Positions 1-38,058 of a stretch of DNA of 38,058 nt are shown piece by piece. Both the position numbers and the translations under genes were made by a program. Positions within the stretch are counted from its first letter, which is position 1. Every line of letters starts with the position of its first letter. The stretch is taken from contig JAJRUJ010000013.1 in assembly GCA_024277855.1 (NCBI GenBank), positions 1 through 38,058 on the forward strand, in the 5' to 3' direction. Source of the DNA: Candidatus Zixiibacteriota bacterium. GTDB taxonomy: Bacteria > Zixibacteria > MSB-5A5 > WJJR01 > JAJRUJ01. The notes under the pieces are model-generated. The model was not told where the DNA came from. It saw nothing but the letters and a program-made list of their open reading frames with translations, and searched no databases.

Positions 1-132
1 ACCGAAAAACTTGCTCTCTTGCGGCGGGCATTTGCCAAATTCAAATCGAAAGAAGCGATGGAAAAACTGCTCGAACTGATCAGGAAATACCCGACTAACG
101 AACAGTTGCTCGACAATATCCCGACGCGCTGA
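1..132 (+). CDS. rho: Transcription termination factor Rho, C-terminal end (partial)
   Basis: The window opens inside a gene and 43 codons remain before a TGA. The residues match the end of Rho: an L-L-R-R stretch, then EAMEKLLELIRK and the final P-T-N-E-Q-L-L. These line up with DAMEFLINKLA and TKTNDDFF at the end of E. coli Rho. Rho is a hexameric RNA helicase that ends transcription at non-hairpin sites. The catalytic domain lies outside the window, so the assignment rests on a short C-terminal alignment made by eye. The next gene is convergent, with a hairpin between them. Confidence 0.68.
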   Translation, partial: TEKLALLRRAFAKFKSKEAMEKLLELIRKYPTNEQLLDNIPTR

Positions 133-194
133 ATTATCGGTGTGGCCCGGTGGACGTGAGCTCGGTCATGCCTTATTTAAAAGGCAAACGGCTG

Positions 195-247
195 GTGTGG
201 CCCTGACCAAAGGACCTCTTGCAAAGCTCCTGCGGTCAGGGTCACAC
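195..247. terminator. Hairpin between convergent genes, possible bidirectional terminator
   Basis: A 14-bp stem with one G-T wobble (195-208 with 234-247) encloses a 25-base loop that can form a smaller AGGA/TCCT stem. It lies between the end of rho and the end of the convergent gene. No clear T-run follows on either strand, so it may be a Rho-independent terminator of weak form or a processing hairpin. Confidence 0.45.
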
Positions 248-258
248 TTCCCAACCTG

Positions 259-813
259 CTAAAAATCTTTTTTCGTTGTGATCACCGCCAGCAGTTTGGT
301 CAAGGTCGCCACACCTTCCACGTCGGTCGCACTGCCGGATGTATTAAACGTAATCCGCAAAGCATACTGCGCTTTGGCCGAAGTCAGCAACCCCAGGAGT
401 TCCGGTGAGCTGGGGATTTCTTCGTTGACGGTCGTGATCTTACCGGGTTCGACCGTAACCGGGATCGAGGCGACCGGTTCACCGGCAAACGGATCGACCG
501 TGCCGGCCGGGTTGACAAAGGCCTGGAACCGGGCCGTCGCCGCTCCGGTGGCGTTGACAAATTCCGCCTCGATGATGATTTTCGCCGATTCGACCTCGGT
601 GGCATCGTCGAGACCGTCCAGCAAGTTAATTTCTTCGGTAATCAAATTTGTCGTGGCCTGCGGCATCCCCGACGGAAATGGACCGTAGGGATTGACGATC
701 AACTGGGGATCGACAAAACTCAGCAGGTCGACAGTCAAAATCAGTGCTTTGTCGCCGCAGTGGAGAATGAGAAACAGCGGCAACAGGGCGACCAGAATAG
801 ACAAACGTCTCAT
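259..813 (-). CDS. Exported protein of unknown function, possible lipoprotein
   Basis: A protein of 184 residues that I do not recognise. Residues 1-18 form a signal peptide (MRRLS then a run of L, V, F and I) ending in LILHC at position 19. His just before the Cys is not a usual lipobox residue, so lipidation is uncertain. The rest is a soluble, beta-rich-looking sequence with few charges and no motif I can name; VTVEPGKITTV and YALRITFNT look like strands of an Ig-like or LEA-type sandwich. It starts 9 bases after the stop of the barrel gene upstream on the same strand, so the two probably form one transcript and the product may work with that outer-membrane protein. Confidence 0.65.
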   Translation of the reverse strand: MRRLSILVALLPLFLILHCGDKALILTVDLLSFVDPQLIVNPYGPFPSGMPQATTNLITEEINLLDGLDDATEVESAKIIIEAEFVNATGAATARFQAFVNPAGTVDPFAGEPVASIPVTVEPGKITTVNEEIPSSPELLGLLTSAKAQYALRITFNTSGSATDVEGVATLTKLLAVITTKKDF

Positions 814-822
814 AATACCCCC

Positions 823-2247
823 CTAATACATTGAAAACGAGAGCGCCAGTTCCGCCCCCCGTTCAAGCATAATATTCCGACTATGTGTGGCGATGGCAAG
901 GTCAATTCCCGACCGCCCAAACCGAAAACCGACGCCGCCGGTATACTGCCAGATGCCGTTATAATCACGATACATCCCGCCGCGCAAGGCAAAATCGCCC
1001 AACCAGGTTTCCGTACCGAGGTGTAAAGTCGTGCTTATCTCGGTATCCACCAGGTGTACCGCAACAACGGTTCGCTCGAAACGCTTGGCGGCGTTGATCG
1101 TTGTGGTCACCGGGATACGGGCGGTGTAGGCCGCGCCATGAGATGTCTCGCGGGTAATAAACGAGTCGGTGTTATCGTCATACTCGTGTTGTTCCACTGT
1201 CGGAACCCAGCGGATTTGGGCGGCGACGTCGTTCAGCCCGACGCCGAATTCGAAATTGCGCCAATAAAATACCGCCCCGAAATCGGCGCCAAAACCCGAT
1301 CCGATACCGCCGGCGGCGCCGACTGTGGCATAGCGGGTTTCGGCAAGCATCTCAAAGCCCAGCGGGTCGAGCGTGCCGAACAGGGTGTCGGTGGTGGTGA
1401 TCCCGCCATCGGCGGACAGGTCGCGAAAGGCCAGTCCCACGAGGTATTTTGGGCCTGCGCCTACATACAAGGCGGTCGATCCGTCATGGCGTGGATCACT
1501 GCGGGCCGGGTCGTCGGCAAGTTGAGTCGTACGCAGGGCGCAAAACGCAACATCGGTCTGCAAGGCAAGCGCCGCCTGCCCGCGGGCATTGGCCTGCAAA
1601 CCATAATAGGAATTGGGCGCGAGTGAAACGGCATCGCGCAGCGCTTCGCGTAGTTTATCCGCCATCTCCAGGGTACCGCGTGCATGGACCAGGGGATAAG
1701 CATTTAGAGAAAACGGACCAAAATCCCGGCCGATGCCCGGCAAATGCCACACACCGCCGCCGACAATCGATTCCTCCGGAATCGCCCGCCGCGCATCACC
1801 CAGGTATATCTGCAAAGAATCCTGGGACAGGTAGATCGAGATATCGCTGGAGATTTCCGGTGGACTGCTCAACGCATAATTCAGTGGCGGATTAAGCGCC
1901 AGGTTGACCAGCTCAAAAACATTAAAGTCGGGTTGTTCGGGGTCAAACTCCGGTATATTGCCGGCGAAATCAATCAGTCCCAGGGGCAACGGGATATTGC
2001 CGATTGTCTTCCCCGCCGGCACGGCGCGAAAAGCAACATTGGACGATTTGAATCCGCCGTTATCACTGGTGACCACGCCGCCCATCGCCAGTCGACGGCC
2101 ATTAAGAATTTGTGCCTGGATCAGTGCCGGGATCAGTAACGCCGTCAGAAGCAGCAGGGCGGCAAACGGCAGACGGCAACACGTCCAACCGGCGCAACTG
2201 TCCCGCCGGTCAGTTGAAAAACCGCAGTTTCCCACAAGACCTGTCAT
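823..2247 (-). CDS. Outer-membrane beta-barrel protein (TraF/DUF5723-like)
   Basis: The chosen start gives 474 residues and sits 8 bases behind AGGGGG. The open frame runs about 50 codons further upstream, but that part lacks protein-like sequence and a ribosome site. After a basic leader there is a hydrophobic segment (FAALLLLTALLIPALIQAQ) that reads as a Sec signal peptide cleaved after AQA or nearby. The mature part alternates polar and aromatic residues with many G-x-G strands (LYVGAGPKYLVGLAF, FELGVGL-like repeats) and ends in LALSFSMY. The aromatic last residue is typical of barrel proteins recognised by BAM. The architecture resembles TraF-type or DUF5723 barrels found beside exported proteins; the exact family is a guess. 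It is transcribed ahead of the possible lipoprotein gene. Confidence 0.7.
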   Translation of the reverse strand: MTGLVGNCGFSTDRRDSCAGWTCCRLPFAALLLLTALLIPALIQAQILNGRRLAMGGVVTSDNGGFKSSNVAFRAVPAGKTIGNIPLPLGLIDFAGNIPEFDPEQPDFNVFELVNLALNPPLNYALSSPPEISSDISIYLSQDSLQIYLGDARRAIPEESIVGGGVWHLPGIGRDFGPFSLNAYPLVHARGTLEMADKLREALRDAVSLAPNSYYGLQANARGQAALALQTDVAFCALRTTQLADDPARSDPRHDGSTALYVGAGPKYLVGLAFRDLSADGGITTTDTLFGTLDPLGFEMLAETRYATVGAAGGIGSGFGADFGAVFYWRNFEFGVGLNDVAAQIRWVPTVEQHEYDDNTDSFITRETSHGAAYTARIPVTTTINAAKRFERTVVAVHLVDTEISTTLHLGTETWLGDFALRGGMYRDYNGIWQYTGGVGFRFGRSGIDLAIATHSRNIMLERGAELALSFSMY

Positions 2248-2484
2248 CGGCCTGTCCCCCTGTCTGAAGGTACCATTTTTGTTTTTATTAAACAGCAAAA
2301 TATCGAGGTTCTCTGACCGATGAATCCGGGTGAAACGGGGCAGAGGGTCAAGTTTGTATATGGTCCGGCAGGGTGGTAGCCACAATAGGCTGTGCAAATC
2401 AACATACGGCTGTTACCCGACCGAAAAATAATTCTTCTCTCCCGACCCCGTTTCGTATTAGTTTGTTGACCGAGGGAAAATATA

Positions 2485-3549
2485 ATGAGTGATTTAAAAA
2501 ACATCAACGATCTGGCCGACAGGCCACTGACCAGTTTCGCCACGCTCGGCGGGTGAGCGGGAAAACTGGGCCCGGTGGGCCTTGAGGCGCTGGTAAAAAA
2601 TCTGGACTTCGGCAGCTCGCCCGAAGTGGTTGTCGGGGTGGATACCGCCGACGATGCGGGGGTCTATCGGTTGCTGCCCGATGTGAATATAATCTTCACT
2701 GCCGATTTTATCACGCCGGTGACCGACGATCCCTATTGGTTCGGTCGGGTGGCCGGGGCCAATTCACTCTCCGATATTTTCGCGATGGGCGGGCAGCCGA
2801 AAGTTGCGCTGAATCTCTGTGGTTTCCCCACGAAAGGTGTCGCCCCCGAAACACTTGCTGAGATTCTGCGCGGCGGGTTGGAAGCCGCCCAATTCGCCGG
2901 GTGCCAGATTGTCGGCGGCCATACGGTCAAAGACACCGAAATCAAATTCGGCCTCTCGGTGGTTGGTTTGGCCAAAGACTCAGAGATTAAGACCAACGCC
3001 GCGGCCAAAGCGGGTGATTTGTTGATCCTGACCAAACCGATCGGCAGCGGGCTGATCATCGCCGGCTGCAAACAGAAAAAAATCCCGCCGGAAACGTTAT
3101 TACCGGTCGTACAGAAAATGGCCACACTTAACGACAAGGCCGCGCGGGCGATGGTCGAGTTTAACTGTTCGTCGGCGACCGATATCACCGGTTTCGGCTT
3201 GGCCGGCCATGCCTGGGAAATGGCCTCGGCGTCGGGTGTTGAGATAAAAATCAAAGTCGACCGAGTTCCGTTCTACCCTGCGGCGGTCGAGGCCTATACT
3301 GCCGGTGTTCGCTCGGCGGTCAAACTCTGCGGCGAAGAAGACGATCTGAAAGCCGAGTTCGCCCCCGAGGTGGACCAAACAAAGCAGGCCTTAATGCTCG
3401 ATCCACAGACCTCGGGCGGCCTGTTGATCGCTATCGGCGCCGACCGCGCGGAGAAACTCCTCCGGCGGCTGCATGACGACGGCGTCGAGGATGCCGTCAT
3501 CTGCGGCGAAATAGTCTCAACCGATACGCCGCTGGTCTCCTTCTCATGA
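2485..3549 (+). CDS. selD: Selenide, water dikinase, selenocysteine form (UGA at 2554-2556)
   Basis: SelD uses ATP and selenide to make selenophosphate, the selenium donor for Sec-tRNA and for selenouridine in tRNA. The ATG lies 8 bases behind AGGG. Codon 24 is TGA, and the frame stays open across it to give 354 residues. Around it the protein reads TLGG-U-AGKLGPVGLEAL, matching GAG-C-GCKISP of E. coli SelD, so Sec replaces catalytic Cys17 and Lys20 is kept as K27. Downstream are the ATP- and metal-binding parts GVDTADDAGVY, SDIFAMGG, VGGHTVKD, DITGFGLAGHAWEM and LDPQTSGGLL. A protein beginning at the later GTG (2575) would lack the active site and a ribosome site. The gene overlaps the next one by ATGA. 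It implies selA, selB and tRNA-Sec elsewhere in the genome. Confidence 0.93.
2557..2582 (+). promoter_or_regulatory. Bacterial SECIS-like hairpin after the selD UGA
   Basis: Directly downstream of the UGA, bases 2568-2573 pair with 2577-2582 (five G-C pairs and one G-T). This leaves a GGT apical loop 18 bases after the UGA. Bacterial SECIS elements bind SelB through a short hairpin with G and U in the apical loop, usually about 16-37 bases after the UGA, and this fits. The lower stem is poorly paired. Confidence 0.6.
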
Positions 3550-4313
3550 GTAATTCGATCTACGACAATACCGACATTTATCAGGACTATGATCGATCCC
3601 GGGTGTTGTCACCGGAGGTTTATGATCTCTGGTCCGCCGCTTTGACTCGCAATCTCCCCGCCGGCGAGATTCGGACGATTGTCGATCTCGGCTGCGGTAC
3701 CGGCCGGTTTACCACCGAATTGGCCGAGTGTTTTTCGGCAAAAGTGTACGGGGTCGAATTGTCGCAGAAGATGCTTACGCAGGCGGTACAAAACGTCGAT
3801 CATCCGGGCATCAGTTGGTTGCGCGGCGACGGGCAGAATCTGCCGTTGAGTGACGGCAGTGTCGACCTGGTTTTCCTCTCGATGGCCTACCACCATTTCA
3901 CCAATCCGGGCCGGGCGCTGGGCGAAATTTCCCGTATCCTGCACCCCGGGGGTTATTTTTGTTTGCGTACCTCGACGATTGAAAATATGGGATCATACCT
4001 CTGGCCAACATTTTTCCCGACCGCCCGCAAAATGGAACTCGACCGTCTGCCGAACCGTCAAACCCTGCTGACGATAGTCCCGAAATACGGGTTTTCGCCG
4101 CAGGTATCTGAATCGGTCCGTCAGCCGTTTGCCGTCAACCTTGCCGAATATTGCGACAAAATAAGTTTACGCGGGCTTTCCAGTCTTAAAGCAATTTCCG
4201 ACGATGAATTTTCGGATGGCCGGGATGCGTTGTTGCGCTATTGTTTCCAGGAAGAAAACGACGGCCCGGTGTTCGAGGAGATCGATTTGTTTGTTTTTTG
4301 CCGCGACGAGTAA
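3546..4313 (+). CDS. Class I SAM-dependent methyltransferase
   Basis: A protein of 255 residues with the Rossmann-fold SAM site VDLGCGTGRF at about 46-55 (motif I). The acidic residue closing strand 2 is VYGVELS, motif II is LPLSDGSVDLVFLSMAYHHF, and motif III is LHPGGYF. This is the Methyltransf_11 pattern of small-molecule methyltransferases such as UbiE/BioC relatives. The substrate cannot be read from sequence. Its ATG overlaps the selD stop (ATGA), so the two are translationally coupled; a role in selenium methylation is conceivable but only inferred from the neighbour. The C-terminal 100 residues (PKYGFSPQVSESVRQPF onward) are probably substrate-binding. Confidence 0.85.
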   Translation: MSNSIYDNTDIYQDYDRSRVLSPEVYDLWSAALTRNLPAGEIRTIVDLGCGTGRFTTELAECFSAKVYGVELSQKMLTQAVQNVDHPGISWLRGDGQNLPLSDGSVDLVFLSMAYHHFTNPGRALGEISRILHPGGYFCLRTSTIENMGSYLWPTFFPTARKMELDRLPNRQTLLTIVPKYGFSPQVSESVRQPFAVNLAEYCDKISLRGLSSLKAISDDEFSDGRDALLRYCFQEENDGPVFEEIDLFVFCRDE

Positions 4314-4403
4314 GCGTTCCACCTCTAATCTCCGGTTGCGAAAACATTCTGCGGCTGTTATCTTTATTACAGAATACTAATCCAGTTCATTCAGGGGGAA
4401 CCG

Positions 4404-5146
4404 GTGAAGACATTGACCCGGGTGGCGATCTGTATCGCGATTTTCACCTGCTCGACGGTGTGGCGTGTGGCGAGGGTATTGGCGGTCGTATCACCCTGAT
4501 CCCGCAATTAGGCGGGCTGTTCCCGTTCGGAAAACTCGCGGAAAAAGATATGACTCCATTGTTGACCTATGGCCCGAGAATCGATTATGGCGCGGCCAGT
4601 ACCGGCGCTCGATTCGGCCTGGCACTGGAGTTTCGGTTGGCGGAGAATTTCTCAATCGGCGGGGTGGTCGATTATGGATATCTGCCGATCGGACAGGAGG
4701 ACATCAATCCTCTTTATTCTATTGAGGATTGCAATTACTACGTCGTCACCGGACACTATTCACTCGTCGGTTATGGTTTTTACATCAGACAGCAAATGGG
4801 TAAAATTGGGCCATTCCAGAGTCATTTTAGGGTGGAAATCGCCGGCGTCCAGCCGTCGATGTCATATAAGGTCGAATACCTGCGCCAGTACCCATCCAAC
4901 CTTGAGGATTTCAACACTGATGCTAATCTCGAGACAATCGTGCGTGCGCGCCTCGCTTTGGGTGTCACCGGCTCGGCCTCGAACACCACCGGTTACTTTT
5001 TTGAGTGGGGATTCACTCGCCTGTTCGCGCGCGACAGGCCGCTCTTCGCAATCGATGCTCCCCAGGCAGAATCGATAGGCTTCAACTTCGATGCCAATAT
5101 GATTGAAGTCCTGGCCGGAGTAACTTTCAATCTGGGGACCCGTTGA
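4404..5146 (+). pseudogene. Small outer-membrane barrel protein, frameshifted after the signal peptide
   Basis: A GTG with AGGGGG five bases upstream begins MKTLTRVAICIAIFTCSTVW, a clean Sec signal peptide, but that frame stops at 4497-4499. The body of the protein is in another frame, entered somewhere between about 4450 and 4490. It reads EGIGGRITLIPQLGGLFPFG and runs to the stop with barrel-like alternation, ending in VLAGVTFNLGTR. The two parts fit as one protein of about 240 residues if one base has been lost. This could be a real mutation, an assembly error or phase variation. The open frame extends upstream of 4404, but that part is the methyltransferase gene read in another frame. The fold resembles the barrel gene that follows. 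Confidence 0.62.
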
Positions 5147-5258
5147 CCACTCACCCCCTGCCGGCGGACCGTCCTGTCATTTCTCCATTGCGCCTGTGCG
5201 ACCGAACCGATATGTTTTCTGCCGGAGACAATTCGAGAGTTGTCAACCTGGGGGTGGT

Positions 5259-5966
5259 ATGAGAGTCGCGCGATACGGGGGAATGTGCCTGCTTCTATTT
5301 GCTGTTTTTGTCTCGCCGGTGATCGCCGCTGATGACGCCGGGCGTTTCGTCCTTTCACCGTCGGGCGGGGTGACGATACCGCTGGGCGATTTCGCCTCGA
5401 CTACCGAACCGGCGGTCATCGACGAAAGCCGACTTACCGTCGGTTTCGCCCAAAACGGCTATACTTTCGGCGGTACTCTCGAATATTATCTCCTGAACAA
5501 CGTCAGCGCAGGTATCGGCGCAAATTACCATCGGTTGGGGCTTGAATCCGACGCCCTGGCCAATGCTCTGCCCAAACTTGAGATCGACGCGCATTACCGG
5601 CTCATCGAATACAGTCTTTTTATCCGTTATCTTCCGTTTCAACTCGGCTCGACCAGTCCGTATGTCAAAGCCGGAGTCATGCATGTTCGTTTTGATGCCG
5701 CCGCCGATATTTATGACGGTACCGCGAATTTCGGTATTGTTTCGGCAACTGATCCCAGCTTCGGCGTGCAATTCACTTTCGGAATCAACCAACGGGCATC
5801 GAAAAATGTTGCTTATTTCGTCGAGGGGGATTTCTCCCGGATATTCTCCGACGGTGCGGCGATTGAAGCGGCGTTTTTGGGTTATGACGAGCAGGCAAAC
5901 ATTGCCTATGACGGACAGTGGATTTCAATTAAAGCGGGCCTGAGCTATTATTTTGGCGGCGATTGA
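5259..5966 (+). CDS. Small outer-membrane beta-barrel protein (OmpW/OMP_b-brl type)
   Basis: The chosen ATG has GGGGGTGG just upstream and starts a classic signal peptide (MRVARYGGMCLLLFAVFVSP, cleavage near VIA-ADD), giving 235 residues. An earlier in-frame start would place 21 residues of non-signal sequence ahead of it. The mature part opens with GRFVLSPSGGVTIPLGDF and shows eight or so amphipathic strands with turns rich in G, N and D. It ends in WISIKAGLSYYFGGD, the usual last strand of 8-stranded barrels. The likely role is an outer-membrane structural or small-molecule channel; no specific function is visible. It ends six bases from the convergent ATPase gene. Confidence 0.75.
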   Translation: MRVARYGGMCLLLFAVFVSPVIAADDAGRFVLSPSGGVTIPLGDFASTTEPAVIDESRLTVGFAQNGYTFGGTLEYYLLNNVSAGIGANYHRLGLESDALANALPKLEIDAHYRLIEYSLFIRYLPFQLGSTSPYVKAGVMHVRFDAAADIYDGTANFGIVSATDPSFGVQFTFGINQRASKNVAYFVEGDFSRIFSDGAAIEAAFLGYDEQANIAYDGQWISIKAGLSYYFGGD

Positions 5967-5972
5967 CCCCAA

Positions 5973-7034
5973 TCACAAACGGTCGCCGGTCGTCTTGTTG
6001 AAAAGATAACATTTCTCCGCCGGGATGGTAAATGACAATCGCTCGCCCGGTTGGACCGGTGTCAGCCGCGCGGAAAAACCCTTCAACCCCATTTCACCCC
6101 AGCGCAGTTCGACCCAGCTTCCCGAGCCGACAAACTCAACGGTCTGGACCTCGCCGGTGAGGTGACCGTCGGCGGTCGAGATTACCACATCCTCGGGCCG
6201 GATACCCAGGACGACCTCACCCGACGCAGGTTGACTATTGGTCGGAATTGTGATCGACTGGTCGTTGACCACGACCTCTGCTTGATTTTTCCGGTCTATT
6301 TTCCCCGGCAGGAAATTCATGGGTGGACTGCCGAGAAATCCGGCGACAAAACGATTTTTCGGTCGGGCATACACCTCGTCGGGTGTCCCGCACTGCTGGA
6401 CCACCCCGTCGTGCAGTACGGCAATCCGCTCGGAAAGGCCCATTGCTTCGGACTGATCGTGCGTGACGTAGATCGTCGTAATTTTTAACTGCCGATGGAG
6501 ACGTTTGAGTTCGGCGCGCATTTCGATCCGCAGTTTGGCGTCGAGATTCGACAGCGGTTCGTCCATTAAGAAGACACGCGGCCGCCGGATAATCGCCCGT
6601 GCCAGGGCGACTCGTTGTCGTTGCCCGCCGGAGAGTTCCCGGGGTCGGCGCTGGAGATAATCGCCCAGTCCGAGCGACTCAGCGGTTTTGGCGACTTCGG
6701 TTTTGATTTGGTCTTTCGGAATTTTTTTCATCTTCAGCGGAAAGCCGATATTATCCGCCACACTTAGATGGGGGTAGAGGGCGTACGATTGAAACACCAT
6801 GGCCACGTCGCGCTTGCGCACGGTAACATTGGTAATTTCGTCGCCGTCGAAAAATATCGCACCTGCCGAGGGGAGTTCCAGTCCGGCGATTAAATTCAGG
6901 ATTGTCGATTTCCCGCATCCCGACGGCCCGACAAAGGTGAAAAACTCCCCGTCGGCGATAGTCAGATCGAGTGAGTCGATGACGGGAACCTCACCGAACG
7001 ATTTGCTGATCTGTTGAAACCGAACCTCGGCCAT
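5973..7034 (-). CDS. Sugar ABC transporter ATP-binding protein (MalK/UgpC/MsmX type)
   Basis: The start is MAEVRFQQISKSFGE behind GGGGGAA; an upstream extension lacks family sequence. Of 353 residues, the first 240 or so are the ATPase. They contain Walker A GPSGCGKST (36-44), the Q-loop in VFQSYALYPHLSV, the signature LSGGQRQRVALARAI, Walker B VFLMDEPLSNLD and the switch His in YVTHDQSEAMGL. A TOBE-type C-terminal domain follows (VVLGIRPEDVV), as in MalK-family ATPases that power carbohydrate importers. No permease or binding-protein gene is next to it, so it probably serves transporters encoded elsewhere, as MsmX does. Family assignment is secure; the sugar is unknown. Confidence 0.93.
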   Translation of the reverse strand: MAEVRFQQISKSFGEVPVIDSLDLTIADGEFFTFVGPSGCGKSTILNLIAGLELPSAGAIFFDGDEITNVTVRKRDVAMVFQSYALYPHLSVADNIGFPLKMKKIPKDQIKTEVAKTAESLGLGDYLQRRPRELSGGQRQRVALARAIIRRPRVFLMDEPLSNLDAKLRIEMRAELKRLHRQLKITTIYVTHDQSEAMGLSERIAVLHDGVVQQCGTPDEVYARPKNRFVAGFLGSPPMNFLPGKIDRKNQAEVVVNDQSITIPTNSQPASGEVVLGIRPEDVVISTADGHLTGEVQTVEFVGSGSWVELRWGEMGLKGFSARLTPVQPGERLSFTIPAEKCYLFNKTTGDRL

Positions 7035-7252
7035 CTTCCCCCCGTCAATCGTCGGTAACAAAACAGGATCATACGGGAAAAACAAGCATGTTCCGGTGGC
7101 GCACAGCCGCTGTGGAATAACAGAATGCAACAAATATGTCATTCCTGGTCCTGTAGTCCACCTAGAACGGAGGCCGTATCACGGTTGATGTGGCTGGTGG
7201 GTTTTTAAGTCGAAATCTTGCTCAATAGATAGATGGTAGTAACACCGGGTAC

Positions 7253-7270
7253 GCCACCGCTTGCGGTGGC
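7253..7270. repeat. Perfect 8-bp hairpin with TT loop
   Basis: GCCACCGC-TT-GCGGTGGC lies just past the end of the hemerythrin remnant, flanked by a weaker GGTA/TACC pairing. There is no T-run on either strand, so it is a poor intrinsic terminator. It could be a dispersed palindromic element. Confidence 0.4.
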
Positions 7271-7282
7271 ATATACCATTCC

Positions 7283-7685
7283 TTAGCGCTCAGTCGCTGC
7301 TTTTGCCTTCTCGACATATGGCTTATATCGCAGATCCATATCCATGATGTGGCCGGTCCACCAATCCTTCAAGAAGCTCATGGTCTTCATCGCGATATCG
7401 GTCTCATTTTGCAGATATTGCTCGTGCAGTTCTTCCGTTTTCTGAACCATGCGATGATGAAGGATTTTGTGCTCAGCCAAATCCGGATACCCGGCCTTCT
7501 CCATAACCCGCTCTTCATGTCCAAAATGAGATTGAGTGTACTTCAACAGTTCGTCGAGAATTCTTTTGATTTTTCTCTCGTTTTTGCCCGTTACCCTAAA
7601 GTTTGCATGAGAGCATGTGCATGGTACCATTTTCTGCAATCGAGCCTGCAAAACCAACATACCGCCACAATCCCCACTTCGCCAT
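7283..7685 (-). pseudogene. Bacteriohemerythrin remnant with a scrambled N-terminus
   Basis: The last 90 residues are clearly hemerythrin: ILDELLKYTQSHFGHEERVM, YPDLAEHKILHHRMV and WWTGHIMDMDLRY carry the helix-2, -3 and -4 ligands of the di-iron, O2-binding site. The first helix is broken across frames. MAKW, YVGFAGSI and GNGQKRE appear in one frame, while KMV and the sequence joining to ILDEL lie in another. The expected I-D-x-Q-H iron ligand is not visible in any frame. At least two indels are needed, so the gene is probably dead. Its ATG directly abuts the T-run of the aldolase terminator and has no ribosome site. Confidence 0.7.
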
Positions 7686-7719
7686 AAAAAAAACGTGGTG
7701 CACCGGGAGATACACCACG
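7686..7719 (-). terminator. Rho-independent terminator of fba
   Basis: On the minus strand, 24 bases after the aldolase stop, CGTGGTG and CACCACG form a 7-bp stem (7713-7719 with 7694-7700). Eight T residues follow at once. Confidence 0.88.
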
Positions 7720-7742
7720 CACAAACTTCACTCTTATTCTGC

Positions 7743-8666
7743 TTACGCCTTGCCGGCACTGCCGAATAATTTCATCTTTTCCTGAACCACTGCTTTGACC
7801 GCCGCCCGTCCTGCGCCGATGATTTTGCGCGGATCGAACACCTTCGGCTCTTCGGCAAACAACTCCCTCAGCGCGCCGGTGAATGCCAGTCGCAAGTCGG
7901 TATCGATATTGACTTTGTTGATCCCGTTGGCAATCGCCGCGGCGTAGGCCGCATCAGGCACACCTTTGGCGTCTTTCATCTGCCCGCCATATTTGTTGAT
8001 CTTATCGACCAGCGACGCCGGCACTCCCGAGGCGCCATGCAACACCAGCGTAATCCCGACCTTGTCTTTGATAACTTTAATCCGGTCGATATCCAGTTTG
8101 GCTTCGGTTTTGAATTTGTAGGCGCCGTGACTCGTTCCCACCGCTACGGCCAACGCATCACAGCCGGACTTGGCAACAAACTCCACCGCCTGGTCCGGAT
8201 CGGTCAGGAACGCATCGCGCTCGTCGACATTGACCTCGTCCTCGATCCCGCCCAACCGGCCGAGTTCGGCCTCGACAGTCACGTTGTGCTTATGCGCATA
8301 ATCGGCGACTTCTCTGGTCACCCGGATGTTCTCCTCGAACTCTTCATGCGACCCGTCGATCATCACCGAGGTAAACCCCGCCTCGATACACATCTTCGCC
8401 TGCTCGAACGATGCTCCGTGGTCCAGATGCAGGGCAATCGGCGCCTTGGTTTTTTCCGCACCGGTGCGTACCAGGGCAACCAGGTTGTCTACCCCGGCAT
8501 ATTTTATTGCCGAGGACGATGCCGCAATAATTGCCGGCGATTGCAGTTCATCGCACGATTCAACCACCGCCTGACAGAATTCCAAATTGCTGATATTGAA
8601 TGCGCCGATCGCATACCGGCCCTCATTGGCCTTGGCATAGACTTCATTTAACGGGACTAATGGCAT
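7743..8666 (-). CDS. fba: Class II fructose-bisphosphate aldolase
   Basis: This zinc enzyme of glycolysis and gluconeogenesis cleaves fructose-1,6-bisphosphate to dihydroxyacetone phosphate and glyceraldehyde-3-phosphate in the cytoplasm. The ATG follows GGAGG with 6 bases between. At 307 residues it has the short (FbaB/tagatose-type) length. Visible sites are the catalytic Asp and zinc His in HLDHG (80-84), the metal residue in EAELGRLGG, the zinc His residues in GTSHGAYKF and LVLHGASG, and the phosphate-binding NIDTDLR. Tagatose-bisphosphate aldolase is the main alternative because the two share these motifs. It is a single-gene unit with its own terminator, divergent from the FHA gene. Confidence 0.93.
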   Translation of the reverse strand: MPLVPLNEVYAKANEGRYAIGAFNISNLEFCQAVVESCDELQSPAIIAASSSAIKYAGVDNLVALVRTGAEKTKAPIALHLDHGASFEQAKMCIEAGFTSVMIDGSHEEFEENIRVTREVADYAHKHNVTVEAELGRLGGIEDEVNVDERDAFLTDPDQAVEFVAKSGCDALAVAVGTSHGAYKFKTEAKLDIDRIKVIKDKVGITLVLHGASGVPASLVDKINKYGGQMKDAKGVPDAAYAAAIANGINKVNIDTDLRLAFTGALRELFAEEPKVFDPRKIIGAGRAAVKAVVQEKMKLFGSAGKA

Positions 8667-8868
8667 TGTTTTCCTCCGATTTGTTGATATTCCCTCGGCG
8701 ATGGACCGCCTTCTATTTTTCGCTCTCCGGGCTGCGAATCAGTTCCCGATCCTTATGTATGGCGACAACCGACAGCCCGAGTCAAGCCCTCTGCCGGAAT
8801 TAGCCGATTTTTTTGCTCCGGTTAAACACCAATCGCGGCGGCAACGGGTTGTATACTACAACAAGCGG

Positions 8869-8897
8869 TTGTCAAGTCCGCTCGTTTTGACTAATAT
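8869..8897 (+). promoter_or_regulatory. Sigma-70-type promoter for the FHA-GAF-SpoIIE gene
   Basis: TTGTCA (8869-8874), 17 bases, TAATAT (8892-8897). The ATG of the next gene is 37 bases after the -10 box, giving a short leader. Confidence 0.55.
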
Positions 8898-8933
8898 ATG
8901 CGCAAAAGACTGAACTCGGATTGAGGATTGTCG

Positions 8934-10583
8934 ATGTTGAAACTCGTGGGCAGTGACGGCGAACGTTTTTATTCCTGGGAACTGGCGCCGGGGCAGTATA
9001 CCCTTGGGCGGCACAACCAGGCCGATTTCTGTGTCCCCGACAAAACAGTCTCGCGTAAACACGCCTCGCTGAAGATTCCCGCCGAGGGTGACGCGTTCGC
9101 GTTGACTGATTTAGGCAGCCATAACGGCACAACTCACAACGGCCAACGCGTCGAGGGAACAGTCGAGGTCAAAGCCGGTGATCGGCTGACTTTCGGCCAT
9201 GTCGATTTCAAAGTTGTTGCGCCGGGGACCGACAACGGCCCTAAATCCAGCCCGACGATTAGCCACCGGCCTGCGGCCGACCTCGAAAAATCGGTCGTCC
9301 TCTCGATCGATGAGGCCCTCAGCCGTCTGCCCACCAAGATGGCCGGTCTGCCCGATATCATGAATGCGGTTTCGGAAATGGCGCGGATGATTGTCCACTC
9401 CGAGCCAAAAAATGTGATGTTGCAGCGTTCACTCGAACTGGTCGCCAAGGTTGTTCCCGGCGAGCGGTTGGCCGCGCTGATCAAATCGGCCGACGGCGAG
9501 GATGTCGAGATCGCGGCGGCGATACTGCCTCAGGGCAAAGACCTGGGAGATTTCAACCTCTCGACGACGCTGGTCAACGATATCCTTACCAATAAAAACG
9601 CAATTCTTATCGAGGACACCCAGCGCGACCAACGATACGCCCAGCAACATTCGGTGATCCTCTCCGGAATGAAATCGGCAATGGCAGTGCCGTTGTTTGA
9701 TGAGGGCGAGGTTCACGGGATTCTCTATGTCGACACGACTAACCCGGTCCATCGCTACAACGACGACTATCTCCGGCTGGTCGCGACATTCGGCAACATC
9801 ATCGCCTCGCGGCTGCAAAACTACGCGCTTTTGGATGAGCGTGAAGAGCGGCGGATCATGGAGGCCGAGATGGACCGTGCGGCCTCAATCCAGAGCTTTT
9901 TGCTGCCGCATTCGTCGCCGGATGTTCCCGGCTATCAGATCAGCGCATTCCACGAGGCCTCTCGGCAGGTGGCCGGCGACCTCTACGACTTACGGTTGCT
10001 CCCCGATGGGCGACTGGTGTTCATGGTCGCCGATGTCAGCGGCAAGGGGATGGGCGCCGCGCTGTTGATGTCCGATATCCTTGCGGCATTTCGCGTGCAG
10101 TATCATGATGATAATTTCGACCTCCGCCGGGCAGTCGAACTGGTTTCACGCGAACTCTGCGCCCACAGCGCGCCGGGCGATTTTGCCACACTCTTTGTCG
10201 GAGTACTCGACCCAGTGTCTCACCAAATCCGCTATGTCAACGCCGGGCATCCCTACCCGATGCTGGTCCACGCCGACGGGAAAATGGAGGAACTCGAATC
10301 ATCCGGGACGATGATCGGCGCATTTGAACATCTGACCTGGGATGTTTGCGAAGCGACATTTGCCCCGGACGATGTTCTCTTTGTGTTTACCGACGGGGTG
10401 ACCGAGGCCGAAAAAGGGGAGGAGCAGTACGCCGATCTGCGCATGGTTCCCAAGGTGATCGAATTGCGCACCCTCCCGGCCGAGGAGATTACCCAACGAC
10501 TGGTCGACGACGTTATGGAGTTTGCCGACGATGCCTCCGGCTCAGACGACATCACGATGCTTGTCCTCAAACGCGAGATATAG
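8934..10583 (+). CDS. FHA-GAF-SpoIIE (PP2C-type) serine phosphatase
   Basis: The ATG lies 7 bases behind GAGG; an in-frame TTG two codons earlier is too close to that site. The 549 residues hold three domains. The FHA domain (about 20-95) includes YTLGRHNQADFCV, VSRKHASL and GSHNGTTHNG and would bind phosphothreonine. A GAF domain (about 135-285) includes GMKSAMAVPLFDEGEVHGILY and probably senses a small molecule. The SpoIIE/RsbU phosphatase domain (about 320-548) includes VAGDLYD, VADVSGKGMGAALLM, VNAGHPYP, FTDGVTE and SDDITM, which hold the metal-binding Asp residues. RsbU-like enzymes dephosphorylate anti-sigma antagonists; FHA input suggests a link to a Ser/Thr kinase encoded elsewhere. 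No partner-switch genes are adjacent. Confidence 0.93.
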   Translation: MLKLVGSDGERFYSWELAPGQYTLGRHNQADFCVPDKTVSRKHASLKIPAEGDAFALTDLGSHNGTTHNGQRVEGTVEVKAGDRLTFGHVDFKVVAPGTDNGPKSSPTISHRPAADLEKSVVLSIDEALSRLPTKMAGLPDIMNAVSEMARMIVHSEPKNVMLQRSLELVAKVVPGERLAALIKSADGEDVEIAAAILPQGKDLGDFNLSTTLVNDILTNKNAILIEDTQRDQRYAQQHSVILSGMKSAMAVPLFDEGEVHGILYVDTTNPVHRYNDDYLRLVATFGNIIASRLQNYALLDEREERRIMEAEMDRAASIQSFLLPHSSPDVPGYQISAFHEASRQVAGDLYDLRLLPDGRLVFMVADVSGKGMGAALLMSDILAAFRVQYHDDNFDLRRAVELVSRELCAHSAPGDFATLFVGVLDPVSHQIRYVNAGHPYPMLVHADGKMEELESSGTMIGAFEHLTWDVCEATFAPDDVLFVFTDGVTEAEKGEEQYADLRMVPKVIELRTLPAEEITQRLVDDVMEFADDASGSDDITMLVLKREI

Positions 10584-10765
10584 TACCGCCGCATTACCCT
10601 GCTGATTCTCTTCAATCTGTGTGGTATGGGTCTCTAACCCCGGTTCGCAAAGCAAATTTTGTGTGCCCCGGATCAAATTGATTTTTGCTGGAAGTTCGGC
10701 GGTCAGGAAATCCTGCTCCCTACGGTTCTGGGCGACGAGTGCAAAACCGGGAAGACAGGTTACAG

Positions 10766-10794
10766 AAAACCCGGCGGGGGCGACCCGCCGGGTT
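10766..10794 (-). terminator. Rho-independent terminator of the downstream barrel gene
   Basis: An 11-bp GC-rich stem (10784-10794 with 10768-10778) with a 5-base loop is followed on the minus strand by a short T-run. It lies 25 bases past the stop of the barrel gene and between two convergent genes. Confidence 0.8.
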
Positions 10795-10818
10795 GGAAAA
10801 TCAAAATATAATCAACGA

Positions 10819-11451
10819 TTATTCGCCGCCAAAGAACCAGGACAAACCGCCGTTGAACGAAATATCGGTTTCGTCGACGTCCTTGATGCCGCCCGAATTG
10901 GAGACCATTTCAAACATGCCTTCAAACCGGAGAGCAATATGGTCGCCCGCGAACAGCTTGACACCGCCACCGACCGCCGGGAGAATCATCGAAGTTTCTT
11001 CAGTGCCATCGGCAGCTTCAGCGGTGCCTCCTCTGCCGTTGGTCATGATGCCCAAGCCGGCAAAAAGATATGGTACCGTGTTGCCTTCACCGATGAAGTG
11101 GTAATTGACCGTGGCCAGAATCCCCATATTGGTGGTGCTTACGTCATAATCTTCCTGTACTGCCGCGGAGAGTGTGCTGGAAGACGAGTATTTGGACTTT
11201 GAGTATCGCAACATCAGTCTGCCTTCGCCCGAAATTTTCGGGGAAAAGAAAAAGTTGAGCCGTGGCATGATGTTAATGTTGGTTATCGTGATCTCGTCGT
11301 CCGTACCATCCGTACTCAGTTTCGTGTAACCGAAACCAACCGAACCGCCGGCCTCAATAGTGCCTTTTGTGATGTTTGCCTGGCCGAATGCCTGTGCGCC
11401 GAAGATCAGCAACATCGCGGCCATTAACATCAGCACTTTCCCTAACTTCAT
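10819..11451 (-). CDS. Small outer-membrane beta-barrel protein
   Basis: The start MKLGKVLMLMAAMLL is preceded by GAGGAGG, far better than the more distal in-frame start, and gives 210 residues. A signal peptide ends near AFGQA. The body opens with GTIEAGGSVGFGYTKL and alternates polar and hydrophobic residues in strands such as NINIMPRLNFFFSP, GILATVNYHFI, VPYLFAGLGI and LPAVGGGVKLFA. It closes with DISFNGGLSWFFGGE. This is an OMP_b-brl type eight-stranded barrel without a specific functional motif. It is related in style, not clearly in sequence, to the barrel gene at 5259 (both end in YFGGD/FFGGE). It stands alone with its own terminator. Confidence 0.75.
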   Translation of the reverse strand: MKLGKVLMLMAAMLLIFGAQAFGQANITKGTIEAGGSVGFGYTKLSTDGTDDEITITNINIMPRLNFFFSPKISGEGRLMLRYSKSKYSSSSTLSAAVQEDYDVSTTNMGILATVNYHFIGEGNTVPYLFAGLGIMTNGRGGTAEAADGTEETSMILPAVGGGVKLFAGDHIALRFEGMFEMVSNSGGIKDVDETDISFNGGLSWFFGGE

Positions 11452-11850
11452 AAAACCCTCCTCATGTAGTAGTGGTTTTAGGTGACAACTGTTGTTTTCC
11501 CCCCAGTTGCCGCCGGGACTTCCAACTATATCCCTGCGGCTTAGGGAGTATGTATCCCCTTGCGAGGAACAGCGCAATAAAAAAATGACATTCCCGTCGA
11601 ATTTTGTGCCTCATACACAATACAGAGTAAAACCTGTAATGCTATGTATTATGATAACTTACGCTGGCGTTGCGCCTTTTGGTGAAGATTGTGTGCGAAA
11701 ATTTGTATTTCTCGACCCGAAAAAATGCAGCTAAACGAAGAATTTCTGATCAGATCGGCATTCCAGGTGTGTATCCAGTTGACAAACGCCAAGGGAGGCA
11801 TATTTTTAGCAGACTGATAATAATGAGTGTGACCATAGGGAGGTAGTCGA
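11452..11850. other. Intergenic region between divergent genes
   Basis: About 400 bases, AT-richer than the genes, separating a minus-strand barrel gene from a plus-strand lipoprotein gene. It holds a plus-strand promoter near its right end. No reading frame, RNA gene or strong hairpin was seen in the remainder. Confidence 0.6.
11779..11806 (+). promoter_or_regulatory. Sigma-70-type promoter for the lipoprotein-pyrE unit
   Basis: TTGACA (11779-11784), 16 bases, TATTTT (11801-11806). The same pair of boxes is seen in front of the rrf2 gene. The lipoprotein ATG is 44 bases after the -10 box. Confidence 0.5.
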
Positions 11851-12459
11851 ATGAAGCGTGTGCTTTTCGCATTGTTGATCGTCAGCTTAATCTGGGGTTG
11901 CCAGAAACAAGCCGAGGAAAAACCGAAATCTGAAACTCCGGCGGCCAAACAGTCAGAACAGTCAACAGCCGAGAGACTTGATCAGATGAAGGAGAACGCC
12001 CCGGTCAGTCCGGAACCGCGGTATTCCGAAGACAGCAAAATCTGGCTGAGTTCGGCCGAGGGCCGGCCCGGCGAACAGGTCAAGCTGGAGGTGCGATACA
12101 AAATCAGCGAACCGTCCAAGACAATCGTCGTGCCGCTGACCTATCTGGGCAACGCCGAGATCGATTCGTTCTCCTGGGTCGGTTCGAGCTTGGAAGAGTA
12201 TGGCACCAAGCCGGTCAACATCCGCAACGATTTAAAGATTTTCCTCGCTGCGGTGGTGCCGATTACCGAACCGGATATCCCGGCGGGCGAAGGACTGTTT
12301 GGCTCGCTGTATTTCACGATCGACAAAGATGCTCCCGCGCAGACGGTCTCGATTGAAACGACCTTTGTTTATCCGGGCAACACTCTGACGTATGTCGATA
12401 CACTGATCGGCGCAGTCACCCCGCAATGGGAAAGCGGGTTGATCAAGGTGATCAAATAG
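11851..12459 (+). CDS. Lipoprotein with a cohesin-like domain, function unknown
   Basis: The ATG is preceded by GGGAGG. Residues 1-17 end in LIWGC, a good lipobox, so Cys17 should be lipidated and the protein anchored to a membrane. A charged, low-complexity linker follows (about 18-55, rich in E, K, Q, S and P). The remaining 140 residues look like a beta sandwich: GRPGEQVKLEVRYKI, IVVPLTYLGNAEIDSF, GSLYFTIDKDAPAQTVSIET. This resembles cohesin-type or related Ig-like domains of secreted proteins, but only by pattern. Its TAG is followed immediately by the pyrE ATG, so the two are cotranscribed although no functional link is known. Confidence 0.72.
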   Translation: MKRVLFALLIVSLIWGCQKQAEEKPKSETPAAKQSEQSTAERLDQMKENAPVSPEPRYSEDSKIWLSSAEGRPGEQVKLEVRYKISEPSKTIVVPLTYLGNAEIDSFSWVGSSLEEYGTKPVNIRNDLKIFLAAVVPITEPDIPAGEGLFGSLYFTIDKDAPAQTVSIETTFVYPGNTLTYVDTLIGAVTPQWESGLIKVIK

Positions 12460-13035
12460 ATGACGGCGATTACTCTGCCTGACACTGATCAACTGGCCGC
12501 CGACCGGCAGGACCTGCATCGGGCGTTGAATGAGTTCGCCGTGCGGCGGGGGCGGGTGGTATTGGCCTCAGGAAAGGTCAGCGACTACTACGCCAACTGT
12601 AAGGAAATTTCCCTGCGGGGTGAGCCGCTATTGTGGACGACTCGGCTGTTTTGGGAGTTGATTGCCGATTCGGCGTGTGAGGCGGTTGGCGGAATGACCC
12701 TCGGCGCCGATCCGTTGGTCGGTGCATTGTGTCTATACTCGGCCCAGGTAGGGAAACCGCTGAAAGGGCTGATCGTCCGTAAACAAGCCAAGGGGCACGG
12801 CACGCAAAGCCAGGTCGAGGGGCCGTTGACTCCGGGGCTGAAAGTTGCCCTGATTGAAGATGTCACCCCGACCGGCGGGTCGTCGATTAAAGCCGGCCGG
12901 GCAATCGAGGCCGCCGGCGGTAAGATTGTGATTGTCGTATCGATTCTCAACCGGCAGGAGGGGGCCGACGACGCCTTTGCTGAAGTCGGCTGGAAATTCA
13001 GACCGATCTTTACCCGTGAAGAGCTTGATGCTTGA
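12460..13035 (+). CDS. pyrE: Orotate phosphoribosyltransferase
   Basis: It transfers the ribose-phosphate of PRPP to orotate, giving OMP, the fifth step of UMP synthesis in the cytoplasm. The 191 residues fit the family. VVLASGKVSDYYANCKEISL is the orotate-binding N-terminal part. TLGADPLVGAL and GLIVRKQAKGHGTQSQVEG form the dimer and catalytic loop with its Lys and His. VALIEDVTPTGGSS is the 13-residue PRPP loop. The start directly abuts the upstream stop, with AAGGTG ten bases ahead. No other pyr gene is near. Confidence 0.93.
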   Translation: MTAITLPDTDQLAADRQDLHRALNEFAVRRGRVVLASGKVSDYYANCKEISLRGEPLLWTTRLFWELIADSACEAVGGMTLGADPLVGALCLYSAQVGKPLKGLIVRKQAKGHGTQSQVEGPLTPGLKVALIEDVTPTGGSSIKAGRAIEAAGGKIVIVVSILNRQEGADDAFAEVGWKFRPIFTREELDA

Positions 13036-13137
13036 GTGTACGACGGCCGCACGCCACCGGCATACTTGACTACCTGAAGGTTGCAGTGGTTAAGATGGTC
13101 CTCAGCGGACATCGTCTTATGGCCGGTGTCTGTTTGC

Positions 13138-13170
13138 ACCTGGGTCCCTTGAGGGCAGGGGACACCCGGT
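13138..13170. terminator. Imperfect GC-rich hairpin between convergent genes
   Basis: ACC-GGGT-CCC pairs with GGG-ACCC-GGT with one bulged base on each side of the stem. It lies between the ends of pyrE and the convergent permease gene. No T-run follows on either strand, so its role as a terminator is doubtful. Confidence 0.3.
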
Positions 13171-14246
13171 TAAAACCACGCTTCGCCGGCCAGGTAAAGA
13201 CACATCCCGATAATAAACATGACATAACCAAGGCCGATAAACTTGATCGTGAACGGCATGATTTTGTTTCTGTTCTCATGGCTGATATAGAGTTTGTAGA
13301 CAATCAGGTTTGCAAATGAGGCCACGATATTCCCGAATCCACCCACATTTGTACCCCAGAGTAATGCTTTCCATTGTGTCGTAAACTTTGCAAAAAGCAA
13401 TGCCGCCGGAACATTGTTCATCACCTGGCTCGAAAGAGCAGAAAGCACAAAGATATGCCCGGCATGTTCGAGATTTGCGGTCAACAGAATCCTGATATTT
13501 CCCGCCAACCCGAAAAAACAGAGGAAAGTAAAGAGTAAACCGTAATCAATACGCAGGACTTTCCGATCGAAAACAATTGCATAAGCCAGGACAAGCACGC
13601 CGGTTCCGATAGGAAAAACGCGAAGTACGGTTAGGATCACGGCGGTTAACGAACCCCCATATACATAGGCGGCCCGGCCGATCACTGCTCTTTCCGGTCG
13701 AACCTTATTATTGTTTTGCGTCCTGATGACCATCGACGCGATCAGGAGGAGCAACAAGAAGAACAACGAGAATGGAGCGATCGAGGTGATAAAGTCCGTC
13801 GGCGTAACGTGATAATACCAATAGATGAAAAGGTTTTGCGGGTTCCCGAACGGCGTCAATGCCGAACCAGCATTAGCGGCAAACGCCTCCAGAATAACCA
13901 GAATATCTTTTCTGCTGGTATTGAGAGCCAGCGTCAGGGGCACCACAACGATCAGCGCGACATCGTTGGTGACCACCATTGACAGGATAAAAGTCATGGC
14001 CACCAGCTTGAGCGGAATCAATCTCCCTTTTTCGATATTCCGGGATAATCTCAGGATGAGGCCGCTGTTCTCCAGTCCTTTGACTACGATGAAAAGAACC
14101 CACAAAAGAAAAAGCACCTCGATTTCGGAAGGCGAAAACCGGGGAAGTTTTTTCAGGTAGAGTGAAGTGGCGGCAAGTCCCAAAGCAGAGGCGAACAGCA
14201 ACCATTCTCTGAGAATAAAACCACCCCATGTATTGTCAGACTTCAT
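13170..14246 (-). CDS. NhaD/ArsB/CitM-type ion permease
   Basis: An inner-membrane protein of 358 residues with about ten hydrophobic helices. The start MKSDNTWGG follows GGGGTG; 15 upstream in-frame codons lack membrane or family sequence. The pattern is that of the ion-transporter superfamily. VVTNDVALIVVVPLTL and AFAANAGSALTPFGNPQNLF form the first re-entrant motif, and SALSSQVMNNVPAALLF with TNVGGFGNIVASFANLI forms its inverted counterpart. Such proteins exchange Na+ for H+, or export arsenite or carboxylates. There is no arsenic-resistance gene nearby, and the substrate cannot be read. It is about 60 residues shorter than many members, mostly at the N-terminus. Confidence 0.82.
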   Translation of the reverse strand: MKSDNTWGGFILREWLLFASALGLAATSLYLKKLPRFSPSEIEVLFLLWVLFIVVKGLENSGLILRLSRNIEKGRLIPLKLVAMTFILSMVVTNDVALIVVVPLTLALNTSRKDILVILEAFAANAGSALTPFGNPQNLFIYWYYHVTPTDFITSIAPFSLFFLLLLLIASMVIRTQNNNKVRPERAVIGRAAYVYGGSLTAVILTVLRVFPIGTGVLVLAYAIVFDRKVLRIDYGLLFTFLCFFGLAGNIRILLTANLEHAGHIFVLSALSSQVMNNVPAALLFAKFTTQWKALLWGTNVGGFGNIVASFANLIVYKLYISHENRNKIMPFTIKFIGLGYVMFIIGMCLYLAGEAWF

Positions 14247-14588
14247 TGTCACCCCGACGAGTAGATGCGCTTTGATCCGGGCGCATCGCAACCACGAGTA
14301 CTTATTATAATGACTTCCCGGTATCAGGTTAGATGAAAAAGAAGTTTCTGTTGTTTATGTCGGTATCCGGCTCGCTCGCCCGTTTGCCCGGCCGGGAAGG
14401 CGCCGGCATTACGAGAATCAATGCCCTGCGGACAGATTAACCGCTTTAGTGTGTTTCTCCTTGATACTATCGCGGAAACCCATCTGAAAGATGGGCCACC
14501 GGGCCCCTTGGGTCGATTTCTCTCTTTCAACTAATCCCGTCTGTGGCCTACACCCAACCAGCGATATCATCTCGGTTCTTCTTAAGAA
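14247..14588. other. Intergenic region upstream of the permease
   Basis: About 340 bases with no believable reading frame. On the minus strand a TATAAT (14304-14309) sits about 60 bases before the permease ATG with a poor -35 box, a possible promoter. A perfect CCCATCT-GAA-AGATGGG hairpin lies near 14480, and a GTTCTT/AAGAAC hairpin just past the archaemetzincin stop. Neither has a T-run. Confidence 0.45.
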
Positions 14589-15146
14589 CTACTTGCCACT
14601 CAGCAACCGAGTACAATTATCGCAGAACTTGTCGGTCTTGGCGTCGCAGTCGGACATATCATTGCAATGATACATCACACAGCGGGGGTTGCGGCAATAT
14701 CGAGCCAGATGTAAATATCCAATCAGTGCGGTCGCTTCTTTCTTCACCCGTTCGATGACAACCTTGTCGTCTTCCGGCAGGCCATAAAATTCTTGTTTTA
14801 ACCGATAAAGCGAAAGTAGCGCACACCCGGCGTAGGGGTCGGCCTCGGCATAGACAAACGGCTTGGTCGGGATATAGAGGTCCTCATCGACAATTGCCAG
14901 AATCTTCTCTTTATCGTTGGCTTTCAATCGCTCCATTTTCCCCAGCATCACCGATGAAAAATACTGCAATCGCGCGGGACTATACGCTTCCTCCGGCGGC
15001 TCAGCACCCTGGATAATATCCACCGGCGAAGTGAAGGCCTCCGATAACCGTCCGGCCAGTTTATTAATCTGAAAAAAATCCAGATCGCCGATCGGGACGA
15101 TGATTATTTTCGAACGCGATTTCATCATCGGCTTGTTGATTATCAT
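14589..15146 (-). CDS. Archaemetzincin-like protein lacking the catalytic zinc site
   Basis: The start chosen has GAGG upstream and gives 185 residues. The sequence follows archaemetzincin throughout: IIIVPIG (14-20), YSPARLQYFSSVMLGK (55-70), ILAIVDEDLYIPTKPFVYAE (82-101), LLSLYRLKQEF (110-120). The family signature is HExxHxxGxxHC-x4-C-x-M-x17-C-x2-C. Here the Cys part is intact (C151, C156, C175, C178, with M158). The protease part is not: the aligned positions are A140 for His, L141 for Glu, and Y144 and Y150 for the other His residues. It should therefore still bind one structural zinc but cannot be an active metalloprotease of this class. The frame is intact, so this looks like a maintained pseudoenzyme. 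It overlaps the small Cys-rich gene upstream. Confidence 0.82.
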   Translation of the reverse strand: MIINKPMMKSRSKIIIVPIGDLDFFQINKLAGRLSEAFTSPVDIIQGAEPPEEAYSPARLQYFSSVMLGKMERLKANDKEKILAIVDEDLYIPTKPFVYAEADPYAGCALLSLYRLKQEFYGLPEDDKVVIERVKKEATALIGYLHLARYCRNPRCVMYHCNDMSDCDAKTDKFCDNCTRLLSGK

Positions 15147-15334
15147 GTTGCCTCGAAGAACCGGTTGTCCGAACCGTAGGGCGATACGCGGACTCTCATC
15201 TGCGCGGCGCAACGCGGGCACCAGGCGACGTACGCATCGCCTTTCTTGTTCAAGTACGCCCGCACGTACACGCGGCAGCACTTAAAATGCACGCCGATAA
15301 ACGGTCGTCCCCTGCCTTCCTTTTTGTTGTTCAT
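15143..15334 (-). CDS. Small Cys-rich, zinc-ribbon-like protein
   Basis: A 63-residue basic protein. It holds HFKCC near residues 17-20 and WCPRCAAQM at about 38-46, so two Cys pairs (CC and CPRC) could bind zinc. The ending RVRVSPYGSDNRFFEA looks ordered. I recall similar short proteins from other uncultured bacteria, without a known function. Its stop overlaps the start of the archaemetzincin-like gene (ATGA) and it begins 20 bases after the ROK gene, so it is in the same transcript. The Shine-Dalgarno is weak. Despite its size, the Cys motifs and the tight overlap argue it is real. Confidence 0.65.
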   Translation of the reverse strand: MNNKKEGRGRPFIGVHFKCCRVYVRAYLNKKGDAYVAWCPRCAAQMRVRVSPYGSDNRFFEAT

Positions 15335-15354
15335 AAAAATGTCCGCGACGGAAA

Positions 15355-16338
15355 TCAGTCGGCCGTCGGGGCCGAACTCATCATTCCCAGCGCCGCCGCG
15401 CCGATGAAACCCGCCTGATTCCCTAATTTTGCCGGCACGATCCGGATTTTTCGCGTGGCCGATTTGAAAGTCAACCTCGCCGTTTTTTGAGCGATGATTT
15501 TCACAAATTCCGCGTCGGCGTCCACCACTCCGCCGCCAATTATCAGTATTTCCGGATCGAACGCGTTGAATACCCCGGCCAGCCCGATCGCCAAATCATC
15601 GGTCACCGCCTGTAGTAATTTGACCGCAATCTGATCGTCGTTTTTGGCCGCCGCGAAAATACCGGCCAGCCGGGAATCGTCTTCTTTGGTAAAATCGATT
15701 TTCGCCAACTTACTGTCCGGGTGGAATTGCGCCAGTTTTGCCGCTCGATCCAATACCGCGGTGGCCGAAGCATAAATTTCCAGGCAGCCGCGATTTCCAC
15801 ACCCGCACCGCTCGCCGTCGGCCCGAATCGACACATGCCCTAACTCGCCACCCGACGAATGCGCACCGTGGAATACCTCGCCGTCGATAATAATCCCCGA
15901 GCCGATCCCCGAACCCAGCGTCATCACGATGACATTTTGCAGTCTTTTCCCCGCGCCGAATTTATATTCGGCGAACGCCGAGCAGTTGGCGTCGTTATCG
16001 ACCACAACCGGCAGGCCGAATTTGGTGAAAGGCGAGCGTAACTCGACATCGACCCAGCCGCGGAGGTTTGGTGATTCACCGGTAACCCGCCCCGAACGAA
16101 CGTCAACTGTTCCCGGTGAGCCAATCCCCAATGATTGAGCGGTATATTTTTTCTTCCGGCAGTTCTCGATCAGCCCGTCGAGTACATCGAGCAGAACCCG
16201 TAGCAGCGACAGCGGTCCCGAGGAAAGGTCGGTCGGTGTCCGACGAGAGATGATGACTTTGCCCTCGTCGTCGATCGCGCCGTACTTGACAAACGATCCC
16301 CCGATATCGATCCCCAAATAGGCCGATCTGTCGGTCAC
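15355..16338 (-). CDS. ROK-family sugar kinase (glucokinase-like)
   Basis: ROK kinases phosphorylate glucose or other hexoses with ATP. I chose GTG (MTDRSAYLGIDIGG) because GGGAGG lies 4 bases upstream; an in-frame TTG four codons earlier would begin inside that site. The 327 residues show the phosphate loop GIDIGGSFVK, the sugar-binding VVVDNDANCSAFAEY with catalytic Asp, VMTLGSGIGSGIII, the ExGH motif in GGELGHVSI, and the zinc motif CGCGNRGCLE. The adenine-binding end is ILIIGGGVV. Glucokinase is the likeliest activity; N-acetylmannosamine or fructose kinases are alternatives. It lies between an aminotransferase and the Cys-rich/archaemetzincin-like pair. Confidence 0.9.
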   Translation of the reverse strand: MTDRSAYLGIDIGGSFVKYGAIDDEGKVIISRRTPTDLSSGPLSLLRVLLDVLDGLIENCRKKKYTAQSLGIGSPGTVDVRSGRVTGESPNLRGWVDVELRSPFTKFGLPVVVDNDANCSAFAEYKFGAGKRLQNVIVMTLGSGIGSGIIIDGEVFHGAHSSGGELGHVSIRADGERCGCGNRGCLEIYASATAVLDRAAKLAQFHPDSKLAKIDFTKEDDSRLAGIFAAAKNDDQIAVKLLQAVTDDLAIGLAGVFNAFDPEILIIGGGVVDADAEFVKIIAQKTARLTFKSATRKIRIVPAKLGNQAGFIGAAALGMMSSAPTAD

Positions 16339-16363
16339 CCTGCCTCCCAATAGTCAGATGCAT

Positions 16364-17596
16364 CTAATGTGATGTTTTGTACCGTTCCAGTCCATGGCCG
16401 AGGGCGGTCATTGCTCTGATCAATTTGTCGGTTTCGAGCACATAAGCGATCCGCGCCTCGTTGTTGCCGATTCCCGGTGTGGCATAAAATCCCGGCCCCG
16501 GCGCCATCATCACCGTCTGGTTTTCATAAGAAAAATCGGTCAACAGCCATCGGCAGAAATCTTCGATATCGTCGACCGGAAAACCACCCATAAAATAAAA
16601 CGCCCCCGACGGTTTCCGGCACGAACATCCCGGTATTTTATTGAAATGTTCGATCACCGTATCGCGGCGTTTGCGGTATTCAGCGGTCAATTCCCGATAG
16701 TAATCCTTGCCCAGGTCCATCGCCCGCGCGGCGGCGATCTGCTCAATCGTCGGCGAACACAGTCGCGCCTGGCCCATCCGCAGGACCGCATCCATAATTT
16801 CCGGGTTGCGCGAAACCAGGCACCCGATGCGTGCCCCGCAGGCCGAATACCGCTTGGAAATGGAGTCCAGTAAAATCGCCCCTTCGGCGATTTCCGGGAA
16901 TTCCATAATCGAAGTATGCGATCCCTCGTAACAGAACTCGCGATAGACCTCATCGGAGAGGACAAACAGGTTATGTTTCCCGGCCAGTCCGACGATTGTA
17001 TTGATCTCCTCGCGAGTCAACACCGTCCCGGTAGGATTGTTCGGCGAACAAATAAAAATGGCCTTCGTCCGGTTGGTAATTTTGGCCTCGATCGCTTTTG
17101 CCGGGGGGAGATGATACCCCGTCTGCGGATCGGTTGCCAAGGGAACAAGTTTCACCCCGGCCGTAATTGCGAAACCCGTATAGTTGGTGTAGTACGGTTC
17201 AAAGACAATCACTTCGTCGCCCGGATTACAAACCGCCATCAGCGCAAAAAGGATCGCCTCCGATCCGCCGGTCGTGACCTGGATTTGCTCCGGCGGGATA
17301 TCCAATCCGACTTGTTTGTAATATCGCGAAAAACCGGCCAGCAAATCGGCTTGTCCTTGCGAATGCCCGTAGGCCAGCACCGGCTGATCGAAAGAACGGA
17401 CTGCCGCCAAAAATTCCGGCGGTGTCGGCACATCGGGTTGGCCGATATTCAATCCGTATATTGTTATCCCGCGTTCTTTGGCGGCGGTCGCATATGGGGC
17501 CAGTTTGCGGATTGGCGAGGCAGGCATCCGCGCCGACCGTTCGGACAGGCGGGCCCTACTCTGATCGGTGGCGGAAACGGTTTTCTGCTGTGTCAT
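16364..17596 (-). CDS. PLP-dependent class I/II aminotransferase (aspartate aminotransferase-like)
   Basis: A fold-type I PLP enzyme that moves an amino group between an amino acid and a 2-oxoacid. The ATG follows AAGGGGTGA. Of 410 residues, PLP-binding parts include TTGGSEAI (108-115), SPNNPTG (184-190), LSDEVYREF (213-221) and the Schiff-base Lys248 in DSISKRYSACGARIG. The Arg for the substrate carboxylate is in EARIAYV near the end. Substrate is not certain: aspartate or an aromatic amino acid is plausible. The N-terminal 25 residues are a polar extension. It begins the minus-strand unit that includes the ROK kinase. Confidence 0.9.
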   Translation of the reverse strand: MTQQKTVSATDQSRARLSERSARMPASPIRKLAPYATAAKERGITIYGLNIGQPDVPTPPEFLAAVRSFDQPVLAYGHSQGQADLLAGFSRYYKQVGLDIPPEQIQVTTGGSEAILFALMAVCNPGDEVIVFEPYYTNYTGFAITAGVKLVPLATDPQTGYHLPPAKAIEAKITNRTKAIFICSPNNPTGTVLTREEINTIVGLAGKHNLFVLSDEVYREFCYEGSHTSIMEFPEIAEGAILLDSISKRYSACGARIGCLVSRNPEIMDAVLRMGQARLCSPTIEQIAAARAMDLGKDYYRELTAEYRKRRDTVIEHFNKIPGCSCRKPSGAFYFMGGFPVDDIEDFCRWLLTDFSYENQTVMMAPGPGFYATPGIGNNEARIAYVLETDKLIRAMTALGHGLERYKTSH

Positions 17597-17781
17597 CGTT
17601 CACCCCTTACCTTTTCGGCCGAGCGATAGAAAAAACATGAAGGCCGAAATGATCACCTGTTCAGGATAAAGTATTGACCTGCCGATCCCAAAGCAAATCT
17701 GGCCGGAGAAAATCCGGCGGAAATTGTCAGTGTCCGCTTGGGTGAGAGGAACACAGACCTCGAGTTTAATGAATGTTTGCG

Positions 17782-18378
17782 CTAACTCCGGCGGTCCAAC
17801 GCCCATTCGACAGCCGCAAAAAGATCGGGGGCAATATGATCGGGTGGAGTAAGATGTTCATCTTCGATCCGCTCCCGTTCGGCGCGGCCGTACCCGGTGA
17901 GTACCAGGACCGTGGGAACTCCCAGGTTCTTGCCAAACTGGATGTCGGCGGCCCGGTCCCCGATCATCAGCGAACCTTCAATCTCGATGGCGTACTTGGC
18001 CATTGCCCGGGTGGCCATTCCCACATTCGGCTTGCGCCCGTCACACTCCTTGCGGTATTCCGGCAGGTCGGCTTGGGGATGATGTGGACAATAAAAAATC
18101 TCGTCGATTATCGCTCCCTGTTCCTGCAGCAATTCCACCAGCCGGGCGTTGACCGACTGCACCGCCTCTTCGCCATAATATCCTCGGGCCACGCCGGACT
18201 GATTGGTCACGCTGATGACCCGATATCCCCGTGCGTTCAACAATTTGATCGCCTCGGCGGCGCGGGGGAGAAGTTCAATCCCGGCCGGATCACCGAGGAA
18301 GTTTTTCTCGACAATAATCGTGCCGTCGCGGTCAAGAAAAGCCGCCGGTCGGGCGGATGTCGGTGATTCTTGTTTCAT
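17782..18378 (-). CDS. gmhB: D-glycero-beta-D-manno-heptose-1,7-bisphosphate 7-phosphatase-like HAD protein
   Basis: This phosphatase removes the 7-phosphate in the route to ADP-heptose for LPS. From the chosen ATG there are 198 residues; the longer open frame overlaps the glycosyltransferase and has no family sequence. HAD motifs are FLDRDGT (Asp16, Asp18), SVTNQSGVARG, and RKPNVGM with MIGDRAAD. The GmhB zinc loop is present as CPHH (97-100) and ECDG (111-114). The fourth ligand, Cys in the CDC of E. coli, is Gly114 here. The gene begins 25 bases after the family 9 glycosyltransferase stop, which supports a heptose or LPS role. A histidinol-phosphatase is the main alternative. Confidence 0.85.
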   Translation of the reverse strand: MKQESPTSARPAAFLDRDGTIIVEKNFLGDPAGIELLPRAAEAIKLLNARGYRVISVTNQSGVARGYYGEEAVQSVNARLVELLQEQGAIIDEIFYCPHHPQADLPEYRKECDGRKPNVGMATRAMAKYAIEIEGSLMIGDRAADIQFGKNLGVPTVLVLTGYGRAERERIEDEHLTPPDHIAPDLFAAVEWALDRRS

Positions 18379-18403
18379 AATTGTCTGTCTTGTTCTCGTT
18401 CCC

Positions 18404-19432
18404 TCAGCGATTATCTGATATACGCCGCAGCATCCCGGAGATTTGATTCGCCAGTTTATCGATGTCGATTTGCTCGAAACAATAGCGGTGATCGCGGTAA
18501 CAGTGTGCTTTTCCATGCCGACTGCAAGGGCTGCAGAATGTTCCCGCATGAACCACATGTGTATCATCTCCGCGAGGCGCGAAACCCAGTGACGGGTGAG
18601 TCGGCCCGTATAGCCCATATGTCGGAAGTCCCAGTGCGGCCGACGCATGCATCAGTCCGGAATCGGACGAAACAAAAGCCGCGCAAAGCCCCATCGCGCC
18701 GCATACCGCCTCAATCGACATTCCACAGAAAGGGAAAATATCCGCGGAACCGTGTGTCCCGATAAATTCGTCCACTTCCGCTCGATCCTGCTCCTCGGCG
18801 AAGAGAATAAATGCCGGATTGTCTCTCCCCTTGAGATCGCCGATCAACTCATCCCATAACTCGACCGGGACTTTCTTTGTCGGCCAATGCGCACCCCAGC
18901 CGATCCCGATTGTCGGCCGGCCGGCCGGCCAGCCCAGCGGCACGAGTTCCTCTACTGCCTGTTTGCGGTCTTCCGGGAGCCGAATCAGTCGTGGAACATC
19001 AGTCGAAATCGGATATCCCGCCGCAGTTATGGTCGAGAGATACCGGTCGACCACCGGGTATGGCTGGTCAAGACCCCTTTTGAGGGCGACCATCCGCCAG
19101 CGTCGCCAGAATTCTTTGGGGTAGGTCCGGACCGTTGCCGCGCCCAAGTTGCGCACAATGATCCGCGAGCGCCAATTGTCATGTAAATCGAGCACCAGGT
19201 CGAATTTTTGAACGCCAAGTTTTTCAGCCCAGGCAATTAATTCCGCTCGCCGCTGTCCGCCAAACAGGTGTGGAATTATCTTTTGCGGAAACCGGGCCAG
19301 GATCGGGGCAAATCGCTCAAAGGCCGCAAAATGAATCTCTGCTCCCGGTCTGGCGGCCGCCAGTGAATCCACGACCGGCGTCGTGAGAATAAGATCGCCC
19401 AGCGAAGACAGACGAATGACCAGACATTTCAT
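18404..19432 (-). CDS. Glycosyltransferase family 9 (ADP-heptose:LPS heptosyltransferase-like)
   Basis: GT9 enzymes add heptose from ADP-heptose to the lipid A-Kdo core on the inner face of the cytoplasmic membrane. The 342 residues start with MKCLVIRLSSLGDLILTTPV, the classic GT-B N-terminal motif. They contain GIGWGAHWPTKKVP, equivalent to the G-x-x-W-x-x-K-x-W stretch of the family, and SSDSGLMHASAALGLPTYGLYGPTHP in the donor-binding half. A Cys/His-rich tail (CSPC, HCYRDHRYC) is as seen in many heptosyltransferases. WaaF, WaaC and WaaQ types cannot be separated by eye. It starts 9 bases after uppP, with little Shine-Dalgarno, so coupling is likely. Confidence 0.9.
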   Translation of the reverse strand: MKCLVIRLSSLGDLILTTPVVDSLAAARPGAEIHFAAFERFAPILARFPQKIIPHLFGGQRRAELIAWAEKLGVQKFDLVLDLHDNWRSRIIVRNLGAATVRTYPKEFWRRWRMVALKRGLDQPYPVVDRYLSTITAAGYPISTDVPRLIRLPEDRKQAVEELVPLGWPAGRPTIGIGWGAHWPTKKVPVELWDELIGDLKGRDNPAFILFAEEQDRAEVDEFIGTHGSADIFPFCGMSIEAVCGAMGLCAAFVSSDSGLMHASAALGLPTYGLYGPTHPSLGFAPRGDDTHVVHAGTFCSPCSRHGKAHCYRDHRYCFEQIDIDKLANQISGMLRRISDNR

Positions 19433-19441
19433 AAAAACAAA

Positions 19442-20236
19442 TTAGTGTAAAAAGATGAGCCAGGCAACCCCGACAGTAAGGCAATATAGCCCAAACCACC
19501 AGAATCGACCCTGACGGATCATCCCGAACAACAGGACAAGTGAGGCATATCCGACGATCCCGGCGGCCAAACCACCCAGGGAATATATGCCCAGGGTCGT
19601 TAAAGGTACACCTTCGGTGAACGCTTTGCTCAGTGACAGTACCGAGGCGCCGAAAATTGCAGGAATAGAGAGAATAAAAGAAAACTCGGCGGCGACACCG
19701 GGGGAGATGCCCAAACCGACCGCTGCCGAAATCGTTGCGCCCGAGCGCGAAATTCCCGGCAATAAGGCGGCGGCCTGAGCGCAGCCGATGACAAAACCCC
19801 GAGGCAGGCTTAGTGGTCGCCGAATCTTCGTTTTCACCACGGTACTGAAGAGGAATATACCGGTAACCAGCAAGAATATGGCGGCGGCCGTCGGCGAGGA
19901 AAAAGCCGCATCGATTTGATCTTTTAAAAACAGGCCCAGTGCGCCGGCCGGGACACTGCCGAGGATAATGATCAATACATACTTCCAACCGCTCGGCTGC
20001 CCGTCGGCTGAACTTGTTCCGCGAAACAGATCGTTAAGTATTCTCGCCAGTTGTTTTCGGAAATAAACCAGGACTGCTCCCAGCGTTCCCAGGTGAAGAA
20101 CGACCTCGAAGGTCATACCGGGCGGATCCACGCCGAAGAGATACTCAGCCAGGACAAGGTGCCCGGAACTCGATACCGGGAGGAATTCGGTTAGTCCCTG
20201 CACTACGCCAAGGATGATCGCTGTGATGATGTCCAT
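19442..20236 (-). CDS. uppP: Undecaprenyl-diphosphate phosphatase
   Basis: This integral membrane enzyme (BacA) turns undecaprenyl pyrophosphate into undecaprenyl phosphate, the lipid carrier for peptidoglycan and surface glycans; its overproduction gives bacitracin resistance. The 264 residues include the two active-site motifs: GLTEFLPVSSSGHLVLAEY, with the catalytic Glu and Ser/His, and LLPGISRSGATI with its Arg. Eight or so hydrophobic helices lie around them. Length fits the family. It leads the unit uppP-glycosyltransferase-gmhB, a coherent envelope-glycan set. A GGGGGCAG site sits close to the ATG. Confidence 0.95.
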   Translation of the reverse strand: MDIITAIILGVVQGLTEFLPVSSSGHLVLAEYLFGVDPPGMTFEVVLHLGTLGAVLVYFRKQLARILNDLFRGTSSADGQPSGWKYVLIIILGSVPAGALGLFLKDQIDAAFSSPTAAAIFLLVTGIFLFSTVVKTKIRRPLSLPRGFVIGCAQAAALLPGISRSGATISAAVGLGISPGVAAEFSFILSIPAIFGASVLSLSKAFTEGVPLTTLGIYSLGGLAAGIVGYASLVLLFGMIRQGRFWWFGLYCLTVGVAWLIFLH

Positions 20237-20304
20237 CTGCCCCCAGGGGTTGACTCGTACCGCGGTTCATAATCCGGCGGCCGATTGTCGAAGACGAATT
20301 CGGT

Positions 20305-20952
20305 TTACATCCGAAAATTCATCCCGACTAAGAAACCGAAAGCATCGTCAATTTGCAATTCCACCACCAAGTCGAACAAATCGCCGATTTCCCACATCAT
20401 GCCGGGATTAAGGCCAATTTTCAGATCGGAATCGGAATCCATCTTAGCCGCATTATAATCAACTAATTCTAGACGGACATTCAACCGTGAGTAGAGTACA
20501 ATCTCCCGGCCCCGGGCCAAAAATGCCTGCGAGACAGCGGCGTTTCCGCCAAGGGACCAAACCCGGACTCCGGCGGCATCATAGACGCCGACCTCCGGTC
20601 CGAAAGACAACGAGAAAGAATCACCCCAGCGCGGCCCCAACAACCCCCACTGCGTTTCCCCGACCAGGACGACACCGACATCGTCGTTTCCGGCGTCGAG
20701 GTCGACCAAACCAAATTTCAAACTGCCGTCGCCCGCATTAAAAAGGCCGTGACGAACCTGGCCGAAAACAGAGAGCGGTGTACCGCTGCCCCGCTCGGCA
20801 TTAAACAGGCCGAAATACGCACCGGCGTCGGTATTACCCTGTTCCAATGGTTGCGCTGAATGAAGAAACCCGGTTAGCTGGGCCTGCGCCGAGGCGCCGG
20901 CCACAAATAGAAAGCAACAGATTCCGATCAAGATAGTTCGTGATATCCGCAA
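20305..20952 (-). CDS. Exported protein, probable outer-membrane beta barrel
   Basis: A protein of 215 residues starting at TTG, with GAGGGGGG a few bases upstream. The signal peptide MRISRTILIGICCFLFVAGA ends near AQA. The body has strand-like pieces (LSVFGQVRHGLF, SLKFGLVDLDAG, VGVVLVGETQWGLL, SFSLSFGPEVGVY) and closes with AFGFLVGMNFRM. The end is not a classical terminal aromatic but is compatible with a small barrel. I know no named family. The gene lies 68 bases upstream of uppP in the same direction, so it may share its transcript, though no functional link is evident. Confidence 0.68.
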   Translation of the reverse strand: MRISRTILIGICCFLFVAGASAQAQLTGFLHSAQPLEQGNTDAGAYFGLFNAERGSGTPLSVFGQVRHGLFNAGDGSLKFGLVDLDAGNDDVGVVLVGETQWGLLGPRWGDSFSLSFGPEVGVYDAAGVRVWSLGGNAAVSQAFLARGREIVLYSRLNVRLELVDYNAAKMDSDSDLKIGLNPGMMWEIGDLFDLVVELQIDDAFGFLVGMNFRM

Positions 20953-21106
20953 AAGACCCCCCTCTGTTGAATTACACTATTTTTATCTTTGGTACCGGCT
21001 CGGCCCCGACAAAGTTTCCGCAAATTTGTCCCGGATACGATTTTCCTTGTCTATCCGTGCGGACCGCCGTTGCCGAAGACTATATGGGAATTGCCGGAGG
21101 GGCAAG

Positions 21107-21132
21107 AAAAAACCCCGCTAACCGGCGGGGTT
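21107..21132 (-). terminator. Rho-independent terminator of the PhaR/phasin-like gene
   Basis: On the minus strand AACCCCGC (21132-21125 side) pairs with GCGGGGTT across a 6-base loop and runs into six T residues. It is 25 bases past the stop. Confidence 0.88.
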
Positions 21133-21156
21133 TATCCAAAACGATAGTCGTGACTT

Positions 21157-21726
21157 CTATTTACTTTCGAGTTTGGCCAGGATCTCCTCGATTTTCCCCG
21201 TCAGGTTGTCGACTTTTTCTTCAAGGGCATCGACATCCACCGTCCGGGCGTATTTTTTGGTGATCTTGGCCGATTTTACCGAATCTTTTATTTTAGCGGC
21301 CACCTCTTTCGATTTTTCCTCGGCCTTATCCAACGCCTCTTTGATCGCTTCAACGCGCTCACCTTTGTCCAACTCGCCACGCCTGATCAACTCATCGATG
21401 AGTTTTTCGGCGTTTTCCCGCGTGATCGATATTGCCCCGATCGCGGCCATCAGTGTCTTGTTGAGAATAGTCACCCCGCTCTTACCTCCTTTTTTGATCA
21501 GAAGCCGGACGAGTTTGCCGGTCTCGGCGGCATTATCCCATTGTTTGATTTCGTCTCCCAGCACACTGGCTAAGACCGACAGTGTGATATCTTTGCCCGA
21601 AGACGAATCGACAACCGTGAAATCAATATCGTCTTTCACCAACAAGGCGATATTGCCCATCGTAATCGTCTCCCGGGCGGTCATATCGTACAACCGACGG
21701 TTTTTGTATCGTTTGATTATCCGCAC
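21157..21726 (-). CDS. PHA-repressor N-terminal domain fused to a phasin-like helical region
   Basis: From GTG (MRIIKRYKNRRLYD) there are 189 residues; GGAGG lies about 12 bases upstream. A further GTG would add 20 residues and has no ribosome site. Residues 1-60 match the PhaR/PhbR DNA-binding domain (KRYKNRRLYD, ITMGNIALLV, DFTVVDSSSGKDIT). Residues about 75-150 (LMAAIGAISITRENAEKLID, then many E and K) resemble the phasin-like protein group of PHA granules. The tail is a coiled coil (VDALEEKVDNLTGKIEEIL). PhaR represses phasin genes and also binds granules, so joining both functions makes sense. No PHA synthase gene is in the window. Confidence 0.75.
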   Translation of the reverse strand: MRIIKRYKNRRLYDMTARETITMGNIALLVKDDIDFTVVDSSSGKDITLSVLASVLGDEIKQWDNAAETGKLVRLLIKKGGKSGVTILNKTLMAAIGAISITRENAEKLIDELIRRGELDKGERVEAIKEALDKAEEKSKEVAAKIKDSVKSAKITKKYARTVDVDALEEKVDNLTGKIEEILAKLESK

Positions 21727-21797
21727 CGCTTGGTCACTCCCTCCAATGCTTCTACGTATCTGTTCCGAAAAAGTTGTGCGCCGCACAAAATTATGGC

Positions 21798-21836
21798 AAA
21801 AAAAGCGGCGAGGGAAACAAATCTCCTCCCTCGCCG
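21798..21836 (-). terminator. Rho-independent terminator of the response regulator gene
   Basis: A 10-bp stem CGGCGAGGGA/TCCCTCGCCG (21827-21836 with 21806-21815) with an 11-base loop is followed on the minus strand by GC and seven T residues. It starts just after the stop. Confidence 0.9.
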
Positions 21837-21843
21837 GTCAATT

Positions 21844-22230
21844 TTACTTGCTGACACTCATCAGGACAATCTTGATGATATCCAGGAGTCGTTCACATGA
21901 GAACGGTTTCTTGACAAACAAGTCACCGCCCACCTTGAAACTCCGCCCGGAATCGTCCCGGGAATCTTTGCCGGTTAAGAAAATAACCGGCACCTCTGCA
22001 GTCTCCGGCGTGGTTTTCAACGCGTCACAGACCTCGTAGCCGTCCATCCCGGGCATCATGATATCCAGGAGTATCACGTCCGGTCTCATCTCGCGCGCCG
22101 TTTCGACGCCCGCCGAGGCGGTGTTTTCCGCCCGCACGGTGAAGCCCTCAGTCGTCAGAAATATCTCGACGATTTCGGTGATTTCCGGCTCATCGTCGAT
22201 GATTAAAATCTTGGTTGCATTTGTGCTCAT
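21844..22230 (-). CDS. Single-domain response regulator (CheY-like)
   Basis: The 128 residues form one receiver domain and no output domain. The acidic pocket is IDDE (11-14), the phospho-acceptor Asp56 lies in ILLDIMMPGMDGYEV, the switch Thr in IFLTGKD, and the conserved Lys in VKKPF (K108). It would pass a phosphoryl group or act by protein binding. It lies 122 bases downstream of a large sensor kinase on the same strand and has its own terminator, so it is the natural partner of that kinase. Confidence 0.92.
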   Translation of the reverse strand: MSTNATKILIIDDEPEITEIVEIFLTTEGFTVRAENTASAGVETAREMRPDVILLDIMMPGMDGYEVCDALKTTPETAEVPVIFLTGKDSRDDSGRSFKVGGDLFVKKPFSCERLLDIIKIVLMSVSK

Positions 22231-22352
22231 CAGCTTTGGTCCCGCGTCTGGGTTTGCCTATTTACCATGTCGGCGTTATACTGCCCATTCTTGAGTTAAT
22301 TGACGATGATCGTCTTATCCTCCCTGTGTCGCCAATTGACGGTCGATTATCT

Positions 22353-25300
22353 CTAATCAATTGCACACGAGGTGCTTGTCTCAGCTTTTGTTTCCCCGTT
22401 CTGCATGATTGTCGACCAGGGAATAATGCCTGACGCATTCTTGTGATATTCGTCAAGTAAATATTCCCGTTGGCCGTCTGTCAGCAGGTATACTCTTATT
22501 CCAGAGTGCGTTTTCAATAGCGCGGTATACAATTTTGCAAATCTGATTTTACCCGGTCCTCCGGTATCGAGGAAGGCCACATTTGGTTCTCCGGCATTCT
22601 CGATATCGGTTTTGGAGCGCACCCGTCGTAATGTCCAGCCGTAGGAGGTCAGATACTCGCGCAGACTCTCGAACCGTTGATCGTCACGGCAGTATACTGC
22701 GGCCGTGTTGTTCTCTTCAGATTCCGGGATCGGCATTGTCTGCGAGAGAGGGGCATCGAGATACGGGATACGGATTTTGAATGTCGTGAGAACACCCGGA
22801 TCCGATTCTACCGATAATTCACCGCCGTGTTCATTAATGATGTTACGGCAGACTGAAAGCCCGAGCCCGGTGCCGCCGGTCTTGACCTGGGTGCCCCAGA
22901 CACCCTTGGTGGAGAAGAAGGGGTCAAAGATTTTTTCAATGACGGCTTTATCAATGCCTGGACCATTGTCCGAAACCCAAATCTCCAGAGTATTATCATC
23001 CTGCCGGGCGGAGATCGATAGCTTGGCATTCGGGATGTCTTCAATAGCATCCAGGGAATTCTGGATCAGGTTCAACAGTACCTGCTGCAATTTACCCGGG
23101 ACAATCCGGATCGGCAGAGCTGAGTGGTAATCGGTCGACAGCTCAATCCGCCGATATTCAAGTTCTTTACGGACAATCGCCAGGACCGAATCGATGATGT
23201 CGGTGACGTTGCAATACTCATATGAGGTGTCCGATTGGCGTGAGAAAGTCAACAGCCCCAGCGCGATTTCGTTGGCGTTTGACGCAATCCGATTGATTTT
23301 CTCCAGCGCTTCGGCCGTCGAATTGCGGTTTTCAATGTGCTCGCCGGCATAACTGGCGTTGCCGATGATCGCACACAGGTAATTTTTAAACTCGTGGGCC
23401 ACGCCCGCGGCCAACAGGCCGACCGAGGCCATTTTCTCCGACTCGATTGCCTGTTTTTGCCACCGCGTTTCTTCGGTAATATCACGGGTAATGCCGACAT
23501 AATTGATAATTGTGCCGTTGGGATCGGTGACCGGAGTGATTGTCAGCGCTTCCTCATAGAGTTCACCGGATTTTTTCCGGTTGGTCAATTTCCCTTCCCA
23601 GACCTGACCGGCCGAGATTGTCTCCCACATCTTGCCATAAAAGTCTTCGTCCTGTTTACCCGATTTGACCAGATTCGCACTTTTCCCGACTGCCTCGGCT
23701 CTGCTATAGCCGGTCACCCGTTCGAAAGCGGGGTTGACATATTCCATCACGCCGTCGGTGTTGGTGATGATGACCACCTCCACGGCGTTTTCCACCGCTC
23801 CCTCGAGGATCTTCCGCGCCCGTTCTATTTCGACGCGGTCGGTAATATCGGCAAACGTCCAGATCCGGCCGATGGTATTCCCCTCGGAATCGCGCACAGG
23901 CCCGGTCCATCTTTCGAGTATTTTGCGTTGAGGTTTGACCAGTTCCAACTGGCAGGTATGGACTCGCTCCTTCTCCTCGTACAACTCTTCGACTAATATG
24001 GTGAACGCCTTCGAGTCTTTGAAATGACTGCTGATTGCATCGCGCACCTCGGCATCCAGTGTCCCGATTATCGTGGACGGGTCCACCCCGAAGATTTCGC
24101 CGAAACGACGGTTGGCCATGGTAATTGTCGGCCCGGCATCGAGATAACTGACCATCATGATTGCATCCGACGTCGCTTCCAGCGTATTGCGCAGGTCGGT
24201 GGCCAAAAGATGTATCTGCTCTTCTTTTTGCACCCGCTCGGTGATATCGCGGTCGGTGCCGCGGAAGCCGATCAATTTGTTCTCAGTATCGAGGATCGGT
24301 GTGGCGTTGCTCTCCAGATAATGGACCGAACCGTCACGCGCCAGCCAGCGGGTGACGACTCCATCCCAGCCGCTGCCGGTTTTGGCCGCATTGGCCAACC
24401 GCTCACGGGCCGCGGCCTTGTCGTCGGGATGGGCCAAATCATACACGTCGCGGCCAAGCAGGTATTCCGGTGAATAGCCCAGCATACCGCTGGTTGCCGC
24501 GTTACAGAACTTGGCCGTGCCGCCGGTGTCGATCTCCCACACCCATTCTGAAGTCGTTTCAACTATTGAACGGTATTTTTCTTCGCTGCGGGCGAGTTGC
24601 TCGGTCGAGATTTCGACAAGGGCGCGCGATTCGGATAACCGCCGGTCGACCCGGTTGATGATTGTTCCCAGAATCCACATCAGGAAGAATGAGACAATTC
24701 CGCCATAGATACTCATCCGGGCAGTTGTCTTGCGGGCATTGGAGACCGCGGTGGTAATATCGACCCAAACTACCAGGTGCCCGATAAACACATTGTCCGA
24801 ATCGACCATCCCGATACACCCGGCGGCAAATTTGAGCGAATCAGTCTCAAAAATCCTGGTTTGCAGGTCGCGCGGCGGCCAGACTTCGCCCCCGATATTA
24901 TTCATGACGTCCGGGAATTCGTTAAATGTATGGGCCAGTACGATCGGGTCAAAGATTCTCAATGTGTCCGGTTCAACGCCTTCCGGTACCGGGTAGTTGT
25001 ACCACTGGCCTTCACCGAGGTATGATTTGCTGACTACCGCGGCCATGTCTGAATTGACCCCTGCTTTTAATTCCTCCAGCAGTTGGTCGATTCCGGTAGC
25101 TGCCTCAATATATCCGACGCGGGCTTCCGGGTCACCGATCGGCCGAATAACCCGCACGGCAAATACTGAATTGGAAAATTCGATCCCCGATGCTTGTTTT
25201 TTGGTCAGCCGGGAGAGATAAAACGTGGAGCGCTTGATCGAATCACCATAACGTTCCGGATCATGCCAGCGCAAAAAGCAGGTCCCACTCGGTTGGATAA

Positions 25301-25631
25301 TCGACAGACGGTTGATATGAAATTCATTGTTCAGGATTTCAAATAACGGTTTGCCGATGGTATAAAGACTGTCGCGATTTCGCTGGATATACGCCAACAA
25401 AAATCGCGGATCGTGATCAATCGTGGCCAGTACCGAGCCCAGCCGGGTGGCGTCGTCTTCAAGCCGGGAGCGGAAATATGATTCGGTCTGATTCACATGT
25501 AAGGCGACATTGTCGAAGATATTTGATCGCTGGTTCAGGTAGACGGTAATGGAGAAAAGTGCCCAGGCGACAGCAGTCGAAATCGACAACGGTACCAGGA
25601 TGTTTGTCCGAATTCGTTGGGTTGTGCTCAT
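22353..25631 (-). CDS. Membrane sensor histidine kinase: Cache, three PAS, kinase, degenerate receiver
   Basis: A 1092-residue protein. A helix at 11-32 and another at 305-327 enclose a periplasmic double-Cache-like sensor. Then come three PAS regions, about 350-465, 478-600 and 605-720, each ending in a PAC-like D-I-T stretch (RDITERV, ADITDRV, RDITEET). The phospho-acceptor is His746 in GVAHEFKN. ATPase motifs are NLIQNSLDAI (N box), DNGPGID (G1) and GGTGLGLS (G2). Residues 975-1075 look like a receiver with Asp1022 in VAFLDTGG, but the usual Lys before Pro is Ile1070 (GIIPW) and the N-terminal acidic pair is shifted. The response regulator downstream is probably its target. The ligand is unknown. 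Confidence 0.9.
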   Translation of the reverse strand: MSTTQRIRTNILVPLSISTAVAWALFSITVYLNQRSNIFDNVALHVNQTESYFRSRLEDDATRLGSVLATIDHDPRFLLAYIQRNRDSLYTIGKPLFEILNNEFHINRLSIIQPSGTCFLRWHDPERYGDSIKRSTFYLSRLTKKQASGIEFSNSVFAVRVIRPIGDPEARVGYIEAATGIDQLLEELKAGVNSDMAAVVSKSYLGEGQWYNYPVPEGVEPDTLRIFDPIVLAHTFNEFPDVMNNIGGEVWPPRDLQTRIFETDSLKFAAGCIGMVDSDNVFIGHLVVWVDITTAVSNARKTTARMSIYGGIVSFFLMWILGTIINRVDRRLSESRALVEISTEQLARSEEKYRSIVETTSEWVWEIDTGGTAKFCNAATSGMLGYSPEYLLGRDVYDLAHPDDKAAARERLANAAKTGSGWDGVVTRWLARDGSVHYLESNATPILDTENKLIGFRGTDRDITERVQKEEQIHLLATDLRNTLEATSDAIMMVSYLDAGPTITMANRRFGEIFGVDPSTIIGTLDAEVRDAISSHFKDSKAFTILVEELYEEKERVHTCQLELVKPQRKILERWTGPVRDSEGNTIGRIWTFADITDRVEIERARKILEGAVENAVEVVIITNTDGVMEYVNPAFERVTGYSRAEAVGKSANLVKSGKQDEDFYGKMWETISAGQVWEGKLTNRKKSGELYEEALTITPVTDPNGTIINYVGITRDITEETRWQKQAIESEKMASVGLLAAGVAHEFKNYLCAIIGNASYAGEHIENRNSTAEALEKINRIASNANEIALGLLTFSRQSDTSYEYCNVTDIIDSVLAIVRKELEYRRIELSTDYHSALPIRIVPGKLQQVLLNLIQNSLDAIEDIPNAKLSISARQDDNTLEIWVSDNGPGIDKAVIEKIFDPFFSTKGVWGTQVKTGGTGLGLSVCRNIINEHGGELSVESDPGVLTTFKIRIPYLDAPLSQTMPIPESEENNTAAVYCRDDQRFESLREYLTSYGWTLRRVRSKTDIENAGEPNVAFLDTGGPGKIRFAKLYTALLKTHSGIRVYLLTDGQREYLLDEYHKNASGIIPWSTIMQNGETKAETSTSCAID

Positions 25632-25661
25632 GGCTGAGATGATCTCTTCGGCTAATGTTCT

Positions 25662-25680
25662 GGCGAAGTGGAACTTCGCC
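25662..25680. repeat. Perfect 8-bp hairpin with GGA loop
   Basis: GGCGAAGT-GGA-ACTTCGCC lies 30 bases upstream of the sensor kinase start. It has no T-run. It could be an operator or a dispersed palindromic element. Confidence 0.4.
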
Positions 25681-25827
25681 TCCTCCTGTATCGGCTGGAT
25701 GACCGATGGACAAATCCTGCGTATACAATTATTATATCGGACAGCATCAGGGGAACTTCATAGGGCAGAGGCAAGTTCGGCCCCGGTATGCTCAACCGGC
25801 GGACATAGATTGTCGTCAATGTCCATC

Positions 25828-25859
25828 TAAAATAGCCGGACGACCTAAGATCGTCCGGC
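25828..25859 (-). terminator. Rho-independent terminator of the minor-pilin operon
   Basis: A 9-bp perfect stem GCCGGACGA/TCGTCCGGC with a 7-base loop is followed on the minus strand by TATTTT. It is 58 bases past the PilX-like stop. Confidence 0.8.
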
Positions 25860-25916
25860 CAAATTGCTTACAATACTATTTTTTAATCGGCCGGGGTTGA
25901 GTCCGACTCAATCATC

Positions 25917-27560
25917 TTACTGGGGAATTTCATCGAAGCGGGCCCATTGCTTCTTGGTGACAATGTTGATCATCGGTGTTCCCGGCGGCAAATTGTCCGG
26001 GTCCAACAGGTCATTGTCGAATCCCCAATCACGAATCGGCGCTCTATAGTAGCTGCCGTAGCTCCATTTCCCCGTCGCCTGTTCCGACTCCCATAAATCC
26101 ACCATGGAACCACGGATTTTCAGGGTCTTGCCCGACCAGCTCTCCAGGAAGCGGGGGAGATTCTCCAAACCACCGTTATAGCCATTTCCATCCTCACCGG
26201 TCGTCGTATTGCCCGTGATAAATGAAACATTAATCGTCGTAGCGTCGGCGGTCCGTGATCCCAGATCGAGGGTCGAATTGGCGTCATTCCAGGCATTGGA
26301 AAGGATATTGTAAGCGTCGCAAATTATCGCCGCTGGTTTTTTCTGTGTAGAGTTGTAGTCCCCCTTGGTATAGACCGGGTTATCGGAAACGACGGTCAAC
26401 CCCGATTTGAGGGTGGAGCCATTAACCAGCCGTGTTGCCGGCTGGTCAATACCGGTCACTTCCTGCTTGGTGTAAACCAGTCCATTCTCGGGCCAGTAGC
26501 TACTGGTATTCAGCGCCGAAATGTCGATGTCCAGCACATCAATATTTGTTTGCTCCCGCCCGTCATAGAACGTCGTGTAGGAGATTGACCCCTCGGCCAT
26601 CATCGCCGCGGTCACGTTTGACCAGGAATCGTCAGCGTTCCGGTAATAGGCCTGTCCGTCAATAATTTTCAACCCGGCCTGGTTTTCATATGAATCAGGA
26701 TTGGGGCCGGTAGCGTCATGAATCAAATCAATCGGGTCCCCGGAAACGGACACCGGCAGATACAGGTCATTGATTCCGTGCGAGTTGTCCTGCACTTGTC
26801 CTTGCCAACGTTCCATCGAATCGTCGACCCACTCTTCCGAATCATGCTCCAGCCAGGTGCCGTCGGCATTCTTCATATTCTGGTAAACGCCGTTGCCGTC
26901 TTTGATGTTGACAGCTCCGGTCCCGCTCGACAACCCCGAGCCCGGTTTCCGGCCATGGTGGATTTCACCCGCGGCGGTCAGGTATGATTCAATATTCAAA
27001 CCACTGCCTGAACCCAGATATAAGTTCCCATTGGCATGAACCCGGCCGGCGAGGGTCATAAACGGTCCCGGAGAGATTTCCAGGTCCGGTTCATAAAATA
27101 CCGCAAACTGGAACAGCGGGACCAGGACTTTCTCCATCCGCACCGAAACAGTATTGTGAATAGGTGTTGAATTCGATCGGGCTGTACTGAGCACATCGTA
27201 TAGGTTCGACATGCCATAAAGGCCGTTATAGGTGCCCTGGGTCATGGTGACCAGTTTTGTTGTATCGAACTGCACCGTCGAGAATGACACCTTGAACCCT
27301 TCCAGATTAAACGAATCAACCGGCAGAGGATTAGGCGGATAGTTTGTCGAATCGATAGAGTTGCGGAAACGCGCGTACGCATACTCGGCGCCTGCCTCCG
27401 CGGCATAGAGCGCGTTGACGTCGCGTAATTGCGACCCGGAAATCTCGACATCGTCGGAGGATTTCATCACGGCCGCTGCCCCGACGATCCCCAACATCAG
27501 CAGGACCGCCAGGCAGGTAATGATGACAAATCCCCGGTTATTACTGATACATTTTTGCAT
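25917..27560 (-). CDS. PilX-like type IV pilus assembly protein with large secreted domain
   Basis: The ATG follows AGGAGA. The 547 residues begin with a prepilin-like leader (NNRGFVIITCLAVLLMLGIV), with Gly then Phe at the cleavage site and no Glu at +5, as in PilX or GspK-type minor pilins. GSQLRDVNALYAAEAGAEYA is the PilX_N helical signature with AAEAG. The remaining 450 residues are a large extracellular domain rich in N, D, S and G, including GRVHANGNLYLGSG, a motif often seen in such proteins. The domain is much larger than in Pseudomonas PilX (about 200 residues) and may be an adhesive tip. It is the last gene of a three-gene minor-pilin unit. Confidence 0.82.
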   Translation of the reverse strand: MQKCISNNRGFVIITCLAVLLMLGIVGAAAVMKSSDDVEISGSQLRDVNALYAAEAGAEYAYARFRNSIDSTNYPPNPLPVDSFNLEGFKVSFSTVQFDTTKLVTMTQGTYNGLYGMSNLYDVLSTARSNSTPIHNTVSVRMEKVLVPLFQFAVFYEPDLEISPGPFMTLAGRVHANGNLYLGSGSGLNIESYLTAAGEIHHGRKPGSGLSSGTGAVNIKDGNGVYQNMKNADGTWLEHDSEEWVDDSMERWQGQVQDNSHGINDLYLPVSVSGDPIDLIHDATGPNPDSYENQAGLKIIDGQAYYRNADDSWSNVTAAMMAEGSISYTTFYDGREQTNIDVLDIDISALNTSSYWPENGLVYTKQEVTGIDQPATRLVNGSTLKSGLTVVSDNPVYTKGDYNSTQKKPAAIICDAYNILSNAWNDANSTLDLGSRTADATTINVSFITGNTTTGEDGNGYNGGLENLPRFLESWSGKTLKIRGSMVDLWESEQATGKWSYGSYYRAPIRDWGFDNDLLDPDNLPPGTPMINIVTKKQWARFDEIPQ

Positions 27561-27586
27561 GGCATACTTCTCCTGTCTTGTGCCGA

Positions 27587-28471
27587 TTAGAACCCAAGAT
27601 TTCGGACCTGGACTTCCGTCGCGAATTCCCGATGGCGGTAAATTTCCTCATCGATCGACTCGTCCAGTTGTTCGGGCCGTGCAGTCCGAGCTGAGACAGT
27701 AACAAATACTCGACGAACGAGGTTGGCGTAGTTTGGCACGTCGAGTGTGTCACCGTTTTGCATCACGAAGCGGAATTGTAAATCGTCGATATAATCTGCA
27801 AACGCGACCGGGCCGCCTTCTCCCATCTTTTCAACCATCAATGTCGGCACGGCTGTCGCGGCCTCCGGGTCGGCTCCCTGGTCAATATAGAAGCGGTAGG
27901 CCTCGACCATGAACACCTGGCTGCCTTTGGGGTATTTCCGCGAGAGCACGGTCGTATTATGCTGGATATGTGATGACGCTTCCTGAACCTCGGTGATGAC
28001 AAAAAACTCCCCGGTATCGGCGGCGGGGTCATAGATATAGGCCCACTTATTCTCCTCGAAACAGGAGATGTCATGTCCGTCACAGCGCAGCTCGGCCGAC
28101 GGTTGCGGCATATCCCACTCGAGTGGAGCATCGCACATCCCCGGTGGTTGATAAAAAACCATCAAAGTGTCGGGATCGGTGTTCCAGGCGATTATCGCCG
28201 GCATACCGTCAGGGAGGGCATAACCGGCCATCCGGATATGGTCTGACAACATCCGAATCGACGCGCGCGCCGACTGTTGAGCATCGGTGACCTCATCCTG
28301 GATGATCCAACTCCGGTGTTGCGAGAGATAGAGTTGAAATACCGACATCACAAGGACTGCGCCGATTATACTGGCGACCATCAACTCCATCAGGCTGACT
28401 CCTCGTTCGCCAGTCAGAGATCGCGATCGTCTTTGTCCGGCCTTAACCGAAAATCGCATGGGTGGACGCAT
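27587..28471 (-). CDS. PilW-like minor type IV prepilin
   Basis: A protein of 294 residues. I chose the ATG (MRPPMRF) because GGGAG lies 7 bases upstream; a TTG two codons earlier overlaps the upstream stop. The leader is long and basic and cleaves after GERG. Mature residues VSLMELMVASIIGAVLVMSV form the N-methylated helix with Glu5. The following QQSARASIRMLSDHIRMAGY is the PilW signature seen in minor pilins that prime pilus assembly. The C-terminal half includes RRVFVTVSARTARPEQ. It lies 26 bases before the PilX-like gene and just after the PilV-like stop, so one transcript is likely. Confidence 0.85.
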   Translation of the reverse strand: MRPPMRFSVKAGQRRSRSLTGERGVSLMELMVASIIGAVLVMSVFQLYLSQHRSWIIQDEVTDAQQSARASIRMLSDHIRMAGYALPDGMPAIIAWNTDPDTLMVFYQPPGMCDAPLEWDMPQPSAELRCDGHDISCFEENKWAYIYDPAADTGEFFVITEVQEASSHIQHNTTVLSRKYPKGSQVFMVEAYRFYIDQGADPEAATAVPTLMVEKMGEGGPVAFADYIDDLQFRFVMQNGDTLDVPNYANLVRRVFVTVSARTARPEQLDESIDEEIYRHREFATEVQVRNLGF

Positions 28472-28473
28472 GA

Positions 28474-28845
28474 TCAACTCCCTGTCTTTCGATAGATGTA
28501 GGTACTGATTCGCCGGTTGTGGTATTGCATCTGGCCGTCTTCCCAGGTCACATCGACGTTGAGTTTTTCCAGGTTGGCGGCCACCGACTCGGTATACCAG
28601 GAGATATACCGCTGTTTTTCAGTGTTGTATTCCGTCCCGTTGGCAGGAATGCCGTTCGCCTTAAATGCCTCCACAATACTCTGGACCTCCTGCATTACCA
28701 GGTCATTATCGTGGGCGGCCTCGTTGCCTTTGATTGATGTCGCTATCATTGGTACCATCAAAAGCATGCCCAGTGAGAACACCAGCATTCCAACCATGAC
28801 TTCCAGCAGGGTAATCCCCTTCTGACTCCGCAGTGAGTCTTGCAT
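28474..28845 (-). CDS. PilV-like minor type IV prepilin
   Basis: The 123-residue protein has a short leader cut after QKG. Mature ITLLEVMVGMLVFSLGMLLM is the pilin helix with Glu5, and ATSIKGNEAAHDNDLVMQEV is typical of PilV. The short C-terminal domain contains YISWYTESVAANLEKLNVDV. Minor pilins PilV, PilW and PilX form a tip or priming complex of type IV pili. It is first in the operon; no major pilin, PilB/PilC motor or FimU/PilE-like gene is in the window, so the machinery must be elsewhere. Confidence 0.82.
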   Translation of the reverse strand: MQDSLRSQKGITLLEVMVGMLVFSLGMLLMVPMIATSIKGNEAAHDNDLVMQEVQSIVEAFKANGIPANGTEYNTEKQRYISWYTESVAANLEKLNVDVTWEDGQMQYHNRRISTYIYRKTGS

Positions 28846-28938
28846 TTTGGCTCATCCCTGTCATCATATGCCGGCCCTAACGCCGGGCATACGTGGGTAT
28901 TTGTCTCCAAATCCGATGCCGGGATAGAGGGAAATGTG

Positions 28939-28958
28939 AGCTGATATTCCTATCAGCT
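28939..28958. repeat. Inverted repeat AGCTGATA-TTCC-TATCAGCT
   Basis: A perfect 8-bp inverted repeat with a 4-base spacer lies about 95 bases upstream of the pilV-like ATG. Size and place fit an operator; the short arms and AT-content make an RNA terminator unlikely. Confidence 0.5.
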
Positions 28959-29041
28959 ATTCCTGCAACATGTTAGATTAGGTGAGATTAGTATCTGTTG
29001 CCGGTGGATCGACGAGTTAACCGGCCGCGTCAGGCAAGAAG

Positions 29042-29057
29042 ATGGGAACATTCCCAT
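29042..29057. repeat. Palindrome ATGGGAA-CA-TTCCCAT
   Basis: Two perfect 7-bp arms around a 2-base centre, about 200 bases upstream of the pilus operon. A dimeric repressor or activator site is the likeliest reading. Confidence 0.45.
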
Positions 29058-29181
29058 ACTATATAGTCAATGTATGGTCAAACTCAGGCCCGGAGTAATG
29101 GGCAAAAATTTTCGGATCTATGTTATCCGACGACGGAAAATCCCATTAATCCACAGTATGGTATGTAATAGAATCCAAAAT

Positions 29182-29193
29182 ATGTCAAAATTA
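29182..29193 (+). promoter_or_regulatory. 12-base sequence ATGTCAAAATTA, shared with the region past rrf2
   Basis: This sequence lies 21 bases upstream of the rrf2 -35 box. Its exact reverse complement occurs at 29971-29982, within the TGTCAA/TTGACA palindrome. It is a candidate binding site, possibly for the Rrf2 protein itself. Confidence 0.4.
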
Positions 29194-29214
29194 GTGTTTA
29201 CAACAAGTTGCACC

Positions 29215-29243
29215 TTGACAGAATCCTGGTCGAAAGCTATTTT
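29215..29243 (+). promoter_or_regulatory. Sigma-70-type promoter for rrf2
   Basis: TTGACA (29215-29220), 17 bases, TATTTT (29238-29243). The leader to the ATG is about 140 bases. Confidence 0.55.
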
Positions 29244-29388
29244 CTCAAGTGAAAAAGATAACAATATTTCTGGGCGGTTTGTGGAATGCGGAGCCGGTTA
29301 ACCCGGATATCCCGCGAGTCAATACAAAGATAATTTGATTTAAGACGAGTCGTTTTGCTCGTATTTCCTGATCTGGAAGAGGTATAGA

Positions 29389-29793
29389 ATGCAGTTCACG
29401 AAGGCCGAGGAATACGGACTGATCGGCATGATTTACCTTGCTCGACAGCCACGAGGGACCGTGGTAAGTCTTGGAGAAATATCCCGGGCCGAGAAAATCC
29501 CCGATAAGTTCCTGGCGAAAATTTTTCAGAGTCTGACCAAGTCGGGTATTGTCCAATCGCATCGCGGGGTGCGTGGAGGATTCTCGTTAGTCAAGACTCC
29601 CAGTAAGATCTCGATGGCGGAGATTGTTCGCTCAGTGCAGGGCGAAGGCGATCCGATGAAATGCTGTATTCAGCAGAAAGATTGCCACCGCATCGAGGAT
29701 TGTCCGATACGTAAAGCGGTGCTGGATGCCCGCAAACAAATGTTTGTGGTCTATAATCGGCATTCGCTCAAAGAGATGGCCGAGCATTTTTAA
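29389..29793 (+). CDS. Rrf2-family transcription regulator with an IscR-type Cys triad
   Basis: The 134 residues match the Rrf2 winged-helix family. MQFTKAEEYGLIGMIYLA and EISRAEKIPDKFLAKIFQSL form the helix-turn-helix region, and GIVQSHRGVRGGFSL is the wing. In the C-terminal part C93, C99 and C105 have the C-x5-C-x5-C spacing of the [2Fe-2S] ligands of IscR, with one more Cys at 92. It should therefore sense iron-sulfur status, redox or NO. There is no isc or suf gene beside it. It is divergent from the pilus operon, upstream of the PEP-CTERM gene, and has its own promoter and terminator. GGAAGAGG lies ahead of the ATG. Confidence 0.9.
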   Translation: MQFTKAEEYGLIGMIYLARQPRGTVVSLGEISRAEKIPDKFLAKIFQSLTKSGIVQSHRGVRGGFSLVKTPSKISMAEIVRSVQGEGDPMKCCIQQKDCHRIEDCPIRKAVLDARKQMFVVYNRHSLKEMAEHF

Positions 29794-29835
29794 TCGATTA
29801 CGGATCGGATATCGGACAACCTCAATATCAAACTT

Positions 29836-29873
29836 GCGACCGGGTTGCCCCAATGCGGTCCGGTCGCTTTCTT
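29836..29873 (+). terminator. Rho-independent terminator of rrf2
   Basis: An 8-bp stem GCGACCGG/CCGGTCGC (29836-29843 with 29860-29867) with a 16-base loop is followed by TTTCTT. Confidence 0.72.
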
Positions 29874-29964
29874 ATGACGCTTCGGGCGATTTGTACGGAT
29901 AATCTCCGGGTAACTTTCACTGCTTTATACCGAGATTGGCGTGGTCGCAATAAATTCTGAAAAG

Positions 29965-29981
29965 TGTCAATAATTTTGACA
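29965..29981. promoter_or_regulatory. Palindrome TGTCAA-N5-TTGACA, candidate operator
   Basis: The two 6-base arms are perfect inverted copies with an AT centre. The form resembles sites of CRP/FNR-type dimers, and 12 bases of it recur upstream of rrf2. Confidence 0.45.
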
Positions 29982-30139
29982 TTTGCCTCCTTTCAACATT
30001 CTGTCGATTTCTCCCATTACCTATTAATGAACAATATGATAGGATATCAAGATTGCAATTGGCTGCATATTCTGTCGGGAATCCGAACATTTATGCCGGC
30101 TCTATGCAAAATATGCCGAATCACGATTCAACTAACTTG

Positions 30140-30167
30140 TTGATACATAGCGTAAAACATTTAAATT
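30140..30167 (+). promoter_or_regulatory. Possible promoter of the PEP-CTERM gene
   Basis: TTGATA (30140-30145), 16 bases, TAAATT (30162-30167). The same -10 and spacing are seen before rpmI. The leader is about 70 bases. Confidence 0.4.
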
Positions 30168-30240
30168 AGATACCGGCAGGGGATTTGCGTAATCCAGTAG
30201 CGGGAAAACGATAAAGAAAGTGTTATCTTAGGGGCAGAAT

Positions 30241-30636
30241 ATGAGAAAGACAACGACAATCTTCGGCATACTGTTTGTGGTGGCACTTTCTTCGGCGGCC
30301 GTGGCGATGGTACCGCATTCGGTCGTTTATCTGCAGGCACCTGAACATATTACCGTCGCGGACAAGACGGAGTTTCCGGTTACGATGACGCAATTACCCA
30401 CTTCCTATTTGGGTGGATCATATGACGGTCCGTCGTTGGCATCGAGTTACTACGGCGGTACTTCCGGCGGGCAGACCGGGATCACCAATCAGACATTTGA
30501 TGACGGTGAATTACCGTATTCTCCCGGTGATGATAACCGTACCCCGGTTCCGGTTCCGGAACCGGCGTCGATGATTCTTCTGGGTGTCGGCCTGATTGGT
30601 GGAGGGATTGCCGCGCGGCGTCGGCGGACAAAATAA
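30241..30636 (+). CDS. Small secreted PEP-CTERM protein
   Basis: The 131-residue protein has a Sec signal peptide (MRKTTTIFGILFVVALSSAA, cleavage near VAM). A polar, low-complexity middle is rich in G, S, Y and T, with SYLGGSYDGPSLASSYYGG. It ends in a PEP-CTERM tripartite signal: VPEPAS, a hydrophobic helix MILLGVGLIGGGIA, and the basic end RRRR. Exosortase cleaves such proteins at the PEP motif and routes them to the outer surface, usually with exopolysaccharide. No exosortase gene is in this window. AGGGG lies upstream of the ATG and a strong terminator follows, so it is a single-gene unit. Confidence 0.87.
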   Translation: MRKTTTIFGILFVVALSSAAVAMVPHSVVYLQAPEHITVADKTEFPVTMTQLPTSYLGGSYDGPSLASSYYGGTSGGQTGITNQTFDDGELPYSPGDDNRTPVPVPEPASMILLGVGLIGGGIAARRRRTK

Positions 30637-30662
30637 TCCCGCATTTGCAAAGAAAACTCATC

Positions 30663-30687
30663 GGCCGGGATTGTTCCCGGCCTTTTT
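30663..30687 (+). terminator. Rho-independent terminator of the PEP-CTERM gene
   Basis: GGCCGGGA-TTGT-TCCCGGCC followed by five T residues: an 8-bp perfect stem with a tetraloop. Confidence 0.92.
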
Positions 30688-30876
30688 CATTCATTCAAGA
30701 TCGGGGTTGCCGCTTAGACCCTTTCGCTGGGGTGTCGCCTGGAGTGTTGCCGGATCACGGCAAAAACTACTGTCGGCAACCGCCGGGATAATCAAGACAG
30801 TGCCGGTGTTTCCGATATTGTTATCGACCGGCCGATCAACCGATGACCACAATTGGAGCCGTGTTACGCAAAAGAC

Positions 30877-30905
30877 TTGACATTCACCTTACTCGAAGAA
30901 ATATT
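30877..30905 (+). promoter_or_regulatory. Possible tRNA-Val promoter
   Basis: TTGACA (30877-30882), 17 bases, AATATT (30900-30905), about 80 bases before the mature tRNA. A CGCAAAAG stretch just upstream of the -35 box resembles that before rpmI. Confidence 0.38.
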
Positions 30906-30983
30906 GCCGTCATGTATTTTGGGTCTCATCATACGCGATTGACCGCCCGATTATCGGCGCCAATCACTGCGCGTACAATCCAC

Positions 30984-31060
30984 GGGCGATTAGCTCAGTT
31001 GGTTAGAGTGCTTGCTTGACATGCAAGAGGTCACTGGTTCGATTCCAGTATCGCCCACCA
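30984..31060 (+). tRNA. tRNA-Val (anticodon GAC)
   Basis: A full 77-base cloverleaf including encoded CCA. The acceptor stem is GGGCGAT/ATCGCCC, the D arm GCTC/GAGT with one wobble pair, and the anticodon arm CTTGC-TTGACAT-GCAAG with anticodon 31018-31020. The T arm is ACTGG-TTCGATT-CCAGT. It decodes GUC and GUU. Confidence 0.96.
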
Positions 31061-31158
31061 TTTCCCGTGGTTGGTATTTTTTGTGAGGGGCTTCGTCGAG
31101 TCGGAGGCCGCTTGCGGGATGCGCGGACGGTGTAACCGGGAGATCCAGGAGAGAAAAA

Positions 31159-33087
31159 ATGACTGACCAAATATCATTACGACTTCCCGACGGAAAACAA
31201 CTGCAGTTCAAGCGGGGAGTGACTGCCGCCGAGGTTGCCGCCTCGATCGGCCCCCGGCTGGCCCGGGATGCTCTGGCCGCGTCTGTCGACGGCCGTCCCG
31301 TCGATTTGAATAAGCCGCTGGAGGCCGACGCCGAATTTGAAATCCTGACGTTTGCCTCCGACCGGGGCAAGGAAGTTTTCTGGCACTCGTCGGCCCACGT
31401 GATGGCGCAGGCGGTGCAGGACCTCTTTCCCGGCACAAAAATCGCTATCGGACCGCCGATCGCGGAGGGTTTTTATTACGATTTCGACAAGGCCGAACCA
31501 TTCGCCGAATCCGATCTGGAAAAAATCGAAAACCGGATGAAACAGATCATCGCCGCCGATACGGAATTTGTCGGACGCGAGTGTTCCCTGCAGGAAGCGC
31601 GGAAGTTGTTCTCCGAAAAAGGTGAATCATATAAACTCGAAATTCTCGACCGGATTGAGGCGGAGAATGCGCCGATCAGTCTCTACGGGCACGACAGTTT
31701 CATTGATCTTTGTCGGGGGCCGCATATCCCCTCGACCGGCCGAATCAAGGCCTTCAAGCTGTTGTCGGTAGCCGGTGCATACTGGCAGGATGCCGAGGGG
31801 AATCCACAGCTTCAGCGGATATACGGCGTGTCCTATCCCGACAGGAAACTGCTTAAGGCGTTCCTTGAACGTCGCGAGGAGGCCGCGCGCCGGGATCATC
31901 GCAAACTCGGGAAACAACTCGATTTATTCTCTTTGCAGGAAGAGGCCGGCGGCGGCTTGGTGTTCTGGCATCCCAAAGGCGCGTTGATGCGCAACATCAT
32001 CGAGAATTTCTGGCGCGAGGAACATCTCAAGAACGGGTACGATTTGGTTTACTCGCCTCATATCGCCCGGCTGGGGTTATGGGAGCGCTCCGGCCACACC
32101 GGTTTCTATGCCGATTCGATGTTTCCGCCGTTCGAAATCGAGGGTAATCCCTATCAACTTAAACCGATGAATTGCCCGTTCCATATTTTGATGTATAAAT
32201 CGCGGCTCCACTCTTATCGCGAGTTGCCGTTGCGCTGGGCCGAGCTGGGCACAGTCTACCGGTATGAGCGTTCCGGGGTGTTGCATGGTTTGATGCGGGT
32301 GCGCGGTTTTACTCAGGATGACGCCCATATTTTCTGTGCCCGCGAAGAGATCAAAGACGAAATCTCGCGGACCCTGAATTTTTCGATACACATGCTTCGC
32401 TCCTTCGGGTTCGAGCAGATGAAAATCTACTTGTCGACTCGGCCGGAAAAATCGATCGGGGAAGAGGCCGACTGGTCGGAGGCCGAAGCGTCGCTCAAAC
32501 AGGCTTTGGCCGATTCGGATACCGAGTACGAAATCGACGAGGGCGCGGGCGCGTTTTATGGGCCGAAAATCGATATCTGCGTCCAGGACGCCATCGGGCG
32601 GGAATGGCAGTGTACGACGATCCAATTCGATTTCAATCTGGCCGAACGTTTCGATTTGACCTTTGTCGGCGCCGATGGCAATCGTCATCGCCCGTTTTTG
32701 GTGCACCGTGCGCTCTTGGGGTCGCTTGAACTATTCTTTGGCATTTTGATCGAACACTATGCGGGCGCTTTTCCAGTCTGGCTTGCTCCGGTGCAGGCGA
32801 CTGTTCTGCCGATTGTCGATGCGGTCAATGAGTATTGTCGGGAATTACACGAAAAACTCCGTGCGGCGGGTATTCGCGCAGCGTTGGATGACCGCAGCGA
32901 GAAGATCAACCTGAAAATCCGTGAAGCCGAAACCGATAAAATTCCGTATATGTTGGTTGTTGGTGCCCGTGAGGCCGAAGCCGGACAGGTGACGGTGCGG
33001 CGACATGGGGTCAAACAGCAGGAAGTGGTTGACGTTGATACGTTGATTGCCGATATCGTGAAGGAGGACCATACCCGGAGTTGCTGA
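31159..33087 (+). CDS. thrS: Threonyl-tRNA synthetase
   Basis: This enzyme charges tRNA-Thr and edits mischarged Ser-tRNA-Thr. At 642 residues it has the same length as E. coli ThrRS. A TGS domain (about 1-62, ISLRLPDGKQLQF) is followed by the editing domain, with HSSAHVMAQAV and CRGPHIPSTG supplying its His/Cys site. The class II core comes next, with MNCPFH (zinc Cys), TVYRYERSGVLHGLMRVRGF (motif 2) and RPFLVHRALLGSLELF (motif 3). The C-terminal anticodon-binding domain includes RAAGIRAALDDRSEKINLKI. AGGAGA lies before the ATG. It leads the thrS-infC-rpmI-rplT-pheST cluster found in many bacteria. Confidence 0.97.
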   Translation: MTDQISLRLPDGKQLQFKRGVTAAEVAASIGPRLARDALAASVDGRPVDLNKPLEADAEFEILTFASDRGKEVFWHSSAHVMAQAVQDLFPGTKIAIGPPIAEGFYYDFDKAEPFAESDLEKIENRMKQIIAADTEFVGRECSLQEARKLFSEKGESYKLEILDRIEAENAPISLYGHDSFIDLCRGPHIPSTGRIKAFKLLSVAGAYWQDAEGNPQLQRIYGVSYPDRKLLKAFLERREEAARRDHRKLGKQLDLFSLQEEAGGGLVFWHPKGALMRNIIENFWREEHLKNGYDLVYSPHIARLGLWERSGHTGFYADSMFPPFEIEGNPYQLKPMNCPFHILMYKSRLHSYRELPLRWAELGTVYRYERSGVLHGLMRVRGFTQDDAHIFCAREEIKDEISRTLNFSIHMLRSFGFEQMKIYLSTRPEKSIGEEADWSEAEASLKQALADSDTEYEIDEGAGAFYGPKIDICVQDAIGREWQCTTIQFDFNLAERFDLTFVGADGNRHRPFLVHRALLGSLELFFGILIEHYAGAFPVWLAPVQATVLPIVDAVNEYCRELHEKLRAAGIRAALDDRSEKINLKIREAETDKIPYMLVVGAREAEAGQVTVRRHGVKQQEVVDVDTLIADIVKEDHTRSC

Positions 33088-33128
33088 CACACCGTGTGAG
33101 TGTCTTTCCGGCTGGTCTCGAAAGGTCT

Positions 33129-33143
33129 AAGGAGGAATATATC
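33129..33143 (+). promoter_or_regulatory. Strong Shine-Dalgarno that sets the AUC start of infC
   Basis: AAGGAGG (33129-33135), five bases, then ATC. No ATG, GTG or TTG in the infC frame is placed for this site, so it decides the start codon. Confidence 0.82.
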
Positions 33144-33773
33144 AAGAGGCAAAGAACGAACCCCGGCCCTCGGGCCAACTATCGCATCCGCATTCCGCAA
33201 GTGCGGGTAATCGGCGTGGACGGTGAACAATTGGGGGTTCTCGCTACGCGCGATGCACTAAAAATGGCTGAGCAGGAAGGGCTTGATCTCGTCGAAATTT
33301 CCCCCAATGCCCGCCCACCGGTCTGCCGCATCATGGACCTGGGCAAGTATAAATATGAGCAGGCCAAAAGTGAGCGAAAAGCGCGGAAGAAACAAAGCTC
33401 TACACTCAAGGAGATGCGCTATCGCCCGAAAATCGACAAACATGACATCGAATTCAAAACCCGGCACGTCTATTCCTTCCTCGAAGCCGGGCACAAAGTC
33501 AAAGTTTATGTCGAATTTCGCGGCCGTGAAGTAACCCATACCGAATTTGGCATCCGCATTCTGGGCCAGGTTGAGGAGTTGCTCAAAGGTGTCGGCGTGC
33601 CGGAAACGCGGCCCCGGATGGAGGGACGGCATATGACCATGCTGTTTGTCCCGGACAAAACCGGCGGCAAGAAAGATAAAGCGCAGGCCAAATCGGCGGG
33701 GCCGGCGGCGGCCAAACCGACCGAGACAACTGCGGTTCCCAGCGTCTCCGACGGAGACACCGCAGCTTCGTAA
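33141..33773 (+). CDS. infC: Translation initiation factor IF-3, AUC start
   Basis: IF-3 binds the 30S subunit and rejects wrong start codons and initiator tRNAs. The frame begins with ATC behind AAGGAGG, giving MKRQRTNPGPRANYRIRIPQ, the expected N-terminus. E. coli infC uses AUU, and IF-3 represses its own rare start codon, so autoregulation is likely here too. Of 210 residues, about 10-80 are the N-domain (VRVIGVDGEQLGVLATRDAL, LVEISPNARPPVCRIMDLGK) and 85-170 the C-domain (KEMRYRPKIDKHDIEFKTRH, KVYVEFRGREVTH). The last 35 residues are an Ala/Lys/Thr-rich tail not present in E. coli. It begins 53 bases after thrS. Confidence 0.94.
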   Translation: MKRQRTNPGPRANYRIRIPQVRVIGVDGEQLGVLATRDALKMAEQEGLDLVEISPNARPPVCRIMDLGKYKYEQAKSERKARKKQSSTLKEMRYRPKIDKHDIEFKTRHVYSFLEAGHKVKVYVEFRGREVTHTEFGIRILGQVEELLKGVGVPETRPRMEGRHMTMLFVPDKTGGKKDKAQAKSAGPAAAKPTETTAVPSVSDGDTAAS

Positions 33774-33806
33774 GCTAACTGTTTTATCCGGTATAGCTTA
33801 CTTTTT
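33770..33806 (+). terminator. Terminator or attenuator between infC and rpmI
   Basis: GTAAGCTA pairs with TAGCTTAC (33770-33777 with 33794-33801), 8 bp perfect, with a 16-base loop and five T residues after it. The stem includes the infC stop codon. Moderate strength suggests partial termination. Confidence 0.62.
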
Positions 33807-33861
33807 GACGGTTTTCGGCCCCGAAATTGCCGAGAATATGTCCAAACTATGCAAAAAGCCC

Positions 33862-33889
33862 TTGACGTATTCGCGTAATCATATAAATT
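33862..33889 (+). promoter_or_regulatory. Internal promoter for rpmI-rplT
   Basis: TTGACG (33862-33867), 16 bases, TAAATT (33884-33889), 37 bases before the rpmI ATG in an AT-rich stretch. Confidence 0.48.
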
Positions 33890-33926
33890 ATTGCGTTTTG
33901 CATATAAGTTAAGGGGTTGAAAATAT

Positions 33927-34121
33927 ATGCCAAAGATGAAATCAAATCGCGGGGCCTGCAAACGGTTCAAGACCACCAAATCCGGACGGGTCAAACGGTA
34001 TTCCTCGTTTACCAGCCACATCCTCACCAAGAAGACGACGAAACGCAAACGTCATCTTCGCCGAGGGAAATTGATCAATCCCTCCGATGAGAAACGGGTG
34101 CGGAGAATGATCCTGGCCTGA
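33927..34121 (+). CDS. rpmI: 50S ribosomal protein L35 (bL35)
   Basis: A 64-residue basic protein of the large subunit. [20 protein letters not shown] and [15 protein letters not shown] are characteristic, and the length is exactly that of most L35 proteins. AAGGGG lies upstream of the ATG. It is followed 58 bases later by rplT, the usual order. In E. coli, L20 represses translation of this gene pair; a similar control is possible but no L20-binding fold could be confirmed by eye. Confidence 0.96.
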
Positions 34122-34179
34122 TGTTCGCCTGCCGGGAACTACCGATTTAGTCGAAACGAAGCAAAACGGAGCAACTGAT

Positions 34180-34530
34180 ATGTCGCGTTCCAAATCCGCA
34201 GTGCCGGGACATCGCCGCCGGCGGAAAATAGTCAAGGCCGCCCGGGGAAATTACGGCGGACGTCGCCGGCTCTACCGCACCGCGCGTGAGACTGTCCAGA
34301 AAGGCATGACGTACGCCTACCGCGACCGCCGCAACCGCAAGCGGGAATTCCGCGCGCTGTGGATTATCCGCATTAATGCCGCCGCGCGCAGTCTGGGCCT
34401 CACCTATTCGGTAGTCATTGACCGGTTGAAAAAAGCCGGGATCGACCTCGACCGCAAATCACTCGCACACTTGGCGGCGACTGACTTTGAAGGGTTTAAA
34501 CAGGTCGTGGAAGCGGCATCCGCGGCATAA
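34180..34530 (+). CDS. rplT: 50S ribosomal protein L20 (bL20)
   Basis: The 116-residue protein binds 23S rRNA early in large-subunit assembly. The basic N-terminal extension reads [20 protein letters not shown], then [20 protein letters not shown] and the globular end with [20 protein letters not shown]. The length matches the family. It lies directly after rpmI and before a terminator hairpin and pheS. GGAG precedes the ATG. Confidence 0.97.
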
Positions 34531-34562
34531 TCCGCCGGTGTCGAATCCGCGGCCGTCAGCAT

Positions 34563-34598
34563 ACGAGATTGATCTTTCACGTTCGATCTCGTTTTTTT
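34563..34598 (+). terminator. Terminator between rplT and pheS
   Basis: A 10-bp stem (34563-34572 with 34583-34592, one T-G pair) with a 10-base loop leads into a run of seven T residues. The pheS ATG is about 20 bases further on, so this either ends the rpmI-rplT transcript or attenuates pheST. Confidence 0.75.
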
Positions 34599-34616
34599 AT
34601 CGGCCGGAGAGTTCAT

Positions 34617-35627
34617 ATGACAGAGATTGCAGACATCGCCAAACTGCTCAAGGAGGCACAGGCCGAGTTGAAAGCGGTGGCCGACAAAGCCGCGCAAGAG
34701 CAGTTCAAATCGCGTTGGCTGGGGCGCAAGGGTGCCTTCTCCCTGCTGTTGCGCGGTGTCAAGGACCTGCCGCCCGAGAAGCGCAAGGAATTCGGCGCGA
34801 AGGCCAATCAGGCTCGTGAGAACCTCCAGGCCGCGTTTGAAAAAATCGGCGCGGCAAAAGATGATGAGGCGGCCGCGCCCGAGTTTGACTATACGCTGCC
34901 CGGTCGGGCTCCGCAGTTGGGCAAGCGGCATGTGCTCACCCAGGTGACCAATGAGATCGTCCGGATTTTTTACGGGATGGGCTTTGAAGTCGCCGACGGC
35001 CCGGAAATCGAACTCGATTATTATAACTTTAGCGCCCTTAATTTTCCGCCCGACCACCCCGCGCGGGATATGCAGGACACCTTTTTCCTCGATGGTGATT
35101 ATGTGCTGCGTACCCATACCTCGCCGGTCCAGGTACGCGTTTTCGAGAAGCGGCGGCCGCCGGTGCGGATCCTGGCGCCGGGACGAAGTTATCGCAACGA
35201 GGCGATCAACGCCCGGTCTTATTGTATGTTCCACCAGGTCGAGGGGTTCTATGCCGACACCGACGTCTCCTTTGCCGACCTGAAGGGTGTCCTGATTGCC
35301 TTTGCCGAACAATTTTTCGGCAGCGAGGCCAAGTTGCGTTTTCGGCCGTCGTTTTTCCCGTTTACCGAGCCGTCGACTGAGGTGGATGTCTCCTGTCTTC
35401 TCTGCGGGGGCACGGGCTGCCGGTTGTGTAAGGATGAGGGCTGGTTGGAAATCCTCGGCGCGGGGATGATCGATCCCGAAGTATTTCGCGCGGTCGAATA
35501 TGATCCGGAGCGGATTTCCGGCTTTGCGTTCGGTATGGGCATCGAACGACTGGCGATGATGAAATACCGTATCGACGATATCCGGTTGTTCTTCGAGAAC
35601 GATTTGCGTTTTCTCGCCCAATTTTAG
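34617..35627 (+). CDS. pheS: Phenylalanyl-tRNA synthetase alpha chain
   Basis: The catalytic subunit of the alpha2-beta2 enzyme that charges tRNA-Phe. The start MTEIADIAKLLKEAQ follows GGAGAG; upstream in-frame codons run through the terminator and are not coding. The 336 residues begin with the coiled-coil tRNA-binding arm. The class II core follows: GKRHVLTQVTNEIVRIFYGM, DMQDTFFL, HTSPVQVR (motif 2 region), FHQVEGFY, and GFAFGMGIERLAMMKY (motif 3). A Cys cluster (CLLCGGTGCRLCKDEGWLEI) is the insert common in many bacterial PheS. pheT follows 51 bases later. Confidence 0.97.
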   Translation: MTEIADIAKLLKEAQAELKAVADKAAQEQFKSRWLGRKGAFSLLLRGVKDLPPEKRKEFGAKANQARENLQAAFEKIGAAKDDEAAAPEFDYTLPGRAPQLGKRHVLTQVTNEIVRIFYGMGFEVADGPEIELDYYNFSALNFPPDHPARDMQDTFFLDGDYVLRTHTSPVQVRVFEKRRPPVRILAPGRSYRNEAINARSYCMFHQVEGFYADTDVSFADLKGVLIAFAEQFFGSEAKLRFRPSFFPFTEPSTEVDVSCLLCGGTGCRLCKDEGWLEILGAGMIDPEVFRAVEYDPERISGFAFGMGIERLAMMKYRIDDIRLFFENDLRFLAQF

Positions 35628-35678
35628 GCGGACGGTCGAGGATGCGCGGCTCCAGCCGAAAACGGAAGCGGGGACCTG

Positions 35679-38054
35679 ATGCAAATATCATATAAATGGC
35701 TTAAAGATTACATCGCCTTCGATTGGTCGGTCGATGAACTGGCCGACCGGCTGACAATGATCGGCACCGCTGTTGAAAAAATCGAACCACTCTATGAAAA
35801 ATTTACCGGCGTGGTCATTGCCCGGATTGAAAAGGTTGATCCCCACCCGTCGCGCAGCGAGCTTAGCGTCTGTGTCTTAAACGCCGGAACCCGGTCGGCG
35901 ACCGTTGTTTGCGGTGCGCCCAACGTGCATCCGGGGCAATACTCACCTTACGCCCCGCCGGAGGCGATTTTACCCGGAAGCCGGAAAGTTACTGCGGCAA
36001 AAATCGCCGGAGTCCCCTCACCGGGCTTCCTCTGTTCGGAGGCGGAACTTGGGTTGTCCGAAGATGCCGACGTGTTGATGGTCCTCGATCCGGAAAGCGC
36101 CGAGGCCGGCGCCGACCTCTGGGAGGCGCTCGAACTCGACGATTGGATTTTGCGGTTCGAACTTACCCCGAATCGGCCCGACTGTATGTCGGCCCTCGGG
36201 ATTGCGCGGGAAATCGGCGCCCTGACCGGGGTGCATTCCCGGCGCCCGGAATTTGAGTTGGCCGAGACCGAAGGCGCCGCCACCGACCGGTTATCGATTG
36301 TTATCGATGACCCGTCGGGTTGTCCGCGTTATGCCGGCAGGATAATCGAAAAAGTCACGCTCGGTCGGTCGCCGTTCTGGTTGAAACAACGGTTGCATTC
36401 GGCCGGTATCCGGGCGATTAACACCATCGTTGATATCACCAACTATGTAATGATCGAAACCGGCCAGCCGCTGCATGCTTTCGACCTGGAAAAATTCTCC
36501 GAACCGCAGGTGGTCGTGCGCGCTGCACGGAAGAGGGAGTCATTCACGACCCTCGACGGTGAGAAACGCAAACTCCCTGAAGACGCCGTGTTGATCACCG
36601 ACGGCAAGAACGCGGTGGCAATCGGTGGGGTGATGGGTGGTTTGGATTCCGAAGTATCCGAGACGACCAAAACGATCCTGCTTGAGTCGGCCTATTTCAT
36701 TCCGACCCGCATCCGTCGAACCCGCAAGGCGCTGGGGATGGACACCGAGTCGGCCATCCGTTTTGAAAAAGGGGTTGACCCCAACGGGGTTACTTTTGCC
36801 CTCGACCGCGCGGCCGCACTGATGGCCGAACTGGCTGGGGGAGAGGTTCTCCGGGGAAGCGTCGATGTCTATCCTCAACCGATTGAAGCCGAGCGGCTTG
36901 AACTGCGGCCCAACCGGGCCAACAGCATTATCGGCACCGACCTGGCCTCACCGAGGATGATCGATATCCTGTCCTCGCTCGAATTCGCGGTCACTGCCGG
37001 GAAGACAGTTTCGGTCACCGTGCCGACATTCCGTCCCGACATCACCCGTGAGCTCGACCTGATCGAGGAAATCGCCCGCATTGCCGATTATGAGGAAATT
37101 CCTGTCCGGCGTGGTGCGGCCGGCCGCATTCCCACGGCGATCAATCCGGTTACTTCATTTGAGGAACAGCTCGGCGACATCCTCGTCGGTGAGGGACTCT
37201 ATGAAGTGGTGACCAACTCGCTGGTTGATCCCAAACGATTGACGGCCGAAGATGCTAAACGGGTCGCTGCGTTGCGCAACGCCCTCTCCGAGGACCTTTC
37301 AGTAATGCGTCCATCACTTTGCGGATCGCTTTTGAATGTTGTCGCCTACAACTTCAATCGTCAGGTTCCCTCGGTGCGCATCTTTGAGATCGGGCGGGTC
37401 TTTGCCAAAAACGGCAAGGCCTATGATGAACATCGTTCGGTGGCAATCATGCTCGCCGGTGAAATACCGGTCACGCGTTGGGAGTCATCTCCTCGAGCCA
37501 CCGACTTTTTCGATCTCAAGGGTTGTTTGACAACATTATTCGACCGCTTGCACGTCACGGTCGAATTTTGTCCCGACGAAAGTCCCTATTTTCGGCCGGG
37601 GGCATCGTTCAAACTCGCCGCGAACGAAACGATCCTGGGGTACGCCGGAATGATCGCCGAATCGCTCGCCCGACGCTACGAGGTCAAGGCGCCTGTCTGG
37701 GCGGCATTTCTCACCTTCGAGCAGTTGCGCCATGCCGCGGTGACCGGCGGGCACTATCAGCCCGTGCCGCGTTTTCCGCGATCTGAACGCGATTGTGCAG
37801 TCGTTGTCGACAAGGCCGTGTTGGCCGGAGAGTTGGTCGAGGTGATCAAATCTTCCGCCGGGAAGTTCGTCGAAAGTGTCGATATTTTCGATATCTATAC
37901 CGGAAAGCAGGTTGCCGAGGGCAAAAAAAGTGTCGCAATTTCGGTAGTCTATCGTTCGAGTGAAGGCACCTTGACTGATAAGCAAGTTAATGTTGCACAT
38001 AAGAAAGCAGTCGCGGAATTAATGAAAAAGTTTAATGCGGAACTGCGTGACTGA
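35679..38054 (+). CDS. pheT: Phenylalanyl-tRNA synthetase beta chain
   Basis: The tRNA-binding and editing subunit, complete at 791 residues with its stop at the window edge. It begins MQISYKWLKDYIAFDWSVDE. Domains in order are an EMAP/OB tRNA-binding domain at about 40-150 (VVCGAPNVHPGQ, AKIAGVPSPGFLCSEAELGL) and B3/B4 editing at about 200-390 (INTIVDITNYVMIETGQPLH, AVAIGGVMGG). B5 lies at about 400-475 (LIEEIARIADYEEIP), followed by the catalytic-like core at about 480-680. The FDX-ACB anticodon-binding domain is at about 697-790 (PRFPRSERDCAVVVD). GGGGACC precedes the ATG. It closes the translation-factor cluster. Confidence 0.97.
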   Translation: MQISYKWLKDYIAFDWSVDELADRLTMIGTAVEKIEPLYEKFTGVVIARIEKVDPHPSRSELSVCVLNAGTRSATVVCGAPNVHPGQYSPYAPPEAILPGSRKVTAAKIAGVPSPGFLCSEAELGLSEDADVLMVLDPESAEAGADLWEALELDDWILRFELTPNRPDCMSALGIAREIGALTGVHSRRPEFELAETEGAATDRLSIVIDDPSGCPRYAGRIIEKVTLGRSPFWLKQRLHSAGIRAINTIVDITNYVMIETGQPLHAFDLEKFSEPQVVVRAARKRESFTTLDGEKRKLPEDAVLITDGKNAVAIGGVMGGLDSEVSETTKTILLESAYFIPTRIRRTRKALGMDTESAIRFEKGVDPNGVTFALDRAAALMAELAGGEVLRGSVDVYPQPIEAERLELRPNRANSIIGTDLASPRMIDILSSLEFAVTAGKTVSVTVPTFRPDITRELDLIEEIARIADYEEIPVRRGAAGRIPTAINPVTSFEEQLGDILVGEGLYEVVTNSLVDPKRLTAEDAKRVAALRNALSEDLSVMRPSLCGSLLNVVAYNFNRQVPSVRIFEIGRVFAKNGKAYDEHRSVAIMLAGEIPVTRWESSPRATDFFDLKGCLTTLFDRLHVTVEFCPDESPYFRPGASFKLAANETILGYAGMIAESLARRYEVKAPVWAAFLTFEQLRHAAVTGGHYQPVPRFPRSERDCAVVVDKAVLAGELVEVIKSSAGKFVESVDIFDIYTGKQVAEGKKSVAISVVYRSSEGTLTDKQVNVAHKKAVAELMKKFNAELRD

Positions 38055-38058
38055 ACGG

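Follow-up and report, generated by a model that had tools for sequence, protein, structure and literature searches.

A zixibacterial archaemetzincin homologue without its catalytic zinc site, encoded beside a small cysteine-containing protein

The role of archaemetzincins is largely unknown, and their activity has been hard to detect even in canonical members of the family (PMC3427221). CarG of Myxococcus xanthus is an archaemetzincin homologue without protease activity, which acts only as a CarD-CarG complex (PMC8156234, PMC4374960). It carries an E->Q change, is stabilised by zinc, and is translationally coupled to carD (PMC8156234, PMC4374960, PMC3427221); it nevertheless retains HQxxHxxExxH and binds two zincs (PMC8156234). 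In vertebrate AMZ1, the third zinc-binding histidine is replaced by Asn, Ser or Thr; this is reported as the only ligand changed, and the activity of the protein is doubted (PMC3427221). A review of inactive metallopeptidases names neither M54 nor CarG (PMC11266112). The idea of a non-proteolytic archaemetzincin is not new, as CarG and the corresponding NCBIfam model NF033824 provide a precedent. What is new in the case described here, in which fold, motif loss, zinc-site retention, purifying selection and gene pairing were all established computationally, is the extent of the loss (all of the ligands and the motif glycine), its depth (most of a phylum, with intermediates), and an uncharacterised partner with four cysteines.

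The gene lies in a 38,058-nucleotide stretch of DNA from a Candidatus Zixiibacteriota genome, the whole of which is referred to as the window. It occupies 14589..15146 (-), and encodes a pseudo-archaemetzincin of 185 aa, P0001, recognised through PF07998, AlphaFold and Foldseek as having an M54 fold that lacks the zinc site for catalysis. The frame runs for 185 codons from an ATG at 15146 (-) to a stop at 14589, with zero internal stops, and a GAGG ahead of the ATG (15151..15154, (-)) may be a Shine-Dalgarno-like element. A promoter scan scored the real sequence no better than shuffles. An earlier note, made from the sequence alone, had proposed homology to archaemetzincins over the full length, and this is well founded: residues 48-182 match Pfam Peptidase_M54 (PF07998) with 59.9 bits, above the cut-off of 24.4, and the archaemetzincin model of NCBIfam, NF033823, covers residues 13-181, nearly the full length, at 130 bits, short of its cut-off of 145. 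The AlphaFold model, for which 102 relatives were the input, has a mean pLDDT of 94.5 and a pTM of 0.88. Rather than another fold, the best solved structures found with it by Foldseek were the archaemetzincins 3lmc, 3zvs, 2x7m and 4axq (E 1.8e-19 to 2e-15), with 3lmc at E 1.8e-19 and TM 0.82, and TM values of 0.78-0.90 across solved archaemetzincins. P0001 therefore shares with AmzA (M54; 3lmc, 3zvs, 4axq, 2x7m) the fold, the Cys4 zinc site and a full-length alignment at 28-30% identity, but it lacks all three zinc histidines, the catalytic glutamate and the motif glycine.

The former catalytic motif (residues 140-150; 14697..14729, (-)) reads ALIGYLHLARY instead of HExxHxxGxxH. Alignment with canonical copies places Ala140, Leu141, Tyr144, Leu147 and Tyr150 at the H-E-H-G-H positions, and alignment to 3lmc/2x7m in the PDB gives the same placement, such that a test for the canonical motif failed on the sequence ALxxYxxLxxY. 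The four substitutions previously reported were thus correctly assigned, and Leu147 adds the loss of the glycine. Whereas AMZ1 is altered at a single ligand, the window protein keeps none. The structural zinc site, C151-x4-C156-x-M158-x16-C175-x2-C178 (14613..14696, (-)), is by contrast intact, as the earlier reading of C-x4-C-x-M-x16-C-x2-C had it, and conforms to the Cx4CxMx16-17CxxC pattern with its Met-turn. Its four cysteines are invariant in the alignments (79/79 members of the degenerate clade described below, 13/13 rows of the sister clade and 31/31 canonical rows). P0001 is predicted to be free of proteolytic activity and to bind one zinc per monomer. The Met-turn methionine, present in P0001 as Met158, is kept in only 18 of the 79 clade members and lost in 61, in which a second hallmark of the metzincins is therefore gone. 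It is replaced by Asn in 50 of the 79 (for example in L030 and L096), by His in eight and by Leu in three.

The history of this loss was reconstructed from 127 extracted M54 sequences, in which the five motif positions were read, and from a tree built without the motif columns. Among relatives with a name, Candidatus Zixiibacteriota isolate DeMMO3_3 is the closest. The window protein joined other sampled Candidatus Zixiibacteriota rows in a single clade (n=79, SH-aLRT 97), and none of these 79 rows has a complete motif: 41 have the first and second histidines without the catalytic glutamate, and 38 have lost more. A careful tree of 87 rows recovered the degenerate clade (54 sampled members) with a bootstrap/SH-aLRT support of 95/96, and its sister clade, with the motif HE/QxxHxxGxxN, at 100/100; this sister clade resembles AMZ1, in that it too alters the third histidine (His->Asn). 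Near the base of the degenerate clade are copies whose motif is complete or almost so (f14, HEHGH; f13, HEHNH), as well as f9, with HQHGH. One f13 copy, in G023, retains HELGHTMNLHH at the same aminotransferase-kinase-archaemetzincin-MrfA locus, which makes it very likely that the complete motif was present in the ancestor. The loss is shared by a clade at the level of the phylum, with many intermediate states, and is apparently inherited vertically; the window lineage has reached the far end of the path seen in its relatives. All close relatives lack the full motif, so the window copy is not a local mutant, a possibility that the earlier note had raised. It had also asked whether the A/L/Y/Y changes are shared by close homologues and under purifying selection; the selection is there, but the letters are not shared, the sister genus having N/Q/Y/Y, and only the loss of the motif is common to them.

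The protein itself has been kept. Of 58 whole genomes from this class, 55 have an M54 protein, and the profile of the degenerate group matches 83 of the 84 phylum genomes that are at least 90% complete. As the phylum has mostly dropped the catalytic site, yet keeps the protein, the archaemetzincin fold would seem to have a selected non-catalytic role. A common role of pseudo-peptidases is to regulate an active relative (PMC11266112), and P0001 might by analogy act on an active archaemetzincin paralogue, either as its chaperone or as a dominant-negative regulator; four sampled genomes do contain both kinds of protein. However, of the 30 sampled genomes that encode a clade member, 26 lack a canonical copy, and no second M54 copy was found in the window genome, the completeness of which is estimated at 100%. 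This reading is therefore rejected for the window genome, unless the assembly misses a paralogue, and is very improbable overall.

Patterns of substitution separate the former catalytic site from the rest of the protein. Within the clade of 79, a ranking by entropy puts the five columns of the motif at 128, 145, 143, 173 and 176 of 180, whereas in the 31 canonical rows the same columns are invariant save for one G->N. For non-canonical pairs with dS<1 (n=11, of which six stem from one group of four sequences), dN/dS is 0.025-0.07, compared with 0.074-0.19 in six canonical pairs; the window's own nearest pair (L001-L032) is saturated at synonymous sites, making its dN/dS uninformative. The best reading is that function was kept despite the loss of proteolysis, because strong purifying selection acts on the fold and Cys4 site, whereas the catalytic columns are left to drift. 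This much of the earlier interpretation, that selection kept the fold and the structural zinc but not proteolysis, stands computationally; it had missed that the loss is clade-wide, and that the gene is paired with another. Decay of the gene, or a mutation peculiar to this copy, might be suspected from the lost catalytic residues and from the saturated dS to the nearest sampled relative. It is scarcely credible given the clade-wide loss, the dN/dS of the unsaturated pairs, the invariant cysteines, the intact gene run and the near-universal retention across the phylum, which together rule it out and bear out the earlier view that the gene is not decaying. Neither the clade nor its basal orthologues vary at five residues that other paralogues rarely have (G47, E72, D103, D176 and R180), whereas M164 is exclusive to the degenerate clade. 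The fixed residues may mark a non-catalytic surface that was in place before catalysis was lost.

A different possibility is that the old cleft still hosts an enzyme, with other chemistry or another metal. Archaemetzincins have mouldable clefts (PMC3427221), at least one of the first two histidines persists in 46-51 of the 79 relatives, and the third position is often Glu or Asp. Hence many zixibacterial relatives may still hold the second zinc without the catalytic base, as judged from the pattern H-Q-x-x-H-x-x-D/N-x-x-E. Yet every column of the former catalytic site ranks with the most variable in the clade, the window protein retains none of the residues, and no new invariant set of His, Asp or Glu has arisen within the old motif, such that we regard continued enzymatic activity as improbable. 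Relatives with H-Q-x-x-H-x-x-D/N-x-x-E/D, combining two histidines with an acidic third ligand position, include L038, L030, L084 and other f8-type loci.

The comparison with CarG is closer in logic than in detail. Like CarG, P0001 is an archaemetzincin homologue, predicted to be non-proteolytic, that keeps the Cys4 site and is encoded right after a probable operon partner. It could therefore be a CarG-type transcription co-factor, acting through an RNA-polymerase-binding protein of the CarD/CdnL family as in Myxococcus: CarG itself combines the E->Q change with coupling to its partner gene (PMC8156234, PMC4374960, PMC3427221), the members of A1 all match NF033824 weakly (28/28), and many relatives have genes for an ECF sigma factor and an anti-sigma-like zf-HC2 protein upstream. 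Against this, P0001 scores 80 bits with NF033824, the model for non-proteolytic archaemetzincin-like proteins, far under the cut-off of 250, and has ALxxYxxLxxYC in place of the CarG motif HQxxHxxExxHC. Upstream there is no carD gene, its place being taken by a gene for a protein unlike CarD, termed small63. The sole PF02559 (CarD_TRCF_RID) protein of the window genome is encoded by a 1160-aa frame of Mfd size (G000:C32:22717-22884), and hence this genome is without CarD or CdnL. On score, motif and partner P0001 was rejected as a CarG orthologue, and a CarG-type mechanism is a poor prospect more generally; the window protein is CarG-like in logic, by analogy, but is not CarG.

The small63 gene (15143..15334, (-)) encodes a zinc-finger-like protein of 63 aa with a CC...CPxC pattern, and shares an ATGA (15146-15143) with the pseudo-archaemetzincin gene, the stop of the one overlapping the start of the other. 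Translation of the pseudo-archaemetzincin is therefore probably coupled to that of small63. The cysteines of CC...CPxC are invariant, and the AlphaFold model is a four-stranded beta fold (pLDDT 82). Pfam and NCBIfam contained no family for small63, its profile found no credible relative among PDB sequences, a search of plasmids gave no match, and a fold search returned nothing below E 0.5, Tudor/KOW/Elf1-like shapes not being significant; the family merits a model of its own. Within the one class surveyed, 33 of 58 related genomes encode small63, and in 31 of these 33 its gene immediately precedes that of a non-canonical M54 protein on the same strand; in G008, one of the two exceptions, the M54 gene is at a contig end. 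Across 78 loci with adjacent small63 and M54 genes, the M54 protein is canonical in 0/78, and the gap is mostly -4 to ~30 nt for members of the degenerate clade, those of the sister clade having longer ones. Some clade members, those of f10, G002 and G004, have no small63 beside them.

Such adjacency suggests that small63 and the pseudo-archaemetzincin may form a physical complex. The association could instead reflect phylogeny and not function, in which case the positions of small63 and of the helicase discussed below would be no more than conserved gene order, and P0001 would be a lone binding protein. Every observation comes from one class, and the aminotransferase-kinase part of the run does look like merely inherited order: the PLP-dependent aminotransferase that is the first gene (16364..17596, (-); PF00155, NF005744) and the ROK-family sugar kinase that follows (15355..16350, (-); PF00480) are ordered as in related families. 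However, the pair outlives replacement of what lies upstream, be it the aminotransferase and kinase (f1, f2, f11, f15) or DeoB-DeoC with the ECF sigma and zf-HC2 genes (f8), and its spacing is overlapping or very short, leaving this alternative unlikely, if still worth weighing.

We accordingly favour, with moderate confidence, the reading of P0001 as a non-proteolytic, structural-zinc binding or scaffold protein of a zixibacterial pseudo-archaemetzincin lineage, working with small63, for which an MrfA-like helicase is a pathway lead. An ancestor with a complete HExxHxxGxxH at the locus would have lost the catalytic glutamate and the zinc ligands in steps, while selection for binding or scaffold work would have retained the metzincin fold, the structural zinc and certain residues with no part in catalysis; the likely partner would be small63, whose gene comes just before. 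The pathway lead comes from the other flank, where a DEAD helicase with Helicase_C, WHD_HRQ1 and MZB domains is encoded at +1 in 38 of the 51 loci with enough sequence. MrfA of B. subtilis, the eponym of the MZB domain, repairs mitomycin C damage (PMC11194089; PMC12458937). As a gene for an MrfA/HRQ1-like helicase follows in most relatives, the best lead for the pathway is DNA repair, or some other process that involves nucleic acids. The MrfA/HRQ1-like (YprA-family) helicases are neighbours only in the genomic sense, downstream in most relatives and not adjoining in the window, where the next gene downstream encodes a CitMHS transporter. The link points to a pathway without demonstrating it, because the MrfA-like gene of this genome sits on another contig, and a functional tie is conjecture. 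The adjacency is also independent of the loss of catalysis, because the f13 orthologue with catalytic residues has it too, and MrfB was not seen as a recurrent neighbour. That the two proteins form a zinc module across Zixibacteria, in which a protease-derived scaffold and small63 serve the helicase in processing DNA lesions through a binding surface older than the loss of catalysis, is a tentative extension that we consider rather doubtful as a whole.

The residues fixed both before and after the loss hint at which surface matters, the small Cys4 partner offers a direct handle for pull-down tests, and the graded motif states HEHGH, HQHGH, HEHGN, HQHDE and ALYLY amount to a natural experiment in the stepwise loss of a metal site. 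Two loci carry the zixibacterial gene pair, and were placed inside the zixibacterial clade, under other titles (L090, Ignavibacterium; L091, Calditrichaeota); these are mislabelled or contaminated bins, or cases of transfer. In f8-type loci (L090, L124 and others), positions -6 to -2 hold genes for an ECF sigma factor, a zf-HC2 protein, a DUF6263-like protein, a DeoB-like metalloenzyme and a DeoC-like aldolase. Elsewhere in the window, a 551-aa protein (8928..10583, (+)) has weak NCBIfam matches to an N-terminal FHA domain and a C-terminal SpoIIE-type phosphatase.
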